Below are positions 1 through 53,755 of a DNA stretch of 53,755 bases, piece after piece (within the stretch, counting starts at the first letter, position 1; each line of letters starts with the position of its first letter). A program made the translations under genes and the position numbers. The stretch is taken from assembly GCA_946414345.1 (NCBI GenBank), contig CAMKOB010000005.1, positions 1 through 53,755 on the forward strand, in the 5' to 3' direction. The notes below the pieces were generated by a model. The model did not search any database. It was not told where the DNA came from and saw only the letters and a program-made list of their open reading frames with translations. This DNA is from an uncultured Candidatus Saccharibacteria bacterium. GTDB lineage: Bacteria; Patescibacteriota; Saccharimonadia; Saccharimonadales; Saccharimonadaceae.

Positions 1-53
1 CCGCGATTTTCTGGATGAGAACCAGACGTCCTAGACCACTAGACGACGGAACC
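1..53 (-). tRNA. tRNA-Glu (CTC), 3' part cut by window edge
   Basis: Read on the minus strand from 53, a seven-base acceptor strand GGTTCCG is followed by TC, a D-arm (GTC...GAC) and an anticodon arm TCTGG-TTCTCAT-CCAGA. The loop gives anticodon CTC, which is glutamate. The T-arm and 3' acceptor strand lie beyond base 1, so the gene is partial only because of the window. A -10 box TATAAT (minus strand, 81-86) lies 27 nt upstream of the mature 5' end, so this tRNA has a real 5' leader, with a small GAGGG/CCCTC hairpin. Confidence 0.9.
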
Positions 54-98
54 ACAGTGAGGGGTTTGCCCTCTTTATCTATTATAGCATAAAAGCAG

Positions 99-1391
99 TT
101 AGTATTCAATGCCACCGTAGGTTGGGATAGCCTCAACAATCGTTTGGCCTGGGGCCAGTGTAATCTCTTGCCCGTTTGCGTTAGTGAATACTATTTGAGA
201 ATCTACGGAGTTTTTAGTCCACACCCCTGAAACCGCATATCCATTCTGGAAGATATAGGCTGAGCCACTACCTACGGTCGTAATGTCTTCGTGATAACCG
301 TCCCAAGCTAAGCTTTCGTCTACCACAATAGCGACAACCACTGATGGTGACATCTGCTTTAGCGTGCAGACACTTTCCGGTATTGGCTCACCAAGATTTT
401 CGGCTGGGCAGTCATACACTAAGTGCGGTTCCCCATTGGCATAGCTACGGTCATAGCTATTTGTAGTGCTATTGTATGCATAATTAACATTGAAATCAAG
501 TAATCCACCAAATGCAAGCGAGATGTTGGTAACTGTTGGCGTCACCGTATTAACGTCATTTATCGCGGGTTCAGTAATAATTAGTTTTTCTGCAATCCCA
601 TTATCTATTCGCGCTTTATTAGATACAGTTGGTGTCATGCGCGAAAATCCTTTTACGTTTGACGTGGAGTAACCATAATCAGAGCTAAATTGCATGAGAT
701 AAGGACCGGTAGTGAAAAGATTATTCCAGAGCCGGTCGTAATTTGGATAATTTCCGCGATACATATAGACATAATTTTCAGTTAAATCCTTATAGCCGCC
801 ACTGCGGACCGCCGCGATAGCATCATCGGCACCCCCAGCGTGTACAATAGCGCAATCAAACGGCGTATCCCATTGCAAATAGTATAGTCGGAGCGAGCGA
901 ATTGGACCAATCACAGCGCTTGTAGGATTTTGATAAATGGCAGCGAAGCGCGTGATCCCCCGCTCTGCAATAGCCTCGAATATTACGCCCGCCTGGTGTA
1001 GGCCGGCCTGTGGCCGAGCACCATCAATTCCGTTTGGGGTCTGAACACAAAATGTGGGTGCAGTTTTGGCGGTAACATCGGCCAATTGAAGACCAGTTAA
1101 ATCACTATATATTACGGTATTATCTTCTGTTTTTAGGGATGGAATACCAGGAAAAACGAGATCTGGCAAAACTTCTTCTGGAATAATAAATGGGATTAAA
1201 AACATTACAATTCCGTCCACAAAGCCCACTATACCAATAATTAGCATAATAAGCCAAGCTTTGGGATTATTTTTGATTTTTTTGTTGGGCAGTGATGGCT
1301 CATTTGAACTTGCATCAAGCTTCTTTACCGCTTCATTAAAACTAATTTCTTTCGGTTTTTTTGATTTTAACTGTAAATTATTAATAGCCAT
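99..1391 (-). CDS. Membrane-anchored DUF3048 (YerB-like) protein
   Basis: 430 aa. Residues 1-43 are a Lys-rich cytoplasmic tail, residues about 44-68 a hydrophobic segment, and the rest is predicted to be extracytoplasmic. The middle carries the DUF3048 signature: ARPQAGLHQAGVIFEAIAE followed by GITRFAAIYQNP and IGPIRSLRLYY. The C-terminal third (about 270-425) fits the second DUF3048 domain. The family includes Bacillus YerB; its biochemical role is not established, although a cell-wall-associated role is usual by context. The start is the ATG just after a GGGAGT ribosome-binding site, and a TAAAAT -10 box lies further upstream. The gene ends directly before the tRNA-Glu promoter. Family assignment is firm; function is unknown. 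Confidence 0.85.
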   Translation of the reverse strand: MAINNLQLKSKKPKEISFNEAVKKLDASSNEPSLPNKKIKNNPKAWLIMLIIGIVGFVDGIVMFLIPFIIPEEVLPDLVFPGIPSLKTEDNTVIYSDLTGLQLADVTAKTAPTFCVQTPNGIDGARPQAGLHQAGVIFEAIAERGITRFAAIYQNPTSAVIGPIRSLRLYYLQWDTPFDCAIVHAGGADDAIAAVRSGGYKDLTENYVYMYRGNYPNYDRLWNNLFTTGPYLMQFSSDYGYSTSNVKGFSRMTPTVSNKARIDNGIAEKLIITEPAINDVNTVTPTVTNISLAFGGLLDFNVNYAYNSTTNSYDRSYANGEPHLVYDCPAENLGEPIPESVCTLKQMSPSVVVAIVVDESLAWDGYHEDITTVGSGSAYIFQNGYAVSGVWTKNSVDSQIVFTNANGQEITLAPGQTIVEAIPTYGGIEY

Positions 1392-1471
1392 TTGACTCCC
1401 ACTTTTATTTAATACTATTTTAGCATAAATATTTACATAAAAAAATATAAAGGTTGTGGTATAATGATGGT

Positions 1472-2446
1472 ATGGTCAGAAAGCATTTGAATCACACACT
1501 CTTTCTCGGCGGTGTTGCCGCTGTCGTATTGACATCTTTGCTCGTTGCGCCGACTAATCAGGTTTTTGCAAGCGATGCAACAATTAGTGTAAAAGCAGAG
1601 GAAATGTTGACCATACAGGTTATTACACCGGACAGTGGCGTAGCCGGCGACCCTGGAGATTTTTTACGCAACATGGTAACAATTCAAGTCGCTACAAATA
1701 ATCCAACCGGATTTACGGCTACGATGACAGCCAGTTCTGCCACTACGGCTCTAACTAATCAAATTGATAATAATTATACCATCCCCACTCTAGGTTCAAA
1801 CACTACGAGAAGTGCTTTTCCTGACAATGCTTGGGGCTATTCTGTTAATGACACAAGTGCTGGTGATAACAACAGTATCTATCGTCCGGTCGCAGCCTTG
1901 GGTGCAAGTGCTCCATCATACATTGCCAATGTCGCATCAAACGCTACGGTTACAACTCGGGATGTTTATTTCGGGACTAAAGCCACTGCAGCTAAAGCTT
2001 CTGGAACCTACTCCAATACTGTAATATTCAATGTTGTATCCGGAATAAACACTGACGACACTTCCCAGAGTGGGGTCACCCCAACCAATCCCGTAACACC
2101 AAGTAACGATCCAATCCCAACCGATAATACTCCAACTTATGTACCGGGTAACGTAGGTGGCTCTTCTACCGGTGCTACAGTTTATACTCGTACATCTACG
2201 AATAGCGGTAGCGGTGGTAGTAGTGCTAACACAACCACAACTGGTACGACCGTCACCCGCGGTGACACCACAACTTCAACCTATGTAAGCCCAGCCGGCG
2301 TATCTAATACTGTTGCGGTTAACGAAGGCACACCGCTTGCGACTGGTTTGGCTGTGACAGCAGGTGTGGCAGCTACGACAGGTGTGGTATTCTTCATTGT
2401 GGCGAAGCGTCGCCAGAAAGACGACGAAGAAGAAAATCAGTTATAG
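1472..2446 (+). CDS. Secreted, C-terminally anchored surface protein
   Basis: 324 aa. A signal peptide at residues 1-33 (hydrophobic core then VFASDA) is followed by a module with ATNNPTGFTATMTAS and a WGYSV motif. A Thr/Ser/Gly/Pro-rich stalk comes next (about 200-285), then a hydrophobic helix and a charged tail (KRRQKDDEEENQL). This is the layout of a wall-spanning or membrane-anchored surface protein, but I see no LPXTG motif. The N-terminal module resembles those of the surface proteins starting at 10377 (minus), 10455 and 47203 (minus). TATAAT at 1460-1465 ends 6 nt before this ATG, which favours it over the upstream ATG at 1454, since that one lies upstream of the -10 box. Function is inferred only from architecture. 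Confidence 0.8.
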   Translation: MVRKHLNHTLFLGGVAAVVLTSLLVAPTNQVFASDATISVKAEEMLTIQVITPDSGVAGDPGDFLRNMVTIQVATNNPTGFTATMTASSATTALTNQIDNNYTIPTLGSNTTRSAFPDNAWGYSVNDTSAGDNNSIYRPVAALGASAPSYIANVASNATVTTRDVYFGTKATAAKASGTYSNTVIFNVVSGINTDDTSQSGVTPTNPVTPSNDPIPTDNTPTYVPGNVGGSSTGATVYTRTSTNSGSGGSSANTTTTGTTVTRGDTTTSTYVSPAGVSNTVAVNEGTPLATGLAVTAGVAATTGVVFFIVAKRRQKDDEEENQL

Positions 2447-2461
2447 TTTTGGGTAGCTCTT

Positions 2462-2491
2462 AAAATAGCCTCGTAGTGAGGCTATTTTTTT
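2462..2491. terminator. Bidirectional intrinsic terminator
   Basis: AAATAGCCTC and GAGGCTATTT form a 10-bp stem with a 5-nt loop, followed by a T-run on plus and preceded by an A-run. It sits between the convergent surface-protein gene and gltX and can serve both. Confidence 0.85.
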
Positions 2492-2502
2492 GATGGCTAC
2501 AA

Positions 2503-3945
2503 CTAAATAGCGCGGGCAACCGCATTAAGCCGAGCAAGAGTAGTTTCGCGGCCAAGTACGTCCAGTGTGAGATTAAGCGCTGGCGAGAATGGCGCAAATG
2601 ACACGGCGATACGAATAAGCGAGAATAGTTCTGCTGGCTTGCGATTAGTCTCTGACAAGAGCTTATTGAGGACGTTTTGCAATGATTCCCCGTTCCATTC
2701 TTCTAGGCCGGTTAATTCAATAATGGTCTCCTTTAATAGATTTTCAATTTCAGATTCAGATAGTTTTTTGAGGAACTTATTACCGATAATCATGTTGATG
2801 TCAATTTTTGGATCGATAAAGAAGTAAGTAGTCATAGTGCGAAGGTCTGACATGGTTTTGAGGCGATCGTAAATAATCGAGAGTACCTTCACGCGATAAT
2901 CTTCAGAATAATTTGTGGCTTCTTCCGGCCAAAAATTCACAGTGCGATCATAGAGGGCATGAGCGCCTTGCTCATCGAAGATTCGACGGAGCCATTGACC
3001 GTTCATCCAGAGAAGTTTTGTTTCATCATAGCGGGCACCGGAATTTTGGATTCGGTCCAAAGAAAAAGCCTTGATTAGTTCTTCTTTGGTGTATATTTCT
3101 TTTTCAGTGCCATCATTCCAGCCAAGACAAGCTAAATAGTTTAGCATTGCCTCTGGTAGTACGCCGTCTGAGCGATATTCGGTAACCGATTTAGCTCCAT
3201 CACGTTTGCCAAGCTTTTTGTTGCCGGTGGGAGCAAGGATATGTGGCAAAGACACTAGAAGCGGACGTTCTAAGCCAAGTGCCTCGTAAAGAGCTAGATA
3301 GTTTGGGGTAGATGAAAGGTATTCTACACCACGCATAACGTGAGTGATGCCCATTTCGGCATCATCTACGATATGCGCAAAGTTATAGGTAGGATAGCCA
3401 TCCCGCTTAATTAGTATAATATCATCACAAACCTCTGGTCCGGTATGCATATCACCCATAACCTCGTCATGCCAATCGTAAGATTTAGGGTCAGATTTAA
3501 AACGAATTGGCATGCCTGGCTCCCATTTAGGTGGGTTCTCTGGCCGATAATTGCGATATAAAAATGGTCTTTTAGCAGCATTGCATTCACGACGATATTC
3601 ATCAATCTTTTCTGGTGGAGTAGGATCCGCATAGGCACGACCACAGTCAAGTAGTTTTTGCACCCATTTCATATAGATACCGCGGCGTTCACTTTGGAAG
3701 TATGGTTCGCTAGGACCTCCGACCAGTGGGCCCTCGTCCCAGTCGAGACCAAGCCATTTTAAGGTATCTTCAATCAATTCTGTGGCACCCTCAACATAGC
3801 GTTCTCTGTCTGTATCCTCGATACGAAGAATCATCTTGCCGCCTGTTTGCTGCGCGATTAGATATGGATAAATTGCACTTCGCACATTACCAATGTGGAT
3901 ATAGCCAGTAGGGCTAGGTGCAAACCTAGTGATTGCTTTTTTCAT
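2503..3945 (-). CDS. gltX: Glutamyl-tRNA synthetase
   Basis: 480 aa, the normal size for bacterial GluRS. It charges tRNA-Glu with glutamate in the cytoplasm. The class I HIGH-type signature appears as APSPTGYIHIGNVRSA, and the KMSKS-type loop as NKKLGKRDGA. The C-terminal half is the helical anticodon-binding region. The start at 3945 (MKKAITRF) is chosen because TATAAT (minus strand, 3953-3958) lies 7 nt upstream, predicting a leaderless mRNA. An in-frame ATG 12 codons earlier would lie upstream of the promoter. The gene is convergent with the surface-protein gene and shares its terminator. Confidence 0.95.
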   Translation of the reverse strand: MKKAITRFAPSPTGYIHIGNVRSAIYPYLIAQQTGGKMILRIEDTDRERYVEGATELIEDTLKWLGLDWDEGPLVGGPSEPYFQSERRGIYMKWVQKLLDCGRAYADPTPPEKIDEYRRECNAAKRPFLYRNYRPENPPKWEPGMPIRFKSDPKSYDWHDEVMGDMHTGPEVCDDIILIKRDGYPTYNFAHIVDDAEMGITHVMRGVEYLSSTPNYLALYEALGLERPLLVSLPHILAPTGNKKLGKRDGAKSVTEYRSDGVLPEAMLNYLACLGWNDGTEKEIYTKEELIKAFSLDRIQNSGARYDETKLLWMNGQWLRRIFDEQGAHALYDRTVNFWPEEATNYSEDYRVKVLSIIYDRLKTMSDLRTMTTYFFIDPKIDINMIIGNKFLKKLSESEIENLLKETIIELTGLEEWNGESLQNVLNKLLSETNRKPAELFSLIRIAVSFAPFSPALNLTLDVLGRETTLARLNAVARAI

Positions 3946-3964
3946 AGAAAATATTATACCACTT

Positions 3965-4816
3965 TTAGAGTGAGGTAGCAATGGTCTTGATTTGCTTCTT
4001 GGTCAAAGAGCCACTAGCAATCTTCAATCTATAAAAGATGCCGCCATTAACCCAACTGGTCTCATTGTTCCCTACATAAAGCGTTAGTCCTTGCTCTTTA
4101 ATAACGGTATGCTCGTCCTCATAATTTGGCTTGACATAGTTGGATAACAAGGCATTTGAATCCCATGAAGATTTCTCTTCGATGAGGGCATATGAATTTT
4201 CAGCAGTTGAATCTTTAAAATTAAGAGTAATTTTGCCATTTTCGGAAGTAATGTCTGTCAGATTGAACCCACGTGGAGTATATTTAGGATAGGACGCATT
4301 AATGCCGTTTTGAAGAGCAGCAACGCGAAGAGAGATATCTGGGGTATTGAGGTTAACAAAATAAACAATAGCAAAGACAGCAGCGGCAGTACATGCTAGA
4401 GCTAGGGCTAGACGTTTGAAGCCGAAGCCGATTTTGCGTTTTTGGCGTCGCGATTTTTGACTAATCTGTGAGTTGGAAGCTTCACGGATGGCGCGCTCAA
4501 TGGCGCGATTTTTGATCTCAGCGGCTGTTCTCTTCTGTGCAACATTTTGCGTCGTGGCGACTTGGCGAGTAGACCGCCGAGCGGCCCTCTGGGTGGCAGT
4601 GTATTGGGGCAGCTCTATTTCCTCGGCTGTATTTTTGGCAGCGACTGGGACTGCTTCGTTTTTTGCTGGCGAAATTATTATTTCTTCTTTTTTAAGCATG
4701 ACTGGCTCGATTCTTTTTACTGTCTGATGACGGACTATCTTCCGATCTTTGACAACTGGAAATTGTGCCCTACGGCGCATAATATCAACTGATTTTTTGT
4801 TATCTGTTTGTGACAT
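3965..4816 (-). CDS. Single-pass membrane protein with DUF4367-like C-terminal domain
   Basis: 283 aa. Residues 1-130 are basic and rich in Lys, Arg, Ala and Gln (cytoplasmic), a transmembrane helix lies near 133-152 (ALALACTAAAVFAIVYFV), and the outside domain contains PRGFNLTDI, ENSYALIEEKSSWDS, TLYVGNNETSWVNGG and a final LTKKQIKTIATSL. That order (gluey beta strands, SW-NG motif, closing helix) matches DUF4367, which is often found in anti-sigma-like or cell-surface proteins. The start follows a short leader with an AAGG-type ribosome-binding site, and a TATAAT box lies about 25 nt upstream. The gene is followed directly by gltX. Function is unknown; a sensory or envelope role is inference. 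Confidence 0.7.
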   Translation of the reverse strand: MSQTDNKKSVDIMRRRAQFPVVKDRKIVRHQTVKRIEPVMLKKEEIIISPAKNEAVPVAAKNTAEEIELPQYTATQRAARRSTRQVATTQNVAQKRTAAEIKNRAIERAIREASNSQISQKSRRQKRKIGFGFKRLALALACTAAAVFAIVYFVNLNTPDISLRVAALQNGINASYPKYTPRGFNLTDITSENGKITLNFKDSTAENSYALIEEKSSWDSNALLSNYVKPNYEDEHTVIKEQGLTLYVGNNETSWVNGGIFYRLKIASGSLTKKQIKTIATSL

Positions 4817-4914
4817 TTATTACCTTGCCTTAATCTCTATTATTATATTACATGATTTAACGGAAAAGCGCAAGGGTTATTTTTACTACAAAAAAATGTT
4901 ATAATATAACTATT

Positions 4915-6390
4915 ATGGATTCTGAAAAACGTGCCAGACGACAAAGTATTCGCTTAATTATATCCGAGACAGTAATGGTGCTAGCCGTAGTAGCGATGGT
5001 CGTGATTTTGGCTTTTTTGGTGTCTGGGTACTGGTTAGGTAGCGGTTTCCGAGTAGAAAGACAAGGAATGTTGCAAATTGGATCAATGCCAATTGGTGCC
5101 ACAGTGGCAGTAGATGGTGAAGCTCCATGGTATCAACGGACCAACACCAGCAAAGTTCTAACCAGTGGCGAACACACCGTGAGTCTCACTAAAGATGGTT
5201 ATGATTCTTGGAGCCGGACCGTGAATATTCGAGATGGCTTATTATATCGTGTTAATTATCCACGACTTTTCTTGCTTGAGCGCGAAAAAGAAACGGTGTA
5301 TAGTAGCCCTGCGACGACGTTAGCGGTTGTTTCGCCAGATCATAGGTGGATGCTTGTAGTCAATAATACAACCGCATGGCGATTATTAAACTTAAGCAAC
5401 GACAAGGTCGAGCCCAAGATTATTTCGGTGGCAACACTTTTTGAATCGGTAAGTATGGCGAGTGGGGCGACGACCGGCCTTTTTACTGGTGAAATCTTAG
5501 AATTGAATTGGAGTGAAGACAATGAGCACATTTTGGTGAAATCCAGACTAGATGAAAAGGTCGAGTGGGTACTATTAAACGTCAAAAACCTATCAGAAAG
5601 CATAAACATCACACGTCAATTTGCGACAATCTTTGAAGATGTACGATTTTTTGATAGTTCCGCTTCAACGTTGATAGCGATAAAAGATTCCAATTTGCAT
5701 AGAATTGACGTTTCGGGTCGCCAAATTTCAGCGGTGTTGATTGAAGGAATTCAAAACTTTGATGTTTTTGGTTCGGATATTATTTTTACAGCGGCTATAG
5801 ATTCAAAAAGCACATACGATTTTTCCGACGAAATGTTAAAACGGGAGGACGAACTATTAACGGAAGAGCGTATGGTCACTCCTAATTATTATACTGGCAT
5901 AGTTAAGTTTAATGATGTTGAACGAATAAACCACATCACCTCGTCAGAAGAGCCAATTCGGGCTTTTATTAGCCGTTTTTACAATGAGAAATACATCACA
6001 ATAATTAATGACACCATGATCACTGTATACAAATACGGCGGAGCAGAAACCGTCTTCGAAAGCGCCTTGAGCTTTAATCCGGATAACATAAAAGTTAGTT
6101 ATGACGGCAGTTTTGTGTTTATGAGAAGTGGAGACCGGGTTATGACACTAGATATGGAAGCACTGGAACTTTGCAATTGGGTTCTCGATACGGAAAATTT
6201 TGGCTGGCTAGACGGACACATTGTATATAGCGTTAAAGACGGGACAATAATCGTTTATGACTTCGACGGCATGAACAGGCGCATGCTTAGTAATAACGTG
6301 TCAGCACATTTCCCTGTCACGATTGTTGAAAATAGATGGCTATATTATTTTAGCGATGACAAACTAATACGCGAAATTATTGCCCAGTAA
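4915..6390 (+). CDS. PEGA-domain membrane protein with beta-propeller-like ectodomain
   Basis: 491 aa. A transmembrane helix lies at about residues 18-43 (VMVLAVVAMVVILAFLV). It is followed by a PEGA-type domain (about 53-118: QIGSMPIGATVAVDGE, SGEHTVSLTKDGYDSW). The rest is a set of repeated four-strand blades with aromatic/Asp motifs (SPDHRWMLVV, LNWSEDNEHILVKS, SYDGSFVFMRSGDRV), resembling a WD40/TolB-like propeller. PEGA domains are associated with surface layers and wall assembly. The start lies 9 nt after TATAAT. The 3' end overlaps that of the convergent sortase gene by 14 bp. Exact role is unknown. Confidence 0.75.
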   Translation: MDSEKRARRQSIRLIISETVMVLAVVAMVVILAFLVSGYWLGSGFRVERQGMLQIGSMPIGATVAVDGEAPWYQRTNTSKVLTSGEHTVSLTKDGYDSWSRTVNIRDGLLYRVNYPRLFLLEREKETVYSSPATTLAVVSPDHRWMLVVNNTTAWRLLNLSNDKVEPKIISVATLFESVSMASGATTGLFTGEILELNWSEDNEHILVKSRLDEKVEWVLLNVKNLSESINITRQFATIFEDVRFFDSSASTLIAIKDSNLHRIDVSGRQISAVLIEGIQNFDVFGSDIIFTAAIDSKSTYDFSDEMLKREDELLTEERMVTPNYYTGIVKFNDVERINHITSSEEPIRAFISRFYNEKYITIINDTMITVYKYGGAETVFESALSFNPDNIKVSYDGSFVFMRSGDRVMTLDMEALELCNWVLDTENFGWLDGHIVYSVKDGTIIVYDFDGMNRRMLSNNVSAHFPVTIVENRWLYYFSDDKLIREIIAQ

Positions 6391-7540
6391 GGAAGTTCCA
6401 AACTCTTTCAAAGAACGATGGTTCGTTGGACGGGAATTCGTTGCTATCGATTGTACTCTCATTCACATCTGGTGGTGTCACTGTGGCATCACTGGTACTT
6501 GGAGAGATTTGTTCGCCAGTGACAAGTAGACGATAGCGCGAGGTACCAAGCGGGGTGCACGTAACCAATGTGATAAGTGGCTTATCTGTAGGTGTAATAA
6601 GTGCGCCAACGTTGGTTGGCTCAACCACTTCTTTTTTGGTCACTCGGTAGGTATAGCGAGTTGATTTGTAGTTGACGTAAATCAAATCACCATCTTCAAG
6701 TCGTTCTAGGCCAGAGAAAATATATTTGTAGGGGTTCGAACTATATACATCGCCAGCAGAGTGGCCAGTAACAACAAAGTTGCCAATTTGGCCGGGATAA
6801 GCACTTGCTCCTGCGATGCGATAATGCGCTACACCATTCATCATAGCGTCGTAAATTTCACTTGTTGAAATGTTGAAGTTAATCGGCACATCAACATTGA
6901 GCTTCGGAATAATCAAGCGCGGGTCTGGCGAAACCGTCTGTGTAATAGTGGGGTCGAGGGCTTCAATTTCGCTGGGCGGAGCATTGCCTGGAGAAACGTA
7001 GGCCATAATAGGAGCAAAGATTAGTCTGTTGTACTGCAAAAAAAGAATTGTAAACATCACGGCGAGGCCGGCAAACAGAGGAATTAAATGGCGAATGCGA
7101 CGAGATTTTTTTGCATTGTCGGCAGCTTTGCGACGAATAAGGCGACGGAGGCCTTTTTCGGTGCCATCGGCTTGGTCGAGCTTTAGGCCAGATTTGCGGT
7201 CATTTTTACCACTGGCCTTAGCGAGGGCGTAGACGATTTCATCTTCTTCGGCCTGTTCACGCGCGGCTTTTAGTTGCTCTTTGGCGATATACTCACGAGC
7301 AGCGTTAGAATAGTATTCGCTGTAATACTTTTGATAATAATCTTGCCAGGCGGTGTGATAGCGTTTCCAAGATTCAGAATTAATTTTGGGATTGACTGGC
7401 TCGTCTTTCATGTGAGAACCATTGGGTGCAGAATAAGCAGCCAGTACTTTTTGTCTGGCTAATCTCGCGGCAGCTTGGCGCTGTGAATCGCTTTCAGAGT
7501 TGTAGGTATCGTCTGTTTGCCCACCTTGAGTAGAATCCAT
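6377..7540 (-). CDS. Sortase (class D/E-like) with cytoplasmic extension
   Basis: 387 aa. Sortases are membrane cysteine transpeptidases that attach surface proteins to wall or pilus subunits. The first ~150 residues are a charged, probably coiled-coil cytoplasmic region (AREQAEEDEIVYALAKAS). A transmembrane helix follows (LIPLFAGLAVMFTILFL). The catalytic domain shows the His motif VVTGHSAG, the Cys motif LITLVTCTPLG and the Arg in TSRYRLLVTG. A Ser/Pro/Glu-rich tail follows the domain, which is unusual because many sortases end near the Arg. TATAAT (minus, 7547-7552) ends 6 nt before the ATG, so the mRNA should be leaderless. No LPXTG substrate is obvious in the window. Confidence 0.9.
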   Translation of the reverse strand: MDSTQGGQTDDTYNSESDSQRQAAARLARQKVLAAYSAPNGSHMKDEPVNPKINSESWKRYHTAWQDYYQKYYSEYYSNAAREYIAKEQLKAAREQAEEDEIVYALAKASGKNDRKSGLKLDQADGTEKGLRRLIRRKAADNAKKSRRIRHLIPLFAGLAVMFTILFLQYNRLIFAPIMAYVSPGNAPPSEIEALDPTITQTVSPDPRLIIPKLNVDVPINFNISTSEIYDAMMNGVAHYRIAGASAYPGQIGNFVVTGHSAGDVYSSNPYKYIFSGLERLEDGDLIYVNYKSTRYTYRVTKKEVVEPTNVGALITPTDKPLITLVTCTPLGTSRYRLLVTGEQISPSTSDATVTPPDVNESTIDSNEFPSNEPSFFERVWNFLTGQ

Positions 7541-7597
7541 GTAAAAATTATATCATAATATAGCCTATTTTGGCAAAATATGGTAAAATAAAGATAC

Positions 7598-7684
7598 GGG
7601 CGGCTGGCGGAATTGGTAGACGCGCCAGACTCAAAATCTAGTTCCAGCAATGGAGTGAGGGTTCGATTCCCTCGCCGCCCACCA
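7598..7684 (+). tRNA. tRNA-Leu (CAA)
   Basis: The acceptor strands GGGCGGC and GCCGCCC pair fully. The D-arm is class II, the anticodon loop CTCAAAA gives CAA (Leu), and there is a long variable arm (TTCCAGCAATGGAG region), T-arm GAGGG-TTCGATT-CCCTC and an encoded CCA. A TAAAAT box (7584-7589, extended by TGG) ends 8 nt before the first tRNA base, so the primary transcript should start at or next to the mature 5' end. Confidence 0.95.
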
Positions 7685-7689
7685 GATGT

Positions 7690-7720
7690 TATCGTTAGGC
7701 ACAGAGTGAAATCTGTGCTA
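7690..7720 (+). other. Hairpin between tRNA-Leu and glycosyltransferase gene
   Basis: GCACAGA and TCTGTGC form a 7-bp stem around GTGAAA, without a following T-run. It may mark the 3' processing boundary of the tRNA transcript or shape the leader of the glycosyltransferase mRNA; the sequence does not decide between these. Confidence 0.4.
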
Positions 7721-7735
7721 TTATTGTATATAGAA

Positions 7736-8974
7736 ATGAAGATTGCGATTTTTACAGATTGTTATTTAGATCTCACGGGTGGGATTGTGACGACAATTAA
7801 TGCCGAGAAAAAGGAGCTTGAGGCACGTGGCCATACTGTGTATGTTTTTAGTAGTTCGTATCCTAAGAGTACAGAAGAGCAGGAGAAATTGGCAAAGAAA
7901 TACATTTTTCCGGTGAAATCTTGCCGCGTGTTTGGCAGGGGTTTGACACCGATTGCACGGCGGCCTGCAGTGGTGGAGCGCCAGATACTACGCGAGTATC
8001 CGGAGATACGGGATTTTGATGTATTTTACGTGCATTATGAAGCTGGGTGTTCCATTGCGGGGTTAAGACTGGCACAAAAACTGAACATTCGTTCTGTGCA
8101 GGTGATGCATGGGCGCGAGGATGTGGGCGAAGAGAATTTAATTCCCTTTGGGCTACGAACGATTGTGGCCGCGTGTTTAAATTGGTTTCATTCGTGGTAT
8201 ATTCCACATTCGGTACATGTCCGACGTGACGATTATCTCGCGACGACTATAGCGCGAGCACAAATGTGGACACTGATGGTGAATCATGCGAATTATGCTG
8301 ACGCAGTAATAACGCCATCGCGGTATTTTCGTGAAAAATTATTACATTATGGAGTTAATAAACCGATTCATGCCCTGCATCACGGTGTTGATGATGCGAA
8401 AATAAGGATAGAGGTTTCTGTAAAGACATTTGACGGGACGAGACCGTTAGAAATCATTTGGCACTCCAGAGTGTCGGGTGAAAAACGTATTATCCCCTTT
8501 CTTGAGGCATTGAAATTGGCCAGTGAGGTAGGGTGCTCATATCACTTGTCCGTGTATGGTGATGGGGCGGATATGAAAAAAGCGCAAGAATTAGTGCGCG
8601 AGTGGGGTTTGAATGTGAAGTTTTATGGCAATACATCACTTGCAGTAATAGAGCGAGCTTTAAAACGAGCAGATTTGGACGTATTGGTGTCGTATGGATT
8701 TGATACTTTTGGAATGACTTTGATTGAGGCGGCAGCGAGTGGTACACCAGTGTTGATTGCCGATCCGGACCTTGCAGAAGTGTTGCCAAAAGGAAGCTAT
8801 ATATTAGCACCGTCTCCCGATGCTGAAGGAATGGCAAAAGCTTTGGCGGACATCTGGCGGGCGCCGGAGTTAATTGAGAGAATGAGCCGAAAAATGATTG
8901 ATTATCGTCCGGAGATTCGAAATTCAGCAAAAATTGATAAGTTATTGCGGATTTTTAAAGTATTGTTAAATTAG
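7736..8974 (+). CDS. GT4-family glycosyltransferase
   Basis: 412 aa. N-terminal Rossmann half: MKIAIFTDCYLDLTGGIVTTI, with the GG(I/V) loop typical of GT-B enzymes; central VMHGREDVG. C-terminal half: nucleotide-sugar site with WHSRVSGEKRI, VYGDGADMKKAQ, VSYGFDTFGMTLIEAAASG (the E-x7-E region) and TPVLIADPDL. Such enzymes transfer a sugar from a nucleotide sugar to lipids or cell-surface glycans; the acceptor here is unknown. The start is the first ATG giving the Rossmann N terminus; the upstream frame runs through the tRNA-Leu. The gene begins 51 nt after the tRNA and overlaps the convergent FISUMP gene by 4 bp at the 3' end. Confidence 0.85.
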   Translation: MKIAIFTDCYLDLTGGIVTTINAEKKELEARGHTVYVFSSSYPKSTEEQEKLAKKYIFPVKSCRVFGRGLTPIARRPAVVERQILREYPEIRDFDVFYVHYEAGCSIAGLRLAQKLNIRSVQVMHGREDVGEENLIPFGLRTIVAACLNWFHSWYIPHSVHVRRDDYLATTIARAQMWTLMVNHANYADAVITPSRYFREKLLHYGVNKPIHALHHGVDDAKIRIEVSVKTFDGTRPLEIIWHSRVSGEKRIIPFLEALKLASEVGCSYHLSVYGDGADMKKAQELVREWGLNVKFYGNTSLAVIERALKRADLDVLVSYGFDTFGMTLIEAAASGTPVLIADPDLAEVLPKGSYILAPSPDAEGMAKALADIWRAPELIERMSRKMIDYRPEIRNSAKIDKLLRIFKVLLN

Positions 8975-10377
8975 CGAACAACGCAGCGGACCGAATAACC
9001 ATAGCCACGTTCAATTTCATTCTGTGGATACACTTCGCCATTTTGGTTGAAATCTAAACCATATGCAGTAGTAACACGGGAAACTACAGAGGACCAGTAA
9101 ACACCATTACTGCCAACCTGAGAGAACTGACCATGATACAAAACTCCACCGTATAAGTAGTATGTGGGTGTATTATGAATGTTGCCAGAAGCACCACTAG
9201 TAAGGTTTAATTGTGCAACTAAATTATCGTAGGATTTATCTCCAGCAAGTGTGGGCAGCCTCCAGCCAGCTGGGCAAATAGATCTATCCATGTCGATTTG
9301 AGGGCTTGAAATAACAGAGATAGAAGTGTCGTTCAACGCAACCGCTGCGGTCCAGTTGTAATAGTTGCCAATGTGATAATGCTTGTCACTGCCACAAGTT
9401 ACGGTATCTGTAGCGATTGAACCATCGTTATCGCTTCGGATGATGCCGTTCCAACAAAGATTACCTGGATCATAAGACTGCGGAGCGTATGCATTATTAT
9501 ACCAGGTCTCATCATTGGCCGTATAAGTAGCACTGCTTGGAGTCCATCTGGCGTTCGTATTAGGCGAAGAGCCGTGACCGATATCAGTATTGGCATAAGT
9601 ATAAAAATTATCAGCAGTAACAATGTCGTGGTCTAGGTTTTGAGTCATCCAGACATTACCATCGGCGAGTTTGGCAATATAATATTCTTTTTCGTCACGG
9701 TTGTCTTTTATTTTATACTGTTGATTCAAGATCATAGATTCTAATACTTCAGTCATCTCGCTATCGGTTAATGTGGCGAAATCTTGCATATACTCAAGAT
9801 TGTTAATATATGATGGGTCTGGAGCGCAGGTGCTAATAAATGTTACAGTATCGGTGTAGGTACCGGGCTTGGTAGCCGGAGTAAGTTTGGCGGCAAAATA
9901 AACGGCGAGATTTAGCGCGCTGCTGGAGCCCGTATTTTGGGCATAGGTGGCAATTTGGTTGCTCGCACCTACGGCGTTATAATCACCGCTTGCGCCAACG
10001 CGATATCCCCAGCGGTCGTTAGTGAAATTCGCTTCTGAAACCGAACCGGACAATGTCGCAATAGTGTTATTCCCTGATGTAAGATTAGTAGAAGTAGTAG
10101 TCATGGTGACAGTACAGTTATTGGCAGTGTTGGTATAGGTGTTAACCGTAGCATAATCGCTGCTAAATGTACCCTCAACACTCGGGGTAATGTCGAGGGC
10201 AACGCTACTGGCGCTAATAGTGATTGTTGAAGACGGATTGATGGTTGCGGACATCTCTATTCCGGAGTTGGAAGCATAGGCGCTTATTGCCATAAAACAA
10301 TAGTCTGCTGCATTAAAAATACCAACAAGAGCCATACTAAAAATCAAGATTTTACATAATGACCTTTTTGTTCTCAT
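8971..10377 (-). CDS. Secreted FISUMP-domain surface protein
   Basis: 468 aa. A signal or membrane segment at residues 10-34 is followed by a module (about 40-185) with NNCTVTMTTTSTNL, FTNDRWGYRVG and TYTDTVTFISTC. The C-terminal half is a FISUMP-type domain (Fibrobacter succinogenes major paralogous domain): DNRDEKEYYIAKLADGNVWM, TQNLDHD, CPAGWRLPT, VYWSSVVS and the closing YGYSVRCVVR. FISUMP proteins are secreted or surface-displayed; the molecular role is unknown. It is a clear paralogue of the divergent gene at 10455, with the same order of modules. TAAAAT ends 6 nt before the ATG, so the mRNA is probably leaderless. Confidence 0.85.
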   Translation of the reverse strand: MRTKRSLCKILIFSMALVGIFNAADYCFMAISAYASNSGIEMSATINPSSTITISASSVALDITPSVEGTFSSDYATVNTYTNTANNCTVTMTTTSTNLTSGNNTIATLSGSVSEANFTNDRWGYRVGASGDYNAVGASNQIATYAQNTGSSSALNLAVYFAAKLTPATKPGTYTDTVTFISTCAPDPSYINNLEYMQDFATLTDSEMTEVLESMILNQQYKIKDNRDEKEYYIAKLADGNVWMTQNLDHDIVTADNFYTYANTDIGHGSSPNTNARWTPSSATYTANDETWYNNAYAPQSYDPGNLCWNGIIRSDNDGSIATDTVTCGSDKHYHIGNYYNWTAAVALNDTSISVISSPQIDMDRSICPAGWRLPTLAGDKSYDNLVAQLNLTSGASGNIHNTPTYYLYGGVLYHGQFSQVGSNGVYWSSVVSRVTTAYGLDFNQNGEVYPQNEIERGYGYSVRCVVR

Positions 10378-10454
10378 GCTTTTATTTTAACATAAATATT
10401 GAAGTTTTATGGATTATTCTTTTGCTTTTTTGGCTTTTGTGTTATAATGGAGCC

Positions 10455-11651
10455 ATGAAAACAAAAACGGTAATACACAAAGTATTGGTTATTGCTGTGT
10501 TGTTTGTTGGTCTACTAAATATAGTGGACTATTTTTATGCCTTAAATAGCACGAATGCTGCGAATTCCGGCTTGACGGCGATTGCGACGGTTGATACAAC
10601 TTCTACACTTGTCATAAGTGAAGACAATATTGCCCTCGATATCGTACCAAGTGTGGAGGGGACTTTTAAGAGTGCGCACACTACGGTTGGGACTTATACT
10701 AATACGACCGGCGCGTGTACCGTGACAATGACGACTTCTTTTACGGATTTAGTGTCTGGGGCGGATAGTATCGCCACGCTGTCCGATGCGGTGTCGGAAG
10801 CGGATTTTACGGATGATCGTTGGGGCTACCGGATTGGCTCAAGCGGTAATTATGGCGCCGTAGAAACTAATAATGAGATTGCGAGCTTTGAACAAAAAAC
10901 TGGCTCTACCGCGTATAGTTCTGATATCTACTTTGCAGCTAAACTCACTCCGGCGACTAGGCCTGGGGCATATTCTAATACGGTGACATTCATGAGCACG
11001 TGTTTGCCGCCACCGTCAAAAACTTATATGCAAGATTTCACATTAGAAGAATGCCAAGAATATGCTACTGATGAGAATTATACACTATATGATAGACGAG
11101 ACGATAATGATTATACCGTGCGCTACATTGAGGGTGCCTGTTGGATGACACAAAACCTGAGAATTACCGGTACGGTTAGCTCCGAGGATTCGAATTTTAG
11201 CACATATAGCAGTGTAAATGTTTGCGAGAGCGACCTTACGGCTGGTAATAGTACCACTCAGCCAAGATGCCACGATTCTGGTAATATTACTGCTGGGGCT
11301 TGGTATAATTTTGCGGCCGCTTCAGCTAGGACTAATAGCGTTTCAACTTCGCCCTACATGGAAGATATTTGCCCGGCTGGATGGAGTTTACCAAGTTATA
11401 GCAATGCTGATGCGCCCGGCTCAGCTAATAGCCTGGTAAATACCGCATCAACATCTATTGCGAAATTTTCGCCCTCTATTACTGGTGATTATATCGATGG
11501 AATCCTACACGAACTGGATAGCGGGGTTTGGTGGGTAAATAGTGGGAATTCCGTCAGCCACTATTATATACATTATAGAGGTACCCAGCTTAACCTCTAT
11601 AACTACGTTGGCCAGCAATTTGGGTTTCACGTTCGCTGCGTCCGGATATGA
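10455..11651 (+). CDS. Secreted FISUMP-domain surface protein (paralogue)
   Basis: 398 aa. An N-terminal hydrophobic segment (VLVIAVLFVGLLNIVDYF) precedes the same module as the minus-strand neighbour (LVISEDNIALDIVPSVEGTF, GACTVTMTTSFTDLVSG, FTDDRWGYRIG, AKLTPATRPGAYSNTVTF). The FISUMP part shows YDRRDDNDYTVRYIEGACWM, TQNLRI, ICPAGWSLPSY and the final FGFHVRCVRI. It is about 70 residues shorter than its paralogue in the C-terminal domain. TATAAT ends 6 nt before this ATG, which decides the start against a longer in-frame form that would begin inside the divergent gene. The pair shares a ~77-bp intergenic promoter region and probably arose by inverted duplication. Confidence 0.85.
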   Translation: MKTKTVIHKVLVIAVLFVGLLNIVDYFYALNSTNAANSGLTAIATVDTTSTLVISEDNIALDIVPSVEGTFKSAHTTVGTYTNTTGACTVTMTTSFTDLVSGADSIATLSDAVSEADFTDDRWGYRIGSSGNYGAVETNNEIASFEQKTGSTAYSSDIYFAAKLTPATRPGAYSNTVTFMSTCLPPPSKTYMQDFTLEECQEYATDENYTLYDRRDDNDYTVRYIEGACWMTQNLRITGTVSSEDSNFSTYSSVNVCESDLTAGNSTTQPRCHDSGNITAGAWYNFAAASARTNSVSTSPYMEDICPAGWSLPSYSNADAPGSANSLVNTASTSIAKFSPSITGDYIDGILHELDSGVWWVNSGNSVSHYYIHYRGTQLNLYNYVGQQFGFHVRCVRI

Positions 11652-11673
11652 TTACTTGTGATAAAATTTAAGT

Positions 11674-12330
11674 ATGAAGAAATATTTGGCTGATATTTTG
11701 GTAGGGATACGTTTGATATTTGCGGCCGCGTTGTTTGTGATGGCGTTTGCCGGGGGTGAACCAGGGGTGGGATTTTTGGTTTTTGTACTGGGAGAGCTCA
11801 CTGATGCGTTTGACGGGACTTGTGCTTCTAGGTGGCCTTTCCCTGCCGGTAAGGCGCCGAAATATAGACGGTATGCCTCCAAATACGATATGTTTGCGGA
11901 TATGTGCCTTGGGGTGGGGATGGCGTTATTCTTTATTTTGCAAGTTGATTTCGTGGCAGGATGGATTATCTGCGGTGGGTATGCAGCGCTAGCACTAGTG
12001 TCTGACTTTTTTATCTATGGAAAAATATTTGGGCATCCGGATGACTATAAAAAATGGTCTATAATGGGACATAATTTCCGACTGGCAAAAGCTATCGTGC
12101 TTGCGCGAAGGCGATTATATGTGGCTTTGATTGGATTGATTGCCGGATGGACGCTTTTTGCGTCTTCTTGGGGTGTGATTGTAAAAGTGATTTTTACAAT
12201 AATCGCTTTAATTATAGCGGGATTTTTGTGGAGATTTTTGACACAAAGAAGGCAGAATATCTCTAGAGATGCGGTGGAAATCGAAAAAAAGCTCTCGCGT
12301 GGTAACGCTAAGATACAGACTAAAAAATAA
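11674..12330 (+). CDS. CDP-alcohol phosphatidyltransferase
   Basis: 218 aa, several transmembrane helices. The family motif is visible as ELTDAFDGTCASRW followed by YASKYDMFADM, i.e. D-x2-D-G-x2-A ... D-x3-D, the metal and CDP site of phospholipid synthases. Between the two halves sits an insert FPAGKAPKYRRYA. The enzyme should transfer a phosphatidyl group from CDP-diacylglycerol to an alcohol (glycerol phosphate or inositol phosphate type); the substrate cannot be read from the sequence. TAAAAT ends 6 nt before the ATG (leaderless). The C terminus is basic and cytoplasmic. Neighbouring glycosyltransferase and lipid-linked genes suggest envelope lipid synthesis. Confidence 0.85.
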   Translation: MKKYLADILVGIRLIFAAALFVMAFAGGEPGVGFLVFVLGELTDAFDGTCASRWPFPAGKAPKYRRYASKYDMFADMCLGVGMALFFILQVDFVAGWIICGGYAALALVSDFFIYGKIFGHPDDYKKWSIMGHNFRLAKAIVLARRRLYVALIGLIAGWTLFASSWGVIVKVIFTIIALIIAGFLWRFLTQRRQNISRDAVEIEKKLSRGNAKIQTKK

Positions 12331-12338
12331 GCGCTTTA

Positions 12339-12413
12339 TTGACTTTTTTAAGTAAGTGTGATATAATTATAACTGGTTGGGGAGTACCTAAAAAATATAA
12401 GGAGGGATATCCA
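12339..12413 (+). promoter_or_regulatory. Consensus promoter and Shine-Dalgarno leader
   Basis: TTGACT (12339-12344), a 17-bp spacer and TATAAT (12362-12367) form a near-consensus sigma-70 promoter. The ~40-nt leader contains TTGGGGAGTACC and a strong ribosome-binding site AAGGAGGGATATCC just before the ATG at 12414. The leader style differs from the leaderless genes around it and matches the cassettes at 28.7, 35.3, 50.8 and 51.9 kb. Confidence 0.85.
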
Positions 12414-13379
12414 ATGAAAAAGTTCCTGACCATTCTTACCCTCGCACTCGTTCTCGCGCTGTTCATCACCGGCATGTTGCCCGCGTTTGCGGTCCAGGAA
12501 TCCGTGTATGAGGAAGGCGACACCTATGTCGTATCCGACGACACGGATTACGTGACTGGTCCCCCGATGCCCGCACCGGAGCCGCCGGAGCCTATCGCAC
12601 CGCCAATCCCGCCGGAACCCATCGCGCCGCCGGAACCTGTTCCTCCGGAGGAGGATCACACTCCTCCTGGAACGACGCCGCGACCGGAGTGGTATCCCAT
12701 GCCGGATGCGGTGTGGCGGCCGAAGCCGGAGCCCATCATCATGGGCGCACCGCTTCCGGAGCCGACGCCTCCTACATGGGAGCCTCCTGAGGAAGAGCCC
12801 ATTATTTGGTGCAACCCTCCGGAGGAAGAAGGGCCCATTATTTGGTGCAACCCTCCGGAGGAAGAAGGGCCCATCGTCATTTCGGTGAACGAGGATGGGA
12901 CCGCTATCATCGCGGTGAAGAGGGTTTTGCCCTGTCCGCCGGAGCCCATAAAGGACCCCTCTAAGGGGGTTCAGATTGAGCCCAACGATGATATGGGGCC
13001 GGGACCAAATGGGAACGTTGGTGGCTTTTCGAGGCCCATCGCCCCGGAGCCGACGCCTCCCCCCTGGGAGCCGGAAGAGGAACCTGACGACGATATCTTC
13101 GTCGCCGCGCTTCCCCCGAAGGAAGATGTAGATCGAGGGTGCATAATTTATTGCACACTCGACGTTGATACTATCAGCATCACAGTAGATAGTATCAACG
13201 ACATCGATCCCAAGCTCTTCGTCTGCGATACAATTTCGTGTCGCGCCGAAGTGGTGGAGCCGAAGGCTCATGGGTATTTCGAGGTCGAAAGGCCTCGTGG
13301 AACCAGGCTATTCCTCGCTGTCTTCGACAGCGAAGGGGTGATGTTTCACATCACTGTCTGGACGCCTCCCCTCCCCTAG
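12414..13379 (+). CDS. Secreted Pro/Glu-rich protein, orphan
   Basis: 321 aa. A clean signal peptide (FLTILTLALVLALFITG, then MLPAFA) is followed by a long region of Pro-Glu-Pro repeats (about 48-240), including two exact 12-residue units with IIWCNPPEEEGP (36-bp DNA period near 12800 and 12836). A smaller folded-looking C-terminal domain (about 245-321) has paired cysteines and DVDTISITVDSINDID. I do not recognise a family. GC content and codon choice (CCG, GAG, CGC, GTC) differ sharply from neighbours. The start is fixed by AAGGAGGG. It has its own promoter and terminator, so it is a single-gene unit. A cell-surface stalk or adhesin role is a guess from composition. Confidence 0.75.
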   Translation: MKKFLTILTLALVLALFITGMLPAFAVQESVYEEGDTYVVSDDTDYVTGPPMPAPEPPEPIAPPIPPEPIAPPEPVPPEEDHTPPGTTPRPEWYPMPDAVWRPKPEPIIMGAPLPEPTPPTWEPPEEEPIIWCNPPEEEGPIIWCNPPEEEGPIVISVNEDGTAIIAVKRVLPCPPEPIKDPSKGVQIEPNDDMGPGPNGNVGGFSRPIAPEPTPPPWEPEEEPDDDIFVAALPPKEDVDRGCIIYCTLDVDTISITVDSINDIDPKLFVCDTISCRAEVVEPKAHGYFEVERPRGTRLFLAVFDSEGVMFHITVWTPPLP

Positions 13380-13385
13380 CACCTT

Positions 13386-13423
13386 AAAAACATCCCCCGA
13401 AGCATTGCTTCGGGGGTGTTTTT
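13386..13423 (+). terminator. Intrinsic terminator
   Basis: TCCCCCGAAGC and GCTTCGGGGG pair around ATT, with an A-run before and T5 after. It ends the Pro/Glu-rich gene and may also serve the convergent gene ending at 13436. Confidence 0.9.
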
Positions 13424-13435
13424 ATGCTTTAAAAA

Positions 13436-14209
13436 TTAGAATAGTCCAGAAAGCGTAGCATCAATAAAGTTGTTCGGATTAAAGAGGTTGTAAATAGTAA
13501 TTTTGGCGGCGAGTTCACCGCTCCAAAATGTAAGCGGGGTGAAGGCGGTCTTTTCTAGTGGAGCGGTGGCGACTGTGCCAGAGTGGGCAATTAGGATTTG
13601 ACCATTATGCAAAGTAATAATTGATACGGGGTAACTCAGAGTAAACTTATGGAGTGTTTCGGCGATTTGAACTAGAGATTGCGACGGCATGAGCATCTTC
13701 GGATAATACATAGCACGGAGGAGCTTTTGGAGCTGGGCGACGGAAGCCATCAATACTAGATTTGGGTTTAAAAGTATGCGTTCTGGTTGGTTTTCAGCAA
13801 TTAAATCAATAGTGTCGCGGGTAATTAACAGAGGTTTAGTGGATTTTTGGCAGGCGCTTGCAATGGCACGGGTAGTGGTGGTGTTTTTGGAAAAATCACC
13901 GATGAGAATAGCGTAGTCTGTAACATCGATTGCTTCGTGTAATTCATCGGCACTTGCGAATGAGCCAGAGTCGGTAGAACTGAGAAAAACTAGGCCTGGG
14001 ACAGGTGGAAGCTTGCCTTTTAGGACATCTGGTAGCACTACGTTGATGTTTTCTAGGGGGTAGGTATTAAGCCACTCGGCGACTTTGACGACAGTCCGAA
14101 AGTTTTGACCGTTGCCGCCGACGAGAGCGACGGTGCCTTGCTTACGCTCGGGGATGTTCCACTTCAAATCTTCGGCGGGATTAGTGTCGTATTTTTTGAA
14201 GTAGTCCAT
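13436..14209 (-). CDS. Ribokinase-like / NAD(P)H-hydrate dehydratase-like protein
   Basis: 257 aa. The pattern TVALVGGNGQNFRTVVKVAE, then YAILIGDFSKNTTTTRAIASA and PLLITRDTIDLI, resembles the C-terminal (ADP-dependent dehydratase, NnrD/YjeF) domain of the ribokinase-like fold, where a Gly-Asp loop holds the nucleotide. The classical GAGDTL-type catalytic motif is not clear (HSGTVATAPLEKTAFTPLTFWSG is in its place), so activity is uncertain. It begins 4 nt downstream of xth and belongs to the smpB-xth operon. An alternative is a degenerate sugar-kinase-like protein. Confidence 0.45.
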   Translation of the reverse strand: MDYFKKYDTNPAEDLKWNIPERKQGTVALVGGNGQNFRTVVKVAEWLNTYPLENINVVLPDVLKGKLPPVPGLVFLSSTDSGSFASADELHEAIDVTDYAILIGDFSKNTTTTRAIASACQKSTKPLLITRDTIDLIAENQPERILLNPNLVLMASVAQLQKLLRAMYYPKMLMPSQSLVQIAETLHKFTLSYPVSIITLHNGQILIAHSGTVATAPLEKTAFTPLTFWSGELAAKITIYNLFNPNNFIDATLSGLF

Positions 14210-14213
14210 AGCG

Positions 14214-14984
14214 CTAAAAGTCCTCTAATTCGATGCTGACCGGGCAGTGGTCTGAGCCTTTGATAGCTTCGTAGATTTCGGCGGATTTGAGATGGGATTT
14301 AAGAGATTTGGAGATGAAGAAATAGTCAATGCGCCAACCAACGTTGTTTTCTCTGGCGTGACCCCAGTGACTCCACCAAGTGTAGCGCTGTTCGTCTGGA
14401 TGTTTAATACGAAATGTGTCGATAAGACCGGCTTCTATTAGGTTTATGATTCCCTGACGTTCTTCATCAGTGAAGCCGGCGCTGTGGCGATTTTGCTTAG
14501 GGCGAGCAAGGTCCATTTCGGTATGGGCGGCATTAAAATCACCACAAGTTATTACAGGTTTGGTTTTTTCGAGCTCTTTTAGGTATTGCAAAAATTCTGG
14601 GTCCCAGGTCTTTTCGCGAAGCGTAAGACGTGAGAGGTCTGGCTTGGAATTTGGCACATAGACATTGACGAGGTAATAATCGCCTAGGTCTAGAGTCAAG
14701 ACTCGGCCCTCACGGGAGGCTAATTCATTTTGAATAAATAAATTATTCATTTCAGATACGTTTATTTTCGAAGAGACAAGAATTGCCGTCCCGCTATAAC
14801 CTGCTCTTTCGGCGGGATTCCAAAAGACTTGATAGCCTGAAAAATCGTAATCGACTTGGGAAGGTTTCGCTTTAATTTCTTGTAGACAGAGGATGTCTGG
14901 CTGCTTTGCTGCGATAAAATCCTGGAGAGAGCCTTTTTTTAAGACGGCGCGGAGGCCATTAATATTCCATGAGTAGATTTTCAT
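14214..14984 (-). CDS. xth: Exodeoxyribonuclease III family endonuclease
   Basis: 256 aa, full length for the ExoIII/ExoA family, which cleaves DNA at abasic sites and trims 3' ends in base-excision repair. The motifs are KIYSWNINGLRA, ILCLQEIKA, GDFNAAHTEMDLARP, GWRIDYFFIS and GSDHCPVSIEL, covering the metal, nucleophile-activating Asp and His positions. The start overlaps the smpB stop by ATGA, so translation is coupled. No oddities in length or active site. Confidence 0.93.
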   Translation of the reverse strand: MKIYSWNINGLRAVLKKGSLQDFIAAKQPDILCLQEIKAKPSQVDYDFSGYQVFWNPAERAGYSGTAILVSSKINVSEMNNLFIQNELASREGRVLTLDLGDYYLVNVYVPNSKPDLSRLTLREKTWDPEFLQYLKELEKTKPVITCGDFNAAHTEMDLARPKQNRHSAGFTDEERQGIINLIEAGLIDTFRIKHPDEQRYTWWSHWGHARENNVGWRIDYFFISKSLKSHLKSAEIYEAIKGSDHCPVSIELEDF

Positions 14985-15397
14985 GCGTATCTTCCCCTTT
15001 CGATGTCACGTTTTTTGATGGTTTCACGTTTGTCGTATTTTTTCTTACCTTTACCGACGGCAATGACAAGTTTGATATGGCGAGAGCCACCAAGCAGTTT
15101 GGTTGGGACAATGGTGGAGCCGGCAATTTTGGCACGAGAAAGGCTGGCGATTTGTTTTTTGGTGGCGAGGAGTTTGATGTTGCGAGCAGTATCGGCGCCG
15201 AGAGTAAGATTGTTCAGCCAAAGCTCGTTGTTTCTAATTGTGACAAAGGAGCCTTTGAGCTGGACATGGTGATCGCGAATGGAGCGAACCTCTGGGCCGC
15301 TTAGATTCATACCGCAAATAAGCTCGTCACCGAGGATATAATCGTAACGCGCCCTGGCATTTACGACGGTAGAATCTGATTTTTGCTTCTTTTTCAT
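14981..15397 (-). CDS. smpB: SsrA-binding protein SmpB
   Basis: 138 aa. SmpB binds tmRNA and guides trans-translation at stalled ribosomes. The typical order is seen: ARARYDYILGDELICGMNLSGPEV split over the N terminus, SIRDHHVQLKGSFVTI, AGSTIVPTKLL, IKLVIAVGKGKKKYDKRETIKKRD. TATAAT (minus, 15404-15409) ends 6 nt before the ATG, predicting a leaderless mRNA although dnaE ends only 12 bp upstream. It is the first gene of a three-gene operon with xth and the ribokinase-like protein. The tmRNA gene itself was not seen in this window. Confidence 0.95.
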   Translation of the reverse strand: MKKKQKSDSTVVNARARYDYILGDELICGMNLSGPEVRSIRDHHVQLKGSFVTIRNNELWLNNLTLGADTARNIKLLATKKQIASLSRAKIAGSTIVPTKLLGGSRHIKLVIAVGKGKKKYDKRETIKKRDIERGRYA

Positions 15398-15409
15398 ATC
15401 TATATTATA

Positions 15410-18400
15410 TCACTTCACTTTGACGTTGTCTTCGCTGAGCAAATCGTGGAGCTTTTTGAGAAGCTCGTCACTAATTTCAATTTTGAATGGCATGCGGAGA
15501 GGACGCTTGGCCTCACCATCTTTTAGAACCAGAATTACATCCTGGAAGCCAGGATTAATGTCGGCGAGGCGACGAATCGCACTCAAAGTTTCGGTGTCGT
15601 TGGGGTTCTCGATAAGTAAATAGAGCTTTTCTTTGCGGGGGTCTTTGGGCGGAGCGGCAATAACTGTGGGAGGAGCAATACTTGCGGGGGCCGATTCACG
15701 CCAAGCGCCACCACCGCGTTTACGATTGTTGGTGGGTGCCTTTATTGGCGCCGCAAGCTTGGTGCCAGTTGGCTTGTAGGCCTCTAGAACCTCGTCAGAA
15801 ATTAACTCGACTGCTTCGGCGAGAACTTTCGCTTCTGAAGTAAGATTACCGGCTTTGTCAGTAGCATTGATGCGACCTTGAACTTTAACGACGTTATCAA
15901 CCTCTAATTTGCCGCCGAATTCGGCAAAAACTGACGGAAAAACAATAAACTCTGTTTCATTAGATTTGTTCTCTAGCTTCACGAAGGCCATCTTATCGCC
16001 TTTTTTAGTAAGAATAGTGCGTACGGCAGTGATAATTCCCCCGATTACGACAACTTTGCCATCGTTTTCTGGTTTGATTAGCTCCAGTGGATGAGTTTGT
16101 TCCTCAAAGTAGGTGTCGTATTTGTCGAGCGGGTGAGCCGATAGATAGAGGCCCATGAGGTCGCGCTCCCAGAGAAGCTGTTCCTTGTCTGAAAACTGGG
16201 TGGGGGCGGGCTTGACTTCGACCTCTGGTATCATGCCAGCTTCGCCCATCATGCCAAAGAGATCGGTTTGGCCGGCGCCAACGTCTTTTTGGCATTTCGC
16301 GCCATAGGCTTGGATGGCCTCAAGATTAAAGAGGAGGTCTGAACGAGAGGCGAAGCGATCAAAGACACCGGTTTTAATGGCAGCTTCCCAAGATTTTTTG
16401 TTGAATTTGGTAGAATCGACGCGTTTCGCAAAATCACAAATGGATTTAAATGGACCGTTTTTGTCACGTTCTGGAATGACAATATCCTCAACTAGAGATT
16501 TCCCCATGTTCTTGATGCCAGAGAGGCCAAAACGGATGGTTTTTTCACCGCCGACGATACCAAAATCACCGTAAGATTCGTTGATATCTGGACCGAGGAC
16601 TTTTAGACCCATGCGTTTACATTCGGTGATTTCGATGGCGAGGCGGTCGGTCCAGCGCATATCAGCGGTCATGAGGGCAGCCATAAAGGCATCTGGGTAA
16701 TGAGCCTTGAGATAGGCGGTCCAGTAAGCTACGAGCGCGTAGCACGCGGCGTGAGACTTATTGAAGCAGTAATTAGCAAATTCGAGAAGCTGAGCCCAGA
16801 AAGTCTCGGCGATTTCTTCGGTAGCGCCACCAATTTTAACGGCACCTTCGATGAATTGAGGTTTGACTTTTTTCATAAGATCGATTTTTTTCTTACCGAC
16901 TGCTTTACGAAGAGTATCCGCTTGGCCACCAGTAAAGCCGCACCATTCCTTGGAGATCTGCATGAACTGCTCCTGGTAAATCATGATACCATAGGTGCTT
17001 TTTAGAGAGTTCTCAAGGCCAGGATGGAGGTAAGTAACTTTCTCTTCTCCATGTTTGCGACGAATGAACGAGTCAATAAACTGCATTGGGCCTGGACGGT
17101 AAAGTGCCACCATAGCAATGATATCTTCAAACGAGGAAGCCTTGAGGTCTCGTAGATAGCGTTTCATACCGGCAGATTCAAGCTGGAACACACCGGTAGT
17201 TTCGGCACGTTGCAAGAGGGCGTAGGTTTCTGGGTCGTCTAGAGGTAGAGCTGACAAATCAATATCCGTCTGGTAGACCTTACGAATCATACGCAAGGCA
17301 TTGTTAATCACAGAGAGGTTAGAAAGACCAAGGAAGTCCATTTTGAGAAGACCCAACTCTTCAACTTGGCCCATTGGGAACTGAGCGGCGATTGGACCTT
17401 TGGCGGAGACTTCAAGTGGAAGGAATTTTACGAGATCATCTGGGGCAATAATGACGCCGCAGGCGTGCACGCCGTGGTTTCTGATGGTTCCTTCGAGTCG
17501 TGAAGCGAAATCGATAACCTGCTTGGAAGTGGGGTTAGTTTCGTATTCCTGCTTTAAATCCGGAACGTCTTTAATTGCGTCAGATAGCTTAACGTGGTGG
17601 CCCTGGACTGGATCCGGCACCATTTTGGCAAGACGGTCTGCCTCGGCATATGGCACTTCGAGGACGCGTGCCACATCGCGTACGGCGTTTTTGGCCATCA
17701 TTTTACCAAAGGTAGCAATATTTGACACTCTATCGAACCCATACTTTTCGGAACAATACTCAATTACCTCATCACGACGCGTATCCTGAATATCAGTATC
17801 GATATCCGGCATACTGATACGGTCTGGATTTAGAAAACGTTCGAAAAGTAGGTCGTATTTAAGAGGGTCGAGCTCGGTAATTCTTAGGGCATAAGCGAGA
17901 ATTGAACCAGCTGCAGAGCCACGACCAGGTCCATAAACAATACGTTTGGACTTACCCCAGTTAATAAAATCCTGAACGATTAAGAAGTAGCCATTGTACC
18001 CCATTTTATCTACCACTGATAATTCATAATCGATACGAGGGAGGACTTTGTGAGCCTCGTCGCGTTCTTTATCAACTTCCTCGAGAATTTTACGACATTC
18101 TTCAACTTTTAGCTCAGTGGTTTCGTTAAGTTTTTTGCCACCGTAGCGGTAAACCAAACCTTGGAAAACAAGTTTATCGAGGTAGGTTTTTTCATCTTCC
18201 CCATCCGGGACTGGAAATTTTGGAATTAAAATGCGGCCGAGTTGCAAATCAACATTGCAGCGTTCAGCAATTTTCTTGGTATTGAGAATCGCCTCAGGGC
18301 AAGTGTCCTGCCAGTGAGCAATAATTTCTTCGGCTGGAATAACATGTAAATCATAGTCCTTTAGAGTCATGCGATTGGTGTCGGAAAGATTAGCTGCGGT

Positions 18401-19111
18401 ACCAATACAAAGTAAAACTTCGTGAGCATCTTGGTCTTCATGGTTGAGATAGTGTGCATCACAGGTCACAACTAGTGGCAACCCTAGTTCTTTGGCGTGG
18501 GCCATATGCCAATCGTTGACTTTTTTCTGTTCTTCGGAATGAGTGCTAGAGAGTGGATGGCCGTGATCTTGCATTTCAAGGTAAAAACGGTCTTTGAAGA
18601 CATTGCGATACCAGTCAATAAGCTCGAGAGCTCGCTTGTCATCGTTGGCGCGGATAGCCTCGCTAATTTCTGAACCCATGCAACCAGATAAACAGATGAG
18701 ACCCTCGTTGTATTTTTCGAGTTCGTCGTGATCAGTACGTGGTTTGTAGTACTTACCGTGTTCTTCAGCGTTAGTCATAATATGGCAAAGGTTTTCAAAA
18801 CCTTTGTTGTTCATGGCAATTAGGGTAATGTGAAAACGCTGCTTGTCGTGCGCAGGATCTTTGTCGGTGAGTTTGCGTGCGGCAACATACGATTCGAGTC
18901 CGAGTAGCGGTTTAATACCTGCGTCATTACAGCACTTGTATAGTTCCACAAGACCGCTCATGGTACCATGATCGGTTACTGCAACAGCTTCCATGCCGTC
19001 TTTTTTTACAAAATCTACCAGTTCGGGTATTTTTGTTAAACCATCCAATAGTGAATAGTGGGTATGGTTATGTAAGTGCACAAAGTCACTAGGTTTGAGT
19101 GCCGTGGCCAT
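15410..19111 (-). CDS. dnaE: DNA polymerase III alpha subunit
   Basis: 1233 aa, normal for DnaE. It is the replicative polymerase. The N-terminal PHP domain starts with HLHNHTHYSLLDG. The palm carries the catalytic motif PDIDTDIQDTRRDEVI (usual form PDIDIDF), with GPGRGSAAGS upstream. The beta-binding/HhH region contains FNKSHAACYALVAYWTAYLK, and an OB-fold lies around 1000-1080 (VVVIGGIITAVRTILTKKGDKMAF). A Lys/Pro-rich linker separates a small C-terminal domain. The start codon is immediately preceded by a perfect palindrome that hides the Shine-Dalgarno site (listed separately). The gene is the last of the galU operon. Confidence 0.96.
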   Translation of the reverse strand: MATALKPSDFVHLHNHTHYSLLDGLTKIPELVDFVKKDGMEAVAVTDHGTMSGLVELYKCCNDAGIKPLLGLESYVAARKLTDKDPAHDKQRFHITLIAMNNKGFENLCHIMTNAEEHGKYYKPRTDHDELEKYNEGLICLSGCMGSEISEAIRANDDKRALELIDWYRNVFKDRFYLEMQDHGHPLSSTHSEEQKKVNDWHMAHAKELGLPLVVTCDAHYLNHEDQDAHEVLLCIGTAANLSDTNRMTLKDYDLHVIPAEEIIAHWQDTCPEAILNTKKIAERCNVDLQLGRILIPKFPVPDGEDEKTYLDKLVFQGLVYRYGGKKLNETTELKVEECRKILEEVDKERDEAHKVLPRIDYELSVVDKMGYNGYFLIVQDFINWGKSKRIVYGPGRGSAAGSILAYALRITELDPLKYDLLFERFLNPDRISMPDIDTDIQDTRRDEVIEYCSEKYGFDRVSNIATFGKMMAKNAVRDVARVLEVPYAEADRLAKMVPDPVQGHHVKLSDAIKDVPDLKQEYETNPTSKQVIDFASRLEGTIRNHGVHACGVIIAPDDLVKFLPLEVSAKGPIAAQFPMGQVEELGLLKMDFLGLSNLSVINNALRMIRKVYQTDIDLSALPLDDPETYALLQRAETTGVFQLESAGMKRYLRDLKASSFEDIIAMVALYRPGPMQFIDSFIRRKHGEEKVTYLHPGLENSLKSTYGIMIYQEQFMQISKEWCGFTGGQADTLRKAVGKKKIDLMKKVKPQFIEGAVKIGGATEEIAETFWAQLLEFANYCFNKSHAACYALVAYWTAYLKAHYPDAFMAALMTADMRWTDRLAIEITECKRMGLKVLGPDINESYGDFGIVGGEKTIRFGLSGIKNMGKSLVEDIVIPERDKNGPFKSICDFAKRVDSTKFNKKSWEAAIKTGVFDRFASRSDLLFNLEAIQAYGAKCQKDVGAGQTDLFGMMGEAGMIPEVEVKPAPTQFSDKEQLLWERDLMGLYLSAHPLDKYDTYFEEQTHPLELIKPENDGKVVVIGGIITAVRTILTKKGDKMAFVKLENKSNETEFIVFPSVFAEFGGKLEVDNVVKVQGRINATDKAGNLTSEAKVLAEAVELISDEVLEAYKPTGTKLAAPIKAPTNNRKRGGGAWRESAPASIAPPTVIAAPPKDPRKEKLYLLIENPNDTETLSAIRRLADINPGFQDVILVLKDGEAKRPLRMPFKIEISDELLKKLHDLLSEDNVKVK

Positions 19112-19131
19112 AAGAAGGACTAGTCCTTCTT
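19112..19131 (-). promoter_or_regulatory. Hairpin sequestering the dnaE ribosome-binding site
   Basis: A perfect 20-bp palindrome ends one base before the dnaE ATG. In RNA, AAGAAGGA pairs with TCCTTCTT around a CTAG loop. The 5' arm holds the only plausible Shine-Dalgarno site (AAGGA) of dnaE, and the loop contains the TAG stop codon of the upstream gene. A ribosome terminating there would open the stem, so dnaE translation should depend on translation of the upstream gene. Confidence 0.65.
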
Positions 19132-19404
19132 AGTTTCAGATTTTTTGGTCTCGGTTTTTTCAGTTTTTTTAGTTTCCGATTTTTTGGTCTCGGTTTTTTC
19201 GGCTGGAGCTTTATCGCATTTTTCTTCGTCGCAGCATTCGCAATCGTCATTGCAGTTACATTTTTCACAACCACAGCCACAGTCGCAGTCTTCGTCGTCG
19301 CATTTACTAGACATAAATTTCCCCGCTATTGCTCCTGCGATAGCACCAAGTGCTGCACCTAGGAAAAACTTTCCGGCGCCACTTTTTTTCTTTTCTTCTG
19401 TCAT
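19120..19404 (-). CDS. Small membrane protein with cysteine-rich acidic tail
   Basis: 94 aa. Residues 8-32 are a Gly/Ala-rich helix (GKFFLGAALGAIAGAIAGKF), like YtxH-type small membrane proteins. Residues 34-66 hold 11 cysteines among Asp and Glu (DCDCGCGCEKCNCNDDCECC), which could bind metal. The C terminus is a repetitive Lys/Thr/Glu/Ser stretch ending at the dnaE hairpin. The start has GGAGGAG and overlaps the upstream stop (ATGA). I do not recognise a named family for the Cys-rich tail. It lies in the galU-dnaE operon. Confidence 0.75.
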   Translation of the reverse strand: MTEEKKKSGAGKFFLGAALGAIAGAIAGKFMSSKCDDEDCDCGCGCEKCNCNDDCECCDEEKCDKAPAEKTETKKSETKKTEKTETKKSETKKD

Positions 19405-19682
19405 TTCTTCTCCTCCTTTTTAGTGTCTTTCATTTTTTCTTTAACCTTTGGGTTAACATATTTATCCACTATCATGCCCATAGTGCTACCAATGGCGGTC
19501 ATCCCCTTCATATTCTCTACCACATCATTAGCATTATCGGCAATATCCTGGCCCTTGACAGCAACACGCTTAGCCTCTTCAGCTACGGCTATTAGTCGGA
19601 CCATCAAAATGATACCAACTACCAAAAATATAAATAGTGTAATACTAAGTATTGCTACTAGAATCCATTCTGCTACGTTCAT
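19401..19682 (-). CDS. Small single-pass membrane protein
   Basis: 93 aa. An N-terminal helix (ILVAILSITLFIFLVVGIILMV) is followed by an amphipathic, probably coiled segment (AEEAKRVAVKGQDIADNANDV) and a Lys-rich tail. It resembles DUF948/YtxG-like proteins that partner with YtxH-like proteins, and its neighbour is YtxH-like, but the match is by shape only. AAGGAGGA precedes the ATG. It overlaps galU upstream and the Cys-rich gene downstream by ATGA on both sides, giving a tightly coupled chain. Confidence 0.65.
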   Translation of the reverse strand: MNVAEWILVAILSITLFIFLVVGIILMVRLIAVAEEAKRVAVKGQDIADNANDVVENMKGMTAIGSTMGMIVDKYVNPKVKEKMKDTKKEEKK

Positions 19683-20572
19683 TGTTCCTCCTTTTTAAAA
19701 TTTAATATAAATTGTTTGACTTCGTCAGCATAATCGGAGTTTTCTAGAACATACTCTAGATGTGTGAAGAAATAATTTTTTGGATCGCCAGTGGTGAGCC
19801 ATTTGCCACCACCCCGCTTCGCAACAGCTACGTCACTGATTTTGGCCAGTTCGGTAATAGCGTCAGAAGTCCAAAGCTCACCGTCTAGGCCAGTGAAATC
19901 CTGAGATAAGAATTCAAAGACGGCTGGAGTCAACAAATAACGTCCGTAGGCAGCCATGTTGCTTGGGCTAAGTTCTGGGGACTTGGGCTTCTCCACAATA
20001 TGTGAAAGTGTACCGTTATCTTTTAGAGCAATCATGCCATACTTATTCCAGACTTCTTTTGGCATCTCTTGTGATGAAATAACTGCTTTTACTGTAGGGT
20101 TTTCTTCGTAAGCTTTAGCAAGAGCGACTAAATCGTTGGCGCCGAGAATGATGTCGTCGCTATATAACACAAAGAAGGCGTCTTCGTTCTCAACATATTG
20201 TTTGGCGCTAGCGATTGGTGAGCCGTTGCCATAAGGTAAGGATGGATCTTGCTCGATGACGGTTATTTTGGGAAAACTGAGGATTTCTTCGACGGGAGCA
20301 AAACGCTCGGATTTTCCCTGTTTTTCTAGCAAGGCTTTGACATTGTCGGATTTGTTATGAAAATAATCTTCATAGATCTCGCGTGATTTGGTATTTGGGG
20401 TCGCGACAATGATGATTTCTTCGACTCCTGCCTCGACACATTCTTCGACACAGAGTTGCATGACTGGCTTGGCGCCGATCGGAATCATTGCTTTTGGTAT
20501 AGTTTTAGTGATAGGCAAATACCGGCTGGCGAAGCCTGCGTCGGTGATGATTGCTTTTTTTACTTTGGCCAT
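19679..20572 (-). CDS. galU: UTP-glucose-1-phosphate uridylyltransferase
   Basis: 297 aa. GalU makes UDP-glucose from UTP and glucose-1-phosphate for glycolipid and surface glycan synthesis. Motifs: ITDAGFASRYLPITKTIPKAM (the G-x-G-T-R nucleotide loop appears as AGFASR), EQDPSLPYGNGSPI, LYSDDIILG (metal-binding Asp) and GGKWLTTGDPKNYF. It is the first gene of the operon leading to dnaE. A TATAAT box lies upstream with a leader containing ATGGAGA as ribosome-binding site. The altered first loop is within the variation seen in the family, but substrate preference cannot be proved from sequence. Confidence 0.9.
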   Translation of the reverse strand: MAKVKKAIITDAGFASRYLPITKTIPKAMIPIGAKPVMQLCVEECVEAGVEEIIIVATPNTKSREIYEDYFHNKSDNVKALLEKQGKSERFAPVEEILSFPKITVIEQDPSLPYGNGSPIASAKQYVENEDAFFVLYSDDIILGANDLVALAKAYEENPTVKAVISSQEMPKEVWNKYGMIALKDNGTLSHIVEKPKSPELSPSNMAAYGRYLLTPAVFEFLSQDFTGLDGELWTSDAITELAKISDVAVAKRGGGKWLTTGDPKNYFFTHLEYVLENSDYADEVKQFILNFKKEEQ

Positions 20573-20626
20573 AATGTCTCCATTAGTTTTTTTAATTATA
20601 GCACATTTTGAGGGTTTAGCGGGCGT

Positions 20627-21430
20627 TTAGTCAAGGTTGACCAGATAGTTGATTTTGGCAGAAGCGCGAGCTTCATCGTCTTTTATGGGAAGAGTTTCGC
20701 GCGAGGAATAATCTTTAAAGATACTTAGAGCATCTTTAATAGGCCCATCGTAAATCGGTTCAAGGTCATAAACACTCCAAAGAATAATGCGAATATCTCC
20801 GTGATGTGTTGCATAATAATTGATAGCTTCAGTAGTGGCACGCACAAATTCTTGTTCGGTCTCTTTGGTGTGACGCCAGGTTCGTTTGCCCAAGAAATGC
20901 TCTGTAACCGTGGGCGAAGTCGCAATCATTAAGAATAATGATTTGTAGTTGTATTTTTTTAGCATAGAAACAAGAATTTCTTCCATAGATGGATCTAATA
21001 AGGTGACATCTAAAATAATGTCGTAGCCAGCTTTGATCAACTCTGTTAATATAATAAACATCATGATGGTACTAAATTCATCAGTCATTTTACGAAGATC
21101 TGCTTCACCATAGAAATCCTTGATCTCTTGACAATGCGGATGATATTCTACAAAGCGACGAGCAGCAACTAATATTGGATTAGTTTTATGCCTTTCGCAA
21201 TATTTGGTCGCTGCGGGAAGAATTTGGGTTGTTTTGCCAGAGCCGGATAACCCTGCGATACGAATGAAATAATGGTTTTTGGTAGCCGAGGCCGTAAAGT
21301 CTTTTAGAGCTTGTTGTGCCACTCTTGGATATTCTTCTATTTTTACCTGCCACTCTGGTTTTACTTGGCTAGGCCAGTGAGCTTTCATGTAAGCGATAAC
21401 TTTTTCTAATTCCGAATTACTTTGAGGCAT
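20627..21430 (-). CDS. Zeta-toxin-like P-loop kinase
   Basis: 267 aa. A Walker A motif IAGLSGSGKTTQ is followed by RRFVEYHPHCQEIKDFYG and AGYDIILDVTLLDPSM, the order seen in zeta toxins, kinases that phosphorylate UDP-N-acetylglucosamine, or in related P-loop kinases. About 60 extra residues precede the P-loop. There is no epsilon-type antitoxin next to it; the start lies 25 bp inside the end of the lipid kinase gene, and the operon also holds rpoD. A house-keeping nucleotide or sugar kinase is an alternative. The ribosome-binding site is AAAGGA. The family is moderately sure, the toxin role is not. Confidence 0.6.
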   Translation of the reverse strand: MPQSNSELEKVIAYMKAHWPSQVKPEWQVKIEEYPRVAQQALKDFTASATKNHYFIRIAGLSGSGKTTQILPAATKYCERHKTNPILVAARRFVEYHPHCQEIKDFYGEADLRKMTDEFSTIMMFIILTELIKAGYDIILDVTLLDPSMEEILVSMLKKYNYKSLFLMIATSPTVTEHFLGKRTWRHTKETEQEFVRATTEAINYYATHHGDIRIILWSVYDLEPIYDGPIKDALSIFKDYSSRETLPIKDDEARASAKINYLVNLD

Positions 21431-22434
21431 TTCTTGGGGTCCTTTCTGATTTCGATTGTTTTAACATCTGTAAAAGTACGGTATTCGCCTTCGCACTGAA
21501 GCGCAATAGTGGCCGGTTTGTCAAATATGAGAGTATCGCCGGTCGTGTCTCGCCCCGGCGTGCGCTTCAATATACTCCGCGCCATTAGAATAAACAGCCT
21601 TGGAAAGCTGATAGTCTTCTCTGTTTCGCTACGAAAAACATCTGGTTTTAGATAGTCATTGCCCCCTTTCATGACGCGGGACATCGATTTGCCATTGACG
21701 GCGGCATAATCGGAAGTTTTATGAGGCTGGGGCTTGCCGTTAATCTTGAAATCAGGAATAAAGATTTTTTTGTGGCGGTTTTTAAAATACCATTTGGCGA
21801 GTTGAAGATATGAGCGCCAGGAGCTCTTTCGACCTTTTTGCATTTGTTTGCGAATTTTAGGGTCGTCAAAAATTGCAACAGCTTCGGCGGTCATACCGAT
21901 AGTTACGTAACATGCGGCGTAGCGCCAATGTGTGCCATCGATGATGATGTCGAGAGGATAAAAATTACTATGGCGGGTCCTGGTCGGAACGGTCTCGCCT
22001 TGGGCTGCGTCCGCTCGGCCCGTCGCCACGGGCGAGCGGCGCTCATCCTCGCCTTGCCAGGCTCCGGAGGCCCTTCGGCGAGACATTCCGGCCACCCGCC
22101 ATAGTAATTTATCGGCGGTTAGCATACCGAGGGTACGGGCGAGGTCGTTGAAGTTGCCGTATGGCAAAACGGCGAGGGTGACGTCTTTACCGGATTTTAA
22201 GATGGCGTTAACAGTGATGGAAGCAGTAGCATCACCGCCGGCCGCGATGGCGATATCACCATTTTCTAGACATTTAGAAAGCATGGAGACATTTTTATCA
22301 AAATCATTGGATTGACTGACGTCATATTTGCCAATCGTGCAAGATTGCAGGTTTGGGAGTTTGGCAAGGAACTCATCTTTGACACGCACGTAATTCGATG
22401 AACGCTTGTTGTAAACAACAAAGATGCGTTGCAT
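21406..22434 (-). CDS. Diacylglycerol kinase-family lipid kinase with in-frame palindromic insertion
   Basis: 342 aa. The DAGK catalytic fold is shown by FVVYNKRSSNY, AIAAGGDATASITVNA (GGDAT in place of the usual GGDGT) and LPYGNFNDLARTLG. The protein should phosphorylate a lipid or sphingoid/isoprenoid alcohol. Residues about 109-157, from the end of DKLLWRVAG to just before NFYPLDIIIDG, are Arg/Gly/Ala-rich and encoded by the GC-rich palindromic element at 21962-22110, while both flanks read as ordinary family sequence. The reading frame stays open through the element. The gene begins 2 nt after the pilin-like gene and overlaps the zeta-like gene. Whether the enzyme works with the insert is unknown. 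Confidence 0.8.
   Translation of the reverse strand: MQRIFVVYNKRSSNYVRVKDEFLAKLPNLQSCTIGKYDVSQSNDFDKNVSMLSKCLENGDIAIAAGGDATASITVNAILKSGKDVTLAVLPYGNFNDLARTLGMLTADKLLWRVAGMSRRRASGAWQGEDERRSPVATGRADAAQGETVPTRTRHSNFYPLDIIIDGTHWRYAACYVTIGMTAEAVAIFDDPKIRKQMQKGRKSSWRSYLQLAKWYFKNRHKKIFIPDFKINGKPQPHKTSDYAAVNGKSMSRVMKGGNDYLKPDVFRSETEKTISFPRLFILMARSILKRTPGRDTTGDTLIFDKPATIALQCEGEYRTFTDVKTIEIRKDPKKCLKVIRN
21962..22110. repeat. 149-bp GC-rich palindromic element inside a coding sequence
   Basis: Perfect 17-bp inverted termini (AAATTACTATGGCGGGT at 21962-21978; its complement at 22094-22110) bound the element. Inside, GTCTCGCC (21992-21999) pairs with GGCGAGAC (22077-22084), and CCGCTCG-G-CCCGT pairs with ACGGG-CGAGCGG (22011-22039). 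It is far richer in GC than the host gene and adds about 49 codons in frame. It resembles Rickettsia palindromic elements in behaviour, not in sequence. Relatives lie at 29528-29584 and 40501-40592, sharing an ATRGCGGG-YCTG motif at the left end. Confidence 0.8.
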
Positions 22435-22436
22435 GA

Positions 22437-22835
22437 TTAACTACCGAAGCCTTTAAAACCAGGTAGTAGCCACAATAGAAGACTATAGATCAAGACATAG
22501 GCTGCTACCCCAATGACAATTTCAATGAGACGGCGTTTTGCCTTTCTGGTTTTTTCTTCATTTGGACCAGCAGTAAGGTACTGGGTGCCAGTAATAGCAA
22601 TGCCGACCGCCGCAAGGATGCCAATGACAACAGTAAAAATATTGACGACTATGTTTAGTATTTCAATTACACCAGACCCCTTACCATCATCGCAGACGTC
22701 GATAATGGCGCCGTGATAACAATGATCGTCGGCTGATTCTCCGTCGGCGAAGACTGATGCACGGAAGACTAGTGGGGTAAGCATCATGAATACGCTTAAC
22801 AGGCTAATGAAGATGTTTTTTGTTGTTTTTCTCAT
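22437..22835 (-). CDS. VirB2/TrbC-like pilin candidate
   Basis: 132 aa. A signal peptide (IFISLLSVFMMLTPLVFRASVFADG) precedes a short loop with two cysteines (DHCYHGAIIDVCDD) and two hydrophobic helices (VVNIFTVVIGILAAVGIAITG and LIEIVIGVAAYVLIYSLLLW) separated by AGPNEEKTRKAKRRL. This layout matches the VirB2/TrbC major pilin family of type IV secretion systems; the disulfide-capable loop is extra. The start follows AAGGAGGAG. It lies just downstream of rpoD in the same operon, with no other T4SS gene in view. Another small two-helix membrane protein is possible. Confidence 0.6.
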   Translation of the reverse strand: MRKTTKNIFISLLSVFMMLTPLVFRASVFADGESADDHCYHGAIIDVCDDGKGSGVIEILNIVVNIFTVVIGILAAVGIAITGTQYLTAGPNEEKTRKAKRRLIEIVIGVAAYVLIYSLLLWLLPGFKGFGS

Positions 22836-22843
22836 TCTCCTCC

Positions 22844-23818
22844 TTATCTTAGATATTCGTGTAATTTTTTGGTTTCTTTATTCTTGCGAAGCTTGGAAAG
22901 GGCTTTGGCCTCAATCTGACGAATGCGCTCACGAGTAACATCAAACTCATTGCCAACTTCTTCTAGAGTATGTGGACGACCGCCACCAATACCAAAGCGG
23001 AGACGAATAATTTTTTGTTCGCGGTCGCTGAGGGTAGCAATGATTTCAGAGAGTTGTTCCTTTAGAATCTGATTGGCGGCAGAATCTTCGGGACTATCGC
23101 GTTCTTCATCTTCAACAAAATCGCCAAGAACGGAGTCCTCATCGTCGCCTTCTTTGCCAACAGAGGCATCAAGCGAGGCGATGTCTTGCTTAATACGCAT
23201 AACGTAATCAATTTTATCAACATCCATGTTGAGCTCTTCGGCGATTTCCTCGTTGGTTGGTTCCCGGTTTAGTTCTGTAGTGAGTTTGCGAGTGGTGCGA
23301 AGAACTTTATTGATAGTCTCAACCATGTGTACCGGAATACGAATAGTGCGAGCCTGATCAGCAATAGCACGAGTGATAGCTTGACGGACCCACCAGGTAG
23401 CGTAAGTCGAAAACTTAAAGCCTTTGGCTGGATCAAATTTTTCGACAGCACGAAGAAGACCGGTGTTTCCCTCTTGGATAAGATCGAGAAAATCCAACCC
23501 GCGGCCACCATAGCGTTTAGCAATTGAAACCACGAGACGCATATTTGATTCCACCATTTTATCTTTGGCTTTTTTGTCGCCTTTAACAATACGCTGGGCA
23601 AGATCGGCTTCTTCTTCTGGGGTGAGAAGGGGGATTTTGCCAATTTCACGAAGATACAGACGAACAGAGTCGTCGGCAAAAGCGTCAACATTTTCAGCTG
23701 TTATGGCGAGATCTTCATCGCTTAATTCCTCTTCGTTTTCAAGCTCATCGGAGCCTGGCTCGTCAAAATCAAAACTTAAATCTTTTAGGTTCAAAATATC
23801 ATCTTTGTTTGGATTCAT
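22844..23818 (-). CDS. rpoD: Primary RNA polymerase sigma factor
   Basis: 324 aa, group 1 sigma-70 without a large region 1.1. Region 1.2: [21 protein letters not shown]. Region 2: [39 protein letters not shown]. Region 3: [13 protein letters not shown]. Region 4: [20 protein letters not shown] and [18 protein letters not shown]. It directs the -10/-35 promoters seen across the window. It begins 23 bp after dnaG, the classic dnaG-rpoD pairing, but TATAAT ends 8 nt before its ATG, so it can be transcribed alone as a nearly leaderless mRNA. The pilin-like gene follows 8 bp later. Confidence 0.95.
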
Positions 23819-23840
23819 TATCGTTAATTATAAGCCCATT

Positions 23841-25475
23841 TCAGGTTTTTTGCAAGTCAGTTATTTCGCGAATTATTGAATCATATTCTTCGGAATTCTC
23901 ATCGAGTTCTGCAAGCTTCAAGTTTAATTCCTTGATTTTTTGTTGCTTAATTGCTTTATTGTAGCGAGACAACAACTCGGTGGCTTCTTTTTGGTAATCA
24001 GGATCTTTAATATTTTCGTGATCACGATTAAAAACTAACTCCAATTCGTCCAATTCAGCGCTGTTGTTTGGCAAGTCTAAAGGAATTATGGGGTCTTTCA
24101 AGTCGGCGAAGGCCTTGATAGCAAGGAGACTAAGTTCCATTTTTTTGATGTGATCTGGCACTGCGGTAGTTTTGGGCTTCTTGAGGTATTTATGACGGGC
24201 AGATTGTTCTAGTTTTTTGCTCAAACGATTACCTTTTTCGTGTAGAACAGAGGTGTCAACTTCGAGCTTTTTTGCAACTTTTGCTTCGTAGGCCGCACGT
24301 TCGACTTCATCTTTGACATAGCTAAGAAGCTTCAGGGCAACATCGGAGTATTGTTTTTTGTCTGGCGCTTCGCGAAGATCTAGATGCTCTTCATATTTAG
24401 CAAGAAGCCAGTCGACGGCAGGAATTTTGTTTTTAACTGCTTCCTGCCAGAGTGATGGATCTTTTTGGATTAGTTCGTCTGGATCCTTGGCGCCGTGGTA
24501 ATCTGATATAACGGTAAGATTGATGCCAAGATCACCGGCAAGCATAATGGCTCGCTCGGTAGCTTTAACACCAGCTGCGTCACCATCGTAGGCAAGACGA
24601 ATGTCTGATGTAAGATTAGAGAGAGCCTTGAGATGCTGTTCGGTCATAGCGGTGCCAGAGGTAGCTACTGCTTCTTTGACGCCAGCTTGATGCGACGAAA
24701 TGACATCCATGTTACCTTCGACAATTACGACATAACCGTTGCGACGAATAGATTCTTTGGCCTGATATAAGCCAAAGATGTAGCGAGATTTGTTAAATAG
24801 AATAGTCTCTGGGGTATTTAAGTATTTGGGTTCACTTTTGTCGAGGACACGAGCGGTAAAACCGATGACGTTGCCTGTAGTATCGATAAACGGAACCATC
24901 ATACGGTTTTTGAAGAGATCATTTTTAAAACGATTAAGAAGACCTGCATCGTCTAACTCCCTTTCGGTAAAACCACGTTTTTCTAGGACTTGTTTCAAGG
25001 CTTTGCCGGAGGCTGGACTGTAACCAATTTGAAATTCACCTACGGTACCACGATTGAGATTGCGTTTGTAAAAGACATACTCACATACAGAGCGATCGCG
25101 AACTAGACATGCTTGGTAATATTTGGTAGCGAGTTTTAGTGCTTCTTTGGCACGAAGTTTGCGATTAGTGAGTTTTTTATCGCCACCAGAGTATTTGGTA
25201 AGATCAACGCCGGCCTGGGCGGCAAGCTTTTCCATAGCTTCTTTAAAACCGATTCCCTCGACTTCCATTACGAAAGTAAAAATGTCACCACCTTTATTGG
25301 CGGAAAAATCGTGCCAGATACCTTTTTCTGGAGAAACCATAAAAGAGGGAGTTTTGTCGACGCCCCAAGGAGAATGGCCTTTTAAGGTCCTACCACTACG
25401 TTTTAGTTCTACGTATTGGCCAACGACATCCTCCACCGCGAGTCGTGATTTAATCTCCTCCTTCGCGCTATCCAT
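23841..25475 (-). CDS. dnaG: DNA primase lacking the zinc-ribbon cysteines
   Basis: 544 aa. DnaG makes RNA primers for replication. The N-terminal domain keeps the shape of the zinc-binding domain (GHSPWGVDKTPSF, GIWHDFSANKGGDIF), but the Cys-His-Cys-Cys ligands found in other bacteria are replaced (CPFH by SPWG; CFGC by DFSA). The catalytic TOPRIM part is intact: VVIVEGNMDVISSHQAG, ATSGTAMTEQHL, RLAYDGDAAGVKA. The RNAP-like core shows IGFTARVLDKSEPKYLNTPET. A helical C-terminal region for helicase contact follows. TATAAT ends 6 nt before the ATG, so the mRNA should be leaderless. rpoD lies downstream. Confidence 0.93.
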   Translation of the reverse strand: MDSAKEEIKSRLAVEDVVGQYVELKRSGRTLKGHSPWGVDKTPSFMVSPEKGIWHDFSANKGGDIFTFVMEVEGIGFKEAMEKLAAQAGVDLTKYSGGDKKLTNRKLRAKEALKLATKYYQACLVRDRSVCEYVFYKRNLNRGTVGEFQIGYSPASGKALKQVLEKRGFTERELDDAGLLNRFKNDLFKNRMMVPFIDTTGNVIGFTARVLDKSEPKYLNTPETILFNKSRYIFGLYQAKESIRRNGYVVIVEGNMDVISSHQAGVKEAVATSGTAMTEQHLKALSNLTSDIRLAYDGDAAGVKATERAIMLAGDLGINLTVISDYHGAKDPDELIQKDPSLWQEAVKNKIPAVDWLLAKYEEHLDLREAPDKKQYSDVALKLLSYVKDEVERAAYEAKVAKKLEVDTSVLHEKGNRLSKKLEQSARHKYLKKPKTTAVPDHIKKMELSLLAIKAFADLKDPIIPLDLPNNSAELDELELVFNRDHENIKDPDYQKEATELLSRYNKAIKQQKIKELNLKLAELDENSEEYDSIIREITDLQKT

Positions 25476-25540
25476 AGTATGATTATAGCATAGAATGGGT
25501 GGAGATTTTGGTTTGATTGTTTTTATGGTATAATCAAGTT

Positions 25541-26161
25541 ATGGATGATCAAGCTTATTTAAATAGTATTTCTAGTCAGGTAAGACCGCAAAAGGCAGGT
25601 TCAAAGGGACTACTCGGTTCACCTTTAATTAAGATAGTAATTGGCGGAATAGTTGCTATGATTCTGGTAGTGATTCTTAGCTCAGTGTTTAGCGGCGGTG
25701 GTGGTGACAGTTTAAAAGAAAAAAGCGTGGCGCTAAAACTTCATATTGACAATACCCTAACGGCAATTAAAGGATATCAGCCAAGCGTAAAATCATCAAT
25801 ACTACGTTCTAGCTCGGCTAGTTTAGCCTCAATTCTTTCAAATACCACTCGAGACTTAACAAATTATCTTGTCGCAAAGTATAAATACAAAGATGGCTCA
25901 AAGGAAAATGCTAAGTTAAAGGAACGAGCTCAGCTACATCAGGATGGTTTAATATCAAATCTTTTTGATGCCAGCATAAGTGGTAGACTAGATCGAATGT
26001 ATGCACTTGAGATCGCATATGAAATTGAACTAATCATGGCGGAAGAGGCTACGATTTATGATAAAACCAAGGACGAAGCGATGAAATCAATACTTGAGTC
26101 GTCTTATAATAGCTTGAGCAATCTATATCCTAATTTTGATGACTTTTCGGAGTCAAAATGA
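25541..26161 (+). CDS. Single-pass membrane protein, unknown
   Basis: 206 aa. A short cytoplasmic tail (31 residues) is followed by a transmembrane helix (IKIVIGGIVAMILVVILSSVF), a Gly-rich turn and a mostly helical external domain rich in Leu, Lys and Ser (LKLHIDNTLTAIKGYQPSV, LSNTTRDLTNYLVAKY). I do not recognise the family. The start is decided by TATAAT ending 6 nt before the ATG; the longer in-frame form would begin before the promoter. It diverges from dnaG and precedes mscL by 24 bp. Confidence 0.7.
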   Translation: MDDQAYLNSISSQVRPQKAGSKGLLGSPLIKIVIGGIVAMILVVILSSVFSGGGGDSLKEKSVALKLHIDNTLTAIKGYQPSVKSSILRSSSASLASILSNTTRDLTNYLVAKYKYKDGSKENAKLKERAQLHQDGLISNLFDASISGRLDRMYALEIAYEIELIMAEEATIYDKTKDEAMKSILESSYNSLSNLYPNFDDFSESK

Positions 26162-26185
26162 TATAATTAAATAAAGGAGTTTATT

Positions 26186-26632
26186 ATGGCAGCAAAAGCA
26201 ATAGAAAAAGTAAAAGAGGCACGAGAAAAGAGTTCTGGTTTTCGTAGAGAGTTTATTGAATTTATTAACCGTGGTTCGGTGGTGGACCTAGCGGTGGGCG
26301 TTGCGGTAGGTGGAGCGTTTACGGCGATTGTTAATTCTTTGGTGAATGATATTGTCATGCCAATCGTAGGACTGATTGCTGGCGGTGTAGATTTTACGAG
26401 TCTTTCCCTCAGGATTCCAAATTTCTTTGGTACTGGCGACGAAGCGGTGATTGCCTATGGTAATTTTATCCAAAACGTGATCCAATTTCTAATTATTGCC
26501 TGGGTTATCTTTATGATAATCAAAGGAATGAATCGACTCAATCGCGTAAAAGATCGTCGGGCAGCCAAGAAAGAAGCTGAAAAAGCTGACGATAAGAAAT
26601 CAGACGACAATAAAAAATCTACTAAGAAATAG
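26186..26632 (+). CDS. mscL: Large-conductance mechanosensitive channel
   Basis: 148 aa. MscL opens under membrane tension and releases solutes on osmotic downshock. The pore helix is [27 protein letters not shown] broken over residues 31-57, followed by [10 protein letters not shown], and TM2 lies in [19 protein letters not shown]. The Lys/Asp-rich C terminus is cytoplasmic. The ribosome-binding site is AAAGGAG, and a TATAAT box sits in the preceding 30 bp. The 3' end overlaps that of convergent recJ by 11 bp. Confidence 0.95.
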
Positions 26633-28265
26633 TACTTGGCTTTATATCTAGAAGGCGTGCCTCAATCGAACGTACGCCGTTCCAGTAATTCTCGATGGGC
26701 TTAATGGTGAAGTCGTAGTTTTCGTCGTTGTAAAGATTAAACCATTTTTCAGGAGCAGAAAAAGCAATACATTTGATATTTTTGCCGTCTTTTGATTTAA
26801 GGTTAAGGCAGAGGTGTCGACCGTTTGTTCCCATATGCTTGACCTGAAGAATATTAGCGTTTTGCAGGCACAGAATCGGTTCTTCATTCCCTGCACCATA
26901 TGGCTCCAAGAGTCTGAGATCATCTAGGAAGTCTAGAGTAAAATCTTTGGCTACTTCGGTATAAAGGTCGGCAGTCGTGACAAAGTATTTATCTTGATCC
27001 TTAAGATGGAGACTTTCGTAGTAATCGTTAATTTGTTTTTTAAACGATGTTAGCTCTTTTTTATAAAGCTTAACTCCGGCGGCTCCAGCGTGACCGCCAC
27101 CACCGATAATGGAGTCTTTAGCATGATTTAAGGCTTCGGCAAGATTGAAATCGCCAAAGCTCCGTCCAGAGCCCTTAAGAATGTCGCCTTCTAGTTCAGT
27201 TAACACAAAGGCCGGCCGATGATAATCCTCGACTAGATGCCCAGCAACAATACCGAGGATACCCTCGTGCCAGGAGCCGGTCTCGATGATGACGGGTAAG
27301 GTATTAGGGGCGTCTTTGTAGCGAGTAGCTATCTCATTAGTAGCGGCGCGTTGCTCGGTACGACGGGACTCATTGAGGTTTTCTAGTTTAGCAGTAAGAG
27401 TAGCGGCTTCTGTGGGTGATTTTGTACGGAGGAGATTAAGAGAGAGTTCAGCTGTATCGAGGCGGCCAGCAGCGTTTAGCCTTGGGCCAAGCTGAAAGCC
27501 GATAGATTCAGAAGTAATATGATCTGGCTGAACGCCAGCAACACGCATAAGCTCTCTTAGACCTCGACGACGGGTTTTAGAGAGGACTTTAATGCCATAG
27601 TAGCCTAATATGCGGTTTTCACCAGTTAAGAGCATGTTGTCGCAGATGGTGCCGATTAAAACGAGGTCTAAGAGCCACTTCTCTTGGCCAGCTTGAATCA
27701 AATTGGCATTTCTTAACGCTTCAGCGAGTTTAAAAGCGACGCCAACACCGGCGAGGTTTTTAAGAGCATCTGGAATATCTTGATCTTTACGCTTAGGATT
27801 AATTATGGCGAGGGCCTCTGGTAATGTTTCGGGGCACTCGTGGTGGTCAGTGACAATAGTGTCAATTTTTAGGACATTTAATTCATTGATGATGTCGTGG
27901 TTACTAGAGCCGCAGTCTACGGTGACGACAAGAGTAGTATTGGTGCCTTTAGCTTTAGGGATGATTTTGGGGCTCATACCATAGCCGTCAGCAAAACGAT
28001 CTGGGAGCATGATAGTGATATTCTCAGGGTTAACTCCGGCAAGGGTGAGCGCTTCCTCCATGAGCGTGCTGGCCGTCACACCATCTACGTCGTAGTCGCC
28101 ATAGATGAGGATGTGTTCATTTTTTTTAATAGCTTTTTTGATGCGTGCGACAACTTTTTCCATGTCTGGAATAAGATAAGGATCGGTGAGATTTTTGTAT
28201 TCTGGATGCAAAAAGTCATCGGTAATATGACGGGATTCTAGTAATTGAATAAATAATTTGTTCAA
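26622..28265 (-). CDS. recJ: Single-stranded-DNA exonuclease RecJ
   Basis: 547 aa. RecJ degrades single-stranded DNA 5' to 3' in recombination and repair. DHH motifs: [48 protein letters not shown]; the DHHA1 part shows [14 protein letters not shown]. The OB-fold domain ends with [13 protein letters not shown]. The start reads TTG at 28265 with a weak GGG box before it and no better start in frame, so the N terminus is somewhat uncertain. It lies 15 bp after the winged-helix gene, in one operon, and is convergent with mscL. Confidence 0.93.
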
Positions 28266-28280
28266 TGTTTTGGCCCTTTG

Positions 28281-28571
28281 TTAGTTGATAGTTTTGTTTG
28301 GTCTACTGCTCTTTTGGCTTTTAATTACAATGCTTTGGAGCTCCTTCAAAATTGGGAAGCTCTTGTTGGTTTGATAAATCTTAATGCGGCCACGCTTTGT
28401 AACGGTGAGAAAGTCGCCATCTACTAGATGGTTTAATTCACGCTGGATATTACCAGGATCTTCTTTGATTAGCTTAGCTAAACCCCTAACATGAGTTTTA
28501 AAATCAGGGTATTTAGCAAAAACTACGATAATTTTACGGCGCACCCGGGATGTAACAAATATATCTAACAT
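28281..28571 (-). CDS. Winged-helix DNA-binding protein
   Basis: 96 aa. MLDIFVTSRVRRKIIVVFAK, VRGLAKLIKEDPGNIQRELN and LVDGDFLTVTKRGRIKIYQTN give helix, recognition helix and beta wing in the order of small ArsR/MarR-like regulators. No sensor domain or metal-binding cysteines are present. The ribosome-binding site is GAGG, and TATAAT lies 29 nt upstream. It is cotranscribed with recJ. The target is unknown; autoregulation or archaeal-type MTA1-like regulation would be guesses. Confidence 0.7.
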   Translation of the reverse strand: MLDIFVTSRVRRKIIVVFAKYPDFKTHVRGLAKLIKEDPGNIQRELNHLVDGDFLTVTKRGRIKIYQTNKSFPILKELQSIVIKSQKSSRPNKTIN

Positions 28572-28677
28572 TTTACCTCGCTTTTCCTTGTTTGATTATA
28601 GCATGTTTTGTGGGATTTTGGGTAAAAATTACAACGACATTACATCCTCTTGTTAGGTTTGACATCACGCCTACTAC

Positions 28678-28810
28678 TTGACAATTTACTACAATTAAGT
28701 TATAATAAGGAGCGGTATACAATTCAGCTCTTCTCTGAATGTGGTGGGGAGCTTCTATATAGAGCAGTAAAGCAAATAAGTATAGGTACTTTTTGGAAGG
28801 GGTAAGAAAA
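28678..28810 (+). promoter_or_regulatory. Consensus promoter and ~105-nt structured leader
   Basis: TTGACA (28678-28683), a 17-bp spacer and TATAAT (28701-28706). The leader contains a 6-bp hairpin (ATTCAG/CTGAAT), the word TGGGGAG, possible pairing GCTCT/AGAGC, and ends with a GGAAGGGG ribosome-binding site before the ATG at 28811. Confidence 0.8.
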
Positions 28811-29122
28811 ATGCTAGTAAAGGTCACTATTTCAATAGAGTTTAAGATGCCGATGAGCGTTTTCGGCCGGAAAGATGATAGTCTTTACGACTGGGAAAAC
28901 CGGTTCGCTGCGCTCAGGGAGGGGGCAACTGATGTGACTGCCAAAAGGCAGTACGACACTGCAAGGGCGGCGTTGAAGTACGCCTACACGTGTGGGGCCA
29001 GTCTTGTCAGGAGGCAGGCATCAAACGATGCCATTGTCTTCGACCTGGCTTTTGACAAAGAACAGGCTATCCACTTCCTGGAGCACATGGATGCCTGCGT
29101 AGAAGGCGCAATCATGGTCTAG
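28811..29122 (+). CDS. Small orphan protein in a GC-rich cassette
   Basis: 103 aa, soluble, no recognised family. It begins with a beta strand (LVKVTISIEFKMPMS), then a helix-rich middle (YDTARAALKYAYTCGASLV) and a last alpha/beta part (IVFDLAFDKEQAIHFLEHM). GC content and codon use are higher than in recJ or priA on either side. The start is decided by GGAAGGGG; an in-frame ATG six codons earlier has no such site. It has its own promoter and terminator. The phrase KYAY also occurs in the orphan protein starting at 50783, but this is too short to prove kinship. Confidence 0.7.
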   Translation: MLVKVTISIEFKMPMSVFGRKDDSLYDWENRFAALREGATDVTAKRQYDTARAALKYAYTCGASLVRRQASNDAIVFDLAFDKEQAIHFLEHMDACVEGAIMV

Positions 29123-29139
29123 CAATTACCTTCCCTCTC

Positions 29140-29180
29140 GGGCCCAGCTTGTCTAAAAGGCGAGCTGGGCCCATTTTATT
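29140..29180 (+). terminator. Intrinsic terminator
   Basis: GGGCCCAGCT (29140-29149) pairs perfectly with AGCTGGGCCC (29163-29172), followed by ATTTTATT. It closes the 28811 gene. Confidence 0.85.
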
Positions 29181-29203
29181 ATTCTAGGTGATATAATGAT
29201 GAT

Positions 29204-31129
29204 ATGTATTACGAGGTGTTACCAGCGAGGAATGGAGCTTTGGGGGTGCTGACTTATGCTTTTGATAAGATGTTGGAACCTGGGATGTTGGTAGAGATAC
29301 CGATTGGGAAATTCAGGGCGGCTGGGGTGGTTATTAAAAAAGTTGCTCAGCCAGAATTTAAGTGCCGAGAAATTGTGCGAATTTTGTATTCAAGGCCATT
29401 GCCGGCGCACCTTGTGGCAACGGCGCGGTGGATTGCAGAATATTATCAAGTGCCAGTGACAGCAGCACTGAATATGATTTTACCGATAGGAATACTCAAG
29501 AAACGGCGGGGGGGCACCAATCAAATATGGCGGGGGTCCTGCCAGTCGCGAGCTATTGAGCTTAACCCCCACCAAAAAATGGCCCTGGGAGGCCTTTTAG
29601 AGGCTCCAGGAGCCACGAAACTGCTGTTTGGCGTTACTGGTAGTGGTAAAACAAACATATACCTCAAAATGGCTGAAAAGGCCCTTTTAGAGCAAAAGTC
29701 TGTTATCCTTTTAGTACCGGAAATTGCCCTGACTGGACAATTGGTACAGGTATTCGGAGAGGTATTTGGAGACAAAATTACCCTTATCCATTCCGGCCAA
29801 ACAGAGGCGGAGCGACATTTGATTTTTGAGAAACTACTCAACTCAGATGAACCCCAGGTGGTAGTGGGGCCGCGTTCTGCCCTGTTTGCACCGCTATCAA
29901 ATCTTGGTTTAATAATAATTGATGAGGAGCACGAATCGACTTATTATCAGGAGAATACGCCAAAATACTCAGCTATTAGAGTGGCAAGCTTTATGGCTAA
30001 AGAGGTACATGGCAATTGCATTTTGGGATCGGCGACACCGAATATTTCTGATTATTATATCGCCAAAAAACAGGGGTCTTTGATTTGTCTTAAAGAGAAA
30101 GCAAAATCTGAGGCGATTAAGCCGAAGATTCAGATAATCGATTTTAAGGATCGGGCAAACTTTAGCAAAAACCGGTATTTTTCGGGGGCTTTGCTTTCTC
30201 TTATCGAGACAAACTTGGAACGGGGGCGACAAACTTTGATTTTTCATAACCGAAGAGGGTCGTCCCCTCTTACAATCTGCGAAAAATGTGGAAACGAGCT
30301 GCTCTGTCCAACTTGTTTTCTACCTCTTACATTACATGCGGATAGCTATACTCTACAGTGTCATACGTGCGGATACTACTGTAAAGTGCCAACGGGATGC
30401 CCAGAGTGTGGTTTTCCAGATTTGATTCATAAGGGGTTTGGGACTAAGCTACTCGAGAGTGAACTTGTGCGGTTATTCCCCAAGGCGCGGGTGCGGCGAT
30501 TTGATGCCGACAACAAAAAAGGTGAAGGGATGGATGCATTGTATTCCGAGGTAAGAGATGGCAGAGTGGATATCTTGGTAGGAACACAGACGTTGGCAAA
30601 AGGGTTGGATTTACCGAAACTCGCCACAGTAGGGGTAGTGGCGGCGGATGCAGGGCTATCTTTACCTGATTTTGCGGCAGAAGAGAGAGTCTTTCAGCTC
30701 TTGACGCAGGTGATTGGGCGAGTGGGGCGCGGACATTTAACAGAGGCGAGTGTAGTGATTCAGACTTATCGGCCGGAACATCCAGTTTTGAAGTATGCAG
30801 TTGATGAGGATTATGAAGGGTTTGCGGAATATCTATTAAAACAGAGGCGAAGGAGTGGTTTTCCGCCGTATAAGTATGTCATGCGCCTGGATTTAACTTT
30901 AAAAACTGAGAAAACTGTGCTAAGAAAAATACAAGAGACAGTACAGAGGTTAGCATTGGATAAACGCTTGATTATTTCCCCGCCGATGCCAGCGTTTCAC
31001 GAACGGACTTTACGGGGGTATACTTGGGAGATTGTCGTACGAAGTGCGTCAAGAAAAGCTTTAATTGAGGCTTGCAAAGGTCTGGACCAAGGATTCCGGG
31101 TATCTCTTGAGCCACCAAGCCTTTTATGA
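29204..31129 (+). CDS. priA: Primosomal protein N' (replication restart helicase)
   Basis: 641 aa. PriA reloads the replicative helicase at stalled forks. The N-terminal 3'-DNA-binding domain ends near residue 100. The helicase has Walker A FGVTGSGKTNIYL, DEEH box LIIIDEEHESTYY, and HNRRGSSP. The zinc region is complete: CEKCGNELLCPTC, CHTCGYYC and CPECG. Motif VI lies at QVIGRVGRGH. The linker (about residues 106-127) is encoded by a GC-rich segment that looks like a decayed copy of the palindromic element. TATAAT ends 6 nt before the ATG (leaderless). def follows 12 bp later. Confidence 0.95.
   Translation: MYYEVLPARNGALGVLTYAFDKMLEPGMLVEIPIGKFRAAGVVIKKVAQPEFKCREIVRILYSRPLPAHLVATARWIAEYYQVPVTAALNMILPIGILKKRRGGTNQIWRGSCQSRAIELNPHQKMALGGLLEAPGATKLLFGVTGSGKTNIYLKMAEKALLEQKSVILLVPEIALTGQLVQVFGEVFGDKITLIHSGQTEAERHLIFEKLLNSDEPQVVVGPRSALFAPLSNLGLIIIDEEHESTYYQENTPKYSAIRVASFMAKEVHGNCILGSATPNISDYYIAKKQGSLICLKEKAKSEAIKPKIQIIDFKDRANFSKNRYFSGALLSLIETNLERGRQTLIFHNRRGSSPLTICEKCGNELLCPTCFLPLTLHADSYTLQCHTCGYYCKVPTGCPECGFPDLIHKGFGTKLLESELVRLFPKARVRRFDADNKKGEGMDALYSEVRDGRVDILVGTQTLAKGLDLPKLATVGVVAADAGLSLPDFAAEERVFQLLTQVIGRVGRGHLTEASVVIQTYRPEHPVLKYAVDEDYEGFAEYLLKQRRRSGFPPYKYVMRLDLTLKTEKTVLRKIQETVQRLALDKRLIISPPMPAFHERTLRGYTWEIVVRSASRKALIEACKGLDQGFRVSLEPPSLL
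29528..29584. repeat. Probable palindromic-element relic inside priA
   Basis: TGGCGGGGGT (29528-29537) pairs with ACCCCCACCA (29575-29584) with one bulge, enclosing GAGCT-rich sequence. The left end ATATGGCGGGGGTCCTGCC closely matches the left ends of the elements at 21962 and 40501. The reading frame stays open and it encodes the interdomain linker of PriA. Confidence 0.5.
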
Positions 31130-31141
31130 TATAATGGGCTT

Positions 31142-31717
31142 ATGAAAATAATTACGACGCCAGATCCGCGTCTCAGGGAGAAAAGCGAAAAAGTTCGAGA
31201 AATTGATGATAAAGTTCTCGGGATTATTGCTGATATGCGAAAATTATCCTTAGATTGGGAGGAAAAGCATCCCTATGAACTGTCAGCGGCAATGGCGGCA
31301 CCACAGATAGGAGCTCTCAAGCGTATCATTATCATCCGTGATGATATGGAAGACAAGAAGAAAGCAACATTTACGGCTTTGATTAATCCAGAGGTGATAA
31401 GAGCGGACGGCAAGATCATAAGAGATTTTGAGGGGTGTTTATCGGTACCGTCTATCTATGGGAAAGTGCCACGCGCTTCGAAGGTAAAAGTTAAGGCTAA
31501 GTTGGAAGACGGTACAGAGGTACGAATTAAGGCGACTGGGGAGCTCGCGAGAACTCTGCTCCACGAGATTGACCACCTAGATGGGGTGCTTTTCATTGAC
31601 CATATCCGCGATGAGGAAGATGCATTTTACAGGATGGATGATAAGGGCGATTTGCAACCGGTAGATTACGATAAAGAGATAAAAAACAATAAGAAACTCT
31701 GGGGCGACTCAGATTAG
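31142..31717 (+). CDS. def: Peptide deformylase
   Basis: 191 aa. It removes the formyl group from new proteins, using a metal. Motif 1: AMAAPQIGALKR. Motif 2: EGCLSVPS (metal-binding Cys). Motif 3: LLHEIDHLDGVL (the two His and catalytic Glu). Slightly longer than E. coli Def because of an acidic C-terminal extension. TATAAT ends 6 nt before the ATG (leaderless). fmt follows and the two form the usual def-fmt pair. Confidence 0.95.
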   Translation: MKIITTPDPRLREKSEKVREIDDKVLGIIADMRKLSLDWEEKHPYELSAAMAAPQIGALKRIIIIRDDMEDKKKATFTALINPEVIRADGKIIRDFEGCLSVPSIYGKVPRASKVKVKAKLEDGTEVRIKATGELARTLLHEIDHLDGVLFIDHIRDEEDAFYRMDDKGDLQPVDYDKEIKNNKKLWGDSD

Positions 31718-31728
31718 TGGGACTAATG

Positions 31729-32505
31729 ATGGAGAAAGTGATATTTTTTGGGAATGGAATGCTTGCCGGTGCGGCGTTAGAGGTGTTGTCGCGCGAATGC
31801 GAAGTGATTTTTCACGCTAGAACGAAGGAAGATTTAGAGGAAGTTAAGCGTTTGAAACGCGAAATTCCAGAGGCACATGGCGTGTTGGCCTCTTTTGGCG
31901 TGATGATTCGAGAGGATGTGTTGGAATTATTTGAGCCGAAAGGAATCTTGAACGTTCATCCTTCTCTATTACCGTTATACAGAGGTGCATCCCCGATTGA
32001 GAGCGCGATTCTCGCGGGAGATTCAGATTTCTCAGTATCAGTGATGAAATTAGTAAAAGCGATGGATGCGGGGCCGATTTATTATCAAACAACCCTATCC
32101 CAATTACCGCTAGATAAGGCCGAGATTTACAAGACTTTAGCCACAACTGGGGCGGAGTGGATTGTTGAAAATCTGAGTGAACTGCCCACACCGGTGGCAC
32201 AAGATGATACAAAAGCAACTTTTACTGCTAAGCTAACCAAAGATATGGGGGTGTTAACACCAGAGACTGATTCGGCAGAAGTTTTACTGCGTAAAATCGT
32301 AGCTTTTCAGGGGTTCCCAAAACCAAAATATACATTCTTTGGCCATTCTTGCATTATTCTAGAGGCCCATACACTAGAAGAGGGTGGTACGGCTGGTCTC
32401 ATGATTCCCTGCGCGGACGGGCGAGCGATAGCAATCGACAGGCTGCAACCAGAGGGGCGAAAACCAATGGATGCAAAATCCTTCTTAAACGGATACGCTA
32501 AATAG
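31729..32505 (+). CDS. fmt: Methionyl-tRNA formyltransferase (short form)
   Basis: 258 aa from this start, against about 310 in most bacteria. It formylates initiator Met-tRNA. Catalytic N-terminal domain: EKVIFFGNGMLAGAAL, VLASFGVMI, ILNVHPSLLPLYRGASPI (Asn-x-His) and MDAGPIYYQ (Asp). The C-terminal tRNA-binding domain is reduced (LRKIVAFQGFPKPKY onward). The ATG at 31729 fits the family N terminus and has GGGA 8 nt upstream. Alternatives are the preceding ATG or a GTG at 31717 overlapping the def stop. Confidence 0.9.
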   Translation: MEKVIFFGNGMLAGAALEVLSRECEVIFHARTKEDLEEVKRLKREIPEAHGVLASFGVMIREDVLELFEPKGILNVHPSLLPLYRGASPIESAILAGDSDFSVSVMKLVKAMDAGPIYYQTTLSQLPLDKAEIYKTLATTGAEWIVENLSELPTPVAQDDTKATFTAKLTKDMGVLTPETDSAEVLLRKIVAFQGFPKPKYTFFGHSCIILEAHTLEEGGTAGLMIPCADGRAIAIDRLQPEGRKPMDAKSFLNGYAK

Positions 32506-32508
32506 TTT

Positions 32509-32802
32509 TTATTCTTGAACTAATTTGGAGCGGTTAGTGCGAATTTCTTGCTTCATCTCTTCGATAGTGCGGGTAACGATCTCGCGGTAGTCTGGACGAT
32601 TCTTCTCAAGCCATTCAGCGGCAGCAGCTGGGTCGGTAATCTGGTCAAACTCATTTAGCTGAACTTCGGTAAGGCCCTTGGCGATGCGTGCACCAATGCG
32701 AACCTCTAATTCTTCTTGGACATAGTCAAGAAAAGCTTGTTTTTGGTCCTCTGGCATTGCTTGGAGGCCCATTTCTTGTAGAAATTGATCGTCGAATTGC
32801 AT
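32509..32802 (-). CDS. Small helical protein (DUF5663-like)
   Basis: 97 aa, entirely helical and acidic: QFLQEMGLQAMPEDQKQAFL, ARIAKGLTEVQLNEFDQI, PAAAAEWLEKNRPDY. No membrane segment. Proteins of this look recur in Saccharibacteria and other CPR genomes and I believe they are grouped as DUF5663, but this is from memory of the pattern only. The ribosome-binding site is AAGGAG; a TACAAT box lies upstream. Convergent with fmt. Function unknown. Confidence 0.65.
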   Translation of the reverse strand: MQFDDQFLQEMGLQAMPEDQKQAFLDYVQEELEVRIGARIAKGLTEVQLNEFDQITDPAAAAEWLEKNRPDYREIVTRTIEEMKQEIRTNRSKLVQE

Positions 32803-32845
32803 TTTATTTACTCCTTATGCTTTATTGTAGCATAAAAAGTTTTTA

Positions 32846-34627
32846 TTACAAAGTGCGTTTTTTAACTTCGCGGGTGAAGAATTTGAGGCGGTCGCCAATT
32901 TGGAGGTCGGTTTTGTGTTCGGTTTTCAGGGCCAAGCCGCCGGTTTCACCAGCAACAAGCTCTTTAACGTCAATTTTCTCTTTTTGAGTACTAGACACTT
33001 CAGCTTCGCCGATTTCTTCTTTATTCCTCATAATTTTAACAAGGTAGTTCGGCTTAACATCACCCTTCAAAACCTCACCGCCGGCGATAATTTGAGTTTT
33101 TTCAGTACGGAAAACGCCGAGGACTTTCATTTCGCCCTTATCTTCCTCGATGACTTCAGCGTCTAGAAGATTTTCCATTTCGTGTTTGGCGTCGTCGAGA
33201 AGTTCGTAGATTACCTTATAAGTACGAATCTGAACGCCGTCGCGGGCAGCCATTTTGCTGATATTAATTGGGACACTAACATTAAAACCATAGATGACGG
33301 TATTCTCGCCAGCAGCCATATAAACGTCGTTTTCATTGATATCACCAACACCGGTAGAAACAATATTGAGAGTAATTTCACCGTGGGTGTCAATCATTTT
33401 GAGAGAATCGACGACTGACGTAACCGAACCAAGTACATCGCCCTTAACGATAACGTTGAAAACTTTAGAATTATCGGCGGTGTTCATCATACGGAGAAGG
33501 TCGGTGCTTGTAACGTTGGCCGAGGCGGATTCGTCGGCGGCGGCCTGAGCATTGAGAAGTGCCATTTTGCGGGCAGTTTTTTCATCGTTCACCTCTATGA
33601 AGCGGTCACCAAAATCTGGAAGCTCTTTAAAACCTGTAACTGTGACCGGGGTAGATGGGGTAGCTTTCCCTTTTGGCTTACCACGCCAATCGAGCATAGT
33701 ACGAACCTTGCCATAAGTTTTGCCAGCCACAATAAAATCGCCTGTTTTGAGTTCTCCGCCGGTAACCAGTAGATTTACTACTGACCCCTTGCCGGTTTCC
33801 ATATGTGACTCAATTACGAGACCTTCGGCCGGAATATCAATATCGGCTTTCAATTCTTCGATATCTGAAGTGAGTAAAATCATATCTACAAGCTCGTCGA
33901 GGTTTTGATTTTGTTTAGCAGAAATTGGAACCATCGTAATATCGCCACCCCATTCTTCTGGCTGAAGTCCGTGATTAGAGAGATCCGCTTTGGTACGATC
34001 GACGTCGGCGCCTTCGCGATCAATTTTGTTGATGGCAACAATGATTTTGGCATTTGCAGATTTGGCGAAGTTAATAGCTTCGACGGTTTGAGGCTTAACA
34101 CCGTCGTCGGCCGCAACTACAATTACAACAATGTCCGTAAGCTGAGCACCGTGCTGGCGGATAGCAGCAAAAGCTTCGTGTCCCGGGGTGTCGAGAAAAG
34201 TTATGGTGCGGCCATCGCGCTCTAGCTGATAAGCGGAGATGTGCTGAGTAATACCACCGGCTTCTTTTTCAACGGTTTTTTTATTGAGAAGAGTATCGAG
34301 GAGGGTGGTCTTGCCGTGGTCAACGTGACCCATAACAGCGACAACTGGCGGGCGAGAGACTGCTTTATCAGAGAGCTCGCGGCGATGAATATCGCTGGTT
34401 TTGGTAGCCGTATTCTTCTTTTCGAGTTTAACATTTTTAAAACCTAATTCGTCAATGATGATCTGTGCAGTTTCAAAATCTAGACGCTGGTTAATCGTGG
34501 CAACGATACCGTTTTTAAAGAGAGTGCCAATAAGCTCAGTCACAGAAAGGCCGAGGGCTCCCGCCAACTCGTCAACAGTGATAGAACCAGCAATTTGGAT
34601 GGTTTTCTCTTCTTGATTGTGTTCCAT
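32846..34627 (-). CDS. infB: Translation initiation factor IF-2 (compact)
   Basis: 593 aa. IF-2 brings initiator tRNA to the 30S subunit and drives subunit joining. There is only a short IF2N-type N terminus (GSITVDELAGALGLSVTELI) and no long linker. The G domain is complete: G1 VMGHVDHGKTTLLD, G3 LDTPGHEAF, G4 AINKID, G5 SAKQN. Domains II, III and C2 follow and the protein ends in the cap-like C2 domain (LQIGDRLKFFTREVKKRTL). The ribosome-binding site is AAAGGAG. Confidence 0.96.
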   Translation of the reverse strand: MEHNQEEKTIQIAGSITVDELAGALGLSVTELIGTLFKNGIVATINQRLDFETAQIIIDELGFKNVKLEKKNTATKTSDIHRRELSDKAVSRPPVVAVMGHVDHGKTTLLDTLLNKKTVEKEAGGITQHISAYQLERDGRTITFLDTPGHEAFAAIRQHGAQLTDIVVIVVAADDGVKPQTVEAINFAKSANAKIIVAINKIDREGADVDRTKADLSNHGLQPEEWGGDITMVPISAKQNQNLDELVDMILLTSDIEELKADIDIPAEGLVIESHMETGKGSVVNLLVTGGELKTGDFIVAGKTYGKVRTMLDWRGKPKGKATPSTPVTVTGFKELPDFGDRFIEVNDEKTARKMALLNAQAAADESASANVTSTDLLRMMNTADNSKVFNVIVKGDVLGSVTSVVDSLKMIDTHGEITLNIVSTGVGDINENDVYMAAGENTVIYGFNVSVPINISKMAARDGVQIRTYKVIYELLDDAKHEMENLLDAEVIEEDKGEMKVLGVFRTEKTQIIAGGEVLKGDVKPNYLVKIMRNKEEIGEAEVSSTQKEKIDVKELVAGETGGLALKTEHKTDLQIGDRLKFFTREVKKRTL

Positions 34628-34719
34628 CTTGCTCCTTTCTGTAACAAAAAATGTGTAAAATTAAAATAACTAGTTATTATTTTACCACATTTTGAAAAAA
34701 TATGCTATAATAGGGTTAT

Positions 34720-34794
34720 TCCCCTGTAGCTCAATGGTGGAGCAAGAAGCTGTTAACTTCGAGGTTGCCAGTTCGAGTCTGGCCGGGGGAGCCA
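34720..34794 (+). tRNA. tRNA-Asn (GTT)
   Basis: Acceptor TCCCCTG pairs with CGGGGGA. The D-arm is GCTC...GAGC, the anticodon loop CTGTTAA gives GTT (Asn), and the T-arm GCCAG-TTCGAGT-CTGGC precedes G and an encoded CCA. TATAAT (34706-34711) ends 8 nt before the first base, so transcription should start at or next to the mature 5' end. A copy of the 3' tail follows 70 bp downstream. Confidence 0.95.
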
Positions 34795-34872
34795 TTTTTT
34801 TAGAAAAAAAACATCAAAAATACAGACATCGGTGCTTCGCGGGCGAGTCTGGCCGGGGGAGCCATTTTTTTA
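34774..34872 (+). repeat. tRNA-Asn 3'-tail direct repeat with hairpin spacer
   Basis: The last 21 bases of tRNA-Asn plus T7 (34774-34801) recur exactly at 34844-34871. Before the second copy, CAGAC (from 34823) can pair with GTCTG of the copied T-stem, enclosing GGTGCTTCGCGGG. The spacer core GACATCGG...CTTCG...GGG...AGTC matches the spacer of the tRNA-Ile array at 47.6 kb. The stop codon of the DUF1653 gene lies in the final T-run. Confidence 0.8.
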
Positions 34873-35139
34873 TTCAGTTATATCTTTAATATCGTACAAT
34901 TCAAAGCGGTATTTTTGGCCGAATTTAGCCTGTTTTTCTGGTTCAATTTCCTCTAAAAACATGTCATACGGGCGACACCAGAGTTTGTGATCGCCATAGA
35001 GGGCGCGATAGACAACAAGCTTTTCGAGGGTTTCAGAATGGTAACCAATATCTTCGACAATATAGAGGTTGCCTTTATAATGTTTATAGATGCCGTGTAT
35101 TTTTATTGTTCTTGAAGTATTTTTTCCTGATGTTCCCAT
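34870..35139 (-). CDS. DUF1653 protein
   Basis: 89 aa. The DUF1653 pattern is clear: GIYKHYKGNLYIVEDIGYHS, ETLEKLVVYRALYGDHKLW and CRPYDMFLEEIE. The family is small, soluble and widespread; its role is unknown. TAAAAT ends 6 nt before the ATG (leaderless). Its end reaches into the T-run of the duplicated tRNA-Asn tail. Confidence 0.85.
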   Translation of the reverse strand: MGTSGKNTSRTIKIHGIYKHYKGNLYIVEDIGYHSETLEKLVVYRALYGDHKLWCRPYDMFLEEIEPEKQAKFGQKYRFELYDIKDITE

Positions 35140-35253
35140 AATTATATTTTAGCATATATACAGTTAATAGGGTGACATAGCTAGTTCAGAATTTGGTTCG
35201 AGAAAATGCAGTAGAACAGGGATGGTTGTTGGGCTTTAACCATATCCATAATA

Positions 35254-35423
35254 TTGACTTTTTCCGTAAAGTGTGTTATAATTAAGTTATGCACTTTAAC
35301 AATATCTCCTCATAATCCATAGTACTAATACAATACCTAAAGTGGTAGGTATTATGTGATTATGTGGTGTTTACATAGAGTTCCCTGGGGAGGGCATATT
35401 ATGATTCGGGGAGGAATCAAAAA
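35254..35423 (+). promoter_or_regulatory. Consensus promoter and structured leader with coupling peptide
   Basis: TTGACT (35254-35259), a 17-bp spacer and TATAAT (35277-35282). The ~135-nt leader holds a two-tier hairpin: CATAATC (35311-35317) with GATTATG (35358-35364), and inside it AATACCT (35332-35338) with AGGTATT (35347-35353). It ends with GGGGAGG ahead of a tiny reading frame that overlaps the lipoprotein start. Confidence 0.75.
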
Positions 35424-35427
35424 ATGA
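35401..35427 (+). CDS. Eight-codon leader peptide, coupled to lipoprotein gene
   Basis: ATG at 35401 encodes MIRGGIKK and stops with TGA that overlaps the lipoprotein ATG as ATGA. It has its own ribosome-binding site (GGGGAGG about 10 nt upstream), and the GGGGAGG site of the lipoprotein gene lies inside it. The arrangement predicts translational coupling. Whether it is translated cannot be told from sequence alone. Confidence 0.45.
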   Translation: MIRGGIKK

Positions 35428-36575
35428 AGAAGTTCATCATCATCATAGCCATTGTAGTCATCTTGGTCAGCGTGACCGGATGCAACGTGGTACGGGCCCA
35501 GTTCCAGACGAACCCGAATGGGCAGAGCCTGGCGACTGCCGCCCCTGCGGCCATTGTGCCGGCCAGCAATTCGACGTCCGAGAGCGACGCAAGCACTCCT
35601 CCGGCCGTTGTGCCGGTTAGCGACCCGATTCCCACCATGGTGGACGAAGTATCTGCTGAGGAGGCGTGGGGCGACCTTGTCTCCTATGCGGAACAGTACC
35701 TCTCCGGCAAGTGGGATGGTGGAGAAATCTACCGTTCGGACTACCGGGAGGGCAGGTACGCCTATGCAAAAATCGATGAAGATGGTTGGCTCCGAGTTGG
35801 CAACAATTTCCCCGTGATTCCGGGGGCCACTATCCCGTCGTCTTCCCTCGAAGCACTGGAAGCTTTTGACGGCTGGGTTCAGCCCAACCCCTATAGCTAC
35901 GAATACGCTTGGGCGGAGGATTACTCCGTCGAGTATACGTTGGGAAGCTGTGGCGAAATTAATGCCACGGGAATTGCCCCCTGGAACAGGGATTACTTCA
36001 AGTGGCAGGTCACCGTAGTGGATGCAGAAGTTTACCGTGGTGATCGGTTCGATTATGCTCTCCTCCGGGAGATGCTAATCAACGGAAGCTGGGACGGCAG
36101 CAGAATTTGGTGCCCCGACTCCGGGGAAATTATTGAGCCCTACATGTTGGAGTGGGGGGTACCGTGCGGGATCGATAACACGCTCCGGCGGTTCCTGGCA
36201 CTTGATGAGCCTCTGGAGCAAGACATGGGATACTGCGACCCCGATACGATGCTGACGGCGGCCATCACCAAGGATGGCATCGGGCTTTACGCGCTCGATG
36301 GCAGCCTCGTCGGCTTGATCGGCACGAACTGCGATGAACGCGAGGCGTTCGTCATGAAAGTGAGCGCTGGCCCATGTTTCGTATATGACGGCCGCGAAAA
36401 TATCTACATCGCGGATTTCGAGAGCCAGACGTTACAGCCTGCCTACCAGGACATCGAGCTTTGGTACGGCCAGGAAGGCCTCGCGGGGGTTCGTGGAATT
36501 GACCAGTTGGGAATGGAATACTTTGTCCTCATCTGGGGAGACAGAGATTACTCTGTCAACGGACTCTTCGAGTAA
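35424..36575 (+). CDS. Secreted lipoprotein, orphan, in a GC-rich cassette
   Basis: 383 aa. A lipoprotein signal peptide (FIIIIAIVVILVSVTGC) has Cys19 as the lipid-modified residue. A Pro/Ser/Ala-rich linker with a near repeat (PAAIVPASN, PPAVVPVSDP) leads to a folded domain with many Trp and Tyr residues and six or so cysteines (WGDLVSYAEQYLSGKWDGG, NGSWDGSRIWCPDSGE). The phrases GKWDGGEIYR and GSWDGSRIWC suggest an internal duplication. I do not recognise the family. GC and codon use differ from neighbours. It has its own promoter and terminator. Confidence 0.75.
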   Translation: MKKFIIIIAIVVILVSVTGCNVVRAQFQTNPNGQSLATAAPAAIVPASNSTSESDASTPPAVVPVSDPIPTMVDEVSAEEAWGDLVSYAEQYLSGKWDGGEIYRSDYREGRYAYAKIDEDGWLRVGNNFPVIPGATIPSSSLEALEAFDGWVQPNPYSYEYAWAEDYSVEYTLGSCGEINATGIAPWNRDYFKWQVTVVDAEVYRGDRFDYALLREMLINGSWDGSRIWCPDSGEIIEPYMLEWGVPCGIDNTLRRFLALDEPLEQDMGYCDPDTMLTAAITKDGIGLYALDGSLVGLIGTNCDEREAFVMKVSAGPCFVYDGRENIYIADFESQTLQPAYQDIELWYGQEGLAGVRGIDQLGMEYFVLIWGDRDYSVNGLFE

Positions 36576-36588
36576 ACACACGAGATAG

Positions 36589-36615
36589 AAAACCCCGGGC
36601 GTCGCCCGGGGTTTT
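36589..36615. terminator. Bidirectional intrinsic terminator
   Basis: AAAACCCCGGGCG pairs with CGCCCGGGGTTTT, giving T-runs on both strands. It lies between the convergent lipoprotein and small-exporter genes. Confidence 0.9.
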
Positions 36616-36625
36616 CCCTTGTCTT

Positions 36626-37120
36626 TTAGGTGCCATCGCCAAAAAGAACCTTAAAGACACCAAGAGAAACAAGAAGCATTATAATGCCGGCCACCAAAAT
36701 TCCTGCGATGATGGAAATGGTGGCTTTTTTAAAGTTGAGATTAAGAATGCTGGCCGCTAAGGTACCAGTCCAGGCACCAGTACCTGGAATAGGAATGGCT
36801 ACAAATAAGAAAAGTGCCCAATAAACGCCCCCCTTGACCTTTTTTAGAAGCTTGTCGCCGGCTTTTTCACCTTTCTTAAGACAAAAGCCACAGAATTTTT
36901 TGAACCATTGCCACTTGCACTTGGTGGAACCCCAGTTCAATACCTTGCGAGCAAAGAGATAGATAATGGGGATTGGGATGATGTTGCCAATAATCGCAAC
37001 AATTAGGACGAGCCACTCTGGGAGGCCTAGGTCCATACCGATGGCAACTGGGATGGCACCTCGAAGTTCGATTAATGGCACCATTGAAATAAGCAGAACC
37101 AATAAAATTTTCCAAACCAT
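36626..37120 (-). CDS. Small multidrug-export-family membrane protein
   Basis: 164 aa with four or so helices. The motifs ISMVPLIELRGAIPVAIGM and LFVAIPIPGTGAWTGTLAA are the hallmark of PF06695 (putative small multidrug export protein). A basic, Cys-containing cytoplasmic loop (STKCKWQWFKKFCGFCLKKG) lies between them. Transport function in this family is by annotation tradition rather than proof. TATAAT ends 6 nt before the ATG (leaderless). Confidence 0.85.
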   Translation of the reverse strand: MVWKILLVLLISMVPLIELRGAIPVAIGMDLGLPEWLVLIVAIIGNIIPIPIIYLFARKVLNWGSTKCKWQWFKKFCGFCLKKGEKAGDKLLKKVKGGVYWALFLFVAIPIPGTGAWTGTLAASILNLNFKKATISIIAGILVAGIIMLLVSLGVFKVLFGDGT

Positions 37121-37177
37121 AAGGTTATTATACCATTTTTTTGGCGGTTTTTGATGGCCATAGTGTATAATGATGGT

Positions 37178-37969
37178 ATGGGAAAAATACGGGAGATAAT
37201 CAGAAGAGATACAAAGCGAACAAGTGTTGTGACAATTGTGCTTCGCGCTGTGATAATTGGGGTAGTGATTGCAAGCTTAGTTAATCAGATTGTGATTGCT
37301 AGTTGGTTTGGAATTTTGATGTGTACGCTGGCATTGCCGATGCTTTTATTCCCTTCTTTTCTCGCACTTAAATTCAAAATTCGGATGAGCGCAGTGTTAG
37401 AATGCGGGTTTTATCTAGGGGTGTTTGGCGCAATGATTATGGGCGAAACGTGGCGACTGTATGGTAGAATCCCATTACTCGATACAATCTTACATACATT
37501 AAGTGGTTTCGCGTGTGCCGGGTTAGGTTTTTCGTTGATGTTAGGCCTGTCTAGTGCCAAAAAGATACAAATATCGGCGTTCGTGACAGTTTTAATTGCA
37601 TTTTGCGTATCGATGACGGTAGGAGTGCTATGGGAATGCGCAGAGTTTACATCTGATTCGTTGCTTCGGACTGATGCACAAAAGGATTTCATCGTGCAAG
37701 ATGTTGCAACTTTATATTTGTACCATGGTTCAGATGAAGAAAGGTTAATCAAGATTGAAGACATTGATCACACAGAGGTATTCACCGGTGACGGCGAGGT
37801 GGTAAAGATAGATAATGGATACCTAGATATCGGCTTGATAGACACAATGAAGGATTTATTGGTAAATTTGGCGGGTGCCGTGGTTTTTTGTATTTTAGGA
37901 TATATTCAACTTAAAACAAAGGTTAATTTAGTAAGTTATTTTATTCTATCCAAAGATTCTTCAATTTAA
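37178..37969 (+). CDS. Polytopic membrane protein, DUF2238-like
   Basis: 263 aa, about six helices. LLDTILHTLSGFACAGLGFS, VGVLWECAEFTSDSLLR and TMKDLLVNLAGAVVFCILGY resemble the DUF2238/YjdF family (conserved His in the D-x-x-L-H, Glu in LWE-x-x-EF, Asp/Asn in the last helices). An extra hydrophilic insert (about 180-225) separates the last helices. The start is set by TATAAT ending 6 nt before the ATG. It overlaps the convergent DsbA-like gene by 4 bp. Function unknown. Confidence 0.65.
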   Translation: MGKIREIIRRDTKRTSVVTIVLRAVIIGVVIASLVNQIVIASWFGILMCTLALPMLLFPSFLALKFKIRMSAVLECGFYLGVFGAMIMGETWRLYGRIPLLDTILHTLSGFACAGLGFSLMLGLSSAKKIQISAFVTVLIAFCVSMTVGVLWECAEFTSDSLLRTDAQKDFIVQDVATLYLYHGSDEERLIKIEDIDHTEVFTGDGEVVKIDNGYLDIGLIDTMKDLLVNLAGAVVFCILGYIQLKTKVNLVSYFILSKDSSI

Positions 37970-38694
37970 CGATTGACGATATCGTCGATGTAGGTTTCAA
38001 GATCATTACCGGAGATTTTTTCGCCATTAACTCGGAAAGTAGGGGTACCTGTGAGTTCGACTTTTTCGCCCATAGCATGATCAAAGGCGATTCTCTTTGC
38101 GACAGATTCACTTTGCATATCGGCATAGAATTTTTCGAGGTCGCCTTTACCCTCTGAAGCTTCCACGAAGAGATTGCCAAAGTACGAAACCACATCACTG
38201 GTCAAATAAAGCCAAGTGGCCTGCTCGGAATAAACAAGGTTTTTATATTTTTCCCAATAACCCTGGATGGCAGCAGCATTGGCGGCAGAAGCAGCTTCGA
38301 CGTTGTTTGGATAACCGTTCAAAAGAAAACCTCGGTAAACAATGGCAACTTTGCCGTTGTATTTGTCAAGAAGCCTTTTGGTGGCAGTGTTCATTTCGGC
38401 ACAGTGAGAACAGGCATAATCGGCGTACTCATAAATTAGAACTTTAGCATTAGGGTCGCCAATGATTTTTTCCGGTAAATCGCCAGTGATGGTACTAGCG
38501 GCAACAATGGAGTCAGGATTGACACTGCTATAGTCTGTGCTGTCTATTAGCTTCATGATATTTTCGTATTTGAATTTGCCGTAATCTATTTCGCCGGTCG
38601 ATGGCTCTGGAGTTTTGCTGAGAATCATAACGCTCGCTCCAATCATTAAAGCTAGTATAGCCAACCCTGAGATAATTCCAATAATTCTTTTCAT
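37966..38694 (-). CDS. DsbA-like thiol-disulfide oxidoreductase
   Basis: 242 aa. A membrane anchor (GIISGLAILALMIGASVMIL) is followed by a thioredoxin-fold domain with active site YACSHCAEMNT (C-S-H-C), helical insertion, cis-Pro loop GTPTFRVNG, and C-terminal helix. It should form disulfides in secreted proteins, which suits the Cys-containing pilin, lipoprotein and FISUMP proteins here. TATAAT ends 7 nt before the ATG (leaderless). Partner VKOR/DsbB is not seen in this window. Confidence 0.9.
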   Translation of the reverse strand: MKRIIGIISGLAILALMIGASVMILSKTPEPSTGEIDYGKFKYENIMKLIDSTDYSSVNPDSIVAASTITGDLPEKIIGDPNAKVLIYEYADYACSHCAEMNTATKRLLDKYNGKVAIVYRGFLLNGYPNNVEAASAANAAAIQGYWEKYKNLVYSEQATWLYLTSDVVSYFGNLFVEASEGKGDLEKFYADMQSESVAKRIAFDHAMGEKVELTGTPTFRVNGEKISGNDLETYIDDIVNR

Positions 38695-38761
38695 ATTCTT
38701 TATTATATCACATTGCTAATTTAGACTAGTAAAAATCGACACAATAGATGTGATGAATAAG

Positions 38762-40477
38762 CTATTTTTTGTTCTCTTCTTCAAGTTTTTTGAAAGCGAC
38801 CTTGCCAATGAGGGTTTGTGGAAGTTTGTCACGGAATTCGTAAGACGTTGGGAGAGCATAAATTGGAACATTGCGTTCTAGAAGTTCGCGAATTTCGCGC
38901 TCCATACGTTTGCTAGCTTTGTAACCTGGTTTTAGGACGATATAAGCCTTGGGCACTTGACCTTTGTATGGATGGTCAACTCCAATGGCTGTAGAAGTTA
39001 GGACCGCCTCGTGAGAATTGATAATAGATTCAAGGTGAGTTGGATAAATGTTGTAGCCACTACTGATAATCATACGCTTCAGACGTTGAGCGAAATAGAT
39101 TAGTCCGTCATCGCCTAGAAGTCCGAGATCGCCAGTATGAAGCCAGAGCTTGCCGTCGTCGTGAAGACGAATGGCTTGCGCTGTTTCAGCATCATCACCG
39201 AGGTAGCCCATCATGACAAGCGGGCTGGAAATACATATTTCACCCTCTTTCCCTGCTGGCTGCTCTTTAAAAGTGTCGTTTTTGACAATTTTGAAATCGG
39301 TATCCGGGAACGGCATGCCAATAATACCATCGGCAAAGGTGTTTTCTGGTGAGAGACAAACGGCGCCAGAGCCCTCGGTAAGGCCGTAGCCGACGCGAAT
39401 TTTGGCACTTGAGCCGTGGCTACTTAGATAGTTGTTAACTTTGTCGCGAAGAGTCTTGTTAAGAGCATCACCACCACAAATTGCTGCGGTAACCGATTTT
39501 AGCTCATCAGCCTTCAACTTAGTGTTAATAAGCGCCTCAAATAGAGTCGGAACACCCACAATGAAATTTGGATTGTTTTTCTTAATAATATCGCCGAATT
39601 GCTTATGAGAGAAAGCTGGAATTAAAATGCAGTTCATACCTTTACAGAGCGGTGTGTGAATACAAATACCTAGCCCAAAACAGTGGAATAATGGCAAAAT
39701 TGACAGCACCGTGGCGCCAGGGGTAATTTGGCGAATCATGGGGCCAATGCAGGTAGTTTCGGTGTTAATATTGCCATTCGACAACATAACGGCCTTGGGT
39801 GCACCAGTGGTGCCGCCAGAGTACATAATGACAGCTAAATCATTCGCGCCGCGCTCTTCGTGGTAATTCCCTTGATAAAAATAGCTATTGGCAATGAAGT
39901 CTTCCCAGAGCACCACTCGACTATCATTGGCTGGCAGACGTACTTTCTTGACATGAAGAAGTTTGTACATACGTTGCTTCAAAAAGCCTAGACCATCGCT
40001 TGGTCGGACTACAATGATGCGCTCAAGCTGTGCGGTGTCGCGAATTTTGTATATCTTGTCGAATACGGCATCGATGACTAAAACATATTTGGAATCACTG
40101 ACTTTGATGTAATATTCAAGCTCTTTCTCAGAAGATAATGGGTGGACCATGTTGCAGACCGCGCCAACCATATTAACGGCATAAACCATGGTGATTCCTT
40201 CTGGGGTGTTTGGCATACAAATTGTCACTCGGTCACCCTCCTTAACACCATAATTTTTGAGTGCACGAGCAGTTTTTTCGATCTTTTTAACGAAGTTTTT
40301 ATAGGTCACTTTGTGTCCATAATACGAAAAAGCAATATTGTCTGGCCACTTTTCAGCAGCTTGCATTATCATGTCTACCATGGAGCAATCTGGATATTCC
40401 AGAGTGCTCGGAATGTTTTCTTCTTCGTAATATTTGAGCCAAGGACGCTCGGCTAAGTCTTTCTTTGAATACTTCAT
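38762..40477 (-). CDS. AMP-binding acyl-CoA synthetase/ligase
   Basis: 571 aa. ANL superfamily: A3 VIMYSGGTTGAPKAVMLS, A5 GYGLTEGSG, A7 LWLHTGDLGLLGDDG, A8 RLKRMIISSGYNIYP and the catalytic Lys near the end (LIGKVAFKKL). It should activate a fatty or other carboxylic acid with ATP; acyl-CoA formation is the usual outcome, but substrate is not readable. The start at 40477 is set by TATAAT ending 7 nt before it; the longer form begins upstream of the promoter. It lies directly next to the palindromic element at 40501. Confidence 0.9.
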   Translation of the reverse strand: MKYSKKDLAERPWLKYYEEENIPSTLEYPDCSMVDMIMQAAEKWPDNIAFSYYGHKVTYKNFVKKIEKTARALKNYGVKEGDRVTICMPNTPEGITMVYAVNMVGAVCNMVHPLSSEKELEYYIKVSDSKYVLVIDAVFDKIYKIRDTAQLERIIVVRPSDGLGFLKQRMYKLLHVKKVRLPANDSRVVLWEDFIANSYFYQGNYHEERGANDLAVIMYSGGTTGAPKAVMLSNGNINTETTCIGPMIRQITPGATVLSILPLFHCFGLGICIHTPLCKGMNCILIPAFSHKQFGDIIKKNNPNFIVGVPTLFEALINTKLKADELKSVTAAICGGDALNKTLRDKVNNYLSSHGSSAKIRVGYGLTEGSGAVCLSPENTFADGIIGMPFPDTDFKIVKNDTFKEQPAGKEGEICISSPLVMMGYLGDDAETAQAIRLHDDGKLWLHTGDLGLLGDDGLIYFAQRLKRMIISSGYNIYPTHLESIINSHEAVLTSTAIGVDHPYKGQVPKAYIVLKPGYKASKRMEREIRELLERNVPIYALPTSYEFRDKLPQTLIGKVAFKKLEEENKK

Positions 40478-40500
40478 AATGCTTATTATATCACAAAAAA

Positions 40501-40592
40501 TCATAGCGGGGGTTCTGCCGGCTGTTCTCCTCCCCCAAAATTGGTAAACAATTTTGGGGGACCCCCTCCACAGCCGTCACCTCCGCGGATAG
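40501..40592. repeat. GC-rich palindromic element between rpsA and the acyl-CoA synthetase gene
   Basis: A 12-bp perfect stem (40531-40542 with 40550-40561, built on CCCCCAAAATT) sits inside an outer pairing CGGCTGT (40519-40525) with ACAGCCG (40570-40576). The left end CATAGCGGGGGTTCTGCCGG matches the ends of the elements at 21962 and 29528, and the right end GATAGTTATTT resembles ATAGTAATTT of the 21962 element. It abuts the rpsA stop codon and may act as its transcript end, though no T-run follows. Confidence 0.65.
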
Positions 40593-41660
40593 TTATTTAG
40601 AAATAGACAGGGAGATTTTGCGACCTTCTTTGTCGATGTCGAGAACTTTGAAAGATTTACGTTCATTCAAGGTAAAGACTTTCTCTGGATCAACGTCGGA
40701 GCCTTCGCCAAGTTCAGATACATGCACCAAAGCCTCTACCGCTGGGCTAATCTGTACAAAAGCACCAAATGGTGTGATGCGAGTAACCGTACCCTCAACT
40801 TTGTCACCCTTTTTAAGCTTCTCTACCTCTGAAAGCCAAGGATCTTCGACTAGTTGTTTCATAGAAAGTGAGAGACGCTCTTTGTCGATAGCAATGATCT
40901 TAGCTTCGATCTGGTCGCCAACTTTAACATAGTCAGATGGATTATTGACGCGCTCCCAAGATATTTCGGAAATATGGACTAGTCCTTCAATACCGTCTAC
41001 GTTAACAAATACACCGAAATCTACTACGCCCGTAACTACACCTTTAACTTTGTCGCCAACGGCGAGCTCAGCAAAACGCTTAGCGAGGCCGTCTTTGATA
41101 GCTTCTTTTTCGGAGAAAATGAGTTTGTTCTCTTTCTTCAAGGCATCAATAATGCGAACATTGATACCTTTACCTACTAGAGAGTTGAGACGTTGCAAAA
41201 TTTCGTCTTTGTCCGACGAACCAACGCGCGGATAGTGTTCAGCTGAAAGCTGTGAAACTGGTAGGAATCCGCGGATACCTTCATATTCGACCAATAGGCC
41301 GCCACGGTTGGCATCAAATGGAGTAACTTCGACAGTCTCGGCATTATCCATTTTGGCTTGGATTTCATCCCAACCTTTATCTTTGACCGCTTTACGAAGA
41401 CTAAGAAGGACATATCCGTCGTCCATTTCGGCTTCGATAACCGATGCAGTGACTTCGTCGCCAACCTTTAGATTGCGAACAAAAGATGCTTCACGGCGTG
41501 GGACCAACCCAACGCCTTGTGCGCCGAGATCAATAAGAATCTCATGTTTTTTTACAGAGATAACTGTACCTTTGACAGTATCACCTGCGATGACTTTTTT
41601 TGATGAATCCTCGCTGGACGCTAAGAGTTCATCCATAGTTAATTTTTTGGCATTTGCCAT
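40593..41660 (-). CDS. rpsA: Ribosomal protein S1-like (four S1 domains)
   Basis: 355 aa. Four S1 RNA-binding domains: about 20-87 (GDTVKGTVISVKKHEILIDL), 105-180 (TPFDANRGGLLVEYEGIRGF), 195-263 (GDKVKGVVTGVVDFGVFVNV) and 280-350 (GDKVEGTVTRITPFGAFVQI). S1 helps mRNA bind the 30S subunit. It is shorter than the six-domain E. coli form, similar to other four-domain bacteria. The leader has TATAAT (minus, about 41716-41721), a near-palindrome (GCCGTCTTAAGATGGC) and an AAGGAAGGA ribosome-binding site, so leader-based control is possible. Confidence 0.9.
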   Translation of the reverse strand: MANAKKLTMDELLASSEDSSKKVIAGDTVKGTVISVKKHEILIDLGAQGVGLVPRREASFVRNLKVGDEVTASVIEAEMDDGYVLLSLRKAVKDKGWDEIQAKMDNAETVEVTPFDANRGGLLVEYEGIRGFLPVSQLSAEHYPRVGSSDKDEILQRLNSLVGKGINVRIIDALKKENKLIFSEKEAIKDGLAKRFAELAVGDKVKGVVTGVVDFGVFVNVDGIEGLVHISEISWERVNNPSDYVKVGDQIEAKIIAIDKERLSLSMKQLVEDPWLSEVEKLKKGDKVEGTVTRITPFGAFVQISPAVEALVHVSELGEGSDVDPEKVFTLNERKSFKVLDIDKEGRKISLSISK

Positions 41661-41747
41661 TATGTTATTTTTCCTTCCTTTTCGGCCATCTTAAGACGGC
41701 GCGAAAAACTCTTTTTATTATATCAAATTACTGTGTTATAATCAAGT

Positions 41748-41764
41748 GTATAAATATTTTATAC
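41748..41764 (+). promoter_or_regulatory. Palindromic operator candidate before the ImmA-like gene
   Basis: GTATAAA-TAT-TTTATAC is a perfect 7-bp inverted repeat in the short leader between TATAAT (about 41736-41741) and the ATG at 41768. Its position over the start of transcription would suit a repressor site. Confidence 0.5.
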
Positions 41765-41767
41765 AAA

Positions 41768-42160
41768 ATGGATACGGTTTTATTAGAGAGGTTGAGACAG
41801 GATTATCCAGAACTTAGACTTCGGGAAGGTAAAAAATTTTTATTCAGACCACCAAAAACGATTATTCTGGGCGCAGAAGAGCTGTCCGATTTGTTGCTTT
41901 TGCATGAACTTGGGCATTATTTATGTGGGCACGTCTCGTTCAATACGGAACCGGAACGATTGAAATGTGAGTGCGAGGCTTGGGAGAAGGCACGGGAGCT
42001 ATGCGTGATGTATGGAGTACCTTTCGATGATGACTTTGCGCAGCAGGAATTAGATAGTTATAGAGATTGGCTAGACAAAAAATCGCGTTGCCCTTCTTGC
42101 GGGCTAACGCGATTTCAGACACAGGATGGGGTTTTTCACTGCCCCAAGTGTGATTTTTGA
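41768..42160 (+). CDS. ImmA/IrrE-like metallopeptidase with C-terminal zinc ribbon
   Basis: 130 aa. A zinc-protease helix LLLLHELGHYLCGH (H-E-x-x-H) is followed by CECEAWEKARELC, placing the third-ligand Glu as in the ImmA/IrrE (DUF955) family. The C terminus is a zinc ribbon (CPSCG ... CPKC). ImmA-type enzymes cleave repressors of mobile elements or stress genes; no partner repressor is adjacent. The start at 41768 is chosen because an upstream extension of the frame crosses the rpsA promoter. The leader has a palindromic operator candidate. Confidence 0.75.
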   Translation: MDTVLLERLRQDYPELRLREGKKFLFRPPKTIILGAEELSDLLLLHELGHYLCGHVSFNTEPERLKCECEAWEKARELCVMYGVPFDDDFAQQELDSYRDWLDKKSRCPSCGLTRFQTQDGVFHCPKCDF

Positions 42161-42161
42161 G

Positions 42162-42365
42162 TTAGGCAGCTTTTTTAGCTGGGCCACGACGAGAAATGCG
42201 GCCACCCTTAGCGCCAGCGATACGAGCTAGAGCTGGGTTAGCGGCAAAACCGCCGGTGTGACCGTTTTGGCCACCTTTTTTGCCAATACGAGCATAAAAT
42301 TCTTTACCGTATTTAGCTTTGTTGGTAGCAGCAGCTTTCATGCCGCCAGCTTTGGTTCCAGACAT
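42162..42365 (-). CDS. KGG-motif stress-type protein
   Basis: 67 aa, very basic and Gly/Ala-rich: YARIGKKGGQNGHTGGFAA and RIAGAKGGRISRRG. The KGG motifs match the general-stress protein family (YciG/GsiB/Con-10 type), hydrophilic and probably disordered. The ribosome-binding site is GGAAAGGA. It is convergent with the ImmA-like gene, 1 bp apart. A nucleic-acid-binding role is possible from its charge but unproven. Confidence 0.85.
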   Translation of the reverse strand: MSGTKAGGMKAAATNKAKYGKEFYARIGKKGGQNGHTGGFAANPALARIAGAKGGRISRRGPAKKAA

Positions 42366-42507
42366 TGTTTTGTCCTTTCCTTCTGCCCACCAATTAAAAA
42401 CTAATGTTATGCTTATATTATATCATACCGCTTTTGATTTGTCAATATGCTTTTTCTTGTTTTTATGTTTTAATATGTTTGTGGTTTACCGAACAAAATG
42501 GTCATGA

Positions 42508-42530
42508 TTTTTCCACATTTTGTGGAAAAA
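42508..42530. promoter_or_regulatory. Perfect 10-bp inverted repeat upstream of small-RNA promoter
   Basis: TTTTTCCACA-TTT-TGTGGAAAAA ends 5 bp before the -35 box of the small-RNA gene. It could be an operator or a weak terminator-like hairpin. Its halves resemble DnaA boxes with one mismatch, but no box cluster is present. Confidence 0.5.
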
Positions 42531-42535
42531 AAGTA

Positions 42536-42564
42536 TTGACATTATGCGCGACGTGATATATAAT
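42536..42564 (+). promoter_or_regulatory. Consensus sigma-70 promoter of small RNA
   Basis: TTGACA (42536-42541), spacer of exactly 17 bp, TATAAT (42559-42564). There is no gene of normal size downstream before a terminator at 42623-42651. Confidence 0.85.
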
Positions 42565-42570
42565 GGAGGT

Positions 42571-42651
42571 AACTTGAGTGGATGTACCAACTGCGAGTTT
42601 ACTCAAGTGTATGTATGACCTGAAAAACCGCCCTCTAAAATGGCGGTTTTT
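42571..42651 (+). ncRNA. Candidate ~81-nt small RNA (or micro-ORF transcript)
   Basis: The transcript predicted from the promoter starts near 42571 and ends at an intrinsic terminator (AAAAACCGCC/GGCGGTTTTT, 42623-42651). ACTTGAGT (42572-42579) pairs with ACTCAAGT (42601-42608), making a stem-loop near the 5' end. GGAGGT lies at the start region, with a possible 13-codon frame (MYQLRVYSSVCMT). I cannot assign it to 6S, SRP, RNase P or tmRNA. The terminator may also serve the minus-strand giant gene. Confidence 0.6.
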
Positions 42652-42739
42652 CGCTATATTACAGCTTTTGAGCCTAGATCGAAGATTGAGCGTCCTCGAT
42701 ATGGTGGGTATCCTAGAGATTTATTGGATGTTTAGAGTT

Positions 42740-45700
42740 CTAGTTGCCAGTTTTTAGTATGCAACGTACGGACATGCCTTGCCACATATTATTATCAGTT
42801 GGAGTAGCAGAGCCCGGGCCGGTACCAGAAAAACAGATACCTGGCCTAGTGCCGTCCGTACTCTTACACGAACTATGGTAAGACGATGAGGCCATCCACG
42901 CCCACGCCTCTTGTACTCTGGAATTTGCATACGAACCAGATAGTGTAGCGCTTATAGCCTTATTATAGTTAGTGACTCTCCCGTATATCAAAGTTTTATC
43001 ATTGCTGGATTCTACAGCGCCATAGTCATCCATGAGAGTTTGGAATTCACCATTTGGTATTGCCGTCGGTAATCTCCAACCGGCCGGACAGATATCAAAG
43101 TCGGAGCTAGAACTGCTCGATGACGAACAAAAGTTCCCAGAGGTGACCACACAAGGGTTATACAAAACGCCAGTTTTGCCAGAGCCCGGGCCGTAATGGG
43201 TAGAATCAGTGTTATTTTTCTCTCCTGCGTAGATTTTTGGCTGGGTCTCTGTCAACGACCATGAGCTTGCTGGGAGCGTGTATGAAGTGAGCGGCACGAT
43301 TACGGGTTGGCCGTTAACTACCGTGCCAGTAAATCCGCCAACATTTGAATCGTTTTGAGTTAATGTAATAGACGAAGAGCCACCTAGCCTCATATTATCG
43401 AGCATCCAACAGTTACCATCAGCTAGCCTTTGTATATAATAGATTTCATCATCTCTGCTATCTTTAACGGCGGTTGGATAATAAAGACAGGTAGCAGCTG
43501 CGAGGTTCTGCATGGTGGTAGAGCTGGTAGTGGCAAGGTTGCTAGACGATACGGTGACAGAATTTGCCCCGATGGCAATGGTGTAATACCTATAGCCATA
43601 GGTACCAGCGGTAACGGTCCCGCCCGATGCTGTAATATTGTTTAATGTCTTTCCCTGCTTATATAACGGAAGCAAATAATATGTGCCACCGATGCTAACC
43701 ATGGAACCGATATTGGTGCCAGATGTGGTTACAGTAGTAAGAATGGTGCTAGTATCAACAGTATTACCCCTTACTATCACACTATCAATACCAGAATCAA
43801 AATTAACTATAAAGGATGGCGCACTCGTTTTTCCTGTCAATGTAAGTGTGCCGGCGGCCGTAACAACCATGGTGGTGGAGGCAGCTGCAGTATTTGTCAC
43901 AGCCACACCATTTGCCCTAGACCAGGAGGAGAATTCGTAGCCATCTGTGTAATTACCAGATATGTTATAAGTGCCACAGTTGAGCGAGACGGAACTTCCA
44001 GTGTAGTTTGTGCCGCCAATATTAATGCCGCTTGCACCACCAGATCGAGATAGTGTTATGGTTTGAGCCACATTCGATGCTGCAGACGTAGCAGTCACGG
44101 TCGCATTGGATTTTGGCATAGTGTAAGTAGATGACGCACCGGCAGCAGGCGCAGTGCCAGTGGTAGCGGTCCAGGTAGGAGTAGCGTAAGTAACACAAGT
44201 AGCATTGGCTGCTTTAGTTACACCCACCGTCACGGTTTGGCCCCACCTTTTACTACCGCCACCAGTACCATTAGATGTATTGGTGCCGGCAGTAACTGTC
44301 AAAGTATAAGTATTTCGATAAAAGTCTAGGCTTAGTGTTTGGGTAGAAGTGACGTTAGAGGCGGTAACACTTCCTTGTGCACCATTGGTAGCATTGCTGG
44401 CTCCCTTATAATCAGTAACTGTTTTACTGTAGGTACAGGAGCCGCCGTAGTAAGCATTAACGCTGCCATCCGAAGTATAAGCGGTCCAGCTACCGTCGGC
44501 GTTTTCTAGTTTGTATTGCTTGTTGCAGGCAACTAGTTTCCTCGGAACGTCTAGTGAGACAGTGGTAACACCCGTAACAGCTCCGGAATCCTTTGAGGCT
44601 GCTTGGTGAGTAGTGGTAGCTGCTCTGGAATAGGTGTAAGAGTCGCCGTAACGGATAGTTTCCGTTCCATCCGCGGTGTAGCTAGATGGATAATTTCCGT
44701 TTTCGTCTTGGAGTTTATACTGTTTAGTTACGGTGAAAGTGTTTCTGTCAATAGACACGGTAGTGTCGACATTGGCCGTAATGCTATTGTTGGTATAATT
44801 AGCCGCTTTATACATGGCACTATTGAAATTAGTGATACTCGCCGTGGACCAAGAACAGGCTTCGCCGTAGCGTTTGGTAGTATTTACGGCAACTGTAGCT
44901 GAGCCGTAGGTACCGTTTGCAGCTTGATACTTGTAACTGATTTTACAAGTAAAGGTATTGCGGTAGAAATCTAAGCTTAATGTTTGGGTGGCGGTAACGT
45001 TAGAAGCGGTAACGCTTCCCTGCGCACCATTGGCGGCATTGCTTGCTCCTCTATAATTAGTAACCGTTTTGCTATAAGAGCAAGAACCACCATAATAGGC
45101 ATTAACACTACCGTCCGCAGTATAATTGCCCCAGCTACCATTGGCATTCTCTAATTTGTATTGCTTGTTACAAACAACTACATTTCTTGGAACACTGAGT
45201 GAAATAGTTTGGGCAGATGTTACATTGGATAACGAAGTTGAAGCGGCTTGGTACTCAGTGGTGGCGGCCCTGGAATAAGTATAGGTTGCACCATAGAGGA
45301 CAGAGGCAGTACCATCCGTGGTGTAAGTAGTTGGATAATTACCGTTTGTGTCTTGGGTCCTATATTGTTTAGTTACTGTAATAGTTTTTCTTGGGACATC
45401 TAGTGAAATAGTAGTGTTGCCAGTAATAACACCTGAAGTCGTTGAGGCGGCTTGGTGCGAAGTAGTAGCAGCCCTGGAGTAAGTATAGGTTGCACCATAG
45501 AGGACAGAGGCAGTACCATCCGTGGTGTAAGTAGTTGGATAATTACCGTTTGTGTCTTGGGTCCTATATTGTTTAGTTACTGTAATAGTTTTTCTTGGGA
45601 CATCTAGTGAAATAGTTTGGGCAGATGTTACATTGGTTAGCGTAGTCGAAGCAGCTTGGTACTCAGTGGTGGCTGTTCTGGAGTAAGTGTAATTGGCACC

Positions 45701-47203
45701 GTAAAGAACAGTAGCAGTACCATCCGTAGTATAGTTAGACGAATAATTACCATCTGTACCTTGAGTTCTATATTGTCTAGTAATCGTTACAGTGTTTCTA
45801 TTAATAGATACTGTCTGGTCCACATTGGCAGTAATGTTGTTATTAGCATAACTGGCCGCTTGATAAATTGTAGAATTAAAGTTAGGAATATCCGCAGTGG
45901 ACCAGGAATAAGATTCACCATAACGTTTGGTTGTGTTTACGACATTAGTGACACTGCCATAACTACCATCTGCATTTTGATATCTATAGCCCACTTTGAA
46001 CGAGAAGGTATTCCTATAAAGATCTAGCGAAACCGTAATGCCATCCGTGCTGTTCATTACACCGGATACGCTAGCAGTGCTGTTATTGGTCGCACTAGTG
46101 GAACCTTTATAATTTGTAATTGTTTTAGAATACGAACAAGTGGCATCATATTTTATTTGTTCAGTACCATCATTTTGGTATGCACCCCACGAACCATCTG
46201 CGTTTTGAAGTCTATATCGTTTTGTACAAGTATAACTATTAGCGCTCCACATTGCATATAAATAATAAGTATCTGGCGAAGTACCAGTGGCGTTAATACC
46301 AAAGGATTGACCAGCCTCGAATTGGTTAGTGGAAGCATTATTGCATGTATCTATGCCGTTTGAGGTGGTGATATTGGACGAATTGGACGTTCCTTTACAC
46401 CAACCAAGAAAGGTATATCCAGTGCGGCTCGGTGCAGTGGCGAGATTTACGCTTGTAGCCGTAGTTCCCTGCGAGATGGTACCGCCTTGAGGATTCGGGC
46501 TTGGCATGCCAGTAACAGTCGCAGCGGTATTTTTATTATAGTTAATACTGTAGGTTACCGGGTTGGCAACATACTCGATGAGAAGTGTAGCATTAGCATA
46601 TGTCCCCGTCGCTGCATCAAAATTAGCTCTTATACCCAAGCCAATTGTATAGTTGTTAGCCGTGGTGTTTGCGACTGCGGTTTCATCCATTTTGAATCCC
46701 GTACTACTGGCCGGATAATAATTGCTAGTATTGTTCGCCCCATTGTATTTGCTAGGTATTATTCCCCATTTGTTGTTCAGGGCGCGCGAGGCGCTGCTGG
46801 TTCCAGAAAAAGTTGAATATGTGGTGGCGCTCGTAATGCTACTAATCGAACTCGTGTTGGTATCGTTCACCAATGCGGTACTATTGCTGCTCGATTTAAG
46901 ATTAAGTGTATAGCCGGTCGCATTGTTGGTTCTTATGGCGAATGCTACATTTGAGCTGCTAGTCGCAAAAGAGCCATTTGCATCCGTAACGTCAAGAGAA
47001 ACGGTAGCTGAGGAGCTTGTACTAGTAAATGTTAATTCGCTAGGATTGGCAGCCTTGGTGACTGCTTCTGTTTTAGTAACGGGGTAATAATTCGGCAAGA
47101 AAATAGATACCACAATCATGATTAAAAGAGTCAAAGCAACGTAACCCATGACACGCATAGTATGTTTACCTTGAATATACGAAGTAAGATACTTGTTCTT
47201 CAT
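42740..47203 (-). CDS. Giant repetitive surface protein with FISUMP C terminus
   Basis: 1487 aa. Order: membrane anchor/signal (VALTLLIMIVVSIFL); a module with TNNATGYTLNLKSSSNST and NNKWGIIPS shared with other surface proteins here; a Listeria-Bacteroides InlB-type repeat (SRTGYTFLGWCKG); about ten 65-70-residue repeats of the type KQYRTQDTNGNYPTTYTTDG ... GATYTYSRAATT; a region with AGTNTSNGTGGGSKRWGQTV; then a FISUMP domain (RDDEIYYIQRLADGNCWMLD, DICPAGWRLPT, MSVRCILKTGN). It should be displayed on the surface as a long stalk, perhaps for host attachment. TTGACA-16-TACAAT promotes it from 47278 leftward, and no clear Shine-Dalgarno site is seen. Confidence 0.85.
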   Translation of the reverse strand: MKNKYLTSYIQGKHTMRVMGYVALTLLIMIVVSIFLPNYYPVTKTEAVTKAANPSELTFTSTSSSATVSLDVTDANGSFATSSSNVAFAIRTNNATGYTLNLKSSSNSTALVNDTNTSSISSITSATTYSTFSGTSSASRALNNKWGIIPSKYNGANNTSNYYPASSTGFKMDETAVANTTANNYTIGLGIRANFDAATGTYANATLLIEYVANPVTYSINYNKNTAATVTGMPSPNPQGGTISQGTTATSVNLATAPSRTGYTFLGWCKGTSNSSNITTSNGIDTCNNASTNQFEAGQSFGINATGTSPDTYYLYAMWSANSYTCTKRYRLQNADGSWGAYQNDGTEQIKYDATCSYSKTITNYKGSTSATNNSTASVSGVMNSTDGITVSLDLYRNTFSFKVGYRYQNADGSYGSVTNVVNTTKRYGESYSWSTADIPNFNSTIYQAASYANNNITANVDQTVSINRNTVTITRQYRTQGTDGNYSSNYTTDGTATVLYGANYTYSRTATTEYQAASTTLTNVTSAQTISLDVPRKTITVTKQYRTQDTNGNYPTTYTTDGTASVLYGATYTYSRAATTSHQAASTTSGVITGNTTISLDVPRKTITVTKQYRTQDTNGNYPTTYTTDGTASVLYGATYTYSRAATTEYQAASTSLSNVTSAQTISLSVPRNVVVCNKQYKLENANGSWGNYTADGSVNAYYGGSCSYSKTVTNYRGASNAANGAQGSVTASNVTATQTLSLDFYRNTFTCKISYKYQAANGTYGSATVAVNTTKRYGEACSWSTASITNFNSAMYKAANYTNNSITANVDTTVSIDRNTFTVTKQYKLQDENGNYPSSYTADGTETIRYGDSYTYSRAATTTHQAASKDSGAVTGVTTVSLDVPRKLVACNKQYKLENADGSWTAYTSDGSVNAYYGGSCTYSKTVTDYKGASNATNGAQGSVTASNVTSTQTLSLDFYRNTYTLTVTAGTNTSNGTGGGSKRWGQTVTVGVTKAANATCVTYATPTWTATTGTAPAAGASSTYTMPKSNATVTATSAASNVAQTITLSRSGGASGINIGGTNYTGSSVSLNCGTYNISGNYTDGYEFSSWSRANGVAVTNTAAASTTMVVTAAGTLTLTGKTSAPSFIVNFDSGIDSVIVRGNTVDTSTILTTVTTSGTNIGSMVSIGGTYYLLPLYKQGKTLNNITASGGTVTAGTYGYRYYTIAIGANSVTVSSSNLATTSSTTMQNLAAATCLYYPTAVKDSRDDEIYYIQRLADGNCWMLDNMRLGGSSSITLTQNDSNVGGFTGTVVNGQPVIVPLTSYTLPASSWSLTETQPKIYAGEKNNTDSTHYGPGSGKTGVLYNPCVVTSGNFCSSSSSSSSDFDICPAGWRLPTAIPNGEFQTLMDDYGAVESSNDKTLIYGRVTNYNKAISATLSGSYANSRVQEAWAWMASSSYHSSCKSTDGTRPGICFSGTGPGSATPTDNNMWQGMSVRCILKTGN
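45268..45630. repeat. 204-bp tandem repeats in the giant surface gene
   Basis: The stretch at 45281-45420 recurs nearly unchanged at 45485-45624, a period of 204 bp (68 codons). More distant copies of the unit lie on both sides. The near identity suggests recent duplication or gene conversion. Confidence 0.85.
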
Positions 47204-47250
47204 TTTGTTTTTTTTGTTTTATGTTTTTGTATGTAACCTTATACATTTTT

Positions 47251-47278
47251 ATTGTATCATGCACATAAAAAATGTCAA
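47251..47278 (-). promoter_or_regulatory. Promoter of the giant surface-protein gene
   Basis: On the minus strand TTGACA (47273-47278), a 16-bp spacer and TACAAT (47251-47256) lie about 50 nt before the ATG. The 47279-47353 stretch beyond it holds no gene that I can see. Confidence 0.75.
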
Positions 47279-47382
47279 TGACTTTTCTTAAAGAATTATA
47301 TTGCGATTTTGAGGGATTGTGCGGTTGGTCTTTACTTTTTTGGGGTTTTGGTGTAAAATTAGTTGTGTTGTATCTTAACAAT

Positions 47383-47459
47383 GGGGTAATAGCTCAGTTG
47401 ATTAGAGCGCTGCCTTTGCAAGGCAGAGGTCCAGGGTTTGAGTCCCTGTTACTCCACCA
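47383..47459 (+). tRNA. tRNA-Ala (TGC)
   Basis: Acceptor GGGGTAA pairs with TTACTCC (one G-T pair). The anticodon arm CTGCC-TTTGCAA-GGCAG gives TGC (Ala), and the CCA is encoded. A TTTACT-17-TAAAAT promoter (TAAAAT at 47354-47359) leaves a ~23-nt 5' leader. tRNA-Ile follows 18 bp later, so the two are probably cotranscribed. Confidence 0.95.
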
Positions 47460-47477
47460 ATTTAACATTTCGAAGAT

Positions 47478-47554
47478 GGGGATATAGCTCAGCTGGTTAG
47501 AGCGCGTCACTGATAATGACGAGGTCTGTGGTTCAAGTCCACATATCCCCACCA
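47478..47554 (+). tRNA. tRNA-Ile (GAT)
   Basis: Acceptor GGGGATA pairs with TATCCCC. The anticodon arm CGTCA-CTGATAA-TGACG gives GAT (Ile). T-arm TGTGG-TTCAAGT-CCACA and encoded CCA. The Ala-Ile pair usually sits in the 16S-23S spacer of bacteria, but here it stands alone, 6.2 kb from the 16S 3' end and on the other strand. Two copies of its 3' tail follow. Confidence 0.95.
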
Positions 47555-47709
47555 TTTTTGTTGGCGCAAAAACTTGAAAAAGTGGGACATTGGCCGTCTT
47601 CGACGGGACAAGTCCACATATCCCCACCATTTTTTATGGAATAAAAACTTGAAAAAGTGGGACATTGGCCGTCTTCGACGGGACAAGTCCACATATCCCC
47701 ACCATTTTT
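47534..47709 (+). repeat. Tandem array of tRNA-Ile 3' tails (75-bp period)
   Basis: The 3' end of tRNA-Ile, from the T-loop through CCA and a T-run (47534-47559), recurs at 47609 and 47684. Each copy is preceded by a spacer with CTTGAAAAAGTGGGACATTGG and the hairpin CCGTC-TTC-GACGG. GTGG of the spacer can pair with CCAC of the copied T-stem, so each unit can fold a T-arm-like hairpin with an enlarged loop. A partial further unit follows 47709. The unit does not encode a protein I would accept. Confidence 0.85.
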
Positions 47710-47748
47710 TATGTAATAAAAACTTAAAAAAAATGATATAATGAGGTT

Positions 47749-47985
47749 ATGGATTTTACATTTAGTATTGGATGGATGATAGCCGGAATCGTAATTGCGA
47801 TTGCCGGTGGGTTAGTGGTGATTTTTTATCGACAGATATCCCACGGGTTAGCCGACGGTGTGTCGTCATATGACAAGGTAAAAAAATACGGTGTAATTGG
47901 GGTGATAGTAGGGCTTCTTGTAGCAATGAACCTGCATGTTTTGATTCTGACTTTTATCTTTGGTCTAGCAACTGGAAAGATGTAG
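47749..47985 (+). CDS. Small two-helix membrane protein
   Basis: 78 aa. Helices at about 8-28 (GWMIAGIVIAIAGGLVVIFY) and 48-76 (YGVIGVIVGLLVAMNLHVLI). The loop between has RQISHGLADGVSSYDKVKKY. I do not recognise the family. TATAAT ends 6 nt before the ATG (leaderless), right after the tRNA-tail array. It abuts the convergent methyltransferase gene. Confidence 0.75.
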   Translation: MDFTFSIGWMIAGIVIAIAGGLVVIFYRQISHGLADGVSSYDKVKKYGVIGVIVGLLVAMNLHVLILTFIFGLATGKM

Positions 47986-47986
47986 C

Positions 47987-48514
47987 TTATCTATTGAGCA
48001 CACTTTGACGAACCCATTCGTACATCGCAATGGCAGCAGCGGCGCCAACATTAACTGAACGAGTAGAGCCAAAGCTTTCAATATAGCGAACATCGATTGA
48101 TACTTTCAGTAATTCATCGGTGATGCCAGAGCTTTCGGAGCCGAAAATTAGTGTGGTATTATCTGTAAATTGTTTTTCGTGGAGGGGCTTGGCGCGAGGA
48201 GTGTTGTTTTCAATAGCAACCATTTCCCTGTTTTTTTGAGTTTTCAAAAAATCTGCCAGCGTGGGATGATGAACAATTTTTAAATACTTGTCGGTACACA
48301 TGGCGCCACGACGATTGTATTTTTTCTTACCGATAATGTGGACTTTTGAGACATTAAAAGAATTAGCCGTGCGCACAATGGAGCCAATATTAAAATCGTG
48401 TTCGACATTTTCAATAGCAATTTCTAGACTGTTACGTTTTTGGCTTAGTGCATCAAAAACTTGTTCATTGGTCAGTCCTTTTAATTCATCAATCAGATTT
48501 CGGCTATCTTCCAT
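47987..48514 (-). CDS. SpoU-family RNA 2'-O-methyltransferase
   Basis: 175 aa. The SPOUT knot motifs are complete: motif 1 NVEHDFNIGSIVRTANSF, motif 2 LIFGSESSGITDELL and motif 3 STRSVNVGAAAAIAMYEW. It should methylate a ribose in tRNA or rRNA with SAM; the length fits TrmH/TrmL-like enzymes without an extra RNA-binding domain. TATAAT ends 7 nt before the ATG (leaderless). The target nucleotide cannot be read from sequence. Confidence 0.9.
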   Translation of the reverse strand: MEDSRNLIDELKGLTNEQVFDALSQKRNSLEIAIENVEHDFNIGSIVRTANSFNVSKVHIIGKKKYNRRGAMCTDKYLKIVHHPTLADFLKTQKNREMVAIENNTPRAKPLHEKQFTDNTTLIFGSESSGITDELLKVSIDVRYIESFGSTRSVNVGAAAAIAMYEWVRQSVLNR

Positions 48515-48536
48515 GCATTATATTATACCACGAGAT

Positions 48537-48564
48537 AAAACGATCCCCCAGAGAACTGGGGGAT
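48537..48564 (-). terminator. Intrinsic terminator of pyrH
   Basis: ATCCCCCAG pairs with CTGGGGGAT around a 4-nt loop; on the minus strand it is followed by CGTTTTATC. It lies between pyrH and the methyltransferase promoter. Confidence 0.75.
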
Positions 48565-48574
48565 AGTGGTAGTA

Positions 48575-49306
48575 CTAGAGGGAGATAGTGGTACCAACGA
48601 AGTCTATGCCATCTAGAATCTTGCGAGTGTTCTCGATATTGCGGCCACCAGCACAGATGACAGTGAGACTGAGTTCCTCTGCTCGCCTACTTGCAATGGG
48701 ATCAAATGGGGTGTTTTTCCCTGGCTCCCAGGTGTCACCGACCATTTTACGAAAATCACGCCAGCTAATCTGGTCGAGAGGTTTTGCGTCGGGGTTTGTG
48801 CTTGGGTCGGAATCGCAAACTTTCTCGATGTTTGAGAGATTGATGACCGTGTCGGCGCCGTATTTTTCGGCGAGCAATACAGCGTCATTGTCACTGCTAA
48901 ATCCCGGCTTCCAGCCGGCAGCCACAAGGACGCGCCCTTGCCAATCATCTGGCGCTTCTATAGGATTCGTGACAACCGGTGTAGGCGCAAGCGTTCCGAG
49001 ACAGGCACGGAGCAGTTCGGCGTTAAGACGAGTAGCCATGACACCAATCCAATCGGCTGCTTCATTTGCTTCTTCCTTGGTGGCAAACTGGATATTCGCA
49101 TCAGCCATTTGCGGTTCGATAACGTGATAAGCTTTTTGATATGCTCGGGCAGGGCCACCGCCACCAGCAATGAGGATTAGCTCACCATCATCGTTTTTGT
49201 TTAACCAATCTGCTAACATTTTGACAAAATTGGCTAAGAACTCAGCGTCTGGCTCTTTTGGTGAAATGATTGAGCCACCGACACTAATAACCTTAGTTTT
49301 TTTCAC
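48575..49306 (-). CDS. pyrH: UMP kinase (amino-acid-kinase family)
   Basis: 243 aa. It phosphorylates UMP to UDP. Motifs: ISVGGSIISP (phosphate loop), LIAGGGGPARAYQKA, SSDNDAVLLAEKYGADTVIN, and GKNTPFDPIASRRAEE, which is typical of PyrH. The form resembles archaeal-type UMP kinases, common in CPR. A GTG start follows AAAGGAG. The promoter region (about 49340-49380) is shared with the divergent MazG-like gene and contains a GATATAATATC palindrome. Confidence 0.88.
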   Translation of the reverse strand: MKKTKVISVGGSIISPKEPDAEFLANFVKMLADWLNKNDDGELILIAGGGGPARAYQKAYHVIEPQMADANIQFATKEEANEAADWIGVMATRLNAELLRACLGTLAPTPVVTNPIEAPDDWQGRVLVAAGWKPGFSSDNDAVLLAEKYGADTVINLSNIEKVCDSDPSTNPDAKPLDQISWRDFRKMVGDTWEPGKNTPFDPIASRRAEELSLTVICAGGRNIENTRKILDGIDFVGTTISL

Positions 49307-49404
49307 GCTTTTATCTCCTTTCTTAAATGTGCCTGTGAGGTTTAGTGATATTATATCAGATTTAGTGTTGATATGATATAATCGAGATGATTATAGGAGG
49401 TTTG

Positions 49405-49767
49405 ATGGATTTTAATGAATATCAAAAAAAGGCGGTAAAAACAGATTTGGATGCCGACTCTTTAGGTGAAGTAATGAAAGCCCGTAATTTTAATACGGTA
49501 GGATTTTTGGATAAAGCTCTAGGGGTGGCAGGCGAAGCCGGTGAATTTGCCGACAAGATTAAGAAGATTTTGAGGGACAAGAAGGGGGCTTTTACCGATG
49601 AAGATAGAGATGCAATTATCAAAGAATTGGGCGATGTGCTTTGGTATGTAGCGTTAGTGTCTTTATATTTAGACGTGCCATTGTCTGAAGTGGCTGAACG
49701 CAATATTGAGAAATTAGCTAGTCGGGCTCAGCGAAATGCCTTGAAGGGTGAGGGGGATGAGAGGTAA
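49405..49767 (+). CDS. MazG-like nucleotide pyrophosphohydrolase
   Basis: 120 aa, all-alpha. LGVAGEAGEFADKIKKIL and IIKELGDVLWYVALVSLYL give the E-x-x-E and E-x-x-D metal motifs of MazG/dUTPase-like NTP pyrophosphatases, which hydrolyse (d)NTPs for house-cleaning or starvation response. The start at 49405 follows AGGAGG; an upstream in-frame ATG at 49387 lies only 4 nt after TATAAT and carries the ribosome-binding site inside its frame. Confidence 0.85.
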   Translation: MDFNEYQKKAVKTDLDADSLGEVMKARNFNTVGFLDKALGVAGEAGEFADKIKKILRDKKGAFTDEDRDAIIKELGDVLWYVALVSLYLDVPLSEVAERNIEKLASRAQRNALKGEGDER

Positions 49768-49769
49768 AA

Positions 49770-49795
49770 ATGCCCCAGGGCTTGCCCTGGGGCTA
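49770..49795 (-). terminator. Intrinsic terminator of the 50286 gene
   Basis: GCCCCAGGGC (49772-49781) pairs with GCCCTGGGGC (49784-49793). The T-run lies on the minus strand (ATTTTTA), so it serves the minus-strand gene ending at 49813 and overlaps the 3' end of the MazG-like unit. Confidence 0.8.
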
Positions 49796-49812
49796 TTAGT
49801 TGAGTGTGATGC

Positions 49813-50286
49813 CTATATTCCATGGTCATCCTGAGATTTTTTTTGCGACAAGCGCCGGTCGATGATGGCTCCCCAACCATCTGGTTCGCCGAGACGCTTT
49901 CTTAGTGTTATCCACGACGGTGTTGGTTTCTCTCTAGCTCTATCATTAAGCTTTCTTTGGGTTATTTCGCCGTCTAAATCTTGCGAAATTGCCACGAGCT
50001 CATCTACGAGCTCTTCGTAGGTATAGGTCCTAGCGTATTTTTTCTTCTTTTCTTTCTGAATTATTACACGTGGACCAGTTTTTAGAATATCTTTTTGATA
50101 GAAAGCTATTACGTCGCTCCACTTTCTTACGCCTAAAACCTTGATGGCTTCTTGCGGCGTGATTACGGTTCTTTCACGTCGCGCAAACGATTCGGCTTGT
50201 GCCTCAGTTGGATTATCTCCATATTCGCTTGTGAGGTTACATACAAATGCAGTAACCCGATTCACGTTGCCGTCTCTATCAATCAT
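49813..50286 (-). CDS. Putative DNA-binding repeat protein (homing-endonuclease-associated repeat type)
   Basis: 157 aa from this ATG; a GTG at 50301 would give 162 aa. The last part, YTYEELVDELVAISQDLDG, then ITQRKLNDRA and KPTPSWITLRKRLGEPDGWG, resembles the helix-turn-helix repeats that accompany homing endonucleases (P-T/S-x-x-T-L-x-x-R-L/F-G-x-W). An earlier degenerate unit may lie around VITPQEAIKVLGVRKWSDVI. No nuclease domain is present. AGAGGTGG precedes the start. The promoter overlaps a palindrome. Orphan and accessory in character. Confidence 0.55.
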   Translation of the reverse strand: MIDRDGNVNRVTAFVCNLTSEYGDNPTEAQAESFARRERTVITPQEAIKVLGVRKWSDVIAFYQKDILKTGPRVIIQKEKKKKYARTYTYEELVDELVAISQDLDGEITQRKLNDRAREKPTPSWITLRKRLGEPDGWGAIIDRRLSQKKSQDDHGI

Positions 50287-50351
50287 TTGTCGTTTCACCA
50301 CCTCTCAATAGTCTATTAATGTGCTTCCCATCAGTGTTATTTTAGCATGAT

Positions 50352-50367
50352 TTGAGGTAGACCTCAA
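50352..50367. promoter_or_regulatory. Palindromic operator over the -35 box of the 50286 gene
   Basis: TTGAGGT-AG-ACCTCAA is a perfect inverted repeat. On the minus strand TTGAGG acts as -35, 17 bp before TAAAAT, so a dimeric repressor bound here would block transcription. The encoded DNA-binding protein is a candidate autoregulator. Confidence 0.55.
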
Positions 50368-50392
50368 GCATATGCGTTTAATCTTGGATATT

Positions 50393-50421
50393 AAAAAGCC
50401 CAGGCGAGGTCCTCGCCTGGG
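50393..50421 (-). terminator. Intrinsic terminator of the 50783 gene
   Basis: On the minus strand CCCAGGCGAGG pairs with CCTCGCCTGGG and is followed by CTTTTTAA. Confidence 0.9.
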
Positions 50422-50435
50422 TATAGGTGATGGGA

Positions 50436-50783
50436 CTATTCGATAGTAAGGGTACCCTTACCCGAGCGCGTATTATACTGCGCGTGGAATTCGTATAATC
50501 GGTCGCTATTCTCGAGTGGCCAAATGTCCACTTTGCAATAACCGTGAATCCTAAATGCTTGGCCACTGCCTGAATCATGTTCGATGCCTACAATTCTGAT
50601 GCTTGTCACCAACTTCGGTACCAAATCCCTTTTTCTTGCTTCGTTTTTAAACCGAGTATAATGAGTGATAACGAATTGAATTGGGAACACGACACCCTTT
50701 TCGTATGCGTACTTGCAGGCAGTGAACAGCTGGTCGCGATCCGGTCCACTAGTGATTTTAAAATTTCTCTGGATGTTGCCCAT
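50436..50783 (-). CDS. Small orphan protein in a GC-rich cassette
   Basis: 115 aa, soluble. NFKITSGPDRDQLFTACKYAYEKG forms an N-terminal strand-helix; the C-terminal half is beta-rich (SIRIVGIEHDSGSGQAFRIH, GYCKVDIWPLENSDRLYEFH, NTRSGKGTLTIE). I do not recognise the family. The start follows a strong GGAGGGAGG site. The unit has its own TTGACC-17-TATAAT promoter and terminator, and codon use unlike the housekeeping genes. It sits in an accessory cluster with two other orphan genes. Confidence 0.7.
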   Translation of the reverse strand: MGNIQRNFKITSGPDRDQLFTACKYAYEKGVVFPIQFVITHYTRFKNEARKRDLVPKLVTSIRIVGIEHDSGSGQAFRIHGYCKVDIWPLENSDRLYEFHAQYNTRSGKGTLTIE

Positions 50784-50876
50784 TTTGGATACCTCCCTCC
50801 AATATTCATGGTACACACATAGATGCGTCAACTCCCCATCATTTATTATTATAACAGATTTGTTTGATTTGGTCAA
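50784..50876 (-). promoter_or_regulatory. Promoter and leader of the 50783 gene
   Basis: On the minus strand TTGACC (50871-50876), 17 bp and TATAAT (50848-50853). The ~60-nt leader contains ATGGGGAGTTGAC and ends in GGAGGGAGGTATCC. A repeat of GTTGAC in the leader is probably chance. Confidence 0.8.
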
Positions 50877-50944
50877 TTTTAGCTGTGGTTATCATACATG
50901 CACGACGTCGGTGTGATGGAACGAGATGTTCTTTTGGCAAGAGA

Positions 50945-50972
50945 AAGCCCCCGGCGCGAGCGCCGAGGGCTT
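50945..50972 (-). terminator. Intrinsic terminator of the 51621 gene
   Basis: AAGCCC-C-CGGCG pairs with CGCCG-A-GGGCTT around CGAG, followed on minus by a CTTTCTCTT stretch. Confidence 0.8.
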
Positions 50973-50988
50973 ATTGAGCTTGAGCTGC

Positions 50989-51621
50989 TTAGGGTCGATC
51001 GACCCTGACGCGGTAGCTCGAAACCCATTCAGAGCTACCATATTCTGGGTCGTAATCACGACCATGGATTTTTATTTCGATGGGTTCTGGGTGAAATCCA
51101 TCGAAATATGCCAGGGATTCAGCAACCGCGCGGTTGCTGGGGGTGAACCACTGTAGGCATCCCCCGTTTATGAAGAGTCCGTAATGGGGGTTCACCCCCA
51201 CAAAAACGGACCTGGCCTCTCTTGGCCATTGTGAGAGAACTCGATTGAGTTCTCTTCCACTCTCGAACGGGAGCAATAAACTCTCCTTTTCGAGAAAATC
51301 CTTGACAGCACGAATGACGTCAAGGATTTCGGTTGTTTGATTACACCGCCACCCGTTGCCGATGGCGGTTAGGTCAAGCTCTGGCCGTTTGTAACGGCCA
51401 GATACCCTTATCGTTTTTTGGGTCCCTACGACCCAGAACATTAGGTCGCAGGCGGCACAGCCATCCTTTGACCTCGCCTCGGGTAGCTCTATTGTGTCGA
51501 ACCACCCGAGACCCTCGAAATAACGTCGCATTTCGAGTGCGACGCCATTCTTGGTCTGCCCGGGTAAAAACCACCCCCAGGCAGACTCATAATTAATCTT
51601 AACCTCGTATTTCAAAGTCAT
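50989..51621 (-). CDS. Orphan soluble protein in a GC-rich cassette
   Basis: 210 aa. Rich in Trp and Gly: YESAWGWFLPGQTKNGVALE, CAACDLMFWVVGTQKTIRVS, SVFVGVNPHYGLFINGG, PIEIKIHGRDYDPEYG. No signal peptide or membrane segment. I do not recognise the family. The start is set by AAAGGAG directly upstream. The stop codon lies inside a perfect 16-bp palindrome (AGGGTCGATCGACCCT, 50991-51006). GC content and codon use are high compared with neighbours. It is expressed from a distant promoter through a long structured leader. Confidence 0.7.
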   Translation of the reverse strand: MTLKYEVKINYESAWGWFLPGQTKNGVALEMRRYFEGLGWFDTIELPEARSKDGCAACDLMFWVVGTQKTIRVSGRYKRPELDLTAIGNGWRCNQTTEILDVIRAVKDFLEKESLLLPFESGRELNRVLSQWPREARSVFVGVNPHYGLFINGGCLQWFTPSNRAVAESLAYFDGFHPEPIEIKIHGRDYDPEYGSSEWVSSYRVRVDRP

Positions 51622-51961
51622 GGCTAACTCCTTTCTCGCCCGAAGTAGGGCGCACCCGTTTCTCCCCGGGTTAGGGATAGTTTTGTAAATGTTCCACCCG
51701 TGTAAGTCTTTGTTGGACTCACGAGCAGAGCTGAAGGGATAAACTGGTCAAATGGTTTATTCCTTCGGCTCAGCCCGTGCATATACAGACTGAGTTTATC
51801 CCACCCTGAAGTGTGCCCACCCAAGGTTTATCAGGATATATAATAAAATGCATAATTCTAAATGTTCTATAACACCGGATATGGAAGGAACCGTTTAGCT
51901 TAGTTCCCCGCTCACCCACCTAGATGTTATTTCTACGACAATCTCTTTTGTTTGATTGTAT
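51622..51961 (-). ncRNA. Long structured 5' leader with alternative hairpins
   Basis: This ~340-nt stretch without an accepted gene is transcribed from the promoter at 51968-51996. On plus coordinates, AGCTGAAGGGATAAAC (51729-51744) can pair with GTTTATTCCTTCGGCT (51755-51770). Alternatively GGGATAAACT (51736-51745) pairs with AGTTTATCCC (51793-51802), or less well with GGTTTATC (51825-51832). The pairings exclude one another, as in a switch. A CGCCC/GGGCG hairpin (51637-51652) stands just before the ribosome-binding site. A possible 66-codon TTG-started frame (51824 to 51624) lacks a ribosome-binding site. Confidence 0.5.
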
Positions 51962-51967
51962 GGCTAT

Positions 51968-51996
51968 ATTATATCAAAATGCTTGTGTTTTGTCAA
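51968..51996 (-). promoter_or_regulatory. Promoter of the long leader and 51621 gene
   Basis: On the minus strand TTGACA (51991-51996), a 17-bp spacer and TATAAT (51968-51973). Start of transcription is expected near 51961, about 340 nt before the ATG. Confidence 0.85.
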
Positions 51997-52094
51997 TTGG
52001 TATAACACAATTTGTTGTTTAACAGGGGTGGATTTGGTGAAAAATTGTCGAAATGGTGTCGACAAAACACTTTTTATCGTGTTATAATTGGTTT

Positions 52095-52880
52095 ATGAAT
52101 ACGGAACTATTAATGCAAATGGGACTTTCCGAAGTCCAGGCTAAAATTTATTTATATCTAATTAAGTATGGCCAAAGTACACCCACAGAGATAGCAAAAG
52201 GCATAAACGAGAATCGTACTACTGTTTATTCTGCAGCCGAAAAATTGGAGGCGCAAGAAATCATTTCCCAGAAAGACAGAGGTAAAGTATCAGCTTATAT
52301 CCCGAATCACCCTTCCGTCCTAGAAAGTATTGCGGAAAAACGCCTTCGTAAAGTGGCGAGACAAGCCAAAAACTTAGAAAGCAATCTACCATCTTTGATT
52401 AATTTTTATAACGAATATCAGAGCACACCAGGGACAACAACCTTTTATGGTCAAGAGGGGGTTAAAATGATTTGGGACAAAGTGATTGCCACAAAGGCAC
52501 CATATTATTTTGTAAGAAGTAGGTACGATGAAATAGCCGACAAAGAGATGCTTGAGGAATTCAAGTTAGCTAGAGCTGAAAACAATATAGAATCTGAGGA
52601 TATTACGCCGTCCGAATTCACTAATAATAAGAGTGACGAGATGAGAAAAAAGTATTTACTGGTGACGCGAACGCTTCTACCGCCAAATGAATATGATTCC
52701 CCGGTGGAGATAGATATTTTCGGTGATAATGTGGCATTTATAAACTTTAGCAAAAACGGAATGTCTACCCTGATAGAGTCACCAGAAATTGCAGACGCAA
52801 TGAGGCAAATGTTCTTATTTGCAAAAAAACACATTCGCGCATCTACGAATCAGGATGAGTTGGAAAACCGGAAAGATTAA
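52095..52880 (+). CDS. TrmB-like transcriptional regulator
   Basis: 261 aa. The N-terminal winged helix MGLSEVQAKIYLYLIKYGQS, TEIAKGINENRTTVYSAAEK is the TrmB (PF01978) signature, followed by a coiled linker (KRLRKVARQAKNLESNL) and a C-terminal domain (TTFYGQEGVKMIWDKVIATK onward) like those that sense ligands or regulate by TrmB-type effector domains. TATAAT (52083-52088) ends 6 nt before the ATG, deciding against an earlier in-frame ATG. It is convergent with the 2H-phosphoesterase-like gene. The regulon is unknown. Confidence 0.85.
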   Translation: MNTELLMQMGLSEVQAKIYLYLIKYGQSTPTEIAKGINENRTTVYSAAEKLEAQEIISQKDRGKVSAYIPNHPSVLESIAEKRLRKVARQAKNLESNLPSLINFYNEYQSTPGTTTFYGQEGVKMIWDKVIATKAPYYFVRSRYDEIADKEMLEEFKLARAENNIESEDITPSEFTNNKSDEMRKKYLLVTRTLLPPNEYDSPVEIDIFGDNVAFINFSKNGMSTLIESPEIADAMRQMFLFAKKHIRASTNQDELENRKD

Positions 52881-52883
52881 TCA

Positions 52884-53516
52884 TTAGAGACGATCTGGAT
52901 CTTCGACTTCTTGGGCTGAAAAGTTGGCACTTTGCATCTCTCTAATCGTGTCTTTATCTGAGATGAGGACGCCGTCTTTACGAAATAACTTATAGTTCCC
53001 GGTTAACTCCAATGGGGTTTCAAGTGGCTTATAGTCGAGATATTTAGTATTAACTGCTTCGGCGCCGTCAGCGATAGAAAGCGTAATATGCATTGGAACG
53101 GATTTAACTTCTCCAGTTTTATCCGGAGCGACACGTTCCACCAATGTTTTTTGAATGGTGGGATCACTGGCCGACACCTCTACAAGTAAGCCCTCATTCT
53201 CTCCATTGTTTCCGTAAGCAATAGCTCTGATTTTGGCGCTACTGCCAAGAGAATTAAGAAAGACTTTATCGGCGCTAGGACGATAAGCTGTAGTAACATG
53301 AGGATCTCTAATTCTATGAGAAAGATTCGGAGGAAACTTGTCGTAAAGACTATCTGGATCTATAAAAAGCCCTGCATAAATAATTTGATCCTTTGCATAA
53401 TCTGCAAGCTCACGCTCTACTGCTAGGGATTCAAAGGGAGATTGTACAGTTAAATCTGTTGTCTCCGTCTGATTTTTGCTATTATCCGTATTAAAACTTT
53501 TTACATCATTATCCAT
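52884..53516 (-). CDS. 2H-phosphoesterase-like protein
   Basis: 210 aa. Two H-x-T/S motifs at suitable spacing, DPHVTTAYRPS (about residue 71) and VPMHITLSIADG (about residue 142), match the 2H phosphoesterase fold (cyclic phosphodiesterases, LigT/ThpR RNA ligases, fungal tRNA-ligase CPD). YAGLFIDPDSLYDKFPPNLS precedes the first motif, similar to eukaryotic CPD-like versions. A disordered N-terminal tail (about 1-30) is present. AAAGGAGA and a TATAAT box (minus, 53534-53539) precede the ATG. The substrate, perhaps a 2',3'-cyclic RNA end, is inference. Confidence 0.65.
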   Translation of the reverse strand: MDNDVKSFNTDNSKNQTETTDLTVQSPFESLAVERELADYAKDQIIYAGLFIDPDSLYDKFPPNLSHRIRDPHVTTAYRPSADKVFLNSLGSSAKIRAIAYGNNGENEGLLVEVSASDPTIQKTLVERVAPDKTGEVKSVPMHITLSIADGAEAVNTKYLDYKPLETPLELTGNYKLFRKDGVLISDKDTIREMQSANFSAQEVEDPDRL

Positions 53517-53558
53517 ATTGTCTCCTTTCCACCATTATATCATACTAGTCATGCTACA

Positions 53559-53584
53559 AAAATCCACCCTTTCGGGTGGATTTT
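53559..53584 (-). terminator. Intrinsic terminator downstream of 16S rRNA
   Basis: AAAATCCACCC pairs with GGGTGGATTTT around a 4-nt loop, with a T-run on the minus strand. It lies about 160 nt after the 16S 3' end. The stretch between (53585-53743) holds no tRNA or gene that I can see. Confidence 0.85.
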
Positions 53585-53743
53585 ATAGTTTAACAACTTG
53601 GTTGTGCAATTAGTTCATCGTCTATTGTTAGCTTATTGTTACGCCTGTAAAACAGGTATAGTTGTATCTTAAGCTTCTAGATGCAACCGTAACCGACCTA
53701 GCATTATGCATCCTCGCGGATTCATAAGCATCAAATCCTTCTC

Positions 53744-53755
53744 AAGAAAGGAGGT
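53744..53755 (-). rRNA. 16S rRNA 3' end (only the last bases in window)
   Basis: The final bases read on the minus strand as ACCTCCTTTCTT, the anti-Shine-Dalgarno tail of bacterial 16S rRNA. The rest of the gene lies beyond the right edge. The exact mature end is within a few bases of 53744-53747. Confidence 0.8.

Follow-up and report, generated by a model that had tools for sequence, protein, structure and literature searches.

Short palindromic repeats of gut Saccharibacteria, carried in frame by a lipid kinase gene and other housekeeping genes

A hitherto unreported family of short, GC-rich, hairpin-forming repeats, here called type A, is spread through gut Saccharibacteria. One copy interrupts a lipid kinase gene of the window, i.e. 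the whole stretch of 53,755 nucleotides from an uncultured Candidatus Saccharibacteria bacterium that was analyzed in the current study. We consider it likely that this segment belongs to a short, non-autonomous, probably selfish palindromic family of the kind set out below. The literature searched, with preprints and most subscription papers outside its coverage, did not describe elements of this kind in Saccharibacteria, in agreement with the preliminary description of this DNA (made from the letters alone), which knew of no case for the lineage. The features of the window copy, all on the minus strand, are as follows.

21406..22434, minus strand: lipid kinase host gene, 342 aa, DAGK_cat, DgkB-like (ORF, Pfam, PDB, motifs)
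21962..22110, minus strand: palindromic element, best read as composite, two arms and a core in the inter-domain linker (inverted-repeat search, folding, orthologues)
21995..22078, minus strand: type A core, full match to covariance model R1, a dispersed structured repeat
22001-22069, minus strand: 69-nt profile core within the type A core (covariance model R1)
22094..22110, minus strand: gene-5' outer arm, 17 nt, AAATTACTATGGCGGGT (inverted-repeat search; differs between copies)
21962..21978, minus strand: gene-3' outer arm, 17 nt, ACCCGCCATAGTAATTT (inverted-repeat search)
22090..22101, minus strand: type B-like 5' end, TGGCGGGTGGCC (shared with type B copies here and at other sites: L144, L167, L061, others)
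21971..21985, minus strand: type B-like 3' end, GACCAGGACCCGCCA (comparison with type B copies)

The reading of the kinase ORF showed no stop across the palindromic segment. Its product was assigned to DAGK_cat (PF00781, E = 2.5e-11) and is weakly similar to DgkB (PDB 2qv7, E = 2e-4), and the invariant GGDAT and GNFNDL motifs are unbroken, confirming the in-frame position in a lipid kinase that had been proposed. In the AlphaFold2 model, pLDDT values below 50 were found only inside the insert (residues 129-148), and the rest of the kinase fold was mostly confident (mean pLDDT 83.7). The insert is thus predicted to be disordered, with the kinase fold otherwise kept.

Each of the two arms (21962-21978 and 22094-22110) measures 17 nt; they are 100% complementary and separated by 115 nt, so that the coordinates and perfect 17-bp termini given earlier were correct. 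This nested palindrome ranked first among the inverted repeats of the whole window (spacing up to 180 nt). Its folding energy was -101 kcal/mol (z = -8.7 for the gene strand and -7.6 for the other strand), and none of 200 shuffles was as stable. Two short perfect hairpins elsewhere in the window (36588-36616 and 40531-40561, GC-rich or G-tract, with arms of 14 and 13 bp) are possibly terminators. The segment had been described as 149 bp adding about 49 residues, but 149 is not a multiple of three and is not the exact insertion length; the window linker of 56 aa exceeds that of orthologues with 15–20 aa by about 38 aa (about 114 nt). A search of the genome for the 17-bp terminus had been suggested; the window's own genome holds no copy of the element besides this one.

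The window copy is best read, from sequence comparison, as a composite, with a type A core enclosed by ends that belong to a second family, type B. Since the outer arms carry TGGCGGGTGGCC and GACCAGGACCCGCCA, ends known from type B, on either side of the type A core, this core was likely inserted into an older type B palindrome. The view of one small element stands as regards a dispersed element, but not as regards a single family. The nearest relative, L090, a Saccharibacteria genome from water-buffalo abomasum, carries the same insert with 33 nt more in the apical loop. This 33-nt insertion in the core (L090:1012-1113) is in frame, and pieces similar to 'CCCCTTGGGACG' occur in L212 and L229. 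The cores of the window and L090 are identical at 75/75 positions, whereas the surrounding gene is 81% identical. Such identity exceeds the expectation for a dead single-copy selfish insert, so that the explanation also needs constraint on the core, or recombination between strains.

The type A core, i.e. the central 75–85 nt, is a GC-rich dispersed repeat in a genus of ruminant-gut Saccharibacteria. In genomes of the same genus, blastn gave as many as 10 matches per genome (best E = 3e-35), which were partial and covered the middle of the 149-bp segment. Apart from L090, most genomes with a match in the kinase also came from ruminant guts. At most 15 candidates in each genome were scored with an RNA model (covariance model R1), so that counts end at 15; this model detected the core in 40 of 43 sampled genus members, with copy numbers from 0 to at least 15 per genome. 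Among 295 genomes of the order, it was found in six other genomes of the same family and in none of other families, and a phylum sample of 287 genomes gave three further weak single matches. The copies in related genomes support the preliminary description in its main point, namely a small dispersed element that is tolerated in frame as are Rickettsia palindromic elements, a claim for which the lack of any such copies had been named as the refutation.

The core has a covarying, branched fold. In an alignment of 55 copies, 21 pairs were predicted, and 98.1% of the cells were paired. Double compensatory changes were detected in 14 of these 21 pairs, with 190 double-change cells observed vs 57 in shuffles, a number which none of 500 shuffles reached.

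For 127 distinct copies the flanks were read, and a copy was counted as genic when it lay inside an ORF of at least 180 aa. All 99 genic copies were in frame and without a stop, the core being sense in 51 and antisense in 48, and all six frame classes were used (33/24/18/11/9/4). According to NCBIfam, the host genes include those for TrmD, MnmA (two sites), LepA, LeuS, ValS, PolA, DnaX, UvrB, UvrC, LigA, ObgE, Der, TruB, TsaD, QueA, GatB and TatD, and where orthologues were compared, the genic copies sat in variable linkers. No gene broken by a copy was seen among the 127 copies read, which together with the kept frame indicates strong selection for the frame. The other 28 copies are intergenic, often between convergent genes. 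Intergenic copies (L037, L042, L043, L230, L233, L245 and L278 are examples) are often found immediately beyond the end of a gene, and several of them separate convergent genes; at such places the hairpin could be a terminator.

The kinase linker was measured between the FNDLxRTL and YPL[ED] motifs in about 72 distinct Saccharibacteria sequences. It has 15–20 aa in most orthologues and 28–77 aa in 25 of the approximately 72, always in frame, and the enlarged linkers contain palindromes of several kinds. Type A cores are present in the window, L090, L005, L118, L121, L147 and also L129; type B palindromes, with the ends TGGRCGGGTGAC and GGCAGGACCCGYCCA, in L061, L112, L163, L144, L167 and others; a third kind in L132, L100 and L097; and further kinds besides. 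In a kinase tree built without the linker, the insert state changed at least 13 times, and L115 (filled) was sister to L109 (empty). Type B, of about 68–91 bp, occurs both in the kinase linker and elsewhere, and the carriers listed also include L199, L216, L228, L253, L256 and L274. Other, different inserts were seen at the same permissive sites of TrmD (L183, L182, L186, L188, L190) and of the kinase (L111, in addition to the three carriers of the third kind), indicating that several families use the same protein loops. Short linker sequences in L216 (MnmA) and L311 (TrmD) resemble scars of a lost element.

The arms of type A copies pair within each copy (mean alignment score 15.6 vs a null mean of 3.2 and a null maximum of 7.5), and end at a near-fixed distance from the profile core (median 28 nt on the left and 21 nt on the right). 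They are about 17–20 nt long and unrelated between copies, with a mean pairwise outer-arm identity of 0.29 and only 5 of 2556 pairs reaching at least 80%. The 17-bp terminus, which had been proposed as a search key, is therefore no mark of the family; what recurs is the core (22001-22069 in the window). The GC content is 77% in the core, 43% in the arms and 46% in the flanks, i.e. the arms have the base composition of the host. An interpretation of the arms as transposon terminal repeats was rejected, as they are unrelated between copies. Carriage of the arms from a donor copy was rejected as well, because three G004 copies (L039 and two in L040) have identical cores and unrelated arms.

Empty sites show where an arm can come from. 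In 21 empty TrmD orthologues the site reads like PTPVGEIWNQEMAREFAKDA-HYIILCP and has 20–29 aa (20–25 in 19 of them), vs mostly 51 aa in filled ones. The native gene-5' arm encodes AREFA, and the core and an inverted copy of the arm are added before HYIILCP, giving 31 more residues. This native arm lies gene-5' in either core orientation. Between L170-L173 and L174-L176, L179 and L181, the arm position is the same and the core orientation opposite, suggesting that the core flips between inverted arms. For TatD (L010, L055), the sequence suggests that the gene-3' arm, which encodes a conserved-looking LVAIG before EVGLDYH, is probably the native one. The expectation that orthologues lack exactly this segment was thus right as regards the absence of the insert, but the boundaries differ and one of the two arms can already belong to the host. 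The intergenic L144 copy lies in a diverged spacer, and two relatives have neither of its arms (net about 125 nt), so that a native arm is not evident at every site. As regards target-site duplication, TrmD has an inverted duplicate in place of a direct one, and L144 has a possible 6-nt direct repeat. Inverted duplication of the target is evident in TrmD and, by comparison of sequences, likely in several genes, and is not general beyond doubt.

From these arms, we infer that the inverted arm would arise at insertion through fold-back copying: the strand carrying the core may fold on its own stem, copy about 20 nt of flank and rejoin the chromosome, a form of template switching. Genes would tolerate the insertions since stops are frequently lacking in the core and the extra residues make up a disordered loop at the protein surface, and selection would retain insertions that are in frame in permissive loops. 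The position of the native TrmD arm on the gene-5' side in both core orientations is not predicted by a model strictly primed from the core strand, unless cores also flip. Where the arms of a copy differ, G.U outnumbers A.C on the core strand (79 vs 24) in both gene orientations, and this was counted against the best explanation. Copying errors were rejected as the source of this bias, because it goes with the core strand whichever the orientation, although the native arm of TrmD stays gene-5'. It is put forward only tentatively, as a possibility somewhat short of an even chance, that type A represents a new mode of spread, in which a structured core folds back, copies about 20 nt of its target and leaves an inverted duplication with wobble-type differences, needing no dedicated transposase and seeding disordered in-frame loops in housekeeping proteins genus-wide.

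Among 18 mostly element-rich genomes, a reverse transcriptase was detected in eight and a Y1 transposase (PF01797) in one, with a weak match. Both were rejected as common mobilizers, being present in too few of the genomes, and no enzyme tracked the element in this search, which was for these two. Phage and plasmid records gave no match to the element, and the lone pattern match in a viral contig was due to chance and lay in an ordinary ORF of the virus; phages, plasmids and viral contigs were therefore rejected as carriers.

A short, palindromic, dispersed and non-coding element could also be a conventional MITE, with a Y1/REP-type or DDE transposase encoded elsewhere and the arms as ordinary terminal inverted repeats, and the L144 copy does resemble insertion of a whole palindrome. 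This origin is unlikely, as terminal repeats should be common to the copies, whereas type A arms are copy-specific, and the Y1 transposase, the transposase type searched for, is absent from 17 of the 18 genomes, its single match being weak. The conserved, branched and covarying fold and the 75-nt core identical in L090 would also suit an element that is removed at the RNA level (as a mini-intron or ribozyme), or bypassed by the ribosome like Magnusiomyces byp elements, leaving the protein unchanged. We hold this to be very unlikely: all 99 of 99 genic copies are in frame and stop-free, which counts against splicing or bypass, as neither needs the frame; half of the genic copies are antisense, so that the mRNA would be out of reach of a strand-specific RNA activity; and the window copy has no Rfam match, its best score (14.6 bits) being below the gathering score of 35.

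The core might instead be a functional RNA or DNA signal used by the host (e.g. an intergenic terminator, or a nucleoid or recombination site) and not selfish. Its conservation in a genome with a single copy, the pairing-preserving G.U bias of the arms and the several intergenic copies between convergent genes are consistent with such a role. It is nevertheless very improbable, because copy numbers vary from 0 to at least 15 among sampled genus members, the sites are not common to most species (at least 13 changes in the kinase alone), and most copies are genic, in either orientation. Ordinary variation in protein linkers, or an assembly artefact, has next to no probability. The kinase linker does differ in length among orthologues, but one structured core is found again and again in unrelated genes, in both orientations and all frames, and in dozens of separate assemblies; recurrence across many genes refutes this explanation.

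We know of in-frame, protein-coding palindromes in bacteria mainly from Rickettsiales. The type A repeats add an apparently unrelated and structurally distinct set in Patescibacteria, indicating that repeats of small size are able to alter essential proteins time and again where the genome is less than 1 Mb. They provide more than 100 sites, some with empty orthologues, for testing the origin of such repeats, and their inverted arms, which differ from copy to copy, hint at a route of insertion other than ordinary transposition.

Rickettsia palindromic elements (RPE; Ogata et al. 2000, 2002), as summarized in a later account (PMC10969869), are short (about 150 bp) and palindromic, form several families, lie in frame in housekeeping genes and carry a conserved peptide. 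Type A likewise belongs to several families of short palindromes that lie in frame in unrelated housekeeping genes and are apparently tolerated, in a host with a small genome. Many copies are present in relatives, as in RPE, with one in the window's own genome. Unlike RPE, type A has no preferred frame (six frame classes, sense 51 and antisense 48), and it has copy-specific arms of host composition, a covarying branched core and a host of a different phylum. Five insert peptides gave no NCBIfam or Pfam match up to E = 10, in a search made at the peptide level, with HMMER filters that drop weak matches. Because of this and of the lack of a conserved reading frame, type A was not filed as RPE.

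With MITEs, REP/BIME and similar small bacterial repeats (PMC10969869), type A shares its non-autonomous, short and palindromic nature and its many copies; it differs in having no common terminal repeats, in being mostly genic and not intergenic, and in that no associated Y1 transposase was found. Coding palindromes of nematomorph mitochondria are perfect repeats without a common core, for which template switching has been proposed as the origin (PMC6649704); type A resembles them in having inverted repeats within coding sequence, but consists of a conserved core between imperfect arms. The byp elements of Magnusiomyces, as mentioned in the same source, are palindromic genic inserts that are bypassed and left untranslated. 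Type A is also a palindromic insert in genes, but its genic copies, unlike byp elements, are always in frame and stop-free.
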